From Corynebacterium sp. sy039 (lineage in GTDB: Bacteria; Actinomycetota; Actinomycetes; Mycobacteriales; Mycobacteriaceae), in assembly GCF_007904105.1 (NCBI RefSeq), contig NZ_CP042325.1, positions 1,798,001 to 1,862,000 of the forward strand: a stretch of 64,000 bases of DNA, read 5' to 3'. Shown here piece after piece: positions 1 through 64,000 of this stretch (positions within the stretch are counted from its first letter, which is position 1; each line of letters starts with the position of its first letter). The position numbers were made by a program, and so were the translations under genes. A model generated the notes under the pieces. That model was not told the DNA's origin and searched no databases. It worked only from the letters and a program-made list of their open reading frames with translations.

Positions 1-392
1 ACACAAGCTGGTTTGGTGTACACAGTAATCGACATTGGGTATTCCTTACGTTCTCCTCGCACCAGCAGATATGCCTTGGCACCTTGCTGCTGGTTCTCAC
101 TAGCAATCGAGATTAAACACTATACTTTGTGTCGGAAGTATGCAACATATACTATATATAGTAGTTACATGGATGAAATTCCCAGCATGGCACTTAAGCA
201 GCCCCCAGATATAGCGATAATTTTCGTTAAAGAAATTACATCGGTGTTGTTTGCCCTTTGTTGCCATATCACCATTTGCCCAGTTCAGCGCATGATTGCC
301 GTTTTTGAGGGAACAGAAAAATATCGATAGTGTGACACTAAACATAGTTTTTATATTTTGTGCGATTTTCTGGAGTTTTCTGGTTAATAAAA
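1..392. other. Intergenic stretch, no supported gene
   Basis: I see no gene here. Open frames on both strands lack recognisable domains, a good ribosome binding site and coding-like composition. The stretch is AT-rich and holds a perfect 12-bp palindrome (ACTATATATAGT, 151-162) and a short one (TAGTGTGACACTA, 328-340). It could be the downstream flank of a gene outside the window. Confidence 0.5.
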
Positions 393-393
393 A

Positions 394-427
394 ATCGCCT
401 TAACTACACATAAGTAGTCAAGGCGAT
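394..427 (-). terminator. Rho-independent terminator of rpmJ
   Basis: The 14-bp arms (ATCGCCTTAACTAC and GTAGTCAAGGCGAT) pair with one wobble. On the minus strand the stem is followed by TTTTTATTA, just downstream of the rpmJ stop. Confidence 0.85.
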
Positions 428-442
428 AATGCAAAGCTGAAA

Positions 443-565
443 TTAGCCCTGGCGAGCCTTAAAACGTGGCTCTTTCTTGTTGATCACATAAACTTTGCCA
501 CGGCGACGCACAACCTGAGCGCCAGGCTTGTTCTTCAGCGACCGAAGGGATTTACGAACCTTCAT
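443..565 (-). CDS. rpmJ: 50S ribosomal protein L36 (cysteine-free form)
   Basis: This 40-residue basic protein starts [15 protein letters not shown] and ends FKARQG, which is the L36 signature, including [12 protein letters not shown]36 is a small protein of the large ribosomal subunit. The classical zinc-binding form carries a CxxC...C/H motif; this one has no cysteine, so it is the zinc-independent type. The start is ATG at 565 with AAGGAG six bases upstream. The gene stands alone, far from the S10 operon at the right end of the window, and has its own terminator. It faces away from nadE across a 162-bp divergent gap. Confidence 0.95.
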
Positions 566-632
566 TGGGCGCTCCTTTCTTGAATCATAAAAGCGAAGCC
601 AGCAAAGCATGAGACTTCACAATACTTATACA

Positions 633-665
633 GTAGATAGAACACGGATAAATAAATCTATCTAC
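633..665. promoter_or_regulatory. Inverted repeat between rpmJ and nadE
   Basis: Perfect 9-bp arms (GTAGATAGA and TCTATCTAC) are separated by 15 AT-rich bases in the divergent gap, where promoters for both genes must lie. It could be an operator. I do not recognise the regulator. Confidence 0.35.
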
Positions 666-727
666 GACACGAAGAAACATCGTATTACAGTCGCGCCCTA
701 AATACAAAATACTACTAGGATAAAACC

Positions 728-1609
728 ATGAATACTCACAACCCTTCCCCAAGCCCCGCTACTACCACCAGCACAAATAAAGAAAAAGGGCGCAGTCTAC
801 AAGAAAAAATTATCCAAGAGTTAGATATCGCTCCCGCTTTCGACCCACAAACAGAAATCACCAAGCGCATCAATTTCCTCTGCGACTATCTCAGCACCAG
901 CGGAGCTTGCGGCTTTGCCCTCGGCATCTCAGGCGGCCAGGATTCGACCCTGGCTGGAAAACTGGCACAGAAAGCCGTCGAAAAGCTGCGAAAGGAAGGC
1001 AAAGAAGTAGCTTTTTGGGCGATACGCTTGCCATACGGAGTACAAGCCGATGAAGCTGACGCGCGTACCGCACTAGAGTTCATTGCTCCAGATCACAGCA
1101 TTGTCATCAATATCAAAGACGCTACCGACGCTGCCGTCGCCGCAGCAAGTGCCGCACTAGAACAACCACTGAGCGACTTCAACAAAGGCAATATCAAGGC
1201 ACGCCAACGCATGATTGCCCAATACGCCATCGCAGGCGAAAAGAAACTGCTCGTCATTGGCACTGACCATGCCGCAGAAAATATCACCGGTTTCTTCACC
1301 AAGCATGGCGACGGCGCCGCCGACATTATCCCCCTCTTTGGACTCAACAAGCGCCAAGGCGCAGCACTACTCCAAGCACTCGGCGCACCAGAATCTACCT
1401 GGAAGAAAGTCCCCACCGCCGACCTAGAAGATAATCGCCCCGGACTCCCCGACGAAGAAGCCCTTGGCGTGAGCTACCACGACATCGACAACTACCTAGA
1501 AAACCAAGAAGTGCCAACACACAGCCGTGAACGCCTAGAACAACTCTGGTATGCAGGTGAACACAAACGCCACCTACCCGTTGCACCTGGTGATACATGG
1601 TGGCGCTAG
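728..1609 (+). CDS. nadE: NH3-dependent NAD+ synthetase
   Basis: Catalyses the last step of NAD synthesis: deamido-NAD+ (nicotinate adenine dinucleotide) plus ammonia and ATP gives NAD+. The protein has 293 residues, slightly longer than the ~275 usual for the ammonia-dependent type, because of a Ser/Thr/Pro-rich N-terminal tail of about 22 residues. The PP-loop SGGQDS lies at 68-73, and a [19 protein letters not shown] segment forms the substrate site. There is no N-terminal glutaminase domain, so free ammonia should be the donor. The start is ATG at 728, with TAGGA seven bases upstream. The 3' end converges on the first surface-protein gene across a shared hairpin. Confidence 0.95.
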
Positions 1610-1627
1610 GCACCCAAACATACGCAA

Positions 1628-1678
1628 AACCCCAATCCTTAGCGGTGATCACTCGACCGACCGCCACAGATTGGGGTT
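1628..1678. terminator. Hairpin between convergent genes
   Basis: Ten-base arms (AACCCCAATC and GATTGGGGTT) flank a loop of about 31 bases that can fold internally (GCGGT...ACCGC). The T run is weak: TTTTG on the minus side, none on the plus side. It probably ends both nadE and the convergent surface gene. Confidence 0.55.
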
Positions 1679-1702
1679 CACGTGTAAATGCAGTAACTAG
1701 TT

Positions 1703-3363
1703 TTACGCTGCGCGCAGATGTCCGCCAGTAGTAACTTTAGGACGGTCTTTCTTCGCTACAGTCTTAGCCTGCTTAGCGACGTTATCTTTCACACTTTCAG
1801 CGATAACGGTCTTAGGTGCAGGCTTAGATCCTGGTTTAGAATCGACAGGTTTATCCTGCTCAGGTTGTTCAGGATTGCCCTCAGGCTCTACCACTGTAGT
1901 AACAACCTCACCCTGCTCAACCTCTGTGTCTGTGTCAGGCACAGTTGGTGGAACAACAGGAATCTTAGGCTCCTCACGTTCTTCAGGACGCTCACCAGGC
2001 TTCACAGGTTTGTCCTGCTCAGATTCCTGTGGTTCTTCAGAAGGAGTAGGTTCCTGAGTTTCCTCACTTGGCGTTGGTTCCTCAGACTCCTGAGGTTCCT
2101 CGCTAGAGGTTGGTTCCTCGGAATCTCCAGGTTCCTCAGTTTCCTTGGAAGGCTTAGCAGGCTCAACCTCCTCTTCCTCAGAAGGAGTAGGTTCTTCAGA
2201 TTCCTGTGGCTCCTCACTAGGTGGAACCTCAGTCTCCTCATCAGGACAAAGAGTAATATGCTGGAAACCCTGATCACAGTTATCCTCACCACCATTAAGC
2301 GGACCAAAATAATTCACCGCAGGATTCAAGTGAAGATTAAACGTCGACTGATAAGCACCATATTTATATGCACCAGCAGACTCAATGTCAGTACCAATCG
2401 TGTCAAACCGATCAGTGTTACGAGTAACAGCACAGGTACCCACACTCGTTAAACCATGCTTCGTACCTTGCTCAGCATACAAAGCAGCAATCTTCTCATT
2501 CTCCAAAGCGATTTCTTTGTTGCGCTGCTCAATCTCTGCTTTACGAGCTGGAGACGCAGACTCATCCTCAGGAATCATTGGGATAGACACAGGAGGTAGT
2601 TCATCAGTACGACCCCACGCATAATCTTTCAGACTCTGGCAACCCTCTTCAGCGCTACCAGGTCCACCTTCCTCAGAAGAACACTTCCACAGCATATTCT
2701 CCGCACGAATCGGAATATAGGTATCCTCACCAACTGCTTCCACAGTACCGGTAACCTCAAAAGTGAATACACCCAGCGCGTTCAAGCCGATTTGATAGAA
2801 ATCCCAATCAGGCTGATCAGCAAAAGAAGAGCGCTGGACACCATACTGCATACCCTCTTGATCGCTCCGATTCTCAGGATAGCCATCATATTTCAACAAA
2901 GAACCAAAAAGATTCTTCACAAAAGACGACACATGATATGTCTCGTTATCCTTTAGTTCCTCCATTGAATCAACAATAGGAACCTGGTAATCCACCATCT
3001 TTGCAGGAACATAGCTCCAGCTAAAATTATCAGAAGAGTAGTATTTTTGCGCCGGCATATGCGTCAACCTAATCGACACATCTTTCACCGTAGATGGGAT
3101 CATAATCTGCGCACCACGAGAGGTTTGGATGTGATCCTCAGACATCGCCAAAGGTGATAACTGCACCTGCCACGTGACCTGTGTTTCATCCCCCACCTGT
3201 TTTACACAGGTAGAACCTGTATCACAGTTCGCACCACCCCACGAACCACGAACATTATCCCTGCTATCGGCTAATACTGAGGGGGGGGGGCTAGAAAACC
3301 CGCACCAAGCACACTTACGGCAACAGTCGCCGCAGCACGCTTAGCAAAACGATTCAACAACAT
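1703..3363 (-). CDS. Secreted Pro/Glu/Ser-rich surface protein, poly-C phase-variable, out of frame here
   Basis: I do not recognise the family. The start is ATG at 3363 (AGAGG upstream), opening a signal peptide (MLLNRFAKRAAATVAVSVLG...). A run of ten C (3281-3290) follows. As sequenced, the frame ends at TAG after about 30 residues, while the body stays open in the next frame from before 3196 to 1703. Adding one C (or removing two) joins them into a 553-residue protein with signal peptidase site SVLA|D at 32/33. The body has a Cys pair near the mature N-terminus, an ordered domain of about 290 residues, then a long SEEPQESEEPTPSEE-type repeat region and a Lys-rich end (TTGGHLRAA). There is no LPXTG sorting signal or C-terminal membrane anchor. 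It is the downstream copy of a tandem pair. Confidence 0.8.
3281..3290 (-). repeat. Homopolymer tract (C10 on coding strand)
   Basis: Ten consecutive G on the plus strand encode the Ala-Pro-Pro-Pro stretch of the signal peptide. At length 10 the gene is out of frame; 11 or 8 restores it. The length and position are typical of slipped-strand contingency tracts. Confidence 0.85.
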
Positions 3364-3470
3364 TATTTCCTCTATTCTCCTAGGAAAAAGAACAAAAACA
3401 CTTTCCAAGCCATTCTCAGCCCCAAAACACAAAGCTGAGAAAAACCTAAAAGCCCCCTCATCATAACCCA
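3364..3470 (-). promoter_or_regulatory. Putative promoter and 5' UTR of surface gene, downstream copy
   Basis: On the minus strand a TATGAT hexamer (3460-3465) is preceded at 18 bp by TAGGAC, then by an untranslated leader of about 95 bases. The leader holds an 8-bp hairpin (TTCTCAGC/GCTGAGAA, 3413-3441) and a purine-rich ribosome binding region. The same elements recur upstream of the other copy, which supports function. Confidence 0.4.
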
Positions 3471-3482
3471 AGACATAAAGAA

Positions 3483-3509
3483 AGTCCTAGCACCAATGGT
3501 GCCAGGACT
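3483..3509 (-). terminator. Terminator of the upstream surface gene
   Basis: Arms AGTCCTAGCACC and GGTGCCAGGACT pair with one mismatch around a 3-base loop. On the minus strand the stem is followed by TTCTTTATG. It separates the two paralogues, so each appears to be its own transcription unit. Confidence 0.7.
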
Positions 3510-3526
3510 CTTGCATGAAACAAAAA

Positions 3527-5262
3527 TTACGCTACGCGCAGATGACCACCCGTGGTTACTTTAGGGCGGTCTTTCTTCGCTACAGTCTTAGCCTGCTTAG
3601 CGACGTTATCCTTCACACTTTCAGCGATAACGGTCTTAGGTGCAGGCTTAGATTCCGGTTTAGAATCGGCAGGTTTGTCCTCAGGTTTTTCTTCCTTATC
3701 CTCAGGCTCTACAACAGCAGTAACAACCTCACCCTGCTCAGCATCAACGTCTGTGTCAGGCACAGTTGGCGGAACAACAGGCTTAACCGGTTCCTCACGT
3801 TCCTCAGGACACTCAGCTGGCTTCACAGGCTTAGATTCAGAAGGAGTAGGTTCCTGAGTTTCCTCACTTGGAGTGGGCTCCTCAGACTCTACAGGCTCAT
3901 CGCTAGAGGTTGGTGCCTCAGAATCAGTTGGCTCCTCTGTTTCCTTGGAAGGCTTAGCAGGCTCAACCTCCTCTTCCTCAGAAAGCGTAGGCTCTTCAGA
4001 TTCCTGTGGCTCGTCAGAAGGCGTTGGCTCCTCAGACTCTACAGGCTCCTCACTAGGTGGAACCTCAGTCTCCTCATCAGGACACAACGTAATATGCTGG
4101 AAGCCCTGGTCGCAGTTATCCTCACCACCAAGCAACGGACCATAATATTGCACCGCAGGGTTCAAGTAAAGATTAGATATCCGCACATACTCACCATACC
4201 TGTAACCACCATGCTCAATATCCTTACTAATCGTGTCAAAACGGCCAGTATCACGAGTAACCGCACACGCACCCACACCAGTCAAACCATGCTTTGTACC
4301 TTGCTCAGCATACAACGCAGCAATCTTCTCATTCTCTAACGCAATCTCTTTATTACGTTGCTCGATTTCTACTTTACGAGCTTCAGACGCAAACTCATCC
4401 TCCGCAATCATAGGAATAGACACAGGAGGCAACTCACCCGTACGATTCCATGCGTGTTTTTTCAAGGGTGCACAACCTTGATCAGGGCTACCAGGTCCAC
4501 CCCCCTCAGAAGTACACTTCCACAACATATTATCCGCACGAATCGGCACATACGTATCCTCACCGACAGCCTCAACAGTACCGGTAACCTCAAAAGTAAA
4601 GATACCTGGCATATTCAAGCCAATCTGATACGTATCCCACGCTGGTTGATAGGCAAAAGAAGACGGATCAGCACCAGTAGTGGAAGTAGGTTGTTTACCA
4701 TTGGTATACTTATAGAAGGGACTTACTTTATAGCGTTCTTCATTTGCTTTATCTACCTGATTATCGTCAGAGATAAAAGGATCACCAGAAAATTCAGCAG
4801 CATCCCTGATGGGAACATCAAAATCTACTTGCTGAGCAGGCACAAACGAACCATACCCTCTATCACTTTCAGATTTGGTCGTTTCGATAATATTTCCATC
4901 CAAATCTTTCCACACATATACAGTAGCGTCATCAGTAGATACCTGCTCTGTTGGCATATGCGTCATCTTGATAGACACATCTTTAACCGTGGAAGGAATC
5001 ATAATCTGCGCACCACGAGAAGTCTGCTTGTGATCTTCAGACATCAACAAAGGCGATAATTGTACCTGCCAGGTAACCTGCGTTTCATCCCCCACTTGTT
5101 TTACACAGGTAGAACCAGTGTCACAGTTCGCACCACCCCATGTACCATGAACATTATCGTAGCCACCGGCTAATACCGAGGGGGGGGGGCTAGAAAACCC
5201 GAACCAAGCATACTCGCGGCAACCACAGCCGCAGCACGCTTAGCAAAACGATTCAACAACAT
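3527..5262 (-). CDS. Secreted Pro/Glu/Ser-rich surface protein, second phase-variable paralogue, out of frame here
   Basis: Paralogue of the gene just downstream, and likewise unrecognised as a family. ATG at 5262 opens an almost identical signal peptide, interrupted by C10 (5180-5189). In the sequenced state translation stops after about 30 residues. One extra C gives 578 residues with cleavage at SVLA|GG. The start of the mature protein (WGGANCDTGSTCVKQ), parts of the globular domain (SPL.MSEDH.QTSRGAQIM; FTFEVTGTVEAVGEDTY) and the C-terminus (KDRPKVTTGGHLRVA) match the sister protein. Residues about 75-160 differ and carry a longer insert (VYVWKDLDGNIIETTKSESD). The Glu/Pro/Ser repeats differ in number. 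No sortase signal is seen; attachment to the envelope is unknown. Confidence 0.8.
5180..5189 (-). repeat. Homopolymer tract (C10 on coding strand), second copy
   Basis: Ten G on the plus strand sit at exactly the same codons as in the sister gene, with the same out-of-frame result. Retention of the tract in both copies argues for selection rather than chance. Confidence 0.85.
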
Positions 5263-5362
5263 TATTTCCTCTATTCTCCTAGGAAAAAGAACAAAAAGCA
5301 CTTTCCAAGCCCTCTCAGCCACAAAACAAAGCTGAGAAAAACCTAAAAGCACACTCATCATA
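5263..5362 (-). promoter_or_regulatory. Putative promoter and 5' UTR of surface gene, upstream copy
   Basis: A TATGAT hexamer (minus strand, 5357-5362) is preceded at 18 bp by CTGGCA. The leader carries a CTCAGC/GCTGAG hairpin and is nearly identical to the leader of the downstream copy. Confidence 0.4.
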
Positions 5363-5397
5363 ACCACAGAACAGGAAATATGCCAGCTCATGCGTCG

Positions 5398-6588
5398 CTA
5401 AGTACGTCGTATTTTCTTCGCTATCCATGTCACACCAACAGGCAAAACAGTAAACACAACCGTCCCCACACCCGACAACACCAACGCACAACCCCCACCC
5501 ACACACTGCACAAGCGGAGCACCACACACATACCCCACCAACATCGCCGAACTATTCACCGAACCCATCGTCGACAAAGCCTTCGGACGCACCCGCACAT
5601 CAACAGCCCCCACCACCAACAACCGCAACGCCCCAACCTGCACCGCATTACACACCCCCGCAACCAACGCACACACCACCCCCACAATCACACTACGACC
5701 CACCCCAACACCAGCAATCGCAACACCCATCACCACACCACCAACAATCAACACCACAAACGCATTCCCCTCACGCACCCGCGACGACAACCGCGCCCCC
5801 ACAATACGCCCCACAACAAACCCCTGACCCAACACCGCATACCCCAAACCCCCAGCATGCAACTCATTCAACGCAAAAAACACCAACGCCACGTTATACA
5901 CCGACGTAAAAATAATCGCCACCCAAATACTCTGCAACGCCACACGCGCCTGCCGATGACGCAGCAACAACGAAGGCGCTTCCACCAAACGCCGCCAAAA
6001 ACTACGCTGATCTCCCCCTGCACCCTGACACTGCTCATCATCACCCACACGCGGTGCCCCCACCACGCACAACACCACAATCACACACAGGTTCACAACA
6101 ATCTCTGCGAGAAACGCACCAGAAAGCGACACCCGCTCAACCACCACACCGCCAGCAGCTGAACCAACAAAACCACCAACAAGACGCGCAGTATCAAGCC
6201 TGGAAAACACCTGCGCCGCCGCCAAATCAGGCGCAAGTTTTTCCGTTAACGAAAAAATCGCCGGGATACTCACCCCAGCCAACGCCGAACTAACCAACGT
6301 CCCCGCAATCAACACCACAGGACGCAAAAACAAAACCAGCGTCACCAGCACCACTATCTCACCAATAATGCTGCCAATGGCAACAGTACGGATTGAAAAC
6401 TTATCAAACACCGGCGCTAAGAAAGGCGCAACAAAAATACTCGCACACGCACTCGCAATAAGCGTACCGCTGACCACCCCCGCACCCGCCCCCGTCGTAG
6501 CAAAATGCACAGACACCCCAATACTGGTCATAGCCCCACACAACACAGTCAAAAAATACGCAATTATTAGGGCTTTGACCTTGTGCAT
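5398..6588 (-). CDS. MFS permease
   Basis: A 396-residue polytopic membrane protein of the major facilitator superfamily. About 12 hydrophobic segments run through the protein, starting at residues 5-25, with a basic loop between segments 2 and 3 (FDKFSIRTVA) and a long charged central loop (DDEQCQGAGGDQ...). This is a size and layout typical of drug or metabolite efflux MFS proteins. The substrate cannot be told from sequence. The start is ATG at 6588 with AAAGG upstream. Its coding strand is unusually rich in G and T (GTG, GGT, GTT codons), giving a marked strand skew compared with its neighbours. It lies just downstream of the SPOUT methyltransferase and may be cotranscribed with it. Confidence 0.8.
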   Translation of the reverse strand: MHKVKALIIAYFLTVLCGAMTSIGVSVHFATTGAGAGVVSGTLIASACASIFVAPFLAPVFDKFSIRTVAIGSIIGEIVVLVTLVLFLRPVVLIAGTLVSSALAGVSIPAIFSLTEKLAPDLAAAQVFSRLDTARLVGGFVGSAAGGVVVERVSLSGAFLAEIVVNLCVIVVLCVVGAPRVGDDEQCQGAGGDQRSFWRRLVEAPSLLLRHRQARVALQSIWVAIIFTSVYNVALVFFALNELHAGGLGYAVLGQGFVVGRIVGARLSSRVREGNAFVVLIVGGVVMGVAIAGVGVGRSVIVGVVCALVAGVCNAVQVGALRLLVVGAVDVRVRPKALSTMGSVNSSAMLVGYVCGAPLVQCVGGGCALVLSGVGTVVFTVLPVGVTWIAKKIRRT

Positions 6589-6601
6589 TGCTACTTACCT
6601 T

Positions 6602-7432
6602 TCATCGCATGGAGTGAGCAAATAATGCGATAGCTGTTGCCACAGACACGTTGAGTGATTCCACCTTATCGCTCATCGGTATCGAAAAACGCATTGACGC
6701 TAAAGAATCAAGTTGCGTCGACGGCCCATGACGCTCGCTGCCCATCAAAATAGCAAGCCGCTGCTGCACCTGTGCGATCTCGCTAATGGGGTGGGCGGCG
6801 TCGGCGCTTAATGTTGCTAACGCAATGCTGTGTTCTTGGACATAGCACACAAAATCGCTGCGCTGCGCTAATACAACCGGCAATGCAAAAACTGTCCCTC
6901 GGCTAGCACGCACTAAACGACGATCCACAATAGATGTTAAGTCACTATCTACTAGCACCACTGCCGAGGCATTCAGCGCACACGCAGTTCTGGTAATAGC
7001 CCCGATATTCCCCGCCAGCTTTACCCCATCTAGCACAATAATATCGCCATGTAGATGTGTAATATCGCTGAGCTGAGCAGGCTGCGGAACCTGTGCCAGC
7101 GCAAACAGACGAGAGCGTTTTTGCGTCCCAAAAAGGTGCTTTGCCACATGAACTGCCAAACGATACACAGGTAATCCGTGTTCGTCGAGTGCCCTCTGGG
7201 TAGGAGCATCAATCTCAGTGTCACCTGTAACAAATACCTCCGTGAGCACAATTCCATGCGCGAGCGCTTGAACGATATTCTCACCGTCATCAATGACAAA
7301 TAGATCGCTGTCAGTATGAGCATTATCCGCGCTGAGAGCTTGTGCAATGCGTCTTACCTGGGCGGTTGTCGGGTCGTCGAGAAGCGGAATGTGGGTAGTG
7401 TGCGGGGAAGAATGCTGCGAAGTATCCGTCAT
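6602..7432 (-). CDS. TrmH/SpoU-family RNA 2'-O-methyltransferase (TsnR-like)
   Basis: A SPOUT-class enzyme of about 276 residues that should use S-adenosylmethionine to methylate a ribose in rRNA or tRNA. The knot motifs are visible: LDGVKLAGNIGAITRTA, then ILMGSERHG and IPMSDKVESLNVSVATAIALF near the C-terminus. An N-terminal substrate-binding domain (residues ~15-100) resembles that of the thiostrepton-resistance methyltransferase and its relatives. The start ATG at 7432 is chosen because a TTGACA -35 and a -10 lie just upstream; an earlier in-frame start (7450) would fall inside the promoter. Whether it confers antibiotic resistance or is a housekeeping enzyme is unknown. The MFS gene follows 13 bases downstream. 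Confidence 0.85.
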   Translation of the reverse strand: MTDTSQHSSPHTTHIPLLDDPTTAQVRRIAQALSADNAHTDSDLFVIDDGENIVQALAHGIVLTEVFVTGDTEIDAPTQRALDEHGLPVYRLAVHVAKHLFGTQKRSRLFALAQVPQPAQLSDITHLHGDIIVLDGVKLAGNIGAITRTACALNASAVVLVDSDLTSIVDRRLVRASRGTVFALPVVLAQRSDFVCYVQEHSIALATLSADAAHPISEIAQVQQRLAILMGSERHGPSTQLDSLASMRFSIPMSDKVESLNVSVATAIALFAHSMR

Positions 7433-7437
7433 TCCTC

Positions 7438-7466
7438 TATCTTGGCACACGCGAACCTAATGTCAA
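7438..7466 (-). promoter_or_regulatory. Promoter of the SPOUT methyltransferase gene
   Basis: A perfect TTGACA (minus strand, 7461-7466), a 17-bp spacer and AAGATA (7438-7443) lie directly before ATG 7432. The mRNA would have almost no leader. Confidence 0.5.
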
Positions 7467-7502
7467 TTAGGCTTTGTGGGTGACTCCGCAGAAATAAAAA
7501 AA

Positions 7503-7527
7503 TTCTTTATGCCCCTGGCATAAAGAA
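7503..7527 (-). terminator. Terminator of tRNA-Gly
   Basis: A perfect 11-bp stem (TTCTTTATGCC/GGCATAAAGAA) with a 3-base loop is followed on the minus strand by TTTTTTTATTTC. Confidence 0.9.
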
Positions 7528-7530
7528 AAA

Positions 7531-7605
7531 TGGAGGGAATGACGGGAATCGAACCCGCGTCTTCAGCTTGGAAGGCTGAGGTATTAGCCACTATACGACA
7601 TTCCC
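7531..7605 (-). tRNA. tRNA-Gly (anticodon UCC)
   Basis: The acceptor stem GGGAATG/CATTCCC, an anticodon loop CTTCCAA and a T arm with GGTTCGATTCC fit a cloverleaf. The anticodon TCC reads GGA/GGG glycine codons. A genomic CCA end is present (7531-7533) after discriminator T. A strong terminator follows. Confidence 0.95.
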
Positions 7606-7887
7606 ACAACGCTTTGCGCTTCCTCAGAGAGTAGTACAAACCTTGCAAAAAACAAAATCTCCTGCTCGAACCGCCTCTTTTCCATCTCCTCCCCGCACTT
7701 TCCTTCGCAATTGCCGCCACCGTTTCCCGCCGCTTTTCCAGCAGGGAAACAGCACAATTGCAGCTAAAAACTTTTAAGAAAAATTGCCCGGATAATATAC
7801 GCACTCACCTGCTCTTTTTCTTGATCTTCCTTAGAAAATGTGCCGGTCGATAGAAACACACGCGTCGAATTGCTGAGAAAACTTAGT

Positions 7888-7893
7888 TACTAT
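7888..7893 (+). promoter_or_regulatory. -10 element for a leaderless transcript
   Basis: TACTAT lies six bases before ATG 7900, where transcription would start at the start codon itself. No ribosome binding site is present. No clear -35 is seen. Nothing else is recognised between the tRNA-Gly gene and this site. Confidence 0.4.
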
Positions 7894-7899
7894 GCAACC

Positions 7900-8124
7900 A
7901 TGAAACCGAAGATAATCGACATTGATACTGGTCATGAGCTATGGACAGCTATCGAATGTGCTACATTTTCTCACACTGCTCGCGGCACATTCACCAGCTA
8001 TGCAGGACGCGGACGCGCACCAGCACCCGTCGCTAAGCTTCATGGACTTACTCTCTGGGACCGTAAAGACATTGAAGAGTGGGTAGCGACGCGCAAAAAG
8101 ACAAAATCATCGCACAACTCTTGA
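7900..8124 (+). CDS. Small helix-turn-helix (excisionase/AlpA-like) protein
   Basis: A 74-residue protein. The segment WTAIECATFS..TARGTFTSYAGRGRAPAPVAKLHGLTLWDRKDIEEW matches the pattern of MerR/excisionase-type winged helices, in which a recognition helix is followed by a wing and a final W anchoring the domain (the final W is near residue 62). It is probably a DNA-binding regulator; no integrase or phage gene is nearby, so an excision role is unlikely. An in-frame GTG at 7840 would add 20 residues, but ATG 7900 is favoured because a -10 hexamer sits six bases before it. The next gene, on the same strand, encodes an unrecognised membrane protein. Confidence 0.65.
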   Translation: MKPKIIDIDTGHELWTAIECATFSHTARGTFTSYAGRGRAPAPVAKLHGLTLWDRKDIEEWVATRKKTKSSHNS

Positions 8125-8210
8125 GCCTGCGCATAGGAACTATTTTCGACGCTGCGTCGTTGGGGAATTAGAAAACTTAAGCCGTAATTCTCGCCTGGTT
8201 CGGAGTGCCC

Positions 8211-8987
8211 ATGCTGATTTTACTTTCCCTACTTGCTCTTGCTGTTGTCGCACTAGCGCTTCGCGCTAAAACAAACAATAAGCAGCTAGAACAAGGAAAA
8301 TTTGAGGATGCCATTGCCGACGCGCGTCGTTGGACTGAGCGTTTGGGTTCCCAAGTTCTCACTATTGCAGGCACCGATGCCGCGTCTACGCAGGCTATTG
8401 CTGATGCCTCTGAGCGCTATACTGCAGCTTCTTCACAAATCGCCCAGGCCACCACAGTTCGCCAAGCAGAACTTGCGCGAGAATCAGCTCTTGAGGGCTT
8501 GTACTATATGCACGCAGCGCGCGAAATCATGGGGCTGCCCGCAGGTCCAGAGTTGCCGCTTCTTGAGGGGCAAAAGAAAGCTGGAAAAGTCACCGAAACA
8601 CGCACTATCACTCAAGAAAACGGTCAAGTGCTCACTGCTTCTCCCGTCGCTACCGACGTCACCCCAAACTACTACCCCGGTGGAGTTGTCGCAGGTCGCC
8701 CAGTGCCAGCTGGCTGGTATTCTGCACCTTGGTGGGCTGACGCCATGCTTTCTGGGGTGTGGACTGGTCTTTCCTTTGCAATGTGGAGTTCTCTCTTTAC
8801 CGGAATGAGCGGTATCAATAGTGATGCCTGGTCTGATGGCTATGCCGACGGCTACCAAGAAGGACTCGATGCCGCAGATTCCGGTGCAGATGCAGATTTC
8901 AGCGATGCTGGCTCTGACGATGGTGGTTTCTTCAATTTTGATGGCTTCGGCGATTTCGGCGGCGATGGCTTTGACTTCGATTTCTAA
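8211..8987 (+). CDS. Unrecognised membrane-anchored protein with acidic Gly/Asp/Phe tail
   Basis: I do not recognise this 258-residue protein. An N-terminal hydrophobic segment (residues 1-18, MLILLSLLALAVVALALR) could be a signal anchor. A helical, Ala/Gln-rich region follows (about 25-110; TERLGSQV..., many heptad-like Ala). Then comes a Trp/Pro-rich stretch (YSAPWWADAMLSGVWTGLSFAMWSSLF) that could be a second hydrophobic segment, and a tail made almost only of D, G and F (residues ~205-258, ending FDGFGDFGGDGFDFDF). The ATG at 8211 is chosen over GTG 8205 because GGAG lies five bases before it. It may be cotranscribed with the upstream HTH gene. Confidence 0.7.
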   Translation: MLILLSLLALAVVALALRAKTNNKQLEQGKFEDAIADARRWTERLGSQVLTIAGTDAASTQAIADASERYTAASSQIAQATTVRQAELARESALEGLYYMHAAREIMGLPAGPELPLLEGQKKAGKVTETRTITQENGQVLTASPVATDVTPNYYPGGVVAGRPVPAGWYSAPWWADAMLSGVWTGLSFAMWSSLFTGMSGINSDAWSDGYADGYQEGLDAADSGADADFSDAGSDDGGFFNFDGFGDFGGDGFDFDF

Positions 8988-9051
8988 GCATTTGCCCACT
9001 GATCGCACCCATCACACCCATAGCACCAGTACTGCCGCACGCAATAATAAA

Positions 9052-9079
9052 ACCTGGTAGTCCACCAGGACAACCAGGT
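9052..9079 (-). terminator. Terminator downstream of rpiB
   Basis: Arms ACCTGGT and ACCAGGT, with further pairing in the loop. On the minus strand the stem is followed by TTTTATTATT. Confidence 0.7.
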
Positions 9080-9096
9080 CAAAATCCACAAACTAC

Positions 9097-9582
9097 TTAG
9101 TTTGTTTCTGGCGCAGCAGGAACCTCAGGGGCAATACCAGTACGCTCATAATCAGCAAGAATATCAATACGACGCTGATGGCGCTCCTCTTTAGACCACT
9201 CCTGCTCCAAGAATGCATCAACAATAGCCAATGCCTCTTCCTCGGAGTGCATTCGCCCACCAAGCCCAATCAACTGTGCATTATTATGCTCGCGTGCCAA
9301 CCGAGCAGTCTCAGGCGACCAGGCCAGAGCACAACGCGCGCCACTTACCTTATTAGCAGCGATCTGCTCACCATTTCCTGAACCACCTAACACAATCCCT
9401 AAAGAACCAGGATCATTGACTACACGACTTGCTGCTTCAATACAAAACGCAGGGTAATCATCTTGAGCGTCATACACATACGCACCACAATCAATAACCT
9501 CATGCCCTTGTTTTTCTAAATGCTCAGCAATAATGTTTTTCATCTCGAACCCTGCATGGTCCGCTCCAAGATATACGCGCAT
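9097..9582 (-). CDS. rpiB: Ribose-5-phosphate isomerase B
   Basis: Interconverts ribose 5-phosphate and ribulose 5-phosphate in the non-oxidative pentose phosphate pathway. The 161-residue product matches the usual RpiB/LacAB length. It begins MRVYLGADHAGFEMK, with the conserved GADHAG motif, then DCGAY.YD..DDYP, a GSGNGEQIAANKV phosphate-binding loop with the place of the catalytic residue, and AREHNNAQLIGLGGRM. ATG at 9582 is chosen because the protein family starts here; the frame stays open upstream without homology. It lies 34 bases downstream of the mycothiol nitroreductase gene on the same strand and probably shares its transcript. Confidence 0.95.
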   Translation of the reverse strand: MRVYLGADHAGFEMKNIIAEHLEKQGHEVIDCGAYVYDAQDDYPAFCIEAASRVVNDPGSLGIVLGGSGNGEQIAANKVSGARCALAWSPETARLAREHNNAQLIGLGGRMHSEEEALAIVDAFLEQEWSKEERHQRRIDILADYERTGIAPEVPAAPETN

Positions 9583-9616
9583 ACTCTTTATCCTATCCAA
9601 AACCCCAGCAGAACTC

Positions 9617-10234
9617 TCAGTCAAAACGAGGAGATTCGCTACGCGAACGCTTAATCTCAAAGAAATAAGGATACGAAGCCAACTGCACCGCCGCGTCGAA
9701 AAGCTTTCCGGCTTCTTCACCACGCGGAATACGAGTAATAACCGGACCAAAGAATGCGGTATCACCCATTTTTACCACGGGAGTTCCCACTTCATCCCCC
9801 ACTGCATCCATAGCGGTACTGTGATACTTACGCAATTGCTCATCCCACTGCTGTGTATGAGCAACCTGCGCATATGCACTATCCAAACCAACTGCGACCA
9901 AAGACTCGCTAATCAACTCATCATAAGCGTCATACCCTGCTTTTGCACCCTGCCCACCAGGGTGAATACGAGTTCCTAAATCTGTATAAAGCTCATCAAG
10001 TTTCTCCGGGTGTTCTGTGGCAATGGCAGCAAAAACACGAGCCGGACCCCAATTAGCTTTCATCTTATCCATATACGCCGGATCAAGATCACGCCCTTCA
10101 TTGAGCACTGACAAAGACATAGGCACCCACTGCACCTTAATATCACGCACCTGCTCTACTTCTTTTATCCAACGTGAGGTCACCCAACAAAACGGGCACG
10201 ACACATCAAACCAGAACGTTACTTCATTACTCAT
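9617..10234 (-). CDS. DsbA-family mycothiol-dependent nitroreductase (Rv2466c-like)
   Basis: A 205-residue thioredoxin-fold protein. The N-terminus VTFWFDVSCPFCWVTSRWIKEV places the active-site CPFC motif at about 13-16, followed by MSLSVLNEGRD, as in the actinobacterial Rv2466c family. Those enzymes use reduced mycothiol as electron donor and help in oxidative stress defence and activation of nitro compounds. A cis-Pro (GTPVV) near residue 155 faces the active site. The presence of mshD elsewhere in the window shows that mycothiol is made. The start is ATG at 10234 with GGAAG upstream. rpiB follows on the same strand. Confidence 0.85.
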   Translation of the reverse strand: MSNEVTFWFDVSCPFCWVTSRWIKEVEQVRDIKVQWVPMSLSVLNEGRDLDPAYMDKMKANWGPARVFAAIATEHPEKLDELYTDLGTRIHPGGQGAKAGYDAYDELISESLVAVGLDSAYAQVAHTQQWDEQLRKYHSTAMDAVGDEVGTPVVKMGDTAFFGPVITRIPRGEEAGKLFDAAVQLASYPYFFEIKRSRSESPRFD

Positions 10235-10389
10235 ATTCTTCCTTAACGCTTATAAACAATTGCACTCTGCACACGCCTTTACGTGGCATCCCCTTATGAG
10301 GGTACTCCGCTTAGACTTGACTCTCATCCTCCCGGATAGAATAGATGCAATAAATAACCACACACAGTAATGAACAGAAAGCAGGGAAA

Positions 10390-13002
10390 ATGAATCATCG
10401 CTCCACAAATCTCACGCGCTCCGACGCACAACAACGCAAAGAACTACTTGAGGTGGCACATTACGACTTCACCATTGACCTCACCCACGACAGCCACACC
10501 TTTCCCTCACACACGACAGTAACATTCACCACAAAAAAGCCTGGCAGTACCTTTATTGATCTCATTGCCCGCGAAATCCACCAAGCCACACTTGATGGAA
10601 AAGACATCACCCCCACCGAGTACGACTCTCACCAAGGTCTCACCCTAGCTGACCTTGAACCTGGCCAGCACACCCTCACCATTCATGCCCTCTGCGAGTA
10701 TTCTCGCACTGGGCAGGGCTTACATCGCTTTGTTGATCCTGCCGATGATGAAACATACTTCTACACCCAATTCGAGACAGCAGACGCAAAGCGAGTCTTT
10801 GCCTGCTTTGACCAGCCAGATCTTAAAGCCACCTACGACATTCATGTCATTGCGCCGCAGGATTACCACATCATCACCAACGCACGACAACGCGTCGAAA
10901 AGCATGAACAGGCAGATAAAGCACTATTCCATTCCCGCATTGACTATCCGCTTTCCACCTATCTCGTTGCGCTATGCGCAGGTCACTACCATAGCGTGCA
11001 GGATACCTGGACTGGAACTTTGACCCACCACCAGCAAACTCCAGCGGATCAACCACATAAGCTCAGCATTGACCTTGGGCTTTATTGTCGTAAATCTCTT
11101 GCACAGCATCTCGACGCCGAGGTGATTTTCCAAGAAACAAAGCAAGGTTTCGACTTCTACCACGCCAATTTTGGTATCGCCTATCCCTTTGACAAATACG
11201 ACCAACTCTTCGTTCCGGAATTCAACGCAGGCGCAATGGAAAATGCGGGTGCCGTTACCTTCCGCGACGAGTACGTTTTCGCTGATAAAGTAACACGGTA
11301 TCGTTATGAGCGCCGTTGCGAAACCATTTTGCATGAAATGGCACATATGTGGTTTGGGGATCTGGTCACAATGTCATGGTGGGATGATCTCTGGCTCAAC
11401 GAGTCCTTCGCTACCTGGGGTTCTGTTATTGCTCAAGCAGAAAATACCCAATACGACACAGCATGGGTGACCTTTGCCAATACCGAAAAATCCTGGGCAT
11501 ATAAACAAGACCAACTCCCCTCCACCCACCCCATCTCTACCGATGCGCGCGACATCGAAACCGTGGAGCAAAACTTCGACGGCATCACCTACGCAAAGGG
11601 GGCAAGCGTGCTCAAACAATTGCAAGCCTACGTTGGTCGTGACGCATTTTTCGCAGGAGTGCGCCAACACTTCGCCACTCACGCTTTTGGCAACGCCACA
11701 TTCGACGACCTTCTCAACGCCCTCGAACAAGCCTCTGGGCGCGACCTGTCCGACTGGGCACAGCAATGGCTCAAAACCACTGGTATCAATACCCTTGCCC
11801 CTGTCTTTGACACAGACAATGGCACATACACGAGCTTTGCCATTACCCAAAGCGGCGCTTATCCTGGCGCTGGTGAGTTACGCACCCATCGCACAGCTGT
11901 AGGCCTGTATTCGCTTATCGACGATCACCTAGTTCGCACCCAGCGCATTGAGGTAGATATTACGGGTGAGCGCGTGGAAATACCTGAATTGGTTGGTAGT
12001 GCGGTTGCTGATGTTATGCTCGTCAACGACGATGATCTTGCCTATTGTTTCATGCACCTAGATGAAAACTCATTGCACACAATCATTGAGCATATGGATA
12101 AGTTCGTCAACCCTATGCCACGCACCTTATGCTGGTCAGCTGCCTGGCAGATGACGCGCAATGCACAGATGAAAGCACGGGACTTCATTCGCTTAGTTGC
12201 CAACCATGCCCAAAAAGAAACAGAAATCTCAGTCCTAGAACTACTGCTAGGACAAGCACATACCGCCTTGGAATTGTACGCCGATCCACAGTGGGCGCAG
12301 GAACAAGGACGCGCGTATTTCGCAGCAGCTCTCGTCGAGGGGCTACGCAATGCTCAGCCTGGTTCTGATGAACAACTCGCTTTTATCCAGCACCTTGCCA
12401 AAGCACACCTCAACGACGATGCGGTAACAATTTTCCGTGATATTCTTGCCGGTTCCAGCGCACTAGCCGGAATCAGCATTGATAATTCCTTGCGCTGGTG
12501 GGCATTGACCGCTTTAATAGCGCACGGTTGCTATAGTCCCGAGCAGGCTGAACAAGAAATTGCCGCACTTCGCGCTGCGGATAATACCTCTGCAGGTCAT
12601 GTAGCTGCTTTGCGAGCAGCAGCAGCGATCAATACCACAGAGAATAAACAAACAGTGTTTGCCCAGCTCACTGCGATTCCTAATCCACTGAGTAACTTAG
12701 AATTGCGGCACACAATAGAAGGTTTTGCTTTTAGCGGTAGCACACCTTATCTGGAACAATTCAATGAACAATTCTTTGAGTTAGCTACCTCAATCTGGCA
12801 TAACCTCCAGCCCGACGTGGCTTTATCCATTGTCAGTGGTATTTATCCGCGCTGGGATATCAGCTCGGCTGGCATTGCGCGCGCTCAAGCCTTTTTAGCA
12901 GCCGATATTCCAGGTGGACTACATCGCGTTATTGCCGAGGCAAAAGATGATCAAGAACGCGCCTTACGCAATCAGCTTTTCGACGCAGAGCCTAAGCATT
13001 AG
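10390..13002 (+). CDS. pepN: Aminopeptidase N (M1 family zinc metalloprotease)
   Basis: Removes N-terminal amino acids from peptides in the cytoplasm. The 870-residue length fits the actinobacterial PepN. The GAMEN exopeptidase motif is at 281-285. The zinc site HEMAH lies at 315-319, with the third ligand Glu338 in WLNE. A catalytic-domain alpha-helical region and a C-terminal helical ERAP1-like domain (from about residue 520) follow. There is no signal peptide. The start is ATG at 10390, preceded by AGGG. The stop overlaps the stop of convergent metB by four bases (12999-13002), leaving no room for a separate terminator. Confidence 0.97.
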   Translation: MNHRSTNLTRSDAQQRKELLEVAHYDFTIDLTHDSHTFPSHTTVTFTTKKPGSTFIDLIAREIHQATLDGKDITPTEYDSHQGLTLADLEPGQHTLTIHALCEYSRTGQGLHRFVDPADDETYFYTQFETADAKRVFACFDQPDLKATYDIHVIAPQDYHIITNARQRVEKHEQADKALFHSRIDYPLSTYLVALCAGHYHSVQDTWTGTLTHHQQTPADQPHKLSIDLGLYCRKSLAQHLDAEVIFQETKQGFDFYHANFGIAYPFDKYDQLFVPEFNAGAMENAGAVTFRDEYVFADKVTRYRYERRCETILHEMAHMWFGDLVTMSWWDDLWLNESFATWGSVIAQAENTQYDTAWVTFANTEKSWAYKQDQLPSTHPISTDARDIETVEQNFDGITYAKGASVLKQLQAYVGRDAFFAGVRQHFATHAFGNATFDDLLNALEQASGRDLSDWAQQWLKTTGINTLAPVFDTDNGTYTSFAITQSGAYPGAGELRTHRTAVGLYSLIDDHLVRTQRIEVDITGERVEIPELVGSAVADVMLVNDDDLAYCFMHLDENSLHTIIEHMDKFVNPMPRTLCWSAAWQMTRNAQMKARDFIRLVANHAQKETEISVLELLLGQAHTALELYADPQWAQEQGRAYFAAALVEGLRNAQPGSDEQLAFIQHLAKAHLNDDAVTIFRDILAGSSALAGISIDNSLRWWALTALIAHGCYSPEQAEQEIAALRAADNTSAGHVAALRAAAAINTTENKQTVFAQLTAIPNPLSNLELRHTIEGFAFSGSTPYLEQFNEQFFELATSIWHNLQPDVALSIVSGIYPRWDISSAGIARAQAFLAADIPGGLHRVIAEAKDDQERALRNQLFDAEPKH

Positions 13003-14153
13003 AGCTGTTCAAGGGCTTGGGTGACGTCGGCAAGCAAATCTTCGGTGTCTTCAATGCCCAAAGAAATACGCACCAATTCACGAGGTACCTCTAGGCTAGA
13101 GCCAGTCACAGATTGGTGCGTCATAGTTGCGGGGTGCTCAAGCAAAGATTCCACCCCGCCCAAAGACTCAGCCAAACAAATCAGCTTGGTCGATAGACAA
13201 AATGTGCGTGCTGCCTGCTCAGTATGAAAGAGTACCGACACCATGCCACCAAAGCGTTTCATCTGCTTTGTTGCAACCTCATGCCCAGGATCATCACTAA
13301 GACCTGGATAAAACACGCGCGCCACTTTGTCACTGCTGTGCAATAATTGCGCCACTGCCTCAGCATTATCGCAATGACGCTCCATGCGCAGCGCCAATGT
13401 TTTTATTCCGCGCGCAGTCAGATACGCATCAAAAACGCTAGGAATTGGCCCTACGCCACCTTGGAGGAACGCAAGTTGTTCGTCGAGGGTAGCGTCATTG
13501 GTCACCACAACACCGCCGACCACATCAGAATGTCCACCAAGGTATTTGGTAGTGGAATGAATGACAATATCAGCACCAAGGAGCAAGGGGTTCTGCAAAT
13601 ATGGCGAGGCAAAGGTGTTGTCCACGGCGAGGGTAATGCCATAATCGGCAATAGCACCCGCAATAGCTGCTATATCACTGACTGCCAAGGTAGGATTTGA
13701 TGGAGTTTCTAACCAGACGAGCTTTGTCGTGTCTTGAATTGCTGCGGCAACATCTTCCACTTTGGTGGTGTCGACCACAGTATAGGTAATTCCCCACTCA
13801 CGGAATGTGGTATCTACCAGGCGAAAAGTACCACCGTAGGCGTCATGCCCAAAGATAAGGTGATCGCCTGGGCGCAATATAGCGCGTAACACAAGGTCGA
13901 TCGCTGCCATTCCGGAAGAAAAAGCACGCCCGTAGCTGGCTTGTTCCAAGGCTGCAACTGTTTTTTCTAAAGCAGCAATAGTGGGATTACCGCAGCGAGT
14001 GTACTCAAAACCACCGCGCAATTCATTCAGACCATTTTGTGCAAATGTGGTCGACGCATAAATTGGTGTATTGATTGAGCCATAGAGCGAATCTGGTTCA
14101 TATCCTGCATGAATACTTGCAGTGCTAAAGCCTTGGGTTGCGTCGGAAGCCAT
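12999..14153 (-). CDS. metB: Cystathionine gamma-synthase
   Basis: A PLP enzyme of methionine synthesis that joins O-acyl-homoserine and cysteine to give cystathionine. The 384-residue protein has GFSTASIHAGYEPD at its N-terminus, the PLP-binding lysine in HSTTKYLGGHSD (Lys203), YGG.FR at ~106-111 and the C-terminal SLGGVESL..HPA(T)MTH typical of the Cys/Met metabolism family. MetB, MetC and MetZ are close relatives; the AGYEPD and SVTGSS features favour MetB. ATG at 14153 is chosen, with AAGGAG upstream; the open frame extends 15 codons further. Corynebacterial met genes are usually repressed by McbR, but I find no convincing McbR site with the right spacing. Confidence 0.92.
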   Translation of the reverse strand: MASDATQGFSTASIHAGYEPDSLYGSINTPIYASTTFAQNGLNELRGGFEYTRCGNPTIAALEKTVAALEQASYGRAFSSGMAAIDLVLRAILRPGDHLIFGHDAYGGTFRLVDTTFREWGITYTVVDTTKVEDVAAAIQDTTKLVWLETPSNPTLAVSDIAAIAGAIADYGITLAVDNTFASPYLQNPLLLGADIVIHSTTKYLGGHSDVVGGVVVTNDATLDEQLAFLQGGVGPIPSVFDAYLTARGIKTLALRMERHCDNAEAVAQLLHSSDKVARVFYPGLSDDPGHEVATKQMKRFGGMVSVLFHTEQAARTFCLSTKLICLAESLGGVESLLEHPATMTHQSVTGSSLEVPRELVRISLGIEDTEDLLADVTQALEQL

Positions 14154-14294
14154 AATTCTCCTTGGTCGGGGCACACGTGACGTTAAGGTGACCCTCATTG
14201 TAGACTACGGCGTGTGAAGGCGGTCGAAGTCTAGGGCGATCATGAATATAATTTTCTGCACAAACTCGGTGATTTAAGCTACCGTGGACAGTAT

Positions 14295-15245
14295 ATGGAA
14301 ACGCACATGAATCAATTATCACTATCATCGTGGTGGCATACCTGGTGGGAATCAGAAAAAGCACAAGAATGGCTGGTCGATAAGCCAATCAGCATTGTGC
14401 TCACCCTCCTTACTGCCCTCGTACTGCATTGGGTTCTTGGCAAGCTGATCAATAAGACAGCACAGATCAACATCAATAAAAAGCCTGCCCGGGTGGCTTT
14501 ATCTTTATTCGAGCGCACAGGATCAGACTCTGCTGGTCACGCATTATCGGCTACTCAAGAGCAACGGCGACAATCGCGTATTCGCACCCTCGCTGCGGTG
14601 GGTCGCTCTGCTGCGGTGATTTTCGTATGGGCGTGGGCGTGCCTTTCTATTTTGGACACTCTTGGTATCAACGTAACGCCACTTATTGCCTCTGCTGGTG
14701 TCGTTGGTGTAGCTCTTGGTTTTGGCGCACAATCGCTGGTCAAGGATTTCCTTTCGGGTATTTTCATGCTCATCGAGGATCAATATGGTGTTGGTGACAC
14801 TATCGACGTCGGCGAAATCACCGGAACTGTAGAAAATGTCACCCTGCGGCTGACCACTTTGCGCGATGTCAATGGCACCCAGTGGTTTGTGCGTAATGGC
14901 GAAATACTGCGCGTGGGCAATTTCTCCCAGGAATATGCGGTGGCGTTGATCAATACACCTGTGAGTTTGGAAGCAGACCCTCAGGCCGCTATTGAGACTG
15001 TCAAACGTGCAGTTGCAGCGTGTGCCACACAGCCAGAAATCGACAAAGTCCTCTTAGCTGAACCAGTCGTAGATGGAATTAGCAGTGTGAATGTTGACCA
15101 CGTTTTGATTAGAACAAGGGTGACCACCCTTCCGGATCAGCAGTGGTTTGTCGAACGCGAACTTACAGCAGCTATCATTAAAGAGATGAAACAAGACGGA
15201 ATTGCTTATCCGCGTCGAATGTTCCGATCTATTGAACCAGATTAG
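14295..15245 (+). CDS. MscS-family mechanosensitive ion channel
   Basis: A 316-residue membrane protein. The N-terminal region has a hydrophobic helix (about 33-52) and two more (about 105-160). The last carries the pore-type sequence ITPLIASAGVVGVALGFGAQSLVKDFLSG, then the beta domain signature ..GVGDTIDVGEITGTVENVTLRLTTLRDVNGT, and a cytoplasmic C-terminal vestibule. Such channels open under membrane tension to release solutes on osmotic downshock. It is shorter than the glutamate-exporting MscCG of C. glutamicum and lacks its extra C-terminal segment. ATG 14295 or ATG 14307 are both possible starts. glbO begins nine bases after its stop and is probably cotranscribed. Confidence 0.9.
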   Translation: METHMNQLSLSSWWHTWWESEKAQEWLVDKPISIVLTLLTALVLHWVLGKLINKTAQININKKPARVALSLFERTGSDSAGHALSATQEQRRQSRIRTLAAVGRSAAVIFVWAWACLSILDTLGINVTPLIASAGVVGVALGFGAQSLVKDFLSGIFMLIEDQYGVGDTIDVGEITGTVENVTLRLTTLRDVNGTQWFVRNGEILRVGNFSQEYAVALINTPVSLEADPQAAIETVKRAVAACATQPEIDKVLLAEPVVDGISSVNVDHVLIRTRVTTLPDQQWFVERELTAAIIKEMKQDGIAYPRRMFRSIEPD

Positions 15246-15254
15246 GAAACCACT

Positions 15255-15692
15255 ATGCCTACCCCTGAGCCTGTGCCCTTGCCGTTGAGCGAACACTACA
15301 AGCACAACCCTCACCAAACTTTTTATGAAGCAGTAGGGGGCGAAGACACTTTCCGCGCCATAGTGCATAACTTTTATCAGCAGATGCGCAGCGACGATCT
15401 TATCGGCCCGATGTATCCACATGATGACTGGGAAGGTGCCGAGGATCGACTCCGCTGGTTCCTTGCCCAGTATTGGGGCGGGCCACAAACATTTAGCCAA
15501 GAACGTGGGCACCCTCGCCTACGAATGCGGCACGCGCATTTTAGTATCGGTGAGCAAGAGGCCAAACGCTGGCTAGAGCTGATGGATAATGCGATTGCCA
15601 CGATTGACGAGGATACACTCTCGCCTGTTCATCGTGCTGCCATGCGCGAGCATATGACCAGGGTTGCACATATGCTTATCAATCGGCATTGA
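15255..15692 (+). CDS. glbO: Truncated hemoglobin, group II (GlbO)
   Basis: A 145-residue globin. FYEAVGGEDTFRAIVHNFYQQM is the pre-A/A-B region. YPHDDWEGAEDRLRWFLAQYWGGP is the group II CD/E region, and LRMRHAHFSIG contains the proximal histidine. Group II truncated globins bind O2 and are linked to respiration or NO and peroxide chemistry in actinobacteria. The start is ATG at 15255 with AGGA upstream, nine bases after mscS. Its last 14 bases overlap the 3' end of the convergent unrecognised gene. Confidence 0.95.
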   Translation: MPTPEPVPLPLSEHYKHNPHQTFYEAVGGEDTFRAIVHNFYQQMRSDDLIGPMYPHDDWEGAEDRLRWFLAQYWGGPQTFSQERGHPRLRMRHAHFSIGEQEAKRWLELMDNAIATIDEDTLSPVHRAAMREHMTRVAHMLINRH

Positions 15693-16347
15693 TGCGTAAT
15701 AGATTCATCGACTGCGCATGATATACCGTGCCAAAAGGCGCATCGACGCGCACCCAGCGCCGAGTTCGAGATACCCGCAAATGTCGTGGCACAGATGTAT
15801 TGGTGCTACTCCTGGGGATAAAACCTAACGCTGTGCACGTGAAAATCATGCGCATGGGAATATCAGCATATTCTTCCCCGCACTGCACCCGTATTACATT
15901 TTGCTCCAACAAGGACGCAGGGGGACCCAGCGGTCCAGAAAATTGCCGAGCCAATGCCCTGCCTTGGTCGGCAAGCTGATAGGCTACGTCAATCGGAATG
16001 TCATCGAGATGCAAAAAACCAGTTGTCGGTGGGAACTGCCCTAACCATGCTGCTTGTTGCGTGTTGAGTTGACTGTGGTGTCCTGGCTTCAGCACAGCTG
16101 CAACAGGCACACTCATGCTCTTTTCTGTGCCAGATACCAAGCTGCCGACGAAACGTCGAGAAGCAACTACGCCAAAAGGTGTGGGGACGAAAACATCAAT
16201 GGGGGCAGGTGTTGCCACTTCCTCTGGCGCTGCCACATATGCCAGCCGTGCTACTGCGTTGGCATCCATGCTAAGGACGCGCTGCAGAAAGGAATAAAGA
16301 CCTTGTTCGCCCGAGCTAATGGTGAATAAATCGGTACCTATGCTCAT
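15679..16347 (-). CDS. Hypothetical protein conserved-looking, unknown function
   Basis: I do not recognise the 222-residue product. It has no signal peptide or membrane segment. Features: MSIGTDLFTISSGEQGLYSF near the start, a Pro/Val-rich strand-like segment (about 40-75), a TGFLHLDDIPIDVAYQLADQGRALARQF helix and a basic C-terminus (RHLRVSRTRRWVRVDAP...). Such genes lie beside glbO or a thioesterase in other actinobacteria by my recollection, but that could not be checked here. The start at 16347 has no obvious ribosome binding site, so a leaderless mRNA is possible. It converges on glbO with a 14-base overlap. Confidence 0.7.
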   Translation of the reverse strand: MSIGTDLFTISSGEQGLYSFLQRVLSMDANAVARLAYVAAPEEVATPAPIDVFVPTPFGVVASRRFVGSLVSGTEKSMSVPVAAVLKPGHHSQLNTQQAAWLGQFPPTTGFLHLDDIPIDVAYQLADQGRALARQFSGPLGPPASLLEQNVIRVQCGEEYADIPMRMIFTCTALGFIPRSSTNTSVPRHLRVSRTRRWVRVDAPFGTVYHAQSMNLLRINAD

Positions 16348-16400
16348 TATTACGCTTGCTTATTGATGTTCTCTAGGATTATTTCGATCTGTTGCCCTGG

Positions 16401-16823
16401 TTAAGCTGCTCCAGCACTAAACTTTTGGAGGAGTTCTTTTTCTGCTTCAGTTATTTTACGCGGTGTGGTGGTAGTAAGGTCAATAGCTACTTGCACTGCT
16501 TTTACTTCAGCACAGATATTTCCTGCTGCGTCTTTAATATGCTGTGTTGTGGTAAAAGACGTAGAGCCAATATCACTGACATAGGTGTCTACCGTCGCTG
16601 CTTGTGTATCCGGCATAATGGGACGCATATAATCGACCTCTATTTTGCGCACAAATACAGCTGGTATTTGCTTATCTGCCCCAGTAAGTTCTTCCAGCGC
16701 CATGACAGTTCGTGCTTCTTGAGCTAATTCAATATACGCAGAGTTTGTGATATGACCAAAGCGGTCAAAATCTGACCATCGACAAGCAATTTTTGTGGTG
16801 TGTACTCGTTTTTCTGATGTCAT
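16401..16823 (-). CDS. Acyl-CoA thioesterase (4-hydroxybenzoyl-CoA thioesterase fold)
   Basis: A 140-residue hot-dog protein. CRWSDFDRFGHITNSAYIELAQEAR holds the catalytic Asp and the central helix start of the YbgC/4HBT family. VEVDYMRPI-like sequence (KIEVDYMRPIMPD) gives the following strands. It should hydrolyse an acyl-CoA in the cytoplasm; the substrate is unknown. ATG at 16823 (GGGAAAG just upstream) is preferred to GTG 16835, which would overlap that site. The gene lies between ettA and the unrecognised 222-residue gene, all on the minus strand. Confidence 0.85.
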   Translation of the reverse strand: MTSEKRVHTTKIACRWSDFDRFGHITNSAYIELAQEARTVMALEELTGADKQIPAVFVRKIEVDYMRPIMPDTQAATVDTYVSDIGSTSFTTTQHIKDAAGNICAEVKAVQVAIDLTTTTPRKITEAEKELLQKFSAGAA

Positions 16824-16882
16824 TCTTTCCCTCACAATTGACTTTATGAATATAGAGAACAGCCTGAAAACTATCTAAAAAC

Positions 16883-16916
16883 TATAAGGTGTGGGTTTTT
16901 ACATCCACACCTTATA
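16883..16916 (-). terminator. Terminator downstream of ettA
   Basis: A perfect 12-bp stem (TATAAGGTGTGG/CCACACCTTATA) with a 10-base loop. The minus strand continues with GTTTTTAG. It separates ettA from the thioesterase gene. Confidence 0.8.
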
Positions 16917-16983
16917 CCTATACACCCCCAACAGGAAGGCTGCCCGTTTTTAGGCGAATTGCTAGGGTTTTATTGGCATATTT

Positions 16984-18654
16984 TTAACGTGTGAGCTTAC
17001 GGTGTGTCACACGAGATGGTCGTGCTGCTTCAGCACCAAGACGCTCAACTTTGTTCTTTTCATAGTCCTCGAAGTTGCCCTCGAACCAGAACCACTGACC
17101 TTCTGCAACATTCCCCTCCCAAGCAAGGATATGGGTACAGGTGCGATCCAAGAACCATCTATCGTGAGAAATCACCACTGCACAACCAGGGAATTTCTCC
17201 AACGCATTTTCTAGAGAACCCAAAGTTTCCACATCAAGGTCGTTTGTTGGCTCATCGAGCAAAATCAAATTACCACCCTGCTTGAGAGTCAATGCGAGGT
17301 TAAGTCGGTTACGCTCACCACCAGAAAGTACCTTAGATGGCTTCTGCTGATCTGGACCCTTAAACCCAAAAGCAGACAAATAAGCTCGAGAAGGCATCTC
17401 ATTTTGACCAACGTGGATATAATCCAAACCGTCAGAGACTACTTCCCATACTGTTTTTTCTGGGTCGATATTCTCACGATTCTGGTCAACATAGCTCAGT
17501 TGCACAGTCTGCCCAACTTTTACTTCACCTGAATCTGGCTGCTCTAAACCAACAATGGTCTTGAACAAGGTGGACTTACCCACACCATTAGGACCAATCA
17601 CACCCACAATGCCATTGCGAGGCAACGTGAACGAAAGGTCTTTAATGAGCACACGCCCATCAAACCCTTTGTCTAAGTGTTCTACTTCAACTACTTGATT
17701 ACCCAAACGCGGTGGTGTTGGAATCTGAATTTCCTCGAAATCCAATTTCTTATACTGCTCAGCCTCTGCTGCCATTTCTTCATAGCGCTGCAAGCGAGCT
17801 TTGTTTTTAGCTTGGCGGGCTTTGGCACCAGAACGCACCCATGCCAATTCTTCTTTCAGACGACGCTGCAACTTCTGGTCTTTCTTACCTGCAACTTCAA
17901 GACGCTGCGCCTTTGTTTCCAGGTAGGTGGAGTAGTTGCCTTCATATGGGTAAAGCTTTCCGCGGTCGACCTCACAAATCCATCCGGCGACGTGATCGAG
18001 GAAATAGCGATCGTGTGTCACGGCAAGAACAGCGCCCTTATAGTCTTGCAAGTGCTTTTCTAGCCACAACACGCTCTCTGCATCAAGATGGTTGGTCGGC
18101 TCGTCGAGTAGCAAAAGATCTGGTTCAGATAGCAAGAGTTTTGCCAACGCGACACGACGACGCTCACCACCAGAAAGATGGGTAACTGGTTGGTCAGAGG
18201 GGGGACAACGCAATGCTTCCATTGCTTGTTCAATTTTTGAGTCAAGTTCCCAGGCATCTGCTGCATCGATCTTATCCTGCAGCGCGGTCATTTCTTCCAT
18301 CAGCTCATCGGTGTAGTTCGTCGCCATTTCCTCGGCGATTTCCTCATAACGCTGCCGGATTTGGAAGATTTCCCCTAGGCCTTCCTCCACGTTTTGACGC
18401 ACTGTTTTTTCTTCATTCAGCGGTGGCTCCTGCAAGAGGATTCCGACAGTTGCTCCTGGGTCTAAGAAAGCCTCTCCATTGGATGGCTGATCTAGACCAG
18501 CCATAATTTTGAGAATAGAGGATTTTCCGGCACCATTAGGACCAACAACACCGATCTTAGCTCCTGGGTAGAAAGCCATGGTGACGTTATCGAGGATAAC
18601 TTTATCGCCAATAGCTTTGCGTACGTTTTTCATCGTATAGATGAATTCGCCCAC
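16984..18654 (-). CDS. ettA: Energy-dependent translational throttle protein EttA (ABC-F)
   Basis: A soluble twin-ATPase of 556 residues that binds the ribosomal E site and tunes early elongation to the ATP/ADP ratio. The first ATPase has Walker A GPNGAGKS at 38-45, signature LSGGE at 160-164 and Walker B LLLDEPTNHLD. The interdomain linker (about 240-310; EGNYSTYLETKAQRL..., strongly basic) is the tRNA-contacting region. The second ATPase has GPNGVGKS at 354-361, VLSGGERNRLNLA and LLDEPTNDLD. Length and the second LDEPTNDLDVETL match EttA rather than Uup. The start is GTG at 18654 with AGGAG seven bases upstream. Confidence 0.95.
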   Translation of the reverse strand: MGEFIYTMKNVRKAIGDKVILDNVTMAFYPGAKIGVVGPNGAGKSSILKIMAGLDQPSNGEAFLDPGATVGILLQEPPLNEEKTVRQNVEEGLGEIFQIRQRYEEIAEEMATNYTDELMEEMTALQDKIDAADAWELDSKIEQAMEALRCPPSDQPVTHLSGGERRRVALAKLLLSEPDLLLLDEPTNHLDAESVLWLEKHLQDYKGAVLAVTHDRYFLDHVAGWICEVDRGKLYPYEGNYSTYLETKAQRLEVAGKKDQKLQRRLKEELAWVRSGAKARQAKNKARLQRYEEMAAEAEQYKKLDFEEIQIPTPPRLGNQVVEVEHLDKGFDGRVLIKDLSFTLPRNGIVGVIGPNGVGKSTLFKTIVGLEQPDSGEVKVGQTVQLSYVDQNRENIDPEKTVWEVVSDGLDYIHVGQNEMPSRAYLSAFGFKGPDQQKPSKVLSGGERNRLNLALTLKQGGNLILLDEPTNDLDVETLGSLENALEKFPGCAVVISHDRWFLDRTCTHILAWEGNVAEGQWFWFEGNFEDYEKNKVERLGAEAARPSRVTHRKLTR

Positions 18655-18765
18655 AGTTTTGCTCCTTATGTATTCAAGAATTCACAGTATTCATGTTATG
18701 GATTGTGAAAATAAAATTTCAGTCACCCCACAGGCTACCCTACATACCCATATTCATGCTTAACT

Positions 18766-19266
18766 TCACACACCAATGCGCACATTATCTTCTTGACTAC
18801 TATAGTCAATATCTATTTCTGGCAGCTCAGAGCTGTGTGGAACAGGTAGCTCATCATATGAAGAGTATGTCGTCTCCCCGGCAAGGGATTTGCGCGAACC
18901 AACAACATAGCGACTTAACTCCAAACCAATATAATGCGCCCGCATAACTGCTTTAGAGCGACTTTGTTGAGTTTCTTTATCTATCCACGATTGCGTAAAA
19001 ATATAACCGTGCACAAGCACTGGGCGACCTTTTATCAAAGATTGTTTCGCGTTAAGAGCAAGCTGACCCCAGCATTCTACGTCGATAAATAGGGTGTCAG
19101 TATCGACCCATTCTGTATCGGAATTGGCAATCACATTCTCGTGCATATGAGAACGCCGTACCCGCCGTGAAGATGCAAGACGCAGCTTACACAGATGACT
19201 GTTCTTCGTTTTGATCAAGGTAGGCGTCTCAGTGAGGTGTCCGACGAGAGTTGTCATAATATGCAT
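18766..19266 (-). CDS. Single-stranded DNA-binding protein paralogue
   Basis: A 166-residue protein with one OB fold: MTTLVGHLTETP, LRLASSRR, then DTLFIDVECWGQLALNAKQSLIKGRPVLVHGYIFTQSW, the SSB core. It lacks the usual Gly/Gln-rich linker and the acidic DD(I/L)PF tip that recruits partner proteins, ending instead EDNVRIGV. It is therefore probably an accessory SSB, not the main one. ATG 19266 is preferred over 19272 because AAGGA then lies six bases away. The upstream region carries DnaA-box-like sequences. Confidence 0.85.
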   Translation of the reverse strand: MHIMTTLVGHLTETPTLIKTKNSHLCKLRLASSRRVRRSHMHENVIANSDTEWVDTDTLFIDVECWGQLALNAKQSLIKGRPVLVHGYIFTQSWIDKETQQSRSKAVMRAHYIGLELSRYVVGSRKSLAGETTYSSYDELPVPHSSELPEIDIDYSSQEDNVRIGV

Positions 19267-19323
19267 GGGCATTCCTTTCTGTATGTAGTGTGCTAACCCA
19301 TGCAGCTAGTGTCCACGGAAGGT

Positions 19324-19397
19324 CGTCGCCAGAAAAGTGAAAAATTTTTCTGCACAAAAATCTGTGGATTACTCACCACTGGCGACGGTTATCCACA
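19324..19397. promoter_or_regulatory. DnaA-box pair within an inverted repeat, upstream of the SSB gene
   Basis: A perfect DnaA box, TTATCCACA, lies at 19389-19397, and TAATCCACA (one mismatch, minus strand) at 19363-19371, facing each other. Nine-base arms CGTCGCCAG (19324-19332) and CTGGCGACG (19379-19387) flank the second. This suggests DnaA-linked control of the SSB gene or simple titration; it is too small for an origin. Confidence 0.4.
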
Positions 19398-19400
19398 ACT

Positions 19401-21380
19401 TTAACGCCGATTTCTCTGATTCATTTGCGCAAGCAATTCATTGTACTGAGCCAATTCATCGTCATCATCTTGGGCAGCACGCTGCTCATACTCTTTTTCC
19501 GCCTTACGATCTTCTTGCAACCACTCGATGAATAATGCACCAAACACCACCAACAGTGGAAAAGCGCCCGACGCCCACGCAATACCACCACCAACATTTT
19601 GATCGTGCATCAAATCTACCGGGAAAGGAAGATCAAGCTCGGAATAAAAATCTTTGGCAAGAATGAGCGACAATTGCATGAGATACACGCCAAAGTACAA
19701 ATGAAACGGCATGGAAAACAGCAGCCACATTATCCTGATGATGACTTTATTCTTACGCGGCTTTGGATCAAGCCCAATCATTTCCCAATAATATACATAG
19801 CCAGAAAGGAGAAAAACCCAGTTCATGAGCAAGTGCCCAGCGTGTTCCGACACCATAAGGTCATACCAAGGGGTGATATAGAGCAAATAGAAAATGGTAA
19901 TGAACTGGATAGTGTTAAACGCTGGATGCATGATGAACTTCAGAATCCGAGACTGACAAAAAGCCTCAATCCACTCGTGCAGCCCAGGTTGTTCAGGTGG
20001 ATTCTTCTTTGTGACTTCAAGCGCAAGACTCAGTGGCGCCCCCAGAACCAAAAACACTGGTATAACCATAGAAATCACCATATGAGCGACCATGTGCATA
20101 CTGAACATAGCTGGCATATACAATCCAATACCAGAACTCATCACAGTGCTTAGCCCCACAGAACCAAGCAAGAACCAAAAAGTCCGCTGCCACTTCCAGG
20201 TTTTTCCTTGCTTCTTTAATTTCCACAACCCCCACAGATAAGCAAGAGTGATAATGATGCCAAAAGTGCTAAACATGATGTCGAAACGCCACACTGACCA
20301 GATATTCCAGAAAGTCGGCGCTTTAGTAACTTCATACCCCATCTCAAGCATCATTTTTGACAGCGAAGTATAGAGCGGCGGCGGTGGCGGAGTGCGTCCC
20401 AAAGACACTGCCACTCCAATGGTTGCAGCCATAATAAATACCTCAGCAATGGCGATACGCACAAAAAGTTTTGGACGATCATCCAACTGAGGGATTGTTT
20501 TTTTGCGATGAATAAGCCCAAAGAATGCCAGTAATAGCGTCAAAATAATCTTGGCCACAATCGCTTGACCATAGCTTGTGGTAAAAAGATCCTCGAGTCG
20601 CATACGAACCGCCGCATTAATCACACCTGATGCGATCATGGCGAGCATACTAACAAAGGCGAGCATGGAGAAGCGTCGTACCGCAATGCTCAATCCTGGC
20701 CCCAACCTGCGTGCATGCGCTATCAAACCTAAAAGACCCCCCACCCATAGCAATGCAAAGAAAAGGTGCCACAATAATGAATTCGTACCATAATCATGAT
20801 TGCCGCCCGACGCAGAGTGCCCTTCCAACCCCAAAGGCAGCACAATCGCAAACGCCCCCACCAGCAGCAATGGCTGCGCTGACCATTTACGACTAAAAAC
20901 CGCAATAACCCCCACCACAAAAGCAATTATCGACGACACCAACCACGCTTTAGCAGCCGCAATAAGTTCCAAAGCATCACCCCATGCCGACAACTCAAGG
21001 GACTGAAAAAAAGGTTGACCCGACGTATCAGAAAGAGTCATCGGAATCATCAGCAAGGCTACACAGGCGTAGAGCAAAGCAGCAGCAGCACCAGTTCGAG
21101 TGGAAATAAGCCCGTCGACGCTCAGCCGAGAATCTATCGGCATAATAAAAAACGCCGAAGCCAAAAAACTACCCACGCTAAGCGACACCAAAGTCCAGGC
21201 TACTGCTCGCAAAAACGGATAACCCATTGTCGTCAAAATACCAGGATCAGGGATACCCAACTCTGCCAAAGATTCACCAAGAAAAACCCAGCCGAGCGTT
21301 GCTGCTACAACACCAGCTATCACTATGAAAATCAGATACACAGGTTTTGCAGAACGCACCGAAGTGGAAGAATCAGACAT
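19401..21380 (-). CDS. CopD-CtaG fusion membrane protein (copper handling, cytochrome oxidase assembly)
   Basis: A 659-residue polytopic protein. The N-terminal half (about 10-330) has the CopD layout of about eight helices with conserved His (SLLWHLFFALLWVGGLLGL). The C-terminal half (about 350-620) is caa3-type CtaG: FSMHMVAHMVISMVIPVFLVLGAPLSLAL and INWVFLLSGYVYYWEMIGLDP-like sequence. CtaG-type proteins support copper delivery to cytochrome c oxidase; the CopD part is linked to copper import. Actinobacteria often carry this fusion. The tail is strongly charged and cytoplasmic (KAEKEYEQRAAQDDDDELAQ). It starts at ATG 21380. Confidence 0.9.
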   Translation of the reverse strand: MSDSSTSVRSAKPVYLIFIVIAGVVAATLGWVFLGESLAELGIPDPGILTTMGYPFLRAVAWTLVSLSVGSFLASAFFIMPIDSRLSVDGLISTRTGAAAALLYACVALLMIPMTLSDTSGQPFFQSLELSAWGDALELIAAAKAWLVSSIIAFVVGVIAVFSRKWSAQPLLLVGAFAIVLPLGLEGHSASGGNHDYGTNSLLWHLFFALLWVGGLLGLIAHARRLGPGLSIAVRRFSMLAFVSMLAMIASGVINAAVRMRLEDLFTTSYGQAIVAKIILTLLLAFFGLIHRKKTIPQLDDRPKLFVRIAIAEVFIMAATIGVAVSLGRTPPPPPLYTSLSKMMLEMGYEVTKAPTFWNIWSVWRFDIMFSTFGIIITLAYLWGLWKLKKQGKTWKWQRTFWFLLGSVGLSTVMSSGIGLYMPAMFSMHMVAHMVISMVIPVFLVLGAPLSLALEVTKKNPPEQPGLHEWIEAFCQSRILKFIMHPAFNTIQFITIFYLLYITPWYDLMVSEHAGHLLMNWVFLLSGYVYYWEMIGLDPKPRKNKVIIRIMWLLFSMPFHLYFGVYLMQLSLILAKDFYSELDLPFPVDLMHDQNVGGGIAWASGAFPLLVVFGALFIEWLQEDRKAEKEYEQRAAQDDDDELAQYNELLAQMNQRNRR

Positions 21381-21535
21381 ACATCCAGCCTAACTCACTG
21401 CGTAGGATTTCAGCTAACTCCATATCACTGGCAGAATTCCCACACAGTTCTCACATGATATTTCCTTTTCAGAGCCCTTTTTTCGCATGACCTGTGATGT
21501 TGCGCTAATCTATATAGGTTGCTTATTAAGCAATT

Positions 21536-21609
21536 GCCTCCATAGCTCAGTGGATTAGAGCAGTCGGCTTCTACCCGATTGGTCGCGGGTTCGAATCCTG
21601 CTGGGGGCG
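21536..21609 (+). tRNA. tRNA-Arg (anticodon UCU)
   Basis: Acceptor stem GCCTCCA/TGGGGGC (one wobble), D arm AGCTCAGTGGATTAGAGC, anticodon stem GTCGG/CCGAT with loop CTTCTAC, and T arm GGGTTCGAATCC. The anticodon TCT reads AGA/AGG. Discriminator is G and no CCA is encoded. A TTGCGC/TATTAA pair (21500-21505 and 21524-21529, 18-bp gap) may be its promoter. Confidence 0.95.
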
Positions 21610-21788
21610 CTTTTGTTTACACTGTTCAGGTACCTTTTTCCTTTTTATAGCCAAGGAAACTGGGGATTTTCCCGAGCAGCAAATTATTGTAGGTACGCCA
21701 CATAAGCGCAGCAGCGTAAATGCTGCCGAGCGCTTCGGTTCTTATGACTCCACCGTCAGCGTCGCGTCGACGGCATTAACTCAAGGAA

Positions 21789-22382
21789 TCAATACTCACG
21801 CGCAATCCCTGAAACAACACGTAATGCTGCCTCGCGTAAAGTCGCCAAAGGTACCTTGTGATATTCAGCGCTAAAGGCTGTGTCTTCACTGTGCGCAGGA
21901 ACATGAATAAAAGTTGATGGAACGCCACTATAGGCGGCGCAATAAGTCACGCCCTCGCAAATATAAGAACCAGCATCATCAGATGCTGCAACGGGAATTT
22001 CGGATTCAGACAACCACTCTTGAACTTGCTGAGGGCTAATATGTGGATGAACTTTCTCCGGATATTCTGCCCCCTGGCGGTACGGTTTATTCCATGACAC
22101 ACCATTGTTATCAGGTTTTGCTCCGCCCCAGTTTCTTGCCACTGTTTCGACTCGAATATCAGGTGTCTTACCGGATAAACCAAAAGAACAAATCGCTATC
22201 GGACTATGCTCCCCGATAAGACGCTCAAGCTCTGCAAGACCACCATCATACATCACAGGCAATTGTGCCCTAAGAATACGATGCCCGAGTATTTCCTCGG
22301 GTAATTCCGCAAGCATTTCCCAAGAAGTATTGCGAGGATTTCCAGCGAAAGGCTCGAAACCAGTAACAAGAATTAACGACAT
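21789..22382 (-). CDS. pcp: Pyroglutamyl-peptidase I
   Basis: A cytosolic cysteine peptidase (family C15) that removes N-terminal pyroglutamate. The 197-residue protein starts MSLILVTGFEPF, the family hallmark. The catalytic triad is visible as Glu79 (DIRVETVARN), Cys142 (AGSYICEGVTY) and His160 (STFIHVP). It is about 15 residues shorter than typical. The start is ATG at 22382 with AAGGA upstream; the long N-terminal extension in the same frame is low-complexity, Cys/Gly-rich sequence and is not coding. The gene follows the rRNA operon on the same strand but is separated from it by a terminator. Confidence 0.93.
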   Translation of the reverse strand: MSLILVTGFEPFAGNPRNTSWEMLAELPEEILGHRILRAQLPVMYDGGLAELERLIGEHSPIAICSFGLSGKTPDIRVETVARNWGGAKPDNNGVSWNKPYRQGAEYPEKVHPHISPQQVQEWLSESEIPVAASDDAGSYICEGVTYCAAYSGVPSTFIHVPAHSEDTAFSAEYHKVPLATLREAALRVVSGIAREY

Positions 22383-22585
22383 GCTTTTTGTCCTTTTTGT
22401 GTTGTAGCACCCACCCCACACAATACGCACCAACACCACCCCACAACAAACCCCCACACACAACACACCCCCGGACAGCGTGCACGATGCACCCCTACCG
22501 ACACACGATGCGCACCCGCACCCCACAGGTAGCACACACCCCCTGTGCCCCCCTTGTGCACACACAAGCAAGCACACAAAAAAAA

Positions 22586-22616
22586 GGGGGTGTGCACCAC
22601 CAACGGCACACACCCC
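22586..22616 (-). terminator. Terminator of the rRNA operon
   Basis: GGGGTGTG (22587-22594) pairs with CACACCCC (22609-22616). On the minus strand the stem is followed by eight T (22578-22585). The surrounding 22383-22640 stretch is low-complexity A/C-rich DNA with no gene. Confidence 0.75.
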
Positions 22617-22640
22617 ACAACACAATATTAAAAAACCAAT

Positions 22641-22756
22641 GTTGGCAGCGACCTACTCTCCCACACCCTCCCAGATGCAGTACCATCAGCGCAATCAGAC
22701 TTAACGACCGGGTTCGAAATGGGACCGGGTGTACCCCTGACACAACAACCACCAAC
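22641..22756 (-). rRNA. rrf: 5S ribosomal RNA
   Basis: About 116 bases. The minus strand carries ACACCCGGTCCCATTTCGAA, TAAGT and the 3' part GGGAGAGTAGGTCGCTGCC. The ends (GTTGG.../...CCAAC) pair as helix I. Ends are placed by that pairing and are accurate to a few bases. Confidence 0.9.
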
Positions 22757-22919
22757 ACAACCACAAGAAACACCACAAAAGGATGCCCCCCATGCCATGC
22801 CAGACACTGCACAGCAAACACAACACAACTCTTCTTCACCACCACACAACACAGCACAGCAGCACACATCTACCCCAAATGCATCCCAACAACCATATAT
22901 TTTCCCATTATTGTTGTTG

Positions 22920-27818
<4,899 letters not shown>

Positions 27819-28234
27819 AACACTCACAAACAAAAAGTAAGCAAGCACAGGCCGTGAAAAGCCCAATACCCAACAAAAAACAAAAACCAGCAAACCAACC
27901 AACCACACCACACAACACAAACCATGCCATGCAGCGCAATCAATCAATCCACCAAAAAAACAAATGAAGAGCATCCCATCGACGAGACAAAAACACTCCC
28001 CACAAAAAACAATGTTAATCAACCATCAAAAAATGATCACTATCAGTACACTATCGAGTTCTCAAACAACACAAGACCCCACACAACACACAACAAACCA
28101 TGCATCACAATGGAATCCCCCACCACCCACAAGCACAACCGCCCTGAGCGACTCACACAAAGTTACACACCCCAACAAAAAAACACAAATCCCCACCACA
28201 ACACCACAAAAACACGTCGAAAGAAAAATATAAA
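27819..28234 (-). promoter_or_regulatory. rRNA operon leader and promoter region
   Basis: No gene here. On the minus strand the leader carries TTGTGTTGTTTGAGAACTCG (28048-28075), the conserved actinobacterial rrn motif that contains a boxA-like antitermination element; a sister copy is in the spacer. Promoters should lie between about 28080 and 28234, upstream of it; a weak candidate is GTGTAACTT near 28160, with no clear -35. The stretch is strongly G/T-rich on the transcribed strand. Confidence 0.6.
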
Positions 28235-29329
28235 TCAATGTGGAAGCGGCATCTCAAATAGGGTTCGCAAAAGTTCTGAGTTGATATACACAGAGCCTCT
28301 GCCCACTTTCTCTTTCCCAATCACACCATGGTGGGCGAGGTCATTAAGCCATCGTGCCGCGGTTTGTCTTCCCGCAAGGCCTGCGTTAACGATGTTTTCA
28401 ATCCGCAGATAGGGTTGGGTGAATAGTAGGCGTGTGAGATCCCCGGCGGGAAGTTTCGGATTGACGTTTCGGATGCGTGATTCCATGTCTGTGCGTAGTG
28501 CATCGGTGACATCCACCAGGTTGAGTGTCCAGGTTGCTGTTGATTCAATTCCAGAGAGCATGAAAAGAATCCAGGGTTCCCATTCGTCATTGCGTGTGAC
28601 CGCATTGAGATAGCGGTAGTACATATCTTTATGCCGCATAATATGCCCGGATAGGTACAAAATTGGCAGTTCAAGTAATCCTTTTTCAATGAGGATAAGT
28701 AGGTTGAGGACACGCCCTGTTCTCCCATTGCCATCGTAAAAAGGGTGGATTGCCTCAAACTGGTAATGTGCCATTGCCATAACAATCAAGGGGTCCAAAC
28801 CGTGATCTGCGTGCAAAAACTTTTCCCACGCTGAAAGATGCTGAAGGATCACATCTTTGCCCTCTGGTGGGGTGTAGATACGGTTGCCTGTGAGCGGATT
28901 ACCGATATATGTACCTGGTTGGCTTCTAATCTGCGCTGATTGTGCCTGAATATGTGAACATACTGTGATGGCGGTTTTGGTGGTGATAGGTCTTGTTCCT
29001 ATCTCCTCATATCCAACTCTTAGGGCTTCCCGGTAGCGCAAAGCCTCTTTGACCTGTGGTGTCATGGTGGCTAGTACCCCATGAGCGGCCTTGAATAATT
29101 CATCATTAGTGGTAACAACATTCTCAATCTCGTTCGACGCCTGGGCTTCAAGAAGCGGAATGAGGTTGATGAGCATTGTGGGGTCAGGTAGGCGCTTGCA
29201 GGCGCCGTCTAGGCGTGCAAGGGCACGGCTGGCGGAAACAGTTGCTTTGAGAACAGCAGGTGTTTCGACGTCCTCTGCTGGCGGCAGCGGCGGCAAGTCT
29301 TGATAGGGACGCTCCGGGTGATTCCACAT
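28235..29329 (-). CDS. Fic family protein (probable AMP-transferase) with C-terminal winged helix
   Basis: A 364-residue protein. The Fic active-site motif HPFYDGNGRTGR is at 195-206 and complete, with catalytic His195. An N-terminal SNEIEN motif (65-70) fits the inhibitory (S/T)xxxE(G/N) helix, so the enzyme should be self-inhibited (class II). Fic enzymes usually transfer AMP from ATP to a target hydroxyl. The C-terminal part (GLAGRQTAARWLNDLAHHGVI...) is a winged helix, which suggests DNA binding. The start is ATG at 29329 (MWNHPERPYQDLPPLPP); a longer frame to 29386 runs into the palindromic operator and is not favoured. No antitoxin partner gene is adjacent; the inhibitory helix is internal. 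Confidence 0.88.
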   Translation of the reverse strand: MWNHPERPYQDLPPLPPAEDVETPAVLKATVSASRALARLDGACKRLPDPTMLINLIPLLEAQASNEIENVVTTNDELFKAAHGVLATMTPQVKEALRYREALRVGYEEIGTRPITTKTAITVCSHIQAQSAQIRSQPGTYIGNPLTGNRIYTPPEGKDVILQHLSAWEKFLHADHGLDPLIVMAMAHYQFEAIHPFYDGNGRTGRVLNLLILIEKGLLELPILYLSGHIMRHKDMYYRYLNAVTRNDEWEPWILFMLSGIESTATWTLNLVDVTDALRTDMESRIRNVNPKLPAGDLTRLLFTQPYLRIENIVNAGLAGRQTAARWLNDLAHHGVIGKEKVGRGSVYINSELLRTLFEMPLPH

Positions 29330-29354
29330 GGTTATACCGTAACCATATGAGAGG

Positions 29355-29430
29355 GATATGTCGAAAAAATGGCAAAATTTCGACACGTTCGGTTGATATG
29401 TCGAAAAAATGGCAAAATTTCGACACGTTC
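29355..29430. promoter_or_regulatory. Twin palindromic operators upstream of the Fic gene
   Basis: Two identical 36-base copies (29355-29390 and 29395-29430; period 40) each contain perfect 8-base arms TGTCGAAA and TTTCGACA around an 11-base centre (first copy 29359-29385). They lie 30-100 bases before the Fic start. Two phased copies, one full turn multiple apart (40 bp), suggest a cooperative repressor, possibly the Fic protein itself through its winged helix. Confidence 0.65.
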
Positions 29431-29456
29431 AGCATTCACTGTGTTAGCGCCGAACT

Positions 29457-30224
29457 CTAGTGATAGCAGGCAATGGGACCGTCCGGGCCGTCAATAACCT
29501 GGATAGGAGTATTGAAAATCTCACTGAGGGTAGCGTCGTCCATAATTTCTGCGGCAGAACCAAAGCGGGCAATACGGCCATCTTTAACTGCACAAATATA
29601 CTGCGCATAACGTGCGGCAAAATTAATATCATGCAGTACGACGATAATAGTGCGCCCAAACTGACGGGCAGCCTGCTCCAAATGCTTCATCATCTCAACA
29701 GAATGAGCAATGTCGAGGTTATTCAGGGGTTCGTCGAGAAGAATATAATCCGTTTCTTGGCACAGCACCATCGCTACGTAGGCGCGTTGGCGTTGCCCTC
29801 CTGAAAGCTCATCGAGGTAGCGGGTTTCCAAAGAACTCAAATTGAAGAAGTCAATATAGCGGGAGATAATCTCCTCATCTGCGGCAGTTAAACGCCCTTT
29901 GCTATAGGGAAAACGCCCAAAGCCCACAAGCTGACGTACCGTCAGACGGGTCACAAAGTGATTTTCTTGGCGCAAAATACTAAGAATCTTAGCTAGATCA
30001 GCGCTTTTTGTGCTGGATACATCCAAACCAGCAACAGAGATCTGCCCACTGTCAATGCCCAGTAAGCGCCCAATCATGGTTAGGAGGGTAGATTTTCCAG
30101 CACCGTTGGGCCCCACTAAAGCAGTGATACCGCCTGCGGGAATCTCTAAAGTCACTGGACCGATCTGCACTGATTCTTCTGAGCGAGAATCATATTTTTT
30201 GCTAACGGCGTTGAGTTTTATCAC
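29457..30224 (-). CDS. Siderophore ABC transporter ATPase
   Basis: A 255-residue FepC-like ATPase that drives import of ferric siderophore. Walker A GPNGAGKST is at 38-46, signature LSGGQRQR from 140 and Walker B ILLDEPLNNLD from 161. ILRQENHFVTRLTVRQLVGFGRFPYSKGR is typical of iron-siderophore ATPases. Last of four genes; its ATG overlaps the stop of the preceding permease (ATGA type). Homology pattern fits the Fag/Fat/Ceu type of corynebacterial siderophore transporter, but the siderophore is unknown. Confidence 0.92.
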   Translation of the reverse strand: MIKLNAVSKKYDSRSEESVQIGPVTLEIPAGGITALVGPNGAGKSTLLTMIGRLLGIDSGQISVAGLDVSSTKSADLAKILSILRQENHFVTRLTVRQLVGFGRFPYSKGRLTAADEEIISRYIDFFNLSSLETRYLDELSGGQRQRAYVAMVLCQETDYILLDEPLNNLDIAHSVEMMKHLEQAARQFGRTIIVVLHDINFAARYAQYICAVKDGRIARFGSAAEIMDDATLSEIFNTPIQVIDGPDGPIACYH

Positions 30225-31249
30225 AAACGTCCCCTTCTCAGCAGTACAAACAAAAACACAGAGCCTCCGACGAATTCAATAATGATGGATACTGTGCCTT
30301 GAGCATAGAAAATGTGATTCATCACAAAATATGCGCCAGTCAAAATAACAAACCCTAATGCCACAGCAAGAGGAAAAATATAGCGATGGTCAAAAGACCC
30401 AGCTAACTGGTAAGTCAAGGTAGCAACGAGGAAACCTAGGAAAGTCATGGGCCCCACAAGGGCTGTGGACACCGCCATGAGGATAGACACCATCACAAGA
30501 ATAAAAATGGATAGTCTTTTATGGTTGACTCCTAGATTTGTTGCTGCCTCACGCCCTAGCAAGAGCACATTCATTTTCCGAGAACACAACACAATAGCAA
30601 CCCCGGCGCAGAGGCACAGCGGAATGGCAATGGGATAATACTCAGAGTCTGCATTGGTGACTGAGCCGAAGAGGCGCGTCGTGAGCAAATCAAACTCACT
30701 GGGGGTGAGCAGTCTTTGCATAAATGCAGATAGGGAACCTAATCCCCCGCCGATGACCACACCGATTAAGAGCATGGCATGGATATTGGCGTGCTTGCTT
30801 GTCAGCAGCCAGGAATACAGCAGCAGAGACAACGCCACCATGAGCACTATTTGCAGCACAAACATTCCTGTGGTGCTGGCTTGAATGAAGCCAACGGCGC
30901 CGAAGAGAAAAATCGTGGTGGTGTGGATAGCCCGGTAGAGGGACTCAAAGCCCATGATGGAGGGGGTGACAATGCGGTTATTGGTCACTGTTTGGAAAGC
31001 AACTGTGGCTATTCCTTGACAGAAAGCCACAATCGCCATAGCGATCACACCGTCGAGACGATGCTTAGCGATAAGCCAAAACGCCCTGGTTCCAAACTCC
31101 ACAGGGTTCTTGTACGCCAACAGTCCAGCCGCACACCCCACGCCCACGACGAACACCGCACACAAAATCAACCAATAACGCCACCTGGCTTGTGCGGAAT
31201 GAAAAGGCCCTGAGCTGGCGGTTCTAGCCACTGAAACTGCTTTAGCCAC
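30221..31249 (-). CDS. Siderophore ABC transporter permease, second gene
   Basis: A FecCD/BtuC-type inner-membrane permease of 342 residues with about nine to ten helices. The cytoplasmic coupling segment LLLGREAATNLGVNH and MTFLGFLVATLTYQLAGSFDHRYIFPLAVALGFVIL are characteristic. It pairs with the upstream permease to form the channel. Overlaps the upstream permease by eight bases and the ATPase by four, so translation of the operon is coupled. Confidence 0.9.
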   Translation of the reverse strand: MAKAVSVARTASSGPFHSAQARWRYWLILCAVFVVGVGCAAGLLAYKNPVEFGTRAFWLIAKHRLDGVIAMAIVAFCQGIATVAFQTVTNNRIVTPSIMGFESLYRAIHTTTIFLFGAVGFIQASTTGMFVLQIVLMVALSLLLYSWLLTSKHANIHAMLLIGVVIGGGLGSLSAFMQRLLTPSEFDLLTTRLFGSVTNADSEYYPIAIPLCLCAGVAIVLCSRKMNVLLLGREAATNLGVNHKRLSIFILVMVSILMAVSTALVGPMTFLGFLVATLTYQLAGSFDHRYIFPLAVALGFVILTGAYFVMNHIFYAQGTVSIIIEFVGGSVFLFVLLRRGRL

Positions 31250-32267
31250 GACGAGCTCCCCTCACAATCAGCACCACAAACACAACAGCACCAATGACAC
31301 CAAGAATGACAGATACAGGAATCTCAAAAGGAGAAATAATGGTGCGAGCCAGCAGGTCACAGGTGGTAATCAGAGCAATTCCAGCAAGGCACACCCAAGG
31401 TAGATTGCTGCGAACATCGTCGCCGCGCCACATGCTGACGATATTAGGCACAATCAATCCCAGAAAGGGCAAACTTCCGACAACAACAGTGACCACGCCA
31501 GTAGCAATAGCAATAAGCCCAGTAGCAATAATCACAATGCGGTTATAATTCAAGCCCACATTAGTGGCTACGTCCTCGCCAAGACCAGCAATGGTCAAAC
31601 GGTCAGCAAGAATAAAAACAGCGATCACAATAGCTAAGACCAGCCATAACACCTCATATTGTCCTTTATAGACGGAGGTGAAACTCCCCTGAAACCACAC
31701 TCCGAGGGATTGCAAAGTGTCCGTTTTGAGAGCAAAGAACATAGACACGGAGCTCACCACCGCCCCCAGCATGATTCCGATAATGGGAACGACGAGGGAA
31801 GAACGCAAAGAGATGCGTCGTAAGAATAAAAAGAAAACCATGGTGCCAATGAAAGAAAAAATCACTGCGCACACCATCTTCCCGAGGATGGAAGAACCTG
31901 GTACAAAGACCATAGCGAAGAGCAAACCCAACCCAGCCCACTCGGTCGTGCCTGTGGTTGTGGGTTCCACAAAGCGGTTCTGGGTGATGAGCTGCATAAC
32001 CAGACCGCTCATTGCCATAGCCGCACCGGAGAGGACAAGAGCCACAGTGCGTGGGATGCGGATACTGAGGAAAATCTCGCGCCCATCGCCTTTGCTGAAA
32101 ATATCGTACTCGCCTGTCAGCAGGGACAGTAGGAGCAAAAACGCTACTGCCACTATGCCTAGCAGGAGTGTCCAGTTAAAAAGTGCGCCGCCCGTACGAA
32201 AAGTACCAGAACCACGAGGCGTAGCGGAAGCACGAGAAACAGGGCTGAGTTGGGGTTGGGTGCTCAT
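31242..32267 (-). CDS. Siderophore ABC transporter permease, first gene
   Basis: A 341-residue FecCD-type permease. After a basic cytoplasmic N-terminus (to about residue 30) come helices, then IRIPRTVALVLSGAAMAMSGLVMQ (the family's conserved RxPR..A motif), LGEDVATNVGLNYNR coupling loop and GSLPFLGLIVPNIVSMWRG. Forms the membrane channel with the next gene. Starts six bases after the binding-protein stop. Confidence 0.9.
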   Translation of the reverse strand: MSTQPQLSPVSRASATPRGSGTFRTGGALFNWTLLLGIVAVAFLLLLSLLTGEYDIFSKGDGREIFLSIRIPRTVALVLSGAAMAMSGLVMQLITQNRFVEPTTTGTTEWAGLGLLFAMVFVPGSSILGKMVCAVIFSFIGTMVFFLFLRRISLRSSLVVPIIGIMLGAVVSSVSMFFALKTDTLQSLGVWFQGSFTSVYKGQYEVLWLVLAIVIAVFILADRLTIAGLGEDVATNVGLNYNRIVIIATGLIAIATGVVTVVVGSLPFLGLIVPNIVSMWRGDDVRSNLPWVCLAGIALITTCDLLARTIISPFEIPVSVILGVIGAVVFVVLIVRGARRG

Positions 32268-32273
32268 GTAGCG

Positions 32274-33296
32274 TTATTTCTTCGCCTCGAAAGAATCAGC
32301 AATAGAGTTCAAGATCTCGGTGTAGGTGATGATGGACTCATTGGTGTAGGTATCCTCAGGAGCCAACACAGTTTTCTCATCTTTAATTGCCGCCACATTA
32401 CCCAGTGCTGGGTTGTTCTTGATGACATCCAAGGCCGGGGTGTAGCCGTCCTTGCCTTTGCTGATGGCGCCGTCGCGGTCAAGAACAAAAATCCAGTCAG
32501 GGTTAGATTCAGCGATTGTTTCTGGGGAAATGTCATCACCCTTGTGGTTATCAGAGGCATTAGGAACCTCTAGTGCAGGCTTAAGACCTAGCAGGTCAAA
32601 TACCGGACCCCATACACGGCCAGTGCTAGGCGCTACATACCCAATCTGACCACCGGAAACATTCACAGCCATGACGGTATCGTTGCCGTTATATGCTTTC
32701 TTAGCGCGCTCTACAGCCTTATCAAAGTCTTCGATCAACTTCTGGGCTTCATCTTCTTTGTCGAAGATTTTTCCTAGCTCGGTGACTTGGCGCTTAAGCT
32801 CATCGGCAAATGGCTCCCCTTCGCGAGGCTCCAGCTCAACAATAGGGGTATCTGGATTCATTTCTTTGATTTGCTCGTAGGAGCGCCCAAAACGCTGACC
32901 ATTGATAATGAGGTCAGGTTCCGCTGCGACGATCACCTCAAGATTTGGTTCCTTATGAGAACCAATATCGAGAATCTCATCATCATTTTTGTAGTCAGGA
33001 ATGGTGGACGGAACAAGCATTTTGGGGGCAGCTACCAGTTTCACACCCCACTGGTCGAGAACCTCAAAAGTGCGGTTATCAGTGGACACAGGGCGTGAAA
33101 CTGGAGTTTTGATTTCCACAATGCCGTGGTTATCGGTGATACTCAGGGTTGCATTCTCCGCCGCAACCGATGTGGCGTTCGAGGTTTTCTCGCTGGATTT
33201 TTCTTGAGCAGAATCCGAAGCGCCTTGGGAACAAGCAGTTAGCGCAATACTTGCGGTAGCAACGACGACGGCGAGTTTAGAAAACTTAGTAAACAT
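32274..33296 (-). CDS. Siderophore-binding lipoprotein
   Basis: The extracellular receptor of the transporter, 340 residues. The lipobox is ALTAC at about 18-22 (MFTKFSKLAVVVATASIALTAC), so it is anchored by a lipid on the membrane outer face. The mature part is a class III FepB/FatB-type binding protein (VVAAEPDLIINGQRFGRSYEQIKEMNPDTPIVEL, ending SITYTEILNSIADSF-like sequence). ATG at 33296 is chosen with AAGGA upstream; the open frame extends to 33344 without homology. First gene of a four-gene operon under a DtxR-type site. Confidence 0.92.
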   Translation of the reverse strand: MFTKFSKLAVVVATASIALTACSQGASDSAQEKSSEKTSNATSVAAENATLSITDNHGIVEIKTPVSRPVSTDNRTFEVLDQWGVKLVAAPKMLVPSTIPDYKNDDEILDIGSHKEPNLEVIVAAEPDLIINGQRFGRSYEQIKEMNPDTPIVELEPREGEPFADELKRQVTELGKIFDKEDEAQKLIEDFDKAVERAKKAYNGNDTVMAVNVSGGQIGYVAPSTGRVWGPVFDLLGLKPALEVPNASDNHKGDDISPETIAESNPDWIFVLDRDGAISKGKDGYTPALDVIKNNPALGNVAAIKDEKTVLAPEDTYTNESIITYTEILNSIADSFEAKK

Positions 33297-33400
33297 TCTT
33301 TCCTTTTCTCGAGGGGTCACAGATTTTTGCTTATCGACGCTCACCTAAATTTTTGGCTTGGGTGTTCGTCGACAAGCACATACATCTCATTACCGCGTAC

Positions 33401-33430
33401 ATTTTAGCTAGGCTAACCTAATTAGTCCAA
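33401..33430 (-). promoter_or_regulatory. Promoter with DtxR/IdeR box
   Basis: On the minus strand TTGGAC (33425-33430), an 18-bp spacer and TAAAAT (33401-33406) make a good promoter. Between them a 19-bp site (33403-33421) matches the DtxR consensus TWAGGTTAGSCTAACCTWA at 16 of 19 positions. Iron-loaded DtxR would block the promoter, so the siderophore operon should be expressed in low iron. Confidence 0.8.
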
Positions 33431-33455
33431 TATGTTTTTGGGGAAACATACAAAA

Positions 33456-33490
33456 ATGCTCTGCACTGCGGAAAACGCAATACAGAGCAT
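33456..33490 (-). terminator. Terminator of the 277-residue secreted protein gene
   Basis: Stem ATGCTCTG/CAGAGCAT with further TGCG/CGCA pairing inside. The minus strand continues TTTTGTATG. Confidence 0.75.
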
Positions 33491-33527
33491 GAATAAAAAG
33501 CGAAAGACAGTCAGTGTTGCCTAAACT

Positions 33528-34361
33528 TTAGCCGATGTAAGCAGGAACAGCTGCGTTGTCACCAGTAGCACCAGAAGGTACAGACTTCACAGCCTTACGC
33601 TTAGCGTTAGAAGCTAGTGGCTTACCAGTAGGAGCTTTCTTAGCAGCAGAGGTAGTAGCCTTAGCTTTAGGAGCTTCTTTCTTTGCAGGAGCAGCAGGCT
33701 TTGGAGCCTCCTTCTTCTCTTCCTTGACAGGAGCAGGAGCTGGAGCAGCAGGCTTTGGCTCTTCCTTCTTCTCCTCTTCCTTAGCAGGAGTGGTAGCTGG
33801 AGCAGCAGGCTCCTCTTTCTTCTCTGAAGTAAGCTCTGCAGCGCTTGTCGTAGCAGCTACGTCAGCTGGAGAAGTAGGCGCCTCTTGAGCAGGAGAATTT
33901 TCAGGTGCAGCAGGAGCTGGTGCGCATTGCTTAATGCCACCAATTACCTGACATGTTTCACCATTAGAAGTTCCCTGGCTAATACCAGGGTTATTGTCTT
34001 CTTTAGCAGGCTTCTGGTCAGCAACTTCCTCTTTGTCAGTTGTGGTAACAGTGGTAGTCACTACTGATTCCTTTGGTGCAGGAGAAGTTGTTGCAGGAGT
34101 AGAGGCAGCAGGAGAAGCAGGAGTGTCTTCTTTTTTATCGTCCTTGCCATCAGTGCAGGCCGTAAGACCATCTTTACCACCAGTTGAAGCGCAAATAGCA
34201 CCGGTAGGCTGAGCATTGACTGTTTCTGTCACAATAAAACCTGGGGAGTTGCCATTACCGCCACCAGCTTGAGCATTAGCGATAGTTACACCGGTAAGAG
34301 AAGAAACAGTCAAAGTTGACGCAGCAGCAACAGCTAGTGCACGTCGAGAGAAATGAAACAT
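33528..34361 (-). CDS. Secreted Ala/Pro/Lys-rich protein, paralogue A
   Basis: I do not recognise the family. The signal peptide MFHFSRRALAVAAASTLTVSSLTGVTIANA|QA ends at about residue 30. A short domain with four Cys (ICASTGGKDGLTACTDG; TCQVIGGIKQCA) could hold two disulfides. The rest is low complexity: Pro, Ala, Glu, Lys in a KEEEKKEEPKPAAPAPAP pattern, then Lys/Ala repeats. The last ~27 residues, running from GKPLASNAKRKAVKSVP to AVPAYIG, are the same as in the neighbouring paralogue. No LPXTG or hydrophobic anchor. The extended, basic tail could bind the envelope. The start is ATG at 34361 with AGGA upstream. Confidence 0.8.
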   Translation of the reverse strand: MFHFSRRALAVAAASTLTVSSLTGVTIANAQAGGGNGNSPGFIVTETVNAQPTGAICASTGGKDGLTACTDGKDDKKEDTPASPAASTPATTSPAPKESVVTTTVTTTDKEEVADQKPAKEDNNPGISQGTSNGETCQVIGGIKQCAPAPAAPENSPAQEAPTSPADVAATTSAAELTSEKKEEPAAPATTPAKEEEKKEEPKPAAPAPAPVKEEKKEAPKPAAPAKKEAPKAKATTSAAKKAPTGKPLASNAKRKAVKSVPSGATGDNAAVPAYIG

Positions 34362-34575
34362 GAATACATCCTATTTATTCTTAGATTCTCTAAGCACCCG
34401 ACCAATACAAGATATTTAGATTTCCTGTAATAATGAGGAACTTAGCCAACATATCGAACATTCATTATTGTGGTTAATAAGATTTTCTCAGTCAAGTTAC
34501 TTGCAAGTCGCTTGAGGAAAGTTTAGCTAAAATTCATCTAGAAAAACACACGAACCCACAACGAGAAAAATAGAT

Positions 34576-34617
34576 AATACTCCGGGCAAACACTTCGTCA
34601 TGCTTGCGCGGAGTATT
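34576..34617 (-). terminator. Terminator of the 244-residue secreted protein gene
   Basis: Nine-base stem AATACTCCG/CGGAGTATT, with GCAA/TTGC pairing inside. The minus strand continues ATCTATTTTTCTC. Confidence 0.75.
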
Positions 34618-34635
34618 TATACAGAAAGAAAATGC

Positions 34636-35370
34636 TTAGCCGATGTAAGCAGGAACAGCTGCGTTGTCACCAGTAGCACCAGAAGGTACAGACTTCACAG
34701 CCTTACGCTTAGCGTTAGAAGCTAGTGGCTTACCGGTAGGAGCCTTCTTAGCGGCAGAGGAAGTAGCCTTAGCTTTAGCCTTAGGAGCTTCTTTCTTTGC
34801 AGAAGCAGCAGGCTTTGGAGCCTCCTTCTTCTCTTCCTTGGCAGGAGCAACAGGAGCAGGAACAACAGGCTTTGGCTCTTCCTTCTTCTCCTCTTCCTTA
34901 GCAGAAGTGGTAGCAGCAGCCTTGGACTCAGAAGCAGCAGAAGAGGAAGCAGCATTAGACTCAGAAGGCTCTGCATCCGCAGCAGCAGCCTCAGATTCAG
35001 AAGGCTTTACGTCCTCAGAAGGAGCTTCTTCTTTGGTGCTAGCAGGAGCCTCGGAATCAGCAGACTCTTCACCCGCAGCAGGAGTCTCAGACTCAGCAGG
35101 AGCGTCCTTAGCAGGAGTAGTAGAAGGCGCAGGAGACTGAGGCGCTACATCCTCGGACTCGTTACCCCCCCCCTGAGCAGGAGCAACAGGAGTAGAAGAC
35201 TTAACGCTTGCATCGCCAGCATCCGGAGTTGAAACATCAGAAGACTTTTCAGAAGCTCCTTGAAGAGAAGCGCCACTTCCTGAAGAAGCGAAAGCAACGC
35301 CAGTCAAAGAGGAAACAGCCAAAGTTGATGCAGCAGCAACAGCTAGTGCACGTCGAGAGAAGTGGGACAT
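34636..35370 (-). CDS. Secreted Ala/Pro/Lys-rich protein, paralogue B, with G9 tract
   Basis: Paralogue of the next gene downstream, 244 residues. The signal peptide MSHFSRRALAVAAASTLAVSSLTGVAFA|SS differs little from it. The mature part has a Ser/Ala/Glu-rich region (30-150) in place of the Cys domain, then the same Glu/Lys/Pro region and the same C-terminal end. Codons 66-69 (QGGG) are written as a run of nine G. At this length the gene is in frame; a one-base slip would truncate it early. The start is ATG at 35370 with AGGAAG upstream. Function unknown; it ends in its own terminator, so it is likely monocistronic. Confidence 0.8.
   Translation of the reverse strand: MSHFSRRALAVAAASTLAVSSLTGVAFASSGSGASLQGASEKSSDVSTPDAGDASVKSSTPVAPAQGGGNESEDVAPQSPAPSTTPAKDAPAESETPAAGEESADSEAPASTKEEAPSEDVKPSESEAAAADAEPSESNAASSSAASESKAAATTSAKEEEKKEEPKPVVPAPVAPAKEEKKEAPKPAASAKKEAPKAKAKATSSAAKKAPTGKPLASNAKRKAVKSVPSGATGDNAAVPAYIG
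35165..35173 (-). repeat. Homopolymer tract (G9 on coding strand)
   Basis: Nine C on the plus strand encode Gln-Gly-Gly-Gly in frame. In the sister gene a similar Gly-Gly-Gly is written with mixed codons, so the run is not forced by the protein. Confidence 0.8.
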
Positions 35371-35594
35371 AGGTACTTCCTATCCTTTTTCTTTTTATTC
35401 TTAAACGGATCTAAGCAACTTCATCTACGCAGATAAAGCGCTTGTCTTCATGTCAGACCAGTAACCATTGTTGTGAATAAAATTCGCTCAGTCAAGCCCC
35501 AAGCTGAAAGTTTCATAAAAATTTACCCACTTATCACCTCACTAAACCATCAATCAAGCAGCCACAACACCTCCTTAAAAGTCCAAAATGAAAA

Positions 35595-35632
35595 AACTAC
35601 CCCAGGGGTGATTCTTCCCCACTGGAGTAGTT
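35595..35632 (-). terminator. Terminator of the sortase gene
   Basis: AACTAC..CCAG.GGG and CCCC.CTGG.GTAGTT arms pair with small bulges. The minus strand continues AGTTTTTTCATT. Confidence 0.75.
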
Positions 35633-35661
35633 TCTAGGATTACTCTTTATGCGCTCATGAG

Positions 35662-36363
35662 CTACACCGGATCAGCAACAGTGATGATATTGTCCTCATA
35701 ACCTAAAGTTCCACCCACAAAGCGACCGCCACAGGTAATGAGCACCAACTGGTTTGCGCCTTGATCCCGGTTTACAACCTCAGGCATTTCTGAGCCTTTG
35801 AGATAGTGCTGTGGTGCGATGGATACTCGGAATTTCCGTTCTTGGCCATCGACGTTGATTGAGATTTCGTCGCCAAGCTGTAGTTTTGTGAATTGGAAAG
35901 CATATCCAGCACCTTGGGAGGCGTCATTAACGTGTCCAGTGATCACAGTGGTGCCGTCATTGGCGTTACTGCCTGGAACAGCAGAGGCAGAATACCAGCC
36001 CAGCCGACTAACGTCCTCAGGAGGCAAGAGAGTGCCTGTGTCGGTAAGCTGCACAAAATCAATAGGAGCCTGCGCGCCAGCAATCATCATGGACATTGTG
36101 GTTACGTTTTCAGCTTCACCTACTGCCGGAGCTTCTAATGACTGCTGTGCACCTGAGTCATCCACATAGCCGGCGCTGGGACGCTCGAAATTCTCTGTAG
36201 TTTCAGAAACACTCGCAGCGCTTGTTTGAGTGGAAGTGGAATCAGTATTCTTCCCTAAGAAAATAAAGCTCACAACCGCAATAATCACCACAACTGCCGC
36301 AGCTAACGCGATGAGTATTCCTTTTGATTTTTGGCTTTTTTCTGGCACAAACTGTGCATTCAT
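35662..36363 (-). CDS. Class F-like sortase
   Basis: A 233-residue membrane-anchored transpeptidase-like protein. One N-terminal membrane helix (about 15-37), a Ser/Thr-rich linker, then the sortase barrel. ITGHV places the catalytic His at 144 and LVLITCGG the Cys at 211. The conserved Arg is not clear: Arg214 follows the Cys, while the YEDN segment has Glu. No LPXTG substrate gene occurs in the window. ATG at 36363 is chosen for its AAGGG seven bases upstream, over an ATG five codons earlier. It lies next to the two secreted proteins, but these lack a sorting signal. Confidence 0.85.
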   Translation of the reverse strand: MNAQFVPEKSQKSKGILIALAAAVVVIIAVVSFIFLGKNTDSTSTQTSAASVSETTENFERPSAGYVDDSGAQQSLEAPAVGEAENVTTMSMMIAGAQAPIDFVQLTDTGTLLPPEDVSRLGWYSASAVPGSNANDGTTVITGHVNDASQGAGYAFQFTKLQLGDEISINVDGQERKFRVSIAPQHYLKGSEMPEVVNRDQGANQLVLITCGGRFVGGTLGYEDNIITVADPV

Positions 36364-36428
36364 CTTTTTACCCTTCATTTACCCTTCGGGGTTTATGTCA
36401 CTTTTTACTCAGGATTTTCCATAAAGAA

Positions 36429-36472
36429 ACCCACATAGCCATTGAGGGATACTACATCACAGCTATGTGGGT
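36429..36472 (-). terminator. Terminator of the CoA-transferase gene
   Basis: An 11-bp perfect stem (ACCCACATAGC/GCTATGTGGGT). The minus strand continues TTTCTTTATGG. Confidence 0.8.
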
Positions 36473-36505
36473 GTAAATAGGAGAAAGCAAATCTTTACTT
36501 CTCTT

Positions 36506-38020
36506 TTACTTCTTCATCGTTCCAGTCTCTTGGAAACGCTGATGGAAACTCAATGCTTCACCAAGCAAGTGTGGAGTATGCATGAGCTTGTTCTCCTGAG
36601 CGTATGCAAGGGCACGATCATAGTAATCCTGCAAGAGTGGACGGTAATCAGGATGTGCAATGTCGATAATCTTTTGCGCACGACGACGTGGTGGCAAACC
36701 ACGAAGATCCGCATAACCATACTCAGTGATAATGACCTTGACATCTTGCTCAGTGTGATCCACGTGAGATACGAAAGGAACAATAGCGGAAATAGCTCCA
36801 CCCTTAGCGTCGGAAGGCGTGATGAATGAGGAGATGAATCCATTACGAGTGAAGTCTGCGGAACCACCGACACCATTCATAATGCGAGAACCAACAACAT
36901 TGGTGGAGTTTACGTTTCCGTAAATATCTGCCTCGATCAAACCATTAGTAGCGATCAAGCCAAGACGACGCACCAACTCTGGGTGGTTAGAAATCTGCTG
37001 CGGACGCAAAATAATTTGCTTTGCATACCGCGATGCTTCATTATTCATGCGCTCTGCATACTCAGGTGACAAGGAGAAGGAAGTTGCAGAAGCCACAGTC
37101 ATCTTACCTGCGTCGATAAGATCAACCATACCGTCCTGAATAACCTCAGTGTATGCCTTGATGTTCTCGAACTTGGAGTCCAACAAACCTGCCATCACAG
37201 CATTAGGCACATTACCTACACCAGACTGCATAATGTAGCCGTCATAGCTGAGGCGACCAGCTGCAACCTCACCCTCAAGGAAGTCAAGGAAGTGACCAGC
37301 AATCTGACGTGATTGGTCGTCGATAGGCTTGAATGGCGCATTGCGATCTGGGGCGTCTGTTTCTACCACAGCGATGACCTTGTCAAGATCAATGTCGATG
37401 GTGGTGGTACCAATGCGCTGCTCAGGTGCAGTCAATGGGATTGGCTGGCGATTAGGCAAGCGGTTAATGCGGTAAATATCCGCCATACCCTCTAGCTCCA
37501 AGGACTGCCAGGAGTTCACCTCGATAATGATTTTTTCTGCATTATCAAGGTATTCCACGTTATTACCAATTGAGGAAGAAGGAACAATGCTGCCATCTTC
37601 AGTAATGCGCACAGCCTCAACAATGGCAACATCCATCTTGCCGAAGAAACCCTGCTCTACATAAAGACCAGACTCAGATAGGTGGTAGTCAACATACTCA
37701 CTCACGCCCTCGTTAATTTTGCTACGCAAAATTGGGTCAGACTGGTAAGGCATACGCAGGCCAATAGCATCTGCTTCTGCAAGCACACCATCACAATCAG
37801 GAGCAGTAGATGCACCTGTGAATACATTGATCTTGTACTCATCACCACGAGCATGAGCTTCTTTCGCGCGCTCAGCAATAGCAGTTGGAAGCGCTTTTGG
37901 ATAGCCTGCGCCAGTAAAGCCAGACATTCCGACGGTGTCACCGTTATTAACGAATTGAGCGGCTTCTTGGGCAGTCATTACCTTGCTGCTTAGCTTGGCA
38001 TTCGCAATACGCTCAGACAT
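36506..38020 (-). CDS. Acetyl-CoA hydrolase/CoA-transferase family protein (succinyl-CoA:acetate type)
   Basis: A 504-residue enzyme of the Ach1/Cat1 family that moves CoA between acyl groups, usually acetate and succinate, or hydrolyses acetyl-CoA. Motifs: GMSGFTGAGYPKALP near residue 32; YTEVIQDGMVDL with the likely catalytic glutamate (E of YTEV); IMNGVGGSADFTRNG; and ITEYGYADLRGLPPRRRA. In C. glutamicum a homologue works in acetate metabolism. The start is ATG at 38020 with AGGAGGA upstream. A 14-bp inverted repeat lies 20 bases before the start. Confidence 0.9.
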   Translation of the reverse strand: MSERIANAKLSSKVMTAQEAAQFVNNGDTVGMSGFTGAGYPKALPTAIAERAKEAHARGDEYKINVFTGASTAPDCDGVLAEADAIGLRMPYQSDPILRSKINEGVSEYVDYHLSESGLYVEQGFFGKMDVAIVEAVRITEDGSIVPSSSIGNNVEYLDNAEKIIIEVNSWQSLELEGMADIYRINRLPNRQPIPLTAPEQRIGTTTIDIDLDKVIAVVETDAPDRNAPFKPIDDQSRQIAGHFLDFLEGEVAAGRLSYDGYIMQSGVGNVPNAVMAGLLDSKFENIKAYTEVIQDGMVDLIDAGKMTVASATSFSLSPEYAERMNNEASRYAKQIILRPQQISNHPELVRRLGLIATNGLIEADIYGNVNSTNVVGSRIMNGVGGSADFTRNGFISSFITPSDAKGGAISAIVPFVSHVDHTEQDVKVIITEYGYADLRGLPPRRRAQKIIDIAHPDYRPLLQDYYDRALAYAQENKLMHTPHLLGEALSFHQRFQETGTMKK

Positions 38021-38039
38021 CAATCCTCCTCATATGAAC

Positions 38040-38053
38040 TGTGAAACATCACA
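38040..38053. promoter_or_regulatory. Inverted repeat upstream of the CoA-transferase gene
   Basis: TGTGAAACATCACA has perfect 5-base arms (TGTGA/TCACA) with a 4-base centre. Crp-type sites (GlxR in corynebacteria) share the arms but have a 6-base centre, so the regulator is uncertain. Confidence 0.3.
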
Positions 38054-38236
38054 AAGCATAGGTTTTTAGTTATGACAGCCACAATAGTAACCCATAACAC
38101 GTTTTACCTTAGCTATCACCCCCATAACCTCACCCCCTTTTTTTACTTTTTGCGAATCCGCCATTCCTCACATAATCCACAACACATTCCGCACACGCAT
38201 TTGTATTCGTCGCAAGAAAAGAGAACAATAGCTACA

Positions 38237-39382
38237 GTGAGTCTTGCAATCGGTTCTTTAACACTGCACTCCCCCGTGGTTCTTGCACCCATGGCAGGAG
38301 TGACAAATGTCGCTTTCCGCACCCTGTGCCGAGAACAAGAAATCGAGAAAACAGGCACTGTAGCTGGTCTTTACGTATGCGAGATGATTACCGCGCGCGC
38401 TTTGGTAGAACGCAACGAAAAAACAATGCACATGATTACCTTTGCCCCCAGCGAGAATCCACGCAGCCTACAGCTCTACACCACCGACCCGGAATACACC
38501 TATAAAGCCGCAAAAATGATCGTCGAGGAAAATCTCGCCGACCATATCGACATGAACTTTGGATGCCCAGTACCCAAAGTAACCAGGCGCGGTGGCGGCT
38601 CCGCCCTCCCCTATAAACGACGCTTATTCGGCAATATCGTTGCAGCAGCAGTGCGCGCAACCGAGGGCACAGATATTCCTGTCACAGTAAAGTTCCGCGT
38701 AGGCATTGATGAGGAACACAAAACACATCTCGACGCAGGACGTATCGCTGTGGAAGAAGGGGCAGCAGCCGTAGCCCTCCACGCCAGAACCGCAGCACAA
38801 CGCTATTCCGGCAACGCTGATTGGCAAGAAATCACCGCACTCAAGCAGCATTTGGCGCACACCGGCATTCCCGTACTCGGCAATGGCGATATTTTTAATG
38901 CTTACGACGCCCAGAAAATGATGGCGGAGACTGGTTGCGATGGGGTGGTCGTGGGTCGCGGCTGCCTTGGTCGCCCGTGGTTATTCCCCGAGCTTAGCGC
39001 AGCGTTGAGCGGCAAAGAATTGCCGGCGCAACCCACTTTAGGTGAGGTAACTCGCATCATTTATCGCCATGCACAGTTATTAGTGGCACACGACGGCGAG
39101 GAAAAAGGCTGCCGTGATCTGCGCAAACATATGGGTTGGTATTTGCGTGGTTTCCCTGTGGGGGGCGAAGTACGCGCAGCGTTATCTCGGATAAGCACAC
39201 TTGAGCAATTGCGGGAAGCTCTGGCTCCGTGGCAAGACAGCACTGCCTTGGCAGATGATGCCGATGGCGCGCGAGGACGCCAAGGATCCCCTGCAAAAGT
39301 GCTACTCCCTGAAGGTTGGTTAGATGATCCAGAAGATGACCGGGTACCGGAAGGCGCCGATATTATGCATTCGGGCGGTTAA
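38237..39382 (+). CDS. dusB: tRNA-dihydrouridine synthase
   Basis: An FMN enzyme that reduces specific uridines in tRNA D loops with NADPH. 381 residues. VVLAPMAGVTNVAFR (FMN site), DHIDMNFGCPVPKVTRRGGG with the catalytic Cys, VKFRVGIDEEH, ALHARTAAQRYSG and VLGNGDIFNAYDAQKM..GCDGVVVGRGCLGRPWLF are all present. GTG at 38237 is chosen because homology begins here and an AT-rich -10-like AACAAT lies just before it with no ribosome binding site; the frame extends back to 38072 in low-complexity sequence. Confidence 0.9.
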   Translation: MSLAIGSLTLHSPVVLAPMAGVTNVAFRTLCREQEIEKTGTVAGLYVCEMITARALVERNEKTMHMITFAPSENPRSLQLYTTDPEYTYKAAKMIVEENLADHIDMNFGCPVPKVTRRGGGSALPYKRRLFGNIVAAAVRATEGTDIPVTVKFRVGIDEEHKTHLDAGRIAVEEGAAAVALHARTAAQRYSGNADWQEITALKQHLAHTGIPVLGNGDIFNAYDAQKMMAETGCDGVVVGRGCLGRPWLFPELSAALSGKELPAQPTLGEVTRIIYRHAQLLVAHDGEEKGCRDLRKHMGWYLRGFPVGGEVRAALSRISTLEQLREALAPWQDSTALADDADGARGRQGSPAKVLLPEGWLDDPEDDRVPEGADIMHSGG

Positions 39383-39442
39383 TAGCTGGTAAACCCTAAG
39401 CAAACCCTTTTCGCTCGACACGCGAAAATATAGCGATTGTTC

Positions 39443-39448
39443 TATAGT
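39443..39448 (+). promoter_or_regulatory. -10 element of phoU (leaderless)
   Basis: TATAGT six bases before ATG 39455. Transcription would begin at the start codon; no ribosome binding site is present. Confidence 0.5.
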
Positions 39449-39454
39449 GTCCTC

Positions 39455-40213
39455 ATGCGTACTGCTTATCAGGAAAGTCTCGATGTCTTTGCTCACGACC
39501 TCATCATTATGTGTGATACCGTGTCGGTTCTCCTTGGCAAAGCGTCGAAAGCATTAATTGGGCAGTCACTTCAAGAAGCTGAAGACGCTCTTTCTCTTTC
39601 TGATGATCTAAACGAAATACAAGCACGGTGTACTCAGCGCGCCATTGATTTGCTAGTGCTAGAAGCACCCATTGCACGTGATCTGCGACAGGTGATTAGC
39701 TCAATTCATATCGTGCAGGATTTCAGCCGCATGGGTGCTCTTATGCAGCACACTGCTAAGTCAGCGCGACGACGCTACCCAGAGTTCACCGTTCCTGAGG
39801 AATACTTGGGTTATTTTCAAGAGATAATTCGCTTATGCACCAGTATGTTAGGGCAAATTCGAGATATTCTCATTGCACCTGACCCAGAAGATGCGCTAAA
39901 ACTCCAGGAAGATGATGATGCTGTTGATGATTTACATCGTCATCTCATGGCGATTTTGACCACGCGCCCGTGGAAATACACCACCAAAGAAGCAGTAGAC
40001 ATGGCGCTTATCGCCCGATACTTTGAGCGGTTTGCCGACCACTGCGTCAATGTGGCAGCGCAAATCATTTTCTTGGTCACAGGACTAGACTCTTCCGCTT
40101 ATCTCGATGAGCGAAAAGCACAAGAAGCAGAAAAGGAATTTGCCCAGAGGTTCCAGCAGCTAGAGAAGCAATTTAGTCGCTCTTATCGTGGTTCTCTGCC
40201 CTCGGAAGAATAA
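39455..40213 (+). CDS. phoU: Phosphate transport regulator PhoU
   Basis: A 252-residue all-helical protein made of two PhoU domains (about 5-110 and 115-225), each with the E.R(Y)-type metal motif (AIDLLVLEAPIARDLRQVISSIHIVQDFSRMG; MALIARYFERFADHCVNVA). It restrains phosphate import by PstSCAB and signalling to the phosphate two-component system. ATG at 39455 (MRTAYQESLDVF) is supported by a -10 six bases before. It is separate from, and opposite in strand to, the pst operon. Confidence 0.95.
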   Translation: MRTAYQESLDVFAHDLIIMCDTVSVLLGKASKALIGQSLQEAEDALSLSDDLNEIQARCTQRAIDLLVLEAPIARDLRQVISSIHIVQDFSRMGALMQHTAKSARRRYPEFTVPEEYLGYFQEIIRLCTSMLGQIRDILIAPDPEDALKLQEDDDAVDDLHRHLMAILTTRPWKYTTKEAVDMALIARYFERFADHCVNVAAQIIFLVTGLDSSAYLDERKAQEAEKEFAQRFQQLEKQFSRSYRGSLPSEE

Positions 40214-40231
40214 CGGCAATAAAAAATTAAG

Positions 40232-40271
40232 AAAACTCGGTGCCTTGGCAAAAAGCAAGACACCGAGTTTT
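40232..40271. terminator. Bidirectional terminator between phoU and YhgE gene
   Basis: Perfect stem AAAACTCGGTG/CACCGAGTTTT, with TTTTTTC on the plus side and T-rich sequence on the minus side. Confidence 0.85.
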
Positions 40272-40324
40272 TTCTTCATGCTTCAACTGGCATCAGCCAG
40301 TCCGCATTCATTAGGCAATACCCA

Positions 40325-42241
40325 TTAGGCAATGCCGAACTGCTGAGTGTGCTGGGCGCTGAGCAGTTCTTGTTCCTTATTGCGTCGAACGCGCAATACT
40401 CGAACAAGATAGGTCAGTGCGAGAGAAAGCACAATGCTCAGCACAAGCCCAATAATGCCAACCCAGAATGTTGAGTCAATAATGCCGTCGGTGGCACGCA
40501 CGAAAGCATAACGAGCATAGGACATAGGGTGCACACTGTGGAATATCTTTAGTGCGCTTGGGGTCAGCGATAGTGGCCAAATGCCGCCGAAGGAGAAAGC
40601 GCCATAGCCTAAGAATCCTAAGGAGAAAATACCACCGACGAGGCGGCCAAAGAGTACCAGGAAGAACTGGTAGACGGCAGCACCAGTCATGGCAATGAGG
40701 GCAAGAACGAGTAGCACCGCACCCCAATTTTCCGGTTTCCAGTTCATTGTGGTCGATACACCTGCCATAACCAAGAGCACAATCATATTAACTACCGATG
40801 TCACAATGAACGACCATATTGCTGGAATCATTGCCTTAGTCTTGCGCATACGTCCCAGTACATCCGGCAACAACATTGCCACAACCGCCATGAGCAAGAA
40901 TCCAAAGACCAGAATCAAAATCATAGATACACCACCGTTGAGTTTTAGCTGAGTGGGGTCATGCTCATCCATTTGAGTCTGTACTGCGTGAGCGTTGTTG
41001 CTCTCATAAATAATAGGCACGGACATTTGCTGCACAGAGCCCGGCAAATCATTGATCTTTGGCGCCTGGGCTGCACCAGCGCTTAGGCCAGTAGAAAGCT
41101 GAGTGGTACCGTCTTTGAGTTGTTGAGTTCCCGCGTTGAGCTGTTGAGTTCCGTCATAAAGACGACCTACTCCATTATCAAGCTGGACGATACCGTCGTT
41201 AAGCTGGTGCTGCCCATCGTTGAGCTTGAGCATACCACCAAGATATTGCGATGAAGGATCAGTGAGGTTGTAGCGCACCTGGGCAGTACCATCTTTTAAT
41301 TTGCGCAACTGTGCTGCCATATTTTCTGGATTAGAGTTATTGAGCTGCGCCAACTGGCTTTGGAGCTGATCTGCTTGAGCATTAAGACCAATCATGCGCA
41401 TGGAATCAATCATGGGTTGAATTGTGCTAGCCAGATTTTGCACCTGCTCCACTAAAGGCAACATGGTATCTGTCAATTTCCCGACACCATCATCAATTTG
41501 CGTCATGCCGTCGCCAAGCTGACGGGTACCATCTAGTATCTGATCCTGCCCCGAGACAAGTTGGTTGGAGCCATCTAGTAGCTTTGTGGTGCCCTCTTTG
41601 AGCTGGCGCGCACCATCAACACCCTGAGTAGTACCGTCATGCAATTTGGTAGCACCATTATCCAATTGAGCGGCACCATCAGCTGCGGTGCCAAGCCCCT
41701 CACCAAGCTGCTTCATTCCGCTCAAAATCTGCTCAGCATAACCTCGCTGAATACCTTTAGACACACTCTTTTGGATCTCTGATACCAACGCATTGGTAAG
41801 CAATGGCGTATTTGTACCGTTGTAATCGTTATACGAAACATCAATCACAGGCTGCTGGGGTTGATCGCTCACAACGGTAAGCACTTTTTGCGAGAAATCC
41901 TCTGGGATCTCCACAGTAAAAAGATACTTCCCTTCTACCAAACCCTTTTCTGCTTCTTCGACGCTTACCGGCTCAAAATTGAGATACTCAGTATCGATCA
42001 ATCCCTCAGCAACTTTTTGCCCGAATTGCTCTTGCTTACCATTTTGTGCAGCACCAGTATCTTTATTGACCACTGCCAGCTTCACATCATGAAGGTAATG
42101 ACGTGGATCCCACATTGTCCACATATATGCCACGGCGACAGCCAGTGGCACCACAAGAAGTAACACAATGAGAGTCCGAGCAAAAGCGCTACGGGGACGC
42201 CAATCTAGTATCCGATGTAATCCGGATGACGAAGTATTCAT
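40325..42241 (-). CDS. YhgE/Pip family membrane protein
   Basis: A 638-residue protein. One N-terminal helix (about 23-43), then an extracellular region with WDPRHYLHDVKLAVVNKDTG, the YhgE start. It is followed by a long helical region (about 185-390) built of heptad-like QLxDGTxQL repeats (QLDNGATKLHDGTTQ, QLKEGTTKLLDGSNQL...), probably a coiled coil. Then five to six C-terminal helices (about 430-620) of the ABC-2 permease type. Members include the phage infection protein Pip; YhgE-type proteins are linked to secretion of small virulence factors. No WXG100 gene is nearby. The gene lies between phoU and the pst genes. The start is ATG at 42241 with AAGGA upstream. Confidence 0.88.
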   Translation of the reverse strand: MNTSSSGLHRILDWRPRSAFARTLIVLLLVVPLAVAVAYMWTMWDPRHYLHDVKLAVVNKDTGAAQNGKQEQFGQKVAEGLIDTEYLNFEPVSVEEAEKGLVEGKYLFTVEIPEDFSQKVLTVVSDQPQQPVIDVSYNDYNGTNTPLLTNALVSEIQKSVSKGIQRGYAEQILSGMKQLGEGLGTAADGAAQLDNGATKLHDGTTQGVDGARQLKEGTTKLLDGSNQLVSGQDQILDGTRQLGDGMTQIDDGVGKLTDTMLPLVEQVQNLASTIQPMIDSMRMIGLNAQADQLQSQLAQLNNSNPENMAAQLRKLKDGTAQVRYNLTDPSSQYLGGMLKLNDGQHQLNDGIVQLDNGVGRLYDGTQQLNAGTQQLKDGTTQLSTGLSAGAAQAPKINDLPGSVQQMSVPIIYESNNAHAVQTQMDEHDPTQLKLNGGVSMILILVFGFLLMAVVAMLLPDVLGRMRKTKAMIPAIWSFIVTSVVNMIVLLVMAGVSTTMNWKPENWGAVLLVLALIAMTGAAVYQFFLVLFGRLVGGIFSLGFLGYGAFSFGGIWPLSLTPSALKIFHSVHPMSYARYAFVRATDGIIDSTFWVGIIGLVLSIVLSLALTYLVRVLRVRRNKEQELLSAQHTQQFGIA

Positions 42242-42426
42242 ACCTGATATTCCTTATGACCCACTCTAATCTTCTATGTGCAATCGCTTAGTTTTAACAA
42301 CCTAAGCTATTGTCCCTACATAATATCTGCTCTCAGGATAAAATCGCATTCAATAGGGCAAGAAGAGCATTTAATTTTCATCTCACTCATGTGGTTACCC
42401 CCATCGACATAACGACATAAAAGAAA

Positions 42427-42444
42427 ACACCCCCGCAGGGGTGT
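42427..42444 (-). terminator. Terminator of the pst operon
   Basis: ACACCCC/GGGGTGT with a short loop. The minus strand continues TTTCTTTTATG. The remainder of 42242-42497 holds no gene. Confidence 0.75.
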
Positions 42445-42464
42445 GCTCTTTAGGGGCACTCTAG

Positions 42465-42496
42465 GGTGTCAATCCACTCGGGTGTCAATCCACTCG
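42465..42496. repeat. Tandem 16-bp duplication just after pstB
   Basis: GGTGTCAATCCACTCG occurs twice head to tail, directly before the pstB stop on the coding strand side. It looks like a recent slippage duplication outside the coding sequence. Confidence 0.8.
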
Positions 42497-42497
42497 A

Positions 42498-43277
42498 TTA
42501 CCCAAAACGACCAGAAACATAATCCTCTGTTTCTTTGCAATCAGGATTATTAAAGATCTTCTTTGTATCAGCAACCTCAATCAAACGACCAGGCTCGCCC
42601 TGCTTCTGAATAGAGAAGAAAGCTGTTTGATCAGAAACTCGTCGAGCTTGCTCCATATTGTGCGTAACAATAATGATGGTCAGCTCTTCCTTGAGCTCAT
42701 GAATCAAATCTTCCACCGCAAGAGTGGAGTGAGGGTCAAGCGCAGAACAAGGCTCGTCCATGAGCAAAATTTCTGGCTCCACCGCAATCGCACGCGCAAT
42801 ACATAGGCGCTGCTGCTGACCACCAGAGAGCTTATTGGCAGGCTGATCCAAGCGGTCTTTGACTTCTTCCCACAAGTTAGCGCCGCGCAAAGAACGCTCA
42901 GCAACTTCTTTCAGTTTCTTTTTATTCTTTTCGCCAGCAAGTTTAAGCCCTGCCACCACATTGTCTTCAATAGACATGGTTGGGAAAGGATTAGCCTTCT
43001 GGAACACCATACCAATGGTGCTGCGCACGGACACAGGATCTACATTTGCGGCGTAGATGTCTTCCCCATCAAGCAAAATTTTGCCCTTAACCATAGTTCC
43101 AGGGGTTACTTCATGCATTCGGTTCAGGGAACGCAAAACGGTAGATTTACCACAACCAGATGGCCCAATGAATGCTGTTACCGCACGTGCAGGAATTTCC
43201 AGATTGACGTTTTCTACAGCATGCTTATTGCCATTGTCGTAGTAGATGTTGAGATCTTGAATAGACAGCTTAGACAT
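42498..43277 (-). CDS. pstB: Phosphate ABC transporter ATPase
   Basis: Hydrolyses ATP to power phosphate uptake through PstCA. The 259-residue protein has [10 protein letters not shown] (Walker A, about 36-45), the Pst-specific [26 protein letters not shown] (Q loop), [14 protein letters not shown] signature and [15 protein letters not shown]. It starts at ATG 43277 with CTGGAG upstream, 14 bases after the pstA stop, as last gene of pstSCAB. Confidence 0.97.
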
Positions 43278-43291
43278 GAATTACTCCAGAA

Positions 43292-44189
43292 CTATTGTTT
43301 GATTGAGAACTTTGCAGAGATAAACCGTGCCGCGATATTGAGCACAGCAATAATGAGAACCAAGGTGAATGCAGCTCCCCATAGCTTGTCCAAAACAGCA
43401 TCTGAGGTTCCTGCCTTATACATATCAAGCATCATCAATGGCAATGACGACTGCGGACCAGTCATAGCATCCCAGTTAATCGCCTGGGTAGCACCGACCA
43501 AAATCAGCACTGGTGCCGACTCACCCATCACACGAGCAATCGCAAGCATGATACCGGTCACGATTCCAGATAGCGCCGTCGGCAGCACAATGCGCATGAT
43601 GGTTTTCCACTTTGGCACACCCAAGGCATAGGAAGATTCACGCAATTCCACTGGCACAATGCGCAGCATTTCTTCTGTATTACGCACTACCACTGGAATC
43701 ATCAGCAGAACCAAGGAAATAGCAACCGCCATACCAGAGCGCTCAAAACCAAACATCACGATCCACATTGAGTACACGAACAATGCAGCAACGATCGACG
43801 GCACACCAGAGAGAATATCGACCATAAAGGTAGTCATACGACCAAGTGCTCCACCACGGTCATACTCCACCAAGTAAATAGCAGTAAAAATACCGATAGG
43901 AATGGAAACAAGGGAGGCGATACCAACCTGAACGAGCGTACCGACAATAGCGTGCAAAGCACCACCACCAGCAGACGTATACATGATGCCCAACTGCGAA
44001 GTAGTCCACCACTGCGGTGAAAGCACTGGCGTCAATCCACGCTTAATCAACTCAAACAGTACCCATACCAACGGCACCAAAGCCAGCAACATACAGAAGT
44101 AGATAATGCCCGGTCATAACTTTATCGACGGCTTTACGGGAACCAGAAATCCCAGTGAAAGTCGGTTTCTTAGCAAGAGCTGTAGTCAT
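43292..44189 (-). pseudogene. pstA: Phosphate ABC transporter permease PstA, frameshifted
   Basis: The natural start is ATG at 44189 (MTTALAKKPTFTGISGSR...), 12 bases after the pstC stop. After MTG (codons about 25-27) the frame is broken: the coding strand reads ACC GGG CAT where ACC GGC ATT would continue into IIYFCMLLALVPLVWVLF. One extra G in a GGG run (44110-44112 as CCC on the plus strand) explains it. Removing it gives a 298-residue permease with six helices and the coupling-loop motif (SYALGVPKWKTIMRIVLPTALSGI). As read, only an internal start at 44092 without a ribosome binding site remains, inside helix 1. It could be a real mutation or a sequencing error. Confidence 0.85.
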
Positions 44190-44201
44190 TTTTCCCCCTG
44201 A

Positions 44202-45263
44202 TTATTTCTTCTTCGAGACTAAAGAACGGGCAAAGGCATTAACGACGAATGTCAAGGCGAAAAGCACTAGACCAGCTGCAATATATGCGCCCGCTTTAAT
44301 ATCATTATTGAACTCAGGTGCCGCATTAGCAATAGCTGTCGCAAAGGTAGTACCACCGTCGAAAAGCGAGAAACGGAACGCAGAAGAAGGTGAGACAACC
44401 ATATACAATGCCATCGTTTCACCAAGAGCACGACCAAGACCGAGCATGGAACCAGAAACGAAACCTGGCATACCGAAAGGCAATACACTCATGCGCACCA
44501 CTTCCCAACGTGTTGCACCCAACGCCAACGCAGATTCCACATGACCGCGTGGGGTTTGCACAAATACCTCACGAGCAGTTGCTGCAATAATAGGCAAAAT
44601 CATCACTGCCAATACCACGCCACCAGTCATAATGTTGCGTGCCGTGTCGAATGATGGCGAGTTGGAATAGGTGGCAAAGAGGAAGAAGCCGCCCGCCCAG
44701 CCGTTGAGCCACTCGTAGAATCCAGACAAAGCAGGACCGAGTACCTGCCAGCCCCACAAACCATAAACAATGGATGGGATAGCAGCAAGCATATCTACCA
44801 AGAATCCCAGGGGTTTCACTGCCGACTTTGGCGCATAGTTAGTCAAGAAGATCGCTACGCCAAGAGCGATAGGCATGGCGATTGCCAAGGCAACCACAGA
44901 GATAAGGACTGTCACAGCGAAAAGATTAGGAATACCGAATTTCATTGAGTCGATATTGCTGGTATCCCAAGCATCACTGTAGGTAAAGAAGCCAATGAAA
45001 CCATCGGCGTTTCGAGTAAGTGCCGGCACCGCACGCCAAATCAAGAATGCTGCGATTGCTGTGATAAGCACAGTAATAATTGTTGCGCCTGCAGTAGAGA
45101 AAAACTCAAAGAAAGTATCGCCTAAACGCTTTTTGCCTGACTTTTTTACTTTTTCGACAGGTTGCGCCGGCTGCTCAGTAGTCTCTGCGGCAGCACCAAC
45201 CGGCGAGGCAGTTGCTATCGTTTCTTGTTGTTCGGCAAGATCCTGCCGAGTGGATGGACTCAT
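44202..45263 (-). CDS. pstC: Phosphate ABC transporter permease PstC
   Basis: A 353-residue membrane protein. A Gln/Glu/Ala-rich cytoplasmic tail of about 45 residues precedes the first of six helices (TIITVLITAIAAFLIW). The binding-protein-dependent permease motif is present (ESALALGATRWEVVRMSVLPFGMPGFVSGSMLGLGRALGE). It pairs with PstA to form the phosphate channel. ATG at 45263 is chosen with GAGGA upstream; 32 upstream codons in the open frame are not homologous. Second gene of pstSCAB. Confidence 0.95.
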   Translation of the reverse strand: MSPSTRQDLAEQQETIATASPVGAAAETTEQPAQPVEKVKKSGKKRLGDTFFEFFSTAGATIITVLITAIAAFLIWRAVPALTRNADGFIGFFTYSDAWDTSNIDSMKFGIPNLFAVTVLISVVALAIAMPIALGVAIFLTNYAPKSAVKPLGFLVDMLAAIPSIVYGLWGWQVLGPALSGFYEWLNGWAGGFFLFATYSNSPSFDTARNIMTGGVVLAVMILPIIAATAREVFVQTPRGHVESALALGATRWEVVRMSVLPFGMPGFVSGSMLGLGRALGETMALYMVVSPSSAFRFSLFDGGTTFATAIANAAPEFNNDIKAGAYIAAGLVLFALTFVVNAFARSLVSKKK

Positions 45264-45407
45264 TTCATTCCTCACAGTTGTCTGCGTCTTATGTCTTATG
45301 CAACTCATGTGCACTAGCTGCACGTGTTTTCTGTGCTTATCGACGGCTATACACCACACCCGGAAGCTGCATAATACAGTTCCGGGCTGAATGCGAAAAT
45401 TAGAGAA

Positions 45408-46571
45408 TTACTTGATTGCGGCAACTGCCTCAGCAAGACGCTTACCGTGTGCAGATTCAGGAGCAACTGGGATAAAGCCTTGGTTTTCTAGCTCAGAATC
45501 CTGGCTGTTCAATGCTACGGTGAGGAAGTCTTTCACCATTGCACCGCTGCCTTCAGTGTCATCAGTGTTGGAGTAATCAGAGCAAACAATCTCGTAGGTG
45601 GTCAAAACGAGTGGGTAACGACCTTCCTCTTTCTGAGAGAACAATGCAGCTGAATCCACAACCATGTCATTGCCCTCGCTCTTGAATACCAAACCGTCGA
45701 TTGCTGCACCAACAGTTTCAGCATTAAGCTCTACTGGGCCTGCACCGAAGTCGATCTTTGCTACAGAAAGTCCCTTTTCCTTAGCGAAGCCAGACTCAAC
45801 ATAGGTGATCGCACCTTCAGTTGCTTCTACCTCGTTAGCAACACCGGAAGAACCATTAGCACCGGAACCAACCTCAGTTGGGAATGCTTTACCTTCAGAT
45901 GTCCATACACCAGGTGCCGCAGCAGAAAGGAACTTCTGGAAGTTATCAGAAGTACCAGACTCATCAGAGCGGTACACAACCTTGATGTCCTTGTCAGGAA
46001 GCTCAGCGCCTTCATTTGCCTCAGCAATAGCAGGATCATTCCACTTAGTGATCTCGCCCTTGAAAATCTTTGCCAAAGCGTCGGTGGTGAGCGCTACGTC
46101 GTCTACACCAGGAACGTTATACGCAATAGCAACTGGACCAATCACGAATGGAAGGTGCCATACATCTGCCCCACCACAGCGCTCTTTAGCCTTAGCAACC
46201 TGCTCCTCTTTAAGAGCAGAGTCAGAACCAGCAAATACTACCTGACCGTTGATGAACTGCTCTTGACCAGAACCAGAACCGGTTGGGTTATATGCAAGAG
46301 AAGCACCTGGAACAGCAGTCTGGTACTTCACATTGAAGTAGTCCATTGCTTTTTGCTGAGAAGAAGCGCCTTCACCAACAAGCTGTCCTTGAGTATTTGA
46401 CAAGCCTTCGATTGCAGCACCATTGCTGGAGGAACCTTCAGAGCTTGAAGAACCAGACTGAGAGCCAGTCTCGGAGCAACCAGAAAGTACAAGTGCGCTC
46501 GCTGCAACGATAGAAGCAATGCCGAGTCCCTTTACACGAAGAGAACGCTTAGTCATAGATGAGGTATTCAC
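45408..46571 (-). CDS. pstS: Phosphate-binding lipoprotein PstS
   Basis: The external phosphate receptor, 387 residues. The lipobox LSGC follows a signal peptide (MTKRSLRVKGLGIASIVAASALVLSGC), then a Ser/Gly-rich linker and the binding domain: GEGASSQQKAMDYFNVKYQ, YNPTGSGSGQEQFINGQVVFAGSDSALK (phosphate loop) and YRSDESGTSDNFQKFL. GTG at 46571 is favoured because AAAGG lies six bases before it; ATG 46556 is the alternative. The gap to pstC is 144 bases, leaving room for attenuation but with no clear hairpin. No convincing PHO box was found upstream. Confidence 0.95.
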   Translation of the reverse strand: MNTSSMTKRSLRVKGLGIASIVAASALVLSGCSETGSQSGSSSSEGSSSNGAAIEGLSNTQGQLVGEGASSQQKAMDYFNVKYQTAVPGASLAYNPTGSGSGQEQFINGQVVFAGSDSALKEEQVAKAKERCGGADVWHLPFVIGPVAIAYNVPGVDDVALTTDALAKIFKGEITKWNDPAIAEANEGAELPDKDIKVVYRSDESGTSDNFQKFLSAAAPGVWTSEGKAFPTEVGSGANGSSGVANEVEATEGAITYVESGFAKEKGLSVAKIDFGAGPVELNAETVGAAIDGLVFKSEGNDMVVDSAALFSQKEEGRYPLVLTTYEIVCSDYSNTDDTEGSGAMVKDFLTVALNSQDSELENQGFIPVAPESAHGKRLAEAVAAIK

Positions 46572-46799
46572 AAAAAACCTTTCGGTAAGTTCACGAAGAA
46601 AGTTACTAACTAAATAACAGACAGTTCTGTATCTGACTGTATCCTCACAAGAACTTATGCACCCTATGTGTCCAATGATTGCCACCGGGGTTAATTGTGC
46701 ATGAACTTCCGCAAAGCATTAAGCAAACGCACACCACGCGCACACTTTCTCATTGCGCTTACTGGCACTTACTCGCGCTTATCCCCGTTTACCCACGTG

Positions 46800-47687
46800 T
46801 TATTCAGCGGCAGAATATAATCCATGACGCTGCTGTACCTGAAAACCCAATGACTCATAGGCACGAATAGCAGGCACATTATCAGATTCAACATAGAGAA
46901 TAATCTCCTGCACCCCATGAGCCATCAACTGTTTGACTCCCATCACAATAAGCGGCTGCCCAAGACCACGACCACGATACGCATCCGCCAAGCCCACGAC
47001 ATAAATTTCTCCGACGCGTTCATCATGCTGCTTCACCCAATGAAAACCAGCAATGCCTCCTGTTGATTCTTCAACCAAAAACAGCACATCATGAGGATTA
47101 AACCACTCAGTATCCTGAGCACGTGCCAGACGTTGCCCATCCCATCCCCCTTGCTCTGGATGCCAGGAAAAAGCCTCGTTATTCACTCGCAGCCACTGCT
47201 GATCCGCGTCTGCATAGCGCTGGCGCAATGCAGACAAATCGAGCTGAACAAAGCCTGCGGGAATATGCTTTTCGACGCTCATGCCACCCGTATTCGTGCC
47301 CATCACAAAAAGCTCACGAGTCTTTGCTAATCCAAAGCGCTGCGCCAAGTGTGTTGCAGCTGGAAAATTACCATGCGCCCACCACTTTTTTACCCCGTGC
47401 TCTTGCCCATACTCAATGAGTGTTGTGGCAATGCCTTGGCGTCGGAAAGCTGGGGCAACAACAAGCTCAGCGCTCTGTTGGGCAATGGCGAGCAGGGCGA
47501 TCATCTCATCGGCGTCAGGGTCAGGGTGATAGACGCATATATGCTTATGCCCCAGGGTGCTATCACTGATACCACGCAAGTATTGCTCTGATAATGGGGC
47601 AATCTGATCATTCTGTTGGGCAGCGGCACAAAGGTGCACTGCTTGTTCTGGGTTGAGATGCTGGCTGAGTTGATAGGTGGCGCTCAT
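46800..47687 (-). CDS. mshD: Mycothiol synthase
   Basis: Adds the acetyl group in the last step of mycothiol synthesis. The 295-residue protein has two GNAT domains: the first with VVAPAFRRQGIATTLIEYG (acetyl-CoA loop), the second with YVVGLADAYRGRGLGQPLIVMGVKQL and ILYVESDNVPAIRAYESLGF. The tandem GNAT layout and NEAFSWHPEQGGW match MshD. ATG at 47687 is chosen for AGAGGA six bases upstream. Divergent from the LmeA-like gene. Confidence 0.93.
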   Translation of the reverse strand: MSATYQLSQHLNPEQAVHLCAAAQQNDQIAPLSEQYLRGISDSTLGHKHICVYHPDPDADEMIALLAIAQQSAELVVAPAFRRQGIATTLIEYGQEHGVKKWWAHGNFPAATHLAQRFGLAKTRELFVMGTNTGGMSVEKHIPAGFVQLDLSALRQRYADADQQWLRVNNEAFSWHPEQGGWDGQRLARAQDTEWFNPHDVLFLVEESTGGIAGFHWVKQHDERVGEIYVVGLADAYRGRGLGQPLIVMGVKQLMAHGVQEIILYVESDNVPAIRAYESLGFQVQQRHGLYSAAE

Positions 47688-47807
47688 TGATGATCCTCTG
47701 ACAAGTTTCTCAGTAATCTTTTGTAGCCTTTGTAGCATATTTGAGGGGGCGGGGTGCAGCATTGCGCCGCTGGCTCAAAAACTCAAAATACAGTAAAGAT
47801 ATAAGTT

Positions 47808-48578
47808 GTGAATGCTTTTCTTCGTGCCTTACTCACCACAGCCAGTAGCATAGCGGTTGTTACGTGCTTTGCCTTTCTTGGCGATGCCTCGTTGGCTGTT
47901 GTGGCAGAAAAAGCAATCTCTGATGATGTTCAGCACACGGCTGGTCTTGATATAGCACCTCATGTACGAGTTGGTGGTGTTCCGTTTAGCGCTGGGTTTG
48001 CCCAGAACAAACTAAAAGAAGTATCAATCGGAATCTCAGATATTTCGGTGCCTACTTTTGGCTTAGTTCGCGCCAATACAGTGCTTACCGAAGTAGCAGT
48101 TGATCGCAACCATATCCTTAATGGTCAACTCGAAGGCAGCACTGCACAACTTATCTCCCGCACCATTGGACTCGACGCTGTTGCCATAGGCTCGTTAATC
48201 GGCATTCATGATCTAGAGCTATCCAACCCCTATGACATCTCCCCGTCAGGCGGAACAGCAAGCGAAGTGCAGCTGAGAGGAACGCCAGCTCACTATGAAA
48301 AACCTGTAACAGTTACCGCATCTCTGAGGCTCATTGGCTCCGCGTTCTATCTCACCCCCACCACTCTCATTGCTGGTGATGAACATAAAAAAGCAGAGAT
48401 ATTCAAGACTTTTAGCCTCACATTTGATACCACCACCCTCCCGATGGGGGATCAAGCAAGTTATGTGTATCTTTCTGGTGGCAATATCTATTTCCAATCC
48501 CAAAAGCGCAATGTAACCATCACCAAAGACGACCTATCCCCCATCGTCTCGCATCCTCAGGCAACCCGCGAAAACTAG
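47808..48578 (+). CDS. LmeA-like lipid-binding secreted protein (DUF2993)
   Basis: A 256-residue protein. N-terminal hydrophobic signal (about 7-24), then the DUF2993 pattern: AEKAISDDVQHTAGLDIAPHVRVGGVPF. In mycobacteria LmeA binds phospholipid in the cell envelope and affects lipomannan maturation. GTG 47808 has no ribosome binding site; a TAAAGAT element ends seven bases before, so the mRNA may be leaderless. It is convergent with the diacylglycerol kinase gene, and divergent from mshD. Confidence 0.8.
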   Translation: MNAFLRALLTTASSIAVVTCFAFLGDASLAVVAEKAISDDVQHTAGLDIAPHVRVGGVPFSAGFAQNKLKEVSIGISDISVPTFGLVRANTVLTEVAVDRNHILNGQLEGSTAQLISRTIGLDAVAIGSLIGIHDLELSNPYDISPSGGTASEVQLRGTPAHYEKPVTVTASLRLIGSAFYLTPTTLIAGDEHKKAEIFKTFSLTFDTTTLPMGDQASYVYLSGGNIYFQSQKRNVTITKDDLSPIVSHPQATREN

Positions 48579-48596
48579 AGCTGCTGAGAGAACTGC

Positions 48597-49724
48597 TTAG
48601 AGCCGGAAGTCAAAGAAACTAAACGCAACGCGCAACTTCGACAACGGTGTCGGCTGCACTTTCTCTATTGGCGCGTACACGCACAGTGCATCTGCGACGG
48701 CACCCAAACGTATTTTCTCGTATTTACCAGCATATTCACCATCAACCTGGAATCGCTGCTGCGCATGACAATCGAGAATAATGCTCGTAGCATCGTCAAA
48801 TGTCCGAGTCCGACCGTCGATAAGCTTTTTGATTTTCTGGTGCTTGCCGATACCAACCAGGTGAATCATACTTGCTACACCGCCAATACCGCTGATGTCT
48901 TCCAAGGCAAAAATACTCAAGCCCAGATCAAAGGAATTGCGCGGATTGGTTACCACCGGCAAAGGGCCAAGAAATGTCCACGGGTTAGTATTGGACGCCA
49001 TGCAGATCGGCAATTCCTGCAATTCCAACACCTCATTATCACGATTGACCGCGTGCACATCAATATGTGGTGGCTGCCGACGCGTTTTCAACCAGGCGCG
49101 CAATGCCACACGCAAATAACGCAATGGTGTTGCAGCAAAGCCACGCTCGCGAGCACGCTCTACCTCAGCGATAACATTGGCGTCAATGCCAAAACCTGCA
49201 TTGACCGCAAACCACTGATCTTCCCAAGTGCCCAGCTCAATGCGTCGTTTCTGCTGATGTTCAAGAGTGTGTGCAAGTACCTGGGTCGCATGAATCGGAT
49301 CTTGGGGGAATCCAAGAGCACGCACGAAAACATTAGCCGAGCCGGTGGGAATGACTCCCAGCGTAGGCACATCGTCGAGCGTTATGGTTTGAGTACCTTG
49401 GGTTGTGGTGGTCGCTGAGGAAACAGTGCCTAAAAGCCCATTGATAACCTCATTGACCGTGCCGTCGCCACCGACGGCGATGATTGTGTCAGGGTTGAAG
49501 CGGATAATTTTCTCCAGCGTAGGGTCAGCGTTGGTGGCAAGTGGTGTACTTTGTCTACGCGCTGCCATGAGTTGTTCACACATCTGGCGCGCGTGTCCGG
49601 CGCGTTGAGTGAAAACAGACAGCAATTCCATTCCCGGCACTGCACGCAAAATAGGGATAATGCGACTAAAGAGCGTGGCAGTCTGGGTGGTGGAATGAGG
49701 ATTGGAGATTAATAAAGCTCGCAC
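48597..49724 (-). CDS. Diacylglycerol kinase family lipid kinase
   Basis: A 375-residue soluble enzyme of the DagK/YegS type that uses ATP to phosphorylate a lipid. The nucleotide motif GGDGTVNEV lies at 85-93, GVIPTGSANVFVRALGFPQ follows, and the N-terminus RALLISNPHS is the family start. The substrate is likely diacylglycerol, though ceramide- or inositol-lipid kinases share the fold. Start ATG at 49724. It faces the nitrobindin-like gene divergently. Confidence 0.88.
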   Translation of the reverse strand: MRALLISNPHSTTQTATLFSRIIPILRAVPGMELLSVFTQRAGHARQMCEQLMAARRQSTPLATNADPTLEKIIRFNPDTIIAVGGDGTVNEVINGLLGTVSSATTTTQGTQTITLDDVPTLGVIPTGSANVFVRALGFPQDPIHATQVLAHTLEHQQKRRIELGTWEDQWFAVNAGFGIDANVIAEVERARERGFAATPLRYLRVALRAWLKTRRQPPHIDVHAVNRDNEVLELQELPICMASNTNPWTFLGPLPVVTNPRNSFDLGLSIFALEDISGIGGVASMIHLVGIGKHQKIKKLIDGRTRTFDDATSIILDCHAQQRFQVDGEYAGKYEKIRLGAVADALCVYAPIEKVQPTPLSKLRVAFSFFDFRL

Positions 49725-49834
49725 GTATTAGCACTTTATCGTATTGTGCTGAGCTTACGCATATTACGCTGGGCTGTATTGTGCCGCACAGTGCTGTTTG
49801 TGGGATAGTGATTGGACTTTTTGCGCTAAACCCT

Positions 49835-49840
49835 TAGGGT
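49835..49840 (+). promoter_or_regulatory. -10 element of the nitrobindin-like gene (leaderless)
   Basis: TAGGGT is seven bases before ATG 49848, with no ribosome binding site between. Confidence 0.35.
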
Positions 49841-49847
49841 TGTCTAT

Positions 49848-50549
49848 ATGAATTCTGATAATATTTCTGGCACTTCTGAGAGTCCGCACCAGGATACTCC
49901 TGGCGACGCTGCCGCAGCCGGTGGGCAACCACGTATTTCTTTAGCAGGTAGTGAGGCAGTTAACCAAGCTGCCCAGCAGTGGAAAGATACTGCGCATCGC
50001 AATATCCCTGGTCTGGGAGATCTTCCCATTCCTGATGACACCGCGAACCTGCGCGAAGGTCCTAATCTTCATGACGGTCTGCTCGCTCTCTTGCCGCTGG
50101 TTGGGGTATGGCGTGGCACTGGTCAAGCGGATATTCCAGAAAGCGGACAGTATAACTTTGGGCAACAAATTACTTTTGCTCACGACGGCGAGAATTACCT
50201 CACTTATGAATCGCGCATCTGGAAACTCGATGAACAAGGCAATCCAACCGGTCTTGACCAGCGAGAAACTGGTTTCTGGCGCATTAACCTCAAAGATGAA
50301 ATTGAGGTTGTGTGCGCTCATTCCACTGGTGCTATCGAGATTTTTTATGGTCAACCAGTTAATGAACGCGCTTGGCAAATAGAATCAGCCTCTACTATGG
50401 TCACTGCCACTGGGCCACAAACCTTAGGTCCAGGTAAGCGGCTGTTTGGTCTTATGCCTAATAACAACTTGGGGTGGGTCGATGAGCGTCTGGTTAATAA
50501 TGAGCTGCGTCCTCGTATGTCTGCAGAGCTCCACCGGGTCATTGGCTAA
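49848..50549 (+). CDS. Nitrobindin-like (FABP-type) heme-binding beta-barrel protein
   Basis: A 233-residue protein. A disordered N-terminus (to about 70) precedes a beta-barrel: LLPLVGVWRGTGQADIP contains the GxWxGxG motif, and YLTYESRIWKLDEQGNPTGLDQRETGFWR and the GAIEIFYGQP strand follow. The family binds heme in a hydrophobic pocket and converts peroxynitrite to nitrate; a His in the C-terminal strand (SAELHRVIG) is the likely heme ligand. Fits with the truncated globin gene elsewhere in the window as part of NO-stress handling, which is inference. Confidence 0.82.
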   Translation: MNSDNISGTSESPHQDTPGDAAAAGGQPRISLAGSEAVNQAAQQWKDTAHRNIPGLGDLPIPDDTANLREGPNLHDGLLALLPLVGVWRGTGQADIPESGQYNFGQQITFAHDGENYLTYESRIWKLDEQGNPTGLDQRETGFWRINLKDEIEVVCAHSTGAIEIFYGQPVNERAWQIESASTMVTATGPQTLGPGKRLFGLMPNNNLGWVDERLVNNELRPRMSAELHRVIG

Positions 50550-50587
50550 TTTTTTGGGGGCGTACCCCAGCTTTGGCGGTGTAGCGT

Positions 50588-51568
50588 TTAGGGCTGGGAT
50601 AGCGCCGAAACAATCAGGGACTGTATGTCCTGTTCATTGTCAGGGCGCGCAAGTTTCATGTCATTGATTTTGCGCACCCGCACTCCCATGCGCACAGAGC
50701 TGAGCAACCATACGCTATCTGCCCTGTAGAGATCTTCCAGGTATAGGTCTTTGGCTTTGCAGCGCCACCCTCTTGTGCTGGCATAGTCAAAAAGCGCTGC
50801 TTGTGCGGTACCGGCTAGAATGTCTCCGCCGGGTATGGGAGTGCGTATTTTGTCACCGCGAACAAGCACGACATTTGAGGTGGCACCTTCCAGGATTTTT
50901 TCTCCCTCCACATAAATGACATCATCAAAGCCGTGGTTTTTGGCATAGCGCAATGCCGCCATATTCGCAGCATAGTTGAGGGTTTTTGCTCCTACTGCCA
51001 GCCACGATGGCATGGGAGTTTCTTCTTCAGTGGCACTCATGCGATAGCCGCGGGCAGCGGTCATGGCTTTTACTCCATGCTTTCGCTGTTGTGTAATTGT
51101 ACTGCTTACTTCGGTAAGGCTCAGCCAGGCACTAGGTTGTCCGGTTGATTCTCTGCCGCGAGTATAGGTCCATACGCATCGGGCATCTGGGCATTGTGTT
51201 CTACTATCAGCTCCGCTTGCTTTGCGACGCAACCATTGCTCTTGCCACTGTTGGGCGGCAAGTTCGGTAGCGCGCACCCAATCGGCAAGATGTGGTTCCG
51301 GCAAATCTAAAAGAGCAGCCGAGGATTGAAAACGCGCACTATGGCGCTCAAAATTACAGAGCTTGCCATTGTGGAGGAGAAAAGTCTCAAAGATACCGTC
51401 ACCGCGTGTAACGGCTGCATCATCCCAATAGATAAGCGGCAATTGTGGTCGGTGGTTTCTGATTGAACCGCCAAAAGGCTCAATCGCAATGATGATAGGT
51501 TCAGCTGGTTTGTGCTTATGCTCCCCGTGTTCCCTGTGCGCACCAGGTACGGTATGGTCAGCTGCCAT
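50588..51568 (-). CDS. pabC: Aminodeoxychorismate lyase (class IV PLP aminotransferase fold)
   Basis: Cuts 4-amino-4-deoxychorismate to p-aminobenzoate and pyruvate, a folate step. 326 residues. RGDGIFETFL opens the fold; the PLP lysine is Lys195 in AVGAKTLNYA; EGATSNVV forms the cofactor phosphate loop. Branched-chain aminotransferases share this fold, but the sequence around GDGIFET fits PabC. Divergent from ygfZ, with the start at 51568. Confidence 0.85.
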   Translation of the reverse strand: MAADHTVPGAHREHGEHKHKPAEPIIIAIEPFGGSIRNHRPQLPLIYWDDAAVTRGDGIFETFLLHNGKLCNFERHSARFQSSAALLDLPEPHLADWVRATELAAQQWQEQWLRRKASGADSRTQCPDARCVWTYTRGRESTGQPSAWLSLTEVSSTITQQRKHGVKAMTAARGYRMSATEEETPMPSWLAVGAKTLNYAANMAALRYAKNHGFDDVIYVEGEKILEGATSNVVLVRGDKIRTPIPGGDILAGTAQAALFDYASTRGWRCKAKDLYLEDLYRADSVWLLSSVRMGVRVRKINDMKLARPDNEQDIQSLIVSALSQP

Positions 51569-51609
51569 TGTCTCTTATGCCCTTTCAGCTAGCGCTATCA
51601 TAAGTAATT

Positions 51610-52713
51610 GTGACCCAGGAACTACGTGATTCTCATCAAAGCTATCAGTCGCCCTTGCTTCACTTACCTCATGCAAGTTTACCCCAGGGAGACGATGACC
51701 TGCCAGAATACCGGGCAGTGGCATGGCATTATGGCGATCCACTGCGCGAGCAACGCGCTTTTAGCAAAGCTAACAGGGGTTTTGTTGATCAATCTCATAG
51801 GCGGTTTATTAAAGTTAGCGGCACAGACGCTGCCACTTATCTCCACACACTCTTTTCCCAGAAACTTGACGACCTTGCCCCTGGTACCACCACCCAGGCG
51901 CTTGATTTAGATGCTCAAGGGCGTATTCTGCACCAGATTACTGTCAGTAGAATTGGGGAGGATTTTTATCTCGATGTCAGTGCCCCACAATGGGAAAGTC
52001 TGGTCACGTACCTCACCAGAATGGTGTTTTGGTCGCAGGTAAGTATCAGCACCCCTGATCTTGGGTTTTTGAGCTTGGTCGGAGGTGAGGTTACGCAGCA
52101 CCAGGACATCGTCGACAAGCTCAATACTGCCCACTTACTTGTGGCGAGCCGGTATTCACACTGGGGTGTACCCACTTACGACGTCATTGTGGAGCGTTCT
52201 GAGCTGCTCGACGTAGCACATACGCTCATTTCCTTGGAATATATGCCGGTTGGTTTTATGGCTTATACTGCCGAGCGAGTCAAGGCATTAGCACCAATGG
52301 CTGGCATCGACCTGGATGATAAGTCCATTCCGCATGAGTCTGCGTTATTAGTTGAGCAGGCAGTATGTCTGAATAAGGGATGTTACCGTGGGCAAGAAAC
52401 TGTGGCACGGGTGGCAAACTTAGGGCAATCACCCCGAGCATTGGTGTTATTGCAGCTCGATGGCTCTGCTCCGCGTCTGCCGCGTACTGGTGAACCAGTA
52501 ATGGCGAGAAATCGTAGCGTGGGCAGAGTTGGCTCAGTTGTGCATGACCATGACTATGGCCCCATTGCGCTTGCTTTGATTAAACGCAGTGCTTTGGCAA
52601 GTAGTGAGTTGAGTGTTGCCGAGGCAGGTGTTGTTATTGATCCGGATAGCCTGCCACATGAGGAAAGTATCAAACCGGGTCGTGCTGCGATTAACAAATT
52701 AAAAGGAAACTGA
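51610..52713 (+). CDS. ygfZ: YgfZ/GcvT folate-binding protein
   Basis: A 367-residue folate-binding protein required for some Fe-S enzymes. FIKVSGTDAATYLHTLFSQ is its N-terminal part. The YgfZ signature with the conserved Cys, KGCYRGQETVAR, lies at about residue 254. A C-terminal barrel follows. GTG at 51610 lacks a ribosome binding site, but TATCAT ends eight bases before, so it may be leaderless. Position opposite pabC links two folate-related genes. Confidence 0.9.
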   Translation: MTQELRDSHQSYQSPLLHLPHASLPQGDDDLPEYRAVAWHYGDPLREQRAFSKANRGFVDQSHRRFIKVSGTDAATYLHTLFSQKLDDLAPGTTTQALDLDAQGRILHQITVSRIGEDFYLDVSAPQWESLVTYLTRMVFWSQVSISTPDLGFLSLVGGEVTQHQDIVDKLNTAHLLVASRYSHWGVPTYDVIVERSELLDVAHTLISLEYMPVGFMAYTAERVKALAPMAGIDLDDKSIPHESALLVEQAVCLNKGCYRGQETVARVANLGQSPRALVLLQLDGSAPRLPRTGEPVMARNRSVGRVGSVVHDHDYGPIALALIKRSALASSELSVAEAGVVIDPDSLPHEESIKPGRAAINKLKGN

Positions 52714-52905
52714 GTATAGCACTTTCCACCAAACGCTTTTGCTGATATTTTTGAGTTTTTACAAGAAAATATGTGGATTGGGCGTTAAGATTCAGCAAAA
52801 TTGTTGTACTCACGCTATCCTATGTAACAGGAAAAGATTAACTAGATAAATTATGGGGTGTCCAAATTCCCAGGAACACCCGAGCAACTCCAAGGGGGTC
52901 ATGCC

Positions 52906-53175
52906 ATGGGACGTGGTCGCGCGAAGGCTAAACAGACCAAAGTCGCACGCCAACTCAAATACAACACACCAAGTATGGACTTGGACTCGTTGCAACGAGA
53001 GCTCGCAGAGCAATCCCATCGTAACTCCTCTGACCGTACCAATGACAAGGACTACGATGGTTACGGGGATTATTCAGATGATTACTCTGATTACGAAGAC
53101 CAATATGCAAAGTATGCAGATTGGATTGAAGAAGACTCTGAGGATGATTCTGCAGATCCTTATTCCAAGAACTAA
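52906..53175 (+). CDS. DUF3073 protein
   Basis: An 89-residue protein common in actinobacteria. The N-terminus MGRGRAKAKQTKVARQLKY is the DUF3073 signature and basic. The rest is acidic, with Asp/Tyr-rich repeats (DYDGYGDYSDDYSDYEDQYAKY). Function unknown. ATG at 52906 is chosen, with GGGGG eight bases upstream; a longer frame from 52858 exists. A promoter probably lies near 52800-52830 (TTGTTG...TATGTA). A terminator follows. Confidence 0.85.
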   Translation: MGRGRAKAKQTKVARQLKYNTPSMDLDSLQRELAEQSHRNSSDRTNDKDYDGYGDYSDDYSDYEDQYAKYADWIEEDSEDDSADPYSKN

Positions 53176-53187
53176 GCCTCTTGCCTA

Positions 53188-53216
53188 AAAGAGCGAAAGC
53201 ATCGCTTTCGCTCTTT
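53188..53216 (+). terminator. Terminator of the DUF3073 gene
   Basis: Perfect 13-bp stem AAAGAGCGAAAGC/GCTTTCGCTCTTT, then TTTCT. Confidence 0.9.
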
Positions 53217-53353
53217 TTCTATGGTTAGGAAACGACATGGAACAGCCTTCCCGCTTTCCTTACCTCTCACTCTTACCCCTAACTTTGGGTACTTTCCTAG
53301 GCTATTCACAGATTCCCCCCAAAAGCATTTTCGTTTCTTACTATATGAGATGG

Positions 53354-53359
53354 TAGTCT
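53354..53359 (+). promoter_or_regulatory. -10 element of cstA (leaderless)
   Basis: TAGTCT is six bases before ATG 53366; no ribosome binding site is present. Confidence 0.35.
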
Positions 53360-53365
53360 CATCAC

Positions 53366-55600
53366 ATGGAAAGCGATGTTCTTCATAAATCCGAACACCC
53401 GCGCAGCAACACACATAAACCTGTGCGCGGTTCTACACATCAAACTGCCAACACCACAACACGCCTTGTCATCCTTGGCGCGGCAATACTGGCAGCATTA
53501 GGCTGGGGCGCTATCGCCCTCGGGCGCGGCGAAAGTATCAACACCCTGTGGATTGTCCTAGCCGCAATCGGCTCTTACATCATTGGATTTACCCTCTACG
53601 CACGCCTGATTGAATATAAGGTTGTGCGCCCACGCAATGACCGAGCCACCCCTGCCGAATATATGTCAGACGGCAAAAACTATATGCCTACCAATAAGAG
53701 CGTACTCTTTGGGCATCACTTTGCCGCCATCGCAGGAGCAGGACCGTTGGTCGGCCCCATCATGGCAGCTCAAATGGGTTACCTACCAGGCACTCTCTGG
53801 ATCATTCTCGGCGTAATCTTTGCCGGTGCTGTTCAAGATTATCTCGTACTATGGATCTCCACGAGACGCGGTGGCCGCACCCTCGGACAAATGCTGCGCG
53901 ACGAGGTCGGCAGAGTGGGTGGCATTGCCGGAATGCTTGCCATTTTGAGCATCATGATCATTCTCATTGCGGTTCTTGGGTTGGTCGTCGTCAATGCTCT
54001 TGCTGAATCACCATGGGGTGTGTTCTCTATCTCCATGACTATCCCCATCGCACTGTTTATGGGTGTGTACTTGCGTTATCTGCGCCCTGGAAAAATTCGG
54101 GAAGTCTCCCTCATTGGGGTGGCGTTATTACTGCTTGCCATTATTGGTGGCGGACAGATCGCAAACACTGACTGGGGTGTGGAGTATTTTACCTGGTCTA
54201 AGCTCACCTTATCGCTTGCCTTGATTGGTTATGGTTTTGTGGCAGCTGTATTGCCGGTATGGCTTTTGCTGGCACCACGCGATTATTTATCAACATTCAT
54301 GAAAATCGGGGTTATCGGCCTACTTGCCGTGGGCATTATCCTTGCACGCCCCAACATCACCATGCCAGCACTAACCCAATTTGCTACCGACGGCACCGGA
54401 CCAGTTTTTGCTGGCGACCTTTTCCCCTTCCTCTTCATCACCATTGCCTGCGGTGCTCTTTCAGGATTCCATGCGCTTATCGCATCGGGTACCACGCCAA
54501 AACTCATTGAAAAAGAATCACATATGCGTACCATCGGTTATGGCGCCATGCTTGTTGAATCTTTCGTAGCCATCATGGCAATGATCACGGCAGTTATCCT
54601 TGACCAACACCTCTACTTCGCCATGAATGCACCAGCAACCCTCACTGGTGGCACCCCAGAAAGTGCCGCTGCCTATGTTAATTCTCTCGGGTTGGGTGAC
54701 GGCAATATCAGTGCTGAAACTCTTGCTGCCCATGCCGACGCCGTGGGCGAGCATTCTATCATCTCACGTACAGGTGGCGCCCCCACCTTTGCATTTGGTA
54801 TGTCTGCTATTTTGAGTAGCGTCTTTGGCAGCTCCGCACTCCAGGCTTTTTGGTATCACTTTGCCATCATGTTTGAGGCACTATTCATCCTGACCACCGT
54901 CGACGCTGGCACTCGTGTCGCCCGCTTTATGATGAGCGAAGTCATGGGTAATGTGCCGGGGCTGGGCAAGTTCAAGGATCAAAGTTGGTCACTGGGTGGC
55001 TGGATTGCTACCTTATTGGTTTGTGCAGGTTGGGGCAGCATTTTGGTGATTGGTGTTACCGATCCACTCGGTGGTATTAACGCCCTATTCCCGCTCTTTG
55101 GCATCGCCAACCAGCTCCTTGCCGCAGTAGCATTGACTCTGTGCATCGTGGTTTTTGCCAAGAAAGCACTATGGCGGTGGATATGGATACCCGCACTGCC
55201 ACTGGCGTGGGATTTGCTCATCACGTTAACGGCCTCTTGGCAAAAGATTTTCTCCTCCGACCCGAAAATTGGCTACTGGGCACAGCACAATCGCTACCAA
55301 GAAGCTCTTGCTGCAGGAAAAACTGAGCTTGGCACAACAGTTGGTGTCGAAGCAATGCAAGCAGTGGTAAGGAATACTGCCCTACAAACATCCTTATCAA
55401 TCATCTTTGCACTCAGTGTTATCGTCGTAGTGCTTGCTGCATTGGTGAAAATCATGCAGGTAGCACGCAAGCCACTCGAAGCAGAAAGTCACGGTGAAGT
55501 GTGTACTGAAAGCGAATCCGCATTCATTGCCTCACACATTGAACCGCTCCACTCGCAATACCAACTCAGCCGCAACTATACGACGCTATCCCACACATAA
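53366..55600 (+). CDS. cstA: CstA carbon starvation protein (pyruvate/peptide transporter)
   Basis: A 744-residue membrane protein with about 16 helices. A hydrophilic N-terminus of 33 residues is followed by the CstA core: RNDRATPAEYMSDGKNYMPTNKSVLFGHHFAAIAGAGPLVGP, then AGAVQDYLVLWISTRRGGRTLGQ, and a C-terminal extracellular and membrane region. CstA proteins import peptides or pyruvate under carbon limitation. ybdD follows four bases downstream, as usual for this pair. The start at 53366 is supported by a -10 six bases before. Confidence 0.95.
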   Translation: MESDVLHKSEHPRSNTHKPVRGSTHQTANTTTRLVILGAAILAALGWGAIALGRGESINTLWIVLAAIGSYIIGFTLYARLIEYKVVRPRNDRATPAEYMSDGKNYMPTNKSVLFGHHFAAIAGAGPLVGPIMAAQMGYLPGTLWIILGVIFAGAVQDYLVLWISTRRGGRTLGQMLRDEVGRVGGIAGMLAILSIMIILIAVLGLVVVNALAESPWGVFSISMTIPIALFMGVYLRYLRPGKIREVSLIGVALLLLAIIGGGQIANTDWGVEYFTWSKLTLSLALIGYGFVAAVLPVWLLLAPRDYLSTFMKIGVIGLLAVGIILARPNITMPALTQFATDGTGPVFAGDLFPFLFITIACGALSGFHALIASGTTPKLIEKESHMRTIGYGAMLVESFVAIMAMITAVILDQHLYFAMNAPATLTGGTPESAAAYVNSLGLGDGNISAETLAAHADAVGEHSIISRTGGAPTFAFGMSAILSSVFGSSALQAFWYHFAIMFEALFILTTVDAGTRVARFMMSEVMGNVPGLGKFKDQSWSLGGWIATLLVCAGWGSILVIGVTDPLGGINALFPLFGIANQLLAAVALTLCIVVFAKKALWRWIWIPALPLAWDLLITLTASWQKIFSSDPKIGYWAQHNRYQEALAAGKTELGTTVGVEAMQAVVRNTALQTSLSIIFALSVIVVVLAALVKIMQVARKPLEAESHGEVCTESESAFIASHIEPLHSQYQLSRNYTTLSHT

Positions 55601-55603
55601 CAC

Positions 55604-55801
55604 ATGAAATTCACACACATTACTGGGCTAATCCGTCGCACCTGGCATGGTCTTGGCGAGATGATGGGCGAACATGATTATCACAAATATGTTGCCCATA
55701 TGCGCGCGCACCACCCAGAGCAGCCTATTCCTAGCGAAAAGCAGTATTGGCAGCGCAGATGGCAAGAACAACAGCGCAATCCAGGAAGTAGATGCTGCTA
55801 G
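55604..55801 (+). CDS. YbdD/YjiX family small protein
   Basis: A 65-residue protein, the usual partner of CstA-type transporters. GEHDYHKYVAHMRAHHPEQPIPSEKQYWQRRW is the family signature. Its role with CstA is thought to be accessory to transport. It begins four bases after cstA, so translation is probably coupled. Confidence 0.9.
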   Translation: MKFTHITGLIRRTWHGLGEMMGEHDYHKYVAHMRAHHPEQPIPSEKQYWQRRWQEQQRNPGSRCC

Positions 55802-55835
55802 GTTTGGGTGAGCGTCGAAAAGCATAACCACATAA

Positions 55836-55868
55836 ATAAAGCGCCTGCTGCAACAGCAGGCGCTTTAT
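55836..55868. terminator. Bidirectional terminator between ybdD and abgT
   Basis: ATAAAGCGCCTGCTG/CAGCAGGCGCTTTAT, a perfect 15-bp stem with a 3-base loop. Confidence 0.9.
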
Positions 55869-55874
55869 CAGACC

Positions 55875-57530
55875 TTATTGACCAAGGAAAATTCCATTGG
55901 CCGGACCCAGCGGCAAATCTGCATAGAACCACAGTGCCAAGAGCGCAGCCCAGAGGAGGAAATACACCGGGGTAAACGGTAGCAGGCGGCTCATCAACGT
56001 ACCAATACCCGCCTTAGGTTCATAACGACGCAATAGTCCCAAAATCACAATCATATAAGGATTCAATGGCGTAATAATCTGCGTTGCAGAGTCACCCACA
56101 CGGAATGCCGCCTGAATGAACGCCGGCTCATAGCCAAGCAGAGCAAACATTGGCACAAAGACCGCCGCCATGAGCGTCCACATGGCAGAACCGGAAATAA
56201 TCAGCAAGTTCAATACTGCTGCCAATAGAATGAACGCAAAAATAGCAGTAAACCCAGTCAAACCAATGGTCTCAAGTAAGGCAGCGCCTTTGACTGCCGT
56301 CCAGGTGCCAATACCAGTCCAAGAAAATAGCGCAACGAATTGCCCCAGGATAAAAGCCAATACTAAGAAGCTGAGCATATCTTTCATGGAATCAGACATC
56401 ATCTTCACTACGTCTTCCATGCGTTTAATGGAGCCAACAACCACACCATAAACCAAACCGAGCACAGCAAAATACAGCACCACGATAAACACAATGGAAT
56501 CAAGCAAAGGCGATTTAGGTAAGAACTGCCCTTGCTCATTACGCCACGGCGAACCAGGCATAAAGCACACTCCGACGATAGCGATAGTCACTAATACGGC
56601 AGCAAGCAAGGACCAGAGCAAACCTTTTGACTCGGTCTTTGTCAACGTAGCAGATAATTCATTGCCCTCGGCGTCGCGGTCGCCACGAGCAGAAAGATCT
56701 TCGGTTTCGTCGAAAGTTTCTTCCGCAGGCACGCTTTGGCGCCACATACGCGGCTCCAAGACCCTATCAATGATGAAACCAGCAGCAAGACCAAGCACCA
56801 CCGAAGACGCAATGTTGAAGTAGTAATTCGAGAGCGCATTAACTGGGCTAGCTGCAGAATCAGGCAGGTTCTCCATCACCGAGGTCGTAATACCGGCAAA
56901 TAATGCGTCCAGAGAGGTAGGCACCAATGCTGTAGAATAACCAGCTCCTACCGCGGCAAAGGCACCAAGCAAACCCGCAACAGGGTGACGACCACTCGCC
57001 TTGAACACCATCGCAGCAAGAGGCGGAATAACCACAAAAGCAGAGTCAGCCATGATAGAACCGGTTACACCAACGATACCCACTGCATACGGCAACACCC
57101 ACTTAGGCGAGGAACCGAAGATTTTGCGCACCAAAGCAGAGAGCATACCGGAACGCTCGGCAATGCCTACTGCCAACAAAATGGGCAACACTGTAAGAAG
57201 CGGTGGGAATCCCACATAGTTCGCGCCGATTGTGGTACTGATCCAGGCAAGACCCTCTTTGGTGAAAAAGCCTTTCACAGCTACTTCTTGAGGTTGATCC
57301 CCAGGCACGGTGACGCTTTGATGTGTCCATGCCATGATCGTCGAGGCAATGGCGGTGAGGAAGAATAGAATCAAAAAGAGCGTAAACGGCTCAGGTAATT
57401 TATTACCTACGCGTTCAATGCCGTTGAGTGTTTTATCCCCCAGCCGTGCCCAAGCACTTTGTTTTGGGGGGTGATTATCACCTTGAGCAACTGCAGTAGC
57501 GTTATGTGTGTTGTGGTCGGACTCGGACAT
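55875..57530 (-). CDS. abgT: AbgT family transporter
   Basis: A 551-residue membrane protein, 11-13 helices. After a hydrophilic N-terminus come ERVGNKLPEPFTLFLILFFLTAIAS (AbgT start), MADSAFVVIPPLAAMVF and GAGYSTALVPTSLDALFAG motifs. C-terminal ...AAFRVGDSATQIITPLNPYM matches the conserved helix end. AbgT members import p-aminobenzoyl-glutamate or export sulfonamides. Its position after an M20 amidohydrolase fits import and cleavage. Stop at 55875 faces ybdD across a shared terminator. Confidence 0.92.
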   Translation of the reverse strand: MSESDHNTHNATAVAQGDNHPPKQSAWARLGDKTLNGIERVGNKLPEPFTLFLILFFLTAIASTIMAWTHQSVTVPGDQPQEVAVKGFFTKEGLAWISTTIGANYVGFPPLLTVLPILLAVGIAERSGMLSALVRKIFGSSPKWVLPYAVGIVGVTGSIMADSAFVVIPPLAAMVFKASGRHPVAGLLGAFAAVGAGYSTALVPTSLDALFAGITTSVMENLPDSAASPVNALSNYYFNIASSVVLGLAAGFIIDRVLEPRMWRQSVPAEETFDETEDLSARGDRDAEGNELSATLTKTESKGLLWSLLAAVLVTIAIVGVCFMPGSPWRNEQGQFLPKSPLLDSIVFIVVLYFAVLGLVYGVVVGSIKRMEDVVKMMSDSMKDMLSFLVLAFILGQFVALFSWTGIGTWTAVKGAALLETIGLTGFTAIFAFILLAAVLNLLIISGSAMWTLMAAVFVPMFALLGYEPAFIQAAFRVGDSATQIITPLNPYMIVILGLLRRYEPKAGIGTLMSRLLPFTPVYFLLWAALLALWFYADLPLGPANGIFLGQ

Positions 57531-57583
57531 CGAGACAGCCTCCCCTATTGTTCAACAGGTTTTGTATTGCCCTTAACCATAAA

Positions 57584-58969
57584 CTAAAACAGCTCAGTTG
57601 CGAAAACTTGCCCACCCGATTGCTCAAACTCCACCCGAGCTGCCTGCAATAACTGTGCATCATAAACACCATCAAGCACCACCGCAGCAAGACCAATGCT
57701 GCCATCACGCATTGCACGATAGGCTGCTGGAGAAATCGCAGCTTGAGCAAAGTCTGTGGTATGCAAAGCCACACCAGAATCAGAAACAGCAATCATGGGG
57801 TGAATACCAGGAATAATCTGGCTCACATTACCAAAATCTGTCGAAGCAGCAACCGTATCTGGCACTACCCCCGCAGGCACTGGATTGCGCTGACAACCCT
57901 GTTGAGCACGAGTCCAGCTTTGCGCCAAAACATGATTATTACGCACTGGCAAAGTAGCGGGATTATCATCCCATTCAATGCGCACTGCACAGCCTGTCAT
58001 CAAGGCAGCACCGTGCATAATATCTTCAATGCGCTCAGATAAATCTACGAGCGTGGGAATCATCGTCGAACGCACATTGAGTTCCATAATTGCACTATCG
58101 ACGATAATCGATGGGCGTTTGCCGCCATCGGCAATAATGGCATGCACTCGGTCTGAGGGCGGCATTTGCTGACGCAATAACCCAATGCCCTGATAAGCCA
58201 AAGAGGCGGCGTCGAGAGCATTTCTGCCCATAAAAGGCTGCGCACTGGCATGGGCAGCAATTCCACTGAACGTGACCTTGAGAAATCTGCGCCCTACCCA
58301 AGCGTGCTCTGCCACATCCATATTGAATGGGTGCACCATCACTGCGGCATCACATTCACGGAATGCGCCCTGCTCAATCATAAGCTGCTTACCTGAACCG
58401 CCTTCTTCAGCAGGCGTGCCGTAAAGAACTACTCGGGCGGCTGCGTTATTTTCTGCAAGCACCTGCCGTGCTGCTAAATATGCGCCTATGCCGCTGGCCG
58501 CAATGATATTGTGCCCACAGGCGTGACCGATGCCCGGAAGGGCATCATACTCTGCACAAATAGCAATGGTGGGGTGAGTGTTTTCCTCAAAATCCTGGCT
58601 TGCCCACTCGCTGCGAAACGCTGTGTCCAATCCATAGCAACCATGATCTACCTGGCAGCCATGCTTTTCTAGAATACGCACTAATAGTGCCGAGGATTGA
58701 TACTCCGCAAAACCTTCCTCAGGGTGAGCATGAAGCTCACGGACAATCTGCGCTAGATCCTCTTCGAGCTGTTCTACTACTGCGACAACACGCTCATGCC
58801 ATTGCGAGGGTGCGCCGTGGAAAGCGGTGGCAGCAGTCTCTTTCCCTTTTTCAGTGCTTTCGACGCTGCGTCGAGCGTCGGTGGCGATTTTCTCTGAGAG
58901 GTAGTCGAGGTAGGCAGTTGAGGGGGTTTGAGGTTTGTCCGGTAATTTTTTACTTTGCTCACTGGTCAT
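57584..58969 (-). CDS. M20 family amidohydrolase (AbgA/AbgB-like)
   Basis: A 461-residue metallohydrolase. RELHAHPEEGFAEYQSS, AICAEYDALPGIGHACGHNIIAA (metal ligands), YGTPAEEGGSGKQLMIEQGAF and HPFNMDVAEHAW, then FSGIAAHASAQPFMGRNALDAA in the lid domain. It probably cleaves an amide such as an acyl- or aminobenzoyl-amino acid in the cytoplasm. abgT follows 53 bases downstream, and the two form a likely unit. Start ATG at 58969 has a TAACTT -10 six bases before and no clear ribosome binding site. Confidence 0.9.
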   Translation of the reverse strand: MTSEQSKKLPDKPQTPSTAYLDYLSEKIATDARRSVESTEKGKETAATAFHGAPSQWHERVVAVVEQLEEDLAQIVRELHAHPEEGFAEYQSSALLVRILEKHGCQVDHGCYGLDTAFRSEWASQDFEENTHPTIAICAEYDALPGIGHACGHNIIAASGIGAYLAARQVLAENNAAARVVLYGTPAEEGGSGKQLMIEQGAFRECDAAVMVHPFNMDVAEHAWVGRRFLKVTFSGIAAHASAQPFMGRNALDAASLAYQGIGLLRQQMPPSDRVHAIIADGGKRPSIIVDSAIMELNVRSTMIPTLVDLSERIEDIMHGAALMTGCAVRIEWDDNPATLPVRNNHVLAQSWTRAQQGCQRNPVPAGVVPDTVAASTDFGNVSQIIPGIHPMIAVSDSGVALHTTDFAQAAISPAAYRAMRDGSIGLAAVVLDGVYDAQLLQAARVEFEQSGGQVFATELF

Positions 58970-58975
58970 GTTCCA

Positions 58976-58981
58976 AAGTTA
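58976..58981 (-). promoter_or_regulatory. -10 element of the amidohydrolase gene (leaderless)
   Basis: TAACTT on the minus strand ends six bases before ATG 58969, matching the spacing seen for phoU and cstA. Confidence 0.35.
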
Positions 58982-59052
58982 GCACAGCTGGGGTGCTAAT
59001 TCTCTGGTGAGCCAAGGCGGTAGTGTTCGTGGGGCTTTTGTGGTGGAATAGC

Positions 59053-59079
59053 AAAAACCGCCCTCTGCGGGGCGGTTTT
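59053..59079 (-). terminator. Terminator after rpsQ
   Basis: AAAACCGCCC/GGGCGGTTTT pairs over 10 bp with TCTGC in the loop. The minus strand has TTTTTGC after it. It ends the rpsJ-rpsQ ribosomal operon. Confidence 0.85.
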
Positions 59080-59103
59080 GCAAATAGTGATTGCGGAAAA
59101 CTC

Positions 59104-59382
59104 TTAGCGAGCTTTTTCGATAATCTCTACCAAACGGAAGTGCTTGTCCTTGGATAGTGGACGAGTTTCCTCGATACGTACGTGATCGCCTACACCAGCG
59201 ATTTCTTCCTCATCGTGAGCTTTCACTTTGGAGTTGGTACGAATCGTCTTACCGTATAGAGAGTGCTGCTTACGGTTTTCGAGCTCAACTACGATGGTTT
59301 TCTGCATTTTGTCAGAAACAACGTAGCCGGTGCGAACTTTACGAGCACCCTTTTCTTTCTTGTTCACGTTTGCCTCACTCAT
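59104..59382 (-). CDS. rpsQ: 30S ribosomal protein S17
   Basis: 92 residues. A 16S rRNA-binding OB-fold protein: [36 protein letters not shown] is the S17 signature. Starts at ATG 59382, two bases after rpmC. Last gene before the terminator at 59053-59079. Confidence 0.97.
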
Positions 59383-59384
59383 GA

Positions 59385-59615
59385 TTAAGCCTCAGCTCCC
59401 GGAACCACAGACAAGCCCAGTTCACGCTCGCGGATAACGGTGAAGATGCGGGCGATGTCGCGCTTGACCGTGCGTAGGCGACGGTTATTGGTTAATTGAC
59501 CTGTTGCGGCTTGGAAGCGCAAGTTGAATAGCTCTTCTTTAGCCTCAGCCAGCCTGGTCTTTAGCTCCTCGGTGTTTAGCTCGCGAAGCTCATGTGCAGG
59601 GGTACCGGTAGCCAT
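59385..59615 (-). CDS. rpmC: 50S ribosomal protein L29
   Basis: 76 residues. Two-helix protein at the exit tunnel: [46 protein letters not shown] is the L29 signature. Its ATG overlaps the final base of rplP. Confidence 0.97.
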
Positions 59616-60031
59616 TAGAACTGGTCCTCCTTCTTAACAATGCGAACCTTGCAAGGTAGTTTCTGACCTGCGCGGCGTAGAGCTTCTAGTGCGATTTCCT
59701 CGTTAGGGTAGCTCATCTCGAAGAGAATGCGACCTGGCTTAACGTTGGCGATCCACTTCTCCACTGGACCTTTACCTGAACCCATACGAACACCAAGTGG
59801 TTTTTGGGTCAAAGGACGGTCTGGGAAGATGTTGATCCACACTTTACCACCACGTTTAACGTGACGGTTGATAGCAATACGCGCAGATTCGATCTGGCGG
59901 TTGGTGATGTAAGCAGGCTCTAGTGCCTGGATACCGTAATCACCGAAATTGATGCGGTTACCGCCTTTGGACACACCAGAACGAGTTGGACGGTGCTGGC
60001 GGCGGTACTTTACGCGCTTAGGGATAAGCAT
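59615..60031 (-). CDS. rplP: 50S ribosomal protein L16
   Basis: 138 residues, the standard length. [15 protein letters not shown] at the N-terminus and [17 protein letters not shown] are L16 hallmarks; it shapes the A-site tRNA pocket. Three bases follow rpsC. Confidence 0.98.
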
Positions 60032-60034
60032 TTC

Positions 60035-60775
60035 TTAGCCCTCCTGCTTCTGTTCAGCACGGTTGCGACGTTGGCGACTACGAGGACGCCCGTTGCCACC
60101 GCGGTTGCGGCGTTGTTCAGATGCGTTGATTTCGCTCTCACGACGACCACCGACAACGTCACCCTTGTAGATCCACACCTTAACGCCAATGCGTCCGAAA
60201 GTGGTGTGAGCCTCGTAGATACCGTAGTCGATTTCTGCACGGAGAGTGTGCAATGGAACGCGACCCTCGTGGTAACGCTCGGTACGTGCCATTTCAGCAC
60301 CGCCAAGACGACCAGAGCATACAACTTTAATACCCTTTACGTGAGGTTGGCGCATTGCACCTTGGATTGCTTTACGCATCGCGCGACGGAATGCCACACG
60401 GTTGGTCAGCTGCTCAGCAATAGACTGCGCTACGAGCTGAGCGTTAGCATCAACATTCTTTACCTCGAGGATGTTGAGGGCAACTTGCTTGCCGGTGAGC
60501 TTTTCGAGCTCACGACGCAAACGATCTGCCTCAGATCCACGACGACCAATAACAATACCTGGGCGTGCGGTGTGAATATCAACGCGAACTCGATCACGGG
60601 TGCGCTCGATGACGATGTCAGCAAGACCAGCGCGATCTAGAGTGTTGGTGAGGAACTCGCGGATTTTGATGTCTTCTGCGAGGTACTCAGCATAGTTTTT
60701 GTCGGCGTACCAGTGGGACTTCCAGTCGGAAGTAATGCCCAACCGGAGGCCGTGCGGGTGGATTTTCTGGCCCAC
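60035..60775 (-). CDS. rpsC: 30S ribosomal protein S3
   Basis: 246 residues. [15 protein letters not shown] start, the KH domain with [20 protein letters not shown], and the C-terminal basic, Arg/Gly tail ([22 protein letters not shown]). Binds the head of the small subunit near the mRNA entry. Stop and rplV start overlap (60775). Confidence 0.98.
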
Positions 60776-61140
60776 TACTTGGCCCCTTCCTTCTGGCTCT
60801 CGACAACCACAGTGATGTGGCTGGTGCGCTTACGGATCTGGAATGCACGACCCTGTGCGCGTGGACGGAAACGCTTCATTGTTGGTCCTTCATCAGCAAA
60901 TGCTTCAGAAACAACCAGTGAACGGCGATCCAAGCCGAAGTTGTTTTCTGCATTTGCTGCAGCAGATGCAACAACTTTAGCAACCGGCTCTGAAGCAGCT
61001 TGTGGCGCATACTTCAAGATAGCCAATGCTTCTTCGACGGACTTGCCGCGTACTAGATCAATCACGCGACGAGCTTTCATCGGAGAGACACGGACGAAAC
61101 GAGCGGTTGCGCGTGCTGAAGTGATATCTACTTCACTCAT
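60775..61140 (-). CDS. rplV: 50S ribosomal protein L22
   Basis: 121 residues. [34 protein letters not shown] and the tunnel-lining loop near [19 protein letters not shown] match L22, which reaches the exit tunnel where macrolides bind. Translationally coupled to rpsC. Confidence 0.98.
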
Positions 61141-61143
61141 CGC

Positions 61144-61419
61144 TTATCGACGTCCCTTCTTGTCCTGGATGTGACCCTTAAAGGTCTTGGTTGGTGCAAA
61201 CTCGCCCAACTTGTGTCCGACCATTGAATCATCCACGAACACTGGTACGTGCTTGCGTCCATCGTGGACAGCAAAGGTGTGACCAATGAAGTCTGGAAGA
61301 ATGGTAGAACGGCGAGACCAGGTCTTGATAACCTGCTTGGTTCCCTTTTCGTTTTGAGCATCAACTTTTGCGAGGAGGTGCTCATCGACGAATGGACCTT
61401 TCTTAAGGCTGCGTGGCAT
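61144..61419 (-). CDS. rpsS: 30S ribosomal protein S19
   Basis: 91 residues. [16 protein letters not shown] and [13 protein letters not shown] are S19 hallmarks; it contacts S13 at the head of the small subunit. Sits between rplB and rplV. Confidence 0.98.
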
Positions 61420-61435
61420 CTTTCGTTACCTCCTC

Positions 61436-62278
61436 TTAGCGCTTCTTGCTGCTCTTCGTCTTACGACGAGAAACAATCATGTTGTTGCTATAACGGTTAG
61501 GGTTGCGAGTGCGACCCTCTTTCTTACCCCAAGGGGATACTGGGTGACGTCCACCGGAGGTCTTACCCTCACCACCACCATGTGGGTGATCCACAGGGTT
61601 CATGACGACACCACGAACGGTTGGGCGTACGCCCTTCCAGCGCATACGTCCAGCTTTACCCCAGCGGATGTTGATCTGATCGGCGTTTCCGACTTCACCA
61701 ACGGTTGCGCGGCAACGGATGTCAACACGGCGGATTTCTGAAGAAGGCATACGCAAGATAGCGTATTTACCTGCTTTACCCAGCAACTGGATAGAAGAAC
61801 CAGCAGAACGAGCTAGTTTTGCACCAGCGCCTGGCTTGAGTTCTACGTTGTGGATAACAGTACCAGCTGGGATATTGCGCAATGGCAAGTTGTTTCCAAC
61901 TTTAATATCTGCATTTGGGCCAGCCTCAACCATTTGTCCTTGGGTAAGACCCTTTGGTGCTACGATGTAGCGCTTTTCACCATCGATGTAGTGAAGCAAT
62001 GCGATATTTGCAGTACGGTTTGGATCGTACTCAATATGCGCAACCTTTGCTGGGATACCGTCTTTGTCGTTACGACGGAAGTCGATGAGACGGTACTGGC
62101 GCTTGTGTCCACCACCCTTGTGGCGAACGGTGATGTGACCGTGTACGTTACGGCCACCTTTCTTTGGAAGTGGGCGCACCAAAGATTTTTCCGGCTTCGA
62201 GCGAGTGATTTCGTCGAAAGTGGAAACAGAACTCTGGCGACGACCTGGAGTTGTCGGCTTGTATTTACGAATAGCCAT
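61436..62278 (-). CDS. rplB: 50S ribosomal protein L2
   Basis: 280 residues. The N-terminal RNA-binding region ([14 protein letters not shown]), [17 protein letters not shown] and the C-terminal [23 protein letters not shown] loop with the conserved His match L2, required for subunit joining and peptidyl transfer. Confidence 0.98.
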
Positions 62279-62302
62279 AGTTTGTCCTTACCTCGACCTT
62301 TC

Positions 62303-62608
62303 TTAAGCGGCTGATCCGCCGAAGATGTCGATTGCGTCGCTGCCCTCACGAAGTGTCACATAAGCGCGCTTTGTTGCTTTACGAGTACCGAAACCAGTGC
62401 GGGAACGCTTACGCTTACCTGCACGGTTAAGAGTATTAACGGAAGCAACTTTCACGCCGAAGATTTGCTCAACAGCAATCTTGATTTCAGTCTTATTTGC
62501 AGTTGGAGCTACGAAGAAAACGTAGGTGTTTTCTTCCATGAGTCCATAAGACTTTTCAGATACAACAGGGGCGAGAATGATGTCTCGTGGATCTGTAATT
62601 TTAGCCAT
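62303..62608 (-). CDS. rplW: 50S ribosomal protein L23
   Basis: 101 residues. [30 protein letters not shown] and [22 protein letters not shown] match L23, docking site of trigger factor and SRP at the exit tunnel. Its start ATG shares the last base of the rplD frame. Confidence 0.98.
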
Positions 62609-63258
62609 TACTTCTCCTCCTCTTTCGCCGCAGTACGGTCGATGAAAGCGTTAAGAGCTTCGAGAGAGAAGATAACGTCATCAGACTTGAGTACGTCGTA
62701 AGTATTCAACTGGTCATCGTGCAAAATGTGCACACCTGGCAAGTTGCGAGCACTCTTCTGTGAGGTTACATCTTCACGACCAACAACGAACAATACATTC
62801 TTGCGGTCAGTCAAACGCTCGATGAACGCACGTGCGGACTTGGTTGAAGGGGTCTGACCAGGAACAAGCTCAGATACCACATGAATGCGCTCGTGACGTG
62901 CACGATCGCTCAATGCGCCATAAAGAGCAGCCTTGATCATTTTCTTCGGAGTACGCTGGGAGTAGTCACGTGGCTTAGGGCCATGTGAAATACCACCACC
63001 GGTAAAGTGAGGGGCACGAATCGAACCCTGACGAGCACGACCGGTACCTTTCTGACGGAATGGCTTACGGCCACCACCGCGAACTTCACCACGAGTTTTT
63101 GTTGAATGGGTTCCTTGACGCTTTGCAGCAAGCTGTGCAGTAACAACCTGGTGCATAAGAGCAACAGATGCTTCGCGATCGAAGATGTCTGCAGGTAGTT
63201 CCACTACACCATCAGTCTTGCCTTCAGCGGTGTGAACGTCCAATTTTAGATTGGTCAT
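62608..63258 (-). CDS. rplD: 50S ribosomal protein L4
   Basis: 216 residues. The extended loop [36 protein letters not shown] reaches into the exit tunnel. In E. coli L4 represses this operon; whether it does here is not shown. ATG overlaps the rplC stop by four bases. Confidence 0.97.
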
Positions 63259-63911
63259 GCGTGTGCACCGCCCTTCACTGCGGTCTTAACGGTAACAATG
63301 CCACCACGGTTGCCAGGGATAGCTCCCTTGATCAAAATGAGGTTAGCATCGGCGTCGATTTTCTGAACCTTAAGGTTCTGGGTTGTAACGCGATCTTGAC
63401 CCATGCGACCAGCCATGCGCTTACCCTTGAAGATGCGACCTGGGGTAGCACAAGCACCAATACCACCAACACGGCGGTGAGCTGCTTGGTTACCGTGAGA
63501 TGCACCTTGTCCGGCAAAGCCGTGACGCTTCATACCACCGGCGAAGCCCTTACCTTTGGTGATACCGGTTACATCAACGTAGGTAATTCCCTCGAAGATG
63601 GACGCGGTAACTTCTTGACCAACCTCGTAGCCTGAAACATCGTCGAGACGAATTTCGGTGAGGTGGCGGCGTGGGGTAACACCAGCTTTCTTGAAGTGAC
63701 CAGCTGCAGGCTTATTTACCTTGCGTGGGTCGATCTCGCCATATGCGATTTGGATAGCGTTGTAGCCATCGGTTTCTACAGTGCGAATCTGGGTAACGAC
63801 ACATGGACCAGCTTCAACGACAGTAACCGGGATAACGCGGTTCTCTTCGTCGAAGATCTGAGTCATGCCGAGCTTAGTACCCAGAATGCCCTTGATCTCA
63901 GTTTCACTCAT
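63255..63911 (-). CDS. rplC: 50S ribosomal protein L3
   Basis: 218 residues. [23 protein letters not shown] start and the [33 protein letters not shown] central loop near the peptidyl-transferase centre are characteristic of L3. Thirty-one bases follow rpsJ. Confidence 0.98.
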
Positions 63912-63942
63912 TATTTATTCTCCGCTGCCAAATTTTCGTCGA

Positions 63943-64000
63943 TCACTGGATATTCACATCGACGCTAGCTGGAAGATCGATGCGCATAAGTGCATCAACC
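63943..64000 (-). CDS. rpsJ: 30S ribosomal protein S10, C-terminal part
   Basis: Only the last 18 codons are in the window: VDALMRIDLPASVDVNIQ then TGA. This is the S10 C-terminus, confirming the usual order rpsJ-rplC-rplD-rplW-rplB-rpsS-rplV-rpsC-rplP-rpmC-rpsQ. The start lies beyond the right end. Confidence 0.9.
   Translation of the reverse strand, partial: VDALMRIDLPASVDVNIQ

What the first reader, a model, noticed from the sequence alone, without database searches (positions are those of the whole stretch)
3281..5189. Twin C10 tracts in signal peptides of two surface proteins: probable on/off contingency locus
Seen directly: two tandem paralogues each carry ten identical bases (3281-3290 and 5180-5189) at the same codons, just before the predicted signal peptidase site. 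In both the frame closes after ~30 residues, while the body of 497 and 522 codons stays open and free of stops in the frame reached by one extra C. Known: runs of 8 or more G/C inside coding sequences slip and switch surface genes in several pathogens; I know of little on this in corynebacteria. Inference: each protein is expressed only at tract lengths 8 or 11, so the population would be a mix of none, one or both.
Basis: partly seen in the sequence, partly recalled or inferred. Interest (0 to 1): 0.8.

Follow-up and report, generated by a model that had tools for sequence, protein, structure and literature searches.

The report
Twenty on/off surface protein gene switches
This Corynebacterium carries about twenty related surface-protein genes, each with the same slippery run of C bases in its export signal, so cells can probably switch each gene on or off at random, much as gonococci do with their Opa proteins.

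Summary
The two ten-base tracts are real (3281-3290 and 5180-5189; C10 on the coding minus strand), but they are two of twenty. The window's 2.24 Mb Corynebacterium genome holds 20 paralogues with a C tract at the same signal-peptide codon: C9 twice, C10 fourteen times, C11 four times. Five of 20 frames are open and 15 closed; all 20 bodies (453-550 codons) are free of stops. Closed copies are under purifying selection (median dN/dS 0.31). CCC is 1.7% of the bodies' proline codons yet makes up every tract. Open copies are scattered over the tree. All 20 share a promoter-like upstream region. The genome has 33 G/C runs of at least 10, against 1.2-2.2 expected. NucS is present and MutS was not found; in M. 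smegmatis NucS does not repair small indels (PMC11551767). Best reading: an Opa-like repertoire of independently phase-variable secreted or surface proteins, apparently also shuffled by gene conversion. A second family of giant proteins has G11-13 in front of its genes. Switching itself was not observed: one genome, no reads. New variant of a known kind.

The parts
3281..3290 (-). C10 tract of copy A, in the signal-peptide codons just before the predicted V-L-A cleavage site
   Evidence: the cleavage site is my reading of the sequence, no predictor was run
5180..5189 (-). C10 tract of copy B, same codon position (73 nt from the A of ATG to the tract)
3271..3363 (-). Copy A, frame as it stands from the ATG: 30 residues, then stop (closed)
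1703..3280 (-). Copy A, body frame after the tract, 525 codons without a stop; its 497-codon part had no Pfam or NCBIfam match at E<=1
5170..5262 (-). Copy B, frame as it stands from the ATG: 30 residues, then stop (closed)
3527..5179 (-). Copy B, body frame after the tract, 550 codons without a stop; its 522-codon part had no Pfam or NCBIfam match at E<=1
3460..3465 (-). TATGAT, -10-like element of copy A, 96 nt before the ATG; present in 20 of 20 copies at 85-101 nt
5357..5362 (-). TATGAT, -10-like element of copy B, 94 nt before the ATG
3434..3452 (-). Conserved leader block CTTTTAGGTTTTTCTCAGC of copy A; exact in 19 of 20 copies, one mismatch in the other
3481..3511 (-). Terminator-like stem-loop (14 pairs) between copy B and copy A, so each copy is probably its own transcription unit
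   Evidence: a consensus match; the scan as a whole found 3 such sites against 3.4 in shuffles
2840..3055 (-). Hypervariable part of the body of copy A, approximate limits (alignment columns 101-250)
4673..4954 (-). Hypervariable part of the body of copy B, approximate limits (alignment columns 101-250)

Best explanation
Each of the 20 genes is an independent contingency locus. DNA polymerase slips on the C tract in the signal-peptide codons, and gain or loss of a C changes the reading frame. In the closed state translation stops within about a dozen codons after the tract. In the open state the secretory protein is made. The tract lies before the predicted signal-peptidase site, so its length should not alter the mature protein. 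Shown: tracts at one position in 20 paralogues with three lengths, 5 open and 15 closed frames, intact and selected bodies, a shared upstream region at every copy, NucS present and MutS not found. Inferred: slippage in living cells, switching rate, export and surface location, and the biological role, most likely varied adhesion or varied antigens on a host surface. Variety would come from which subset is open and from gene conversion among the copies.
For: 20 of 20 tract-bearing copies have the tract at the same codon; lengths C9 x2, C10 x14, C11 x4; open in 5, closed in 15, in each case as tract length and phase modulo three predict. All 20 bodies are stop-free; in a neutral simulation at 0.10 hits per site 0.2% of bodies stayed free of stops, at 0.30 none of 4000 did. 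dN/dS medians: closed-closed 0.31 (105 pairs), open-open 0.246 (10), mixed 0.283 (75). CCC is 1.7% of 881 Pro codons in the bodies, yet fills the tract in all copies. The open state needs 5 changes on the tree, shuffled mean 4.6, so it does not follow descent. One copy (genome 1918200) has another phase before its tract, and its state fits that phase. TATGAT in 20 of 20 upstream regions. 33 G/C runs of 10 or more against 1.2-2.2 expected. NucS_C found, MutS_V not, in searches whose controls rang; NucS does not repair 1-2 bp indels in M. smegmatis (PMC11551767, passages). The one paralogue without a tract that I found has a broken tail frame.
Against: No reads, no second isolate of the species and no expression data. 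14 of 20 tracts are exactly C10, less spread than free drift might give; gene conversion or a mutational equilibrium could explain this, but so could selection for one length. 5 open of 20 is not clearly different from one in three. Closed pairs are slightly less constrained than open pairs (0.31 against 0.246). In Cutibacterium acnes tract lengths mostly follow clades, read by its authors as slow change rather than active modification (PMC4746626). The homologues of five other species that I inspected have no G/C run of 7 or more in the gene.
Confidence: 0.87

Rival explanations
1. Sequencing or assembly error: the tract lengths are miscalled and most genes are really open.
For: Long homopolymers are error-prone on several platforms (recalled; PMC4746626 raises the same concern); no reads were seen and the platform is unknown; 14 of 20 tracts share one length.
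Against: Lengths 11-13 were called at seven G tracts of a second family in the same assembly, so ten is not a calling ceiling. The 20 bodies (30,972 nt, longest run 7) hold no frame-breaking indel. One length cannot open all copies, because the copy at 1918200 has another phase before its tract. Even if lengths were wrong, the tract and its enrichment stay.
Confidence: 0.07
2. Programmed slippage: RNA polymerase or the ribosome slips on the C tract, so closed copies still make some full-length protein at a set ratio.
For: One length prevails (14 of 20 C10); bacterial IS genes use transcriptional slippage on A and T runs (PMC1088944, start of abstract in the listing).
Against: Five copies are open as they stand and two closed copies have another length; a programmed site should hold one length and one phase. 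Both processes may coexist at a low level.
Confidence: 0.08
3. Closed copies are dead genes, a family in decay that serves at most as a sequence store for gene conversion.
For: 15 of 20 are closed; silent-site runs suggest conversion (20 of 190 pairs p<0.01, uncorrected); the tract-less copy is decayed.
Against: No stop in 15 closed bodies; dN/dS of closed pairs 0.31; upstream elements kept in all 20. A store kept by conversion alone would not need promoters and tracts.
Confidence: 0.05

Closest known systems
Neisseria Opa family
   Same: Several scattered paralogous surface-protein genes, each with a repeat in the leader-peptide region that sets the frame; variable parts and recombination between copies (PMC3960869, passages).
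   Different: Opa uses CTCTT pentamers, up to 11 genes in gonococci, and is an outer-membrane beta-barrel; here a C mononucleotide tract, 20 genes, no named domain, in a Gram-positive actinobacterium with NucS and no MutS found.
Cutibacterium acnes homopolymeric tracts, including those of the dermatan-sulphate adhesins
   Same: Actinobacterium; 54 variable tracts, 96% G/C, in genes or upstream; surface proteins among them (PMC4746626, passages and the tract section).
   Different: 72% of tracts intergenic, lengths largely clade-bound; no 20-copy family with one tract position is described in the section read.
Gardnerella variable homopolymer tracts
   Same: Actinobacterium with many tracts, some in surface-protein genes; length change in vitro shown for one GA-module gene (PMC11287997, passages).
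   Different: About 70% of G/C tracts lie upstream of ORFs; no single expanded family in the passages seen.
Mycobacterium tuberculosis homopolymeric-tract phase variants
   Same: Related lineage in which indels in tracts act as phase variation and NucS does not remove them (PMC11551767, passages; PMC11898584, start of abstract in the listing).
   Different: As far as I know (recalled) individual genes, not a paralogue repertoire.
Helicobacter pylori SabA
   Same: Tracts in both promoter and coding region switch an adhesin (PMC2715451, start of abstract in the listing).
   Different: Different protein; here coding tracts and upstream tracts sit in two different families.

Membership tests
Repeat-mediated translational contingency locus (phase variation by slipped-strand mispairing) | Long simple repeat inside the coding sequence, far above chance | tested here: met
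   20 tracts of 9-11 C in coding sequence; genome-wide 33 runs of 10 or more against 1.2-2.2 expected
Repeat-mediated translational contingency locus (phase variation by slipped-strand mispairing) | Repeat length decides whether the frame is open, and both states occur | tested here: met
   5 of 20 open, 15 of 20 closed among paralogues of one genome; not tested at one locus across isolates
Repeat-mediated translational contingency locus (phase variation by slipped-strand mispairing) | Length changes reversibly within a clonal population | not testable with these tools
   No reads and no second isolate held
Repeat-mediated translational contingency locus (phase variation by slipped-strand mispairing) | Coding body kept functional while closed | tested here: met
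   No stops in 20 bodies, closed-closed median dN/dS 0.31
Neisseria Opa family | CTCTT pentamer repeats in the leader peptide | tested here: not met
   The repeat is a C mononucleotide tract, although also in the signal peptide
Neisseria Opa family | Homology to Opa (beta-barrel) | tested here: inconclusive
   No Pfam or NCBIfam match for the two window bodies; no PDB chain at E<=1 for the profile of 11 relatives; low-confidence mostly beta model, mean pLDDT 53.9. Works like Opa, not filed as a member
Neisseria Opa family | Multiple dispersed paralogues, each switching independently | tested here: inconclusive
   20 copies in about ten places of one genome, each with its own upstream region and a mix of states; actual switching not seen

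The most novel reading that the evidence does not exclude
A corynebacterial antigenic-variation engine built in layers: 20 signal-peptide C-tract genes give a combinatorial on/off code, gene conversion rewrites their variable segments, a second family of seven giant secreted proteins is tuned by G tracts in front of its genes, both families share a C-terminal tag, and a type I methyltransferase gene broken at a C tract could add epigenetic switching, all in a lineage where no MutS is found to correct tract slippage.
Probability: 0.45. Interest if true: 0.88.

Novelty: new variant of a known kind. Interest (0 to 1): 0.74.

Why it matters
Large multigene phase-variable surface repertoires are textbook matter for Neisseria, Helicobacter and mycoplasmas (recalled, apart from the papers cited). 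A 20-gene version in Corynebacterium would mean that these bacteria too can diversify their envelope at random. Genes marked as frameshifted pseudogenes in such genomes may be live but switched off. Seven literature searches listed no paper that by title or start of abstract reports such a system in Corynebacterium. One search asked for Actinobacteria and showed 12 of 42 papers; the other six showed every paper found. Only the held open-access library was searched. The system is directly testable by counting tract lengths in reads.

Tried and rejected
Two tandem paralogues only: rejected, the own-genome searches gave 20 tract-bearing copies, and reading the stretches gave one broken copy without a tract. 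Species name: not found. A scan of named genomes with the window protein gave nothing; a second with an 11-row alignment gave C. wankanglinii, C. meitnerae and C. macginleyi, whose contig lengths equal those of G236, G112 and G102, which fixes the genus. Domain identity: no match in Pfam, NCBIfam or PDB sequences. The same tract motif elsewhere: 0 of the 241 other genomes of the genus. G000 ranks fifth of 242 for ten-base C words (51); of the four above it G008 (213) and G020 (328) show such words mostly packed near contig starts in the places listed, probably artefacts; G057 has 60 and G120 61. Rarity of open copies: 5 of 20 is not clearly different from one in three, so I claim no selection for silence. 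The promoter scan found no more sites than shuffles (6 against 4.7); the promoter claim rests on conservation between copies.

Limits of counts: only the best six candidates of each genome were scored, so G000 shows 8 matches there and 41. The conversion test used 2000 permutations per pair and no multiple-test correction; the smallest p it can give is 0.0005, reached by 6 of 190 pairs. Variable columns of the signal-peptide part were counted in 19 of 20 copies, the one of other length left out. One search examined 401 genomes drawn from a larger family, so G112 and G236 do not appear there; two of its weaker hits (G040, G043) have a stop inside and I did not inspect them or G390. The seventh giant gene (near 2105600-2111700) is not one open frame but pieces of 1123, 516 and 266 codons.

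Full report
Observation. The window holds G10 on the + strand at 3281-3290 and 5180-5189, C10 on the coding minus strand. Reading from the ATG at 3363 and 5262, both frames stop after 30 residues; the body after the tract is open for 525 and 550 codons.

It is a family. The window is G000:C1:1798001-1862000 of a one-contig genome of 2,236,339 bases. The body of copy A finds homologous places all over this genome (41 matched stretches). A motif search for the tract with its flanks gives 20 sites, and reading each gives 20 genes with the tract at the same codon: genome positions 611298, 613051, 880267, 882085, 1639334, 1642624, 1687708, 1689539, 1691226, 1780960, 1782580, 1801281 and 1803180 (the window pair), 1918200, 1921153, 1973890, 1975771, 1978839, 2058704, 2179880. 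Lengths are C9 twice, C10 fourteen times and C11 four times. Five of 20 frames are open as they stand, 15 closed; in each case length and phase modulo three agree with the state. All 20 bodies, 453-550 codons, have no internal stop. A further relative near 1976000-1977100 has no tract; its N-terminal part is in frame, and its tail frame is broken.

Why the tract is not there for the protein. In the 20 bodies CCC is 1.7% of 881 proline codons, CCT 64.5%. The tract uses only CCC for proline. In the 73 bases before the tract 18 columns vary among 19 copies (the 20th, of other length, left out), so the signal-peptide region has diverged while the tract has stayed.

Why closed copies are not dead. 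Median dN/dS is 0.31 among 105 closed pairs, 0.246 among 10 open pairs and 0.283 among 75 mixed pairs, with median dS 0.71. A neutral simulation at 0.10 substitutions per site leaves 0.2% of bodies free of stops, at 0.30 none of 4000. The closed pairs are slightly less constrained than the open ones, which I report but cannot weigh with ten open pairs. On a tree of the 20 bodies and two outgroup proteins the open state needs five changes, about the shuffled mean of 4.6: the state does not follow descent. Only 5 of 19 inner branches are strongly supported, and two open copies have long branches.

Variation in the body. Pairwise nonsynonymous difference is low in several conserved blocks and near the C-terminus, and comes close to the synonymous one inside alignment columns 101-250 (0.45 against 0.57 in the block from column 100, 0.54 against 0.57 in the block from 225, lower in between), which is window 2840-3055 in copy A and 4673-4954 in copy B. 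A permutation test on silent sites finds unusually long identical runs in 20 of 190 pairs at p<0.01 and 43 at p<0.05, uncorrected. Exact blocks up to 260 bases are shared between dispersed copies; the longest belongs to the closest pair, which may be a recent duplicate, the next ones (227, 198, 157 bases) to more distant pairs. This fits gene conversion, though regional constraint on silent sites is not excluded.

Expression units. All 20 copies have TATGAT 85-101 bases before the ATG, and the leader block CTTTTAGGTTTTTCTCAGC is exact in 19 and has one mismatch in the other. A terminator-like hairpin lies between the two window copies. Each copy therefore looks like its own unit.

The genome. 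Counting and checking against, 33 G/C runs of 10 or more exist: 18 in this family and 15 elsewhere. Markov models predict 1.2-2.2. Of 242 genomes of the genus, four have more ten-base C words than this one's 51, two of them with signs of contig-end artefact. Of the 15 other runs, seven (11-13 bases) lie 49-51 bases before the start codons of a second family of giant secreted proteins. Six of the seven frames read whole, 634 to 1974 codons stop to stop; the seventh is in pieces. Both families end in V-T-T-G-G or close to it; the coding pattern for VTTGGH occurs at 28 sites in the genome with no hit of the reversed control: by position the 20 copies, the broken copy, six family-2 genes and one further protein without a tract; the seventh family-2 gene ends in VTTGGI. 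NucS_C is present and MutS_V was not found, in searches whose control genomes rang as expected. In M. smegmatis NucS does not repair 1-2 base indels (PMC11551767, passages), so slippage on the tracts would go uncorrected if the corynebacterial enzyme behaves alike.

Relatives. With one sequence, 5 other genomes of 242 in the genus have a homologue; with a profile, 6 others of 401 in the family, one of them in another genus. In the five species that I inspected (G241, G112, G087, G236, G102) there are one or two copies and no G/C run of 7 or more in the gene. G241, the nearest, has two copies and a C10 about 190 bases before the start of one. Named carriers are C. wankanglinii, C. meitnerae and C. 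macginleyi. Expansion to about 20 copies and the coding tract are thus seen only in the window's genome among those held and searched.

Mechanism. Best supported is slipped-strand phase variation of translation, one switch per gene. Shown: anatomy, mix of states, selection, tract maintenance, no MutS found. Inferred: actual slippage, export and surface location, and role. Because the tract lies upstream of the predicted V-L-A cleavage site, the mature protein should be the same at every open length; this is inference from sequence, no signal-peptide predictor was run. No domain or fold could be named: no Pfam or NCBIfam match at E<=1, no PDB sequence match, model confidence low.

Comparison. 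It works like Neisseria Opa: leader-peptide repeats, scattered paralogues, recombination (PMC3960869, passages), with up to 11 genes there and 20 here. It is not filed as Opa, since the repeat is different and no homology was found. In actinobacteria, C. acnes and Gardnerella have many variable tracts (PMC4746626, tract section; PMC11287997, passages), but in what I read no single family of this size. The C. acnes authors read their length pattern as slow accumulation; the same could hold here and only reads or isolates can tell. A recent review of phase variation does not contain the word Corynebacterium in its main text (PMC11868660, term search), and searches listed no report, by title or start of abstract, of such a system in the genus.

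Noticed in passing
G000 56863, 63032, 65143, 265652, 309938, 553244 (+) and 2111711 (-); L037-L040, L042, L054, L061, L063-L066: Second family: seven giant secreted proteins with G11-G13 49-51 bases before the start codon; six share an exact TGGACATTTTYAT before the tract, one has diverged. Possibly a promoter spacer. The gene at 2111711 is in pieces.
   Followed up: partly
28 sites of G000, e.g. window 1716-1735 and 3540-3559: Both families and one further protein (ending near 169385) end in a VTTGGH(L/F) tag within a few residues of the C-terminus, with no hydrophobic stretch after it: a possible sorting signal.
   Followed up: partly
L047, G000 959545: A type I methyltransferase gene (HsdM_N and N6_Mtase) is interrupted at a C9 tract, a stretch that looks like its C-terminal part lying in another frame: a candidate phase-variable methyltransferase.
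   Followed up: partly
L046 (944294), L049 (1051760), L053 (2040129), L048 (977539), L044 (745757): G10 tracts lie upstream of ABC-transporter genes (first three) and of other genes, some between -35-like and -10-like hexamers by eye.
   Followed up: partly
L045 (918305) and L041 (445845): G10 near the start region of an MFS transporter gene and of a 321-codon ORF of unknown kind.
   Followed up: no
window 35165-35173, ORF 34636-35370 (-): A nine-base G/C run inside an open Ala/Pro/Ser-rich ORF of 244 codons with a signal-peptide-like start: another possible contingency tract in the window.
   Followed up: partly
L018 1143-1152 (G241): In the nearest relative one of two homologous genes has C10 upstream instead of in the coding sequence.
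   Followed up: partly
G057 and G120: Two other genomes of the genus have even more ten-base C words (60 and 61) without this tract motif: other contingency repertoires may exist.
   Followed up: no
window 6602-7450 (-): SpoU/TSNR_N-type RNA methyltransferase, related to NshR/TsnR but below that model's cut-off (250 against 425 bits).
   Followed up: no
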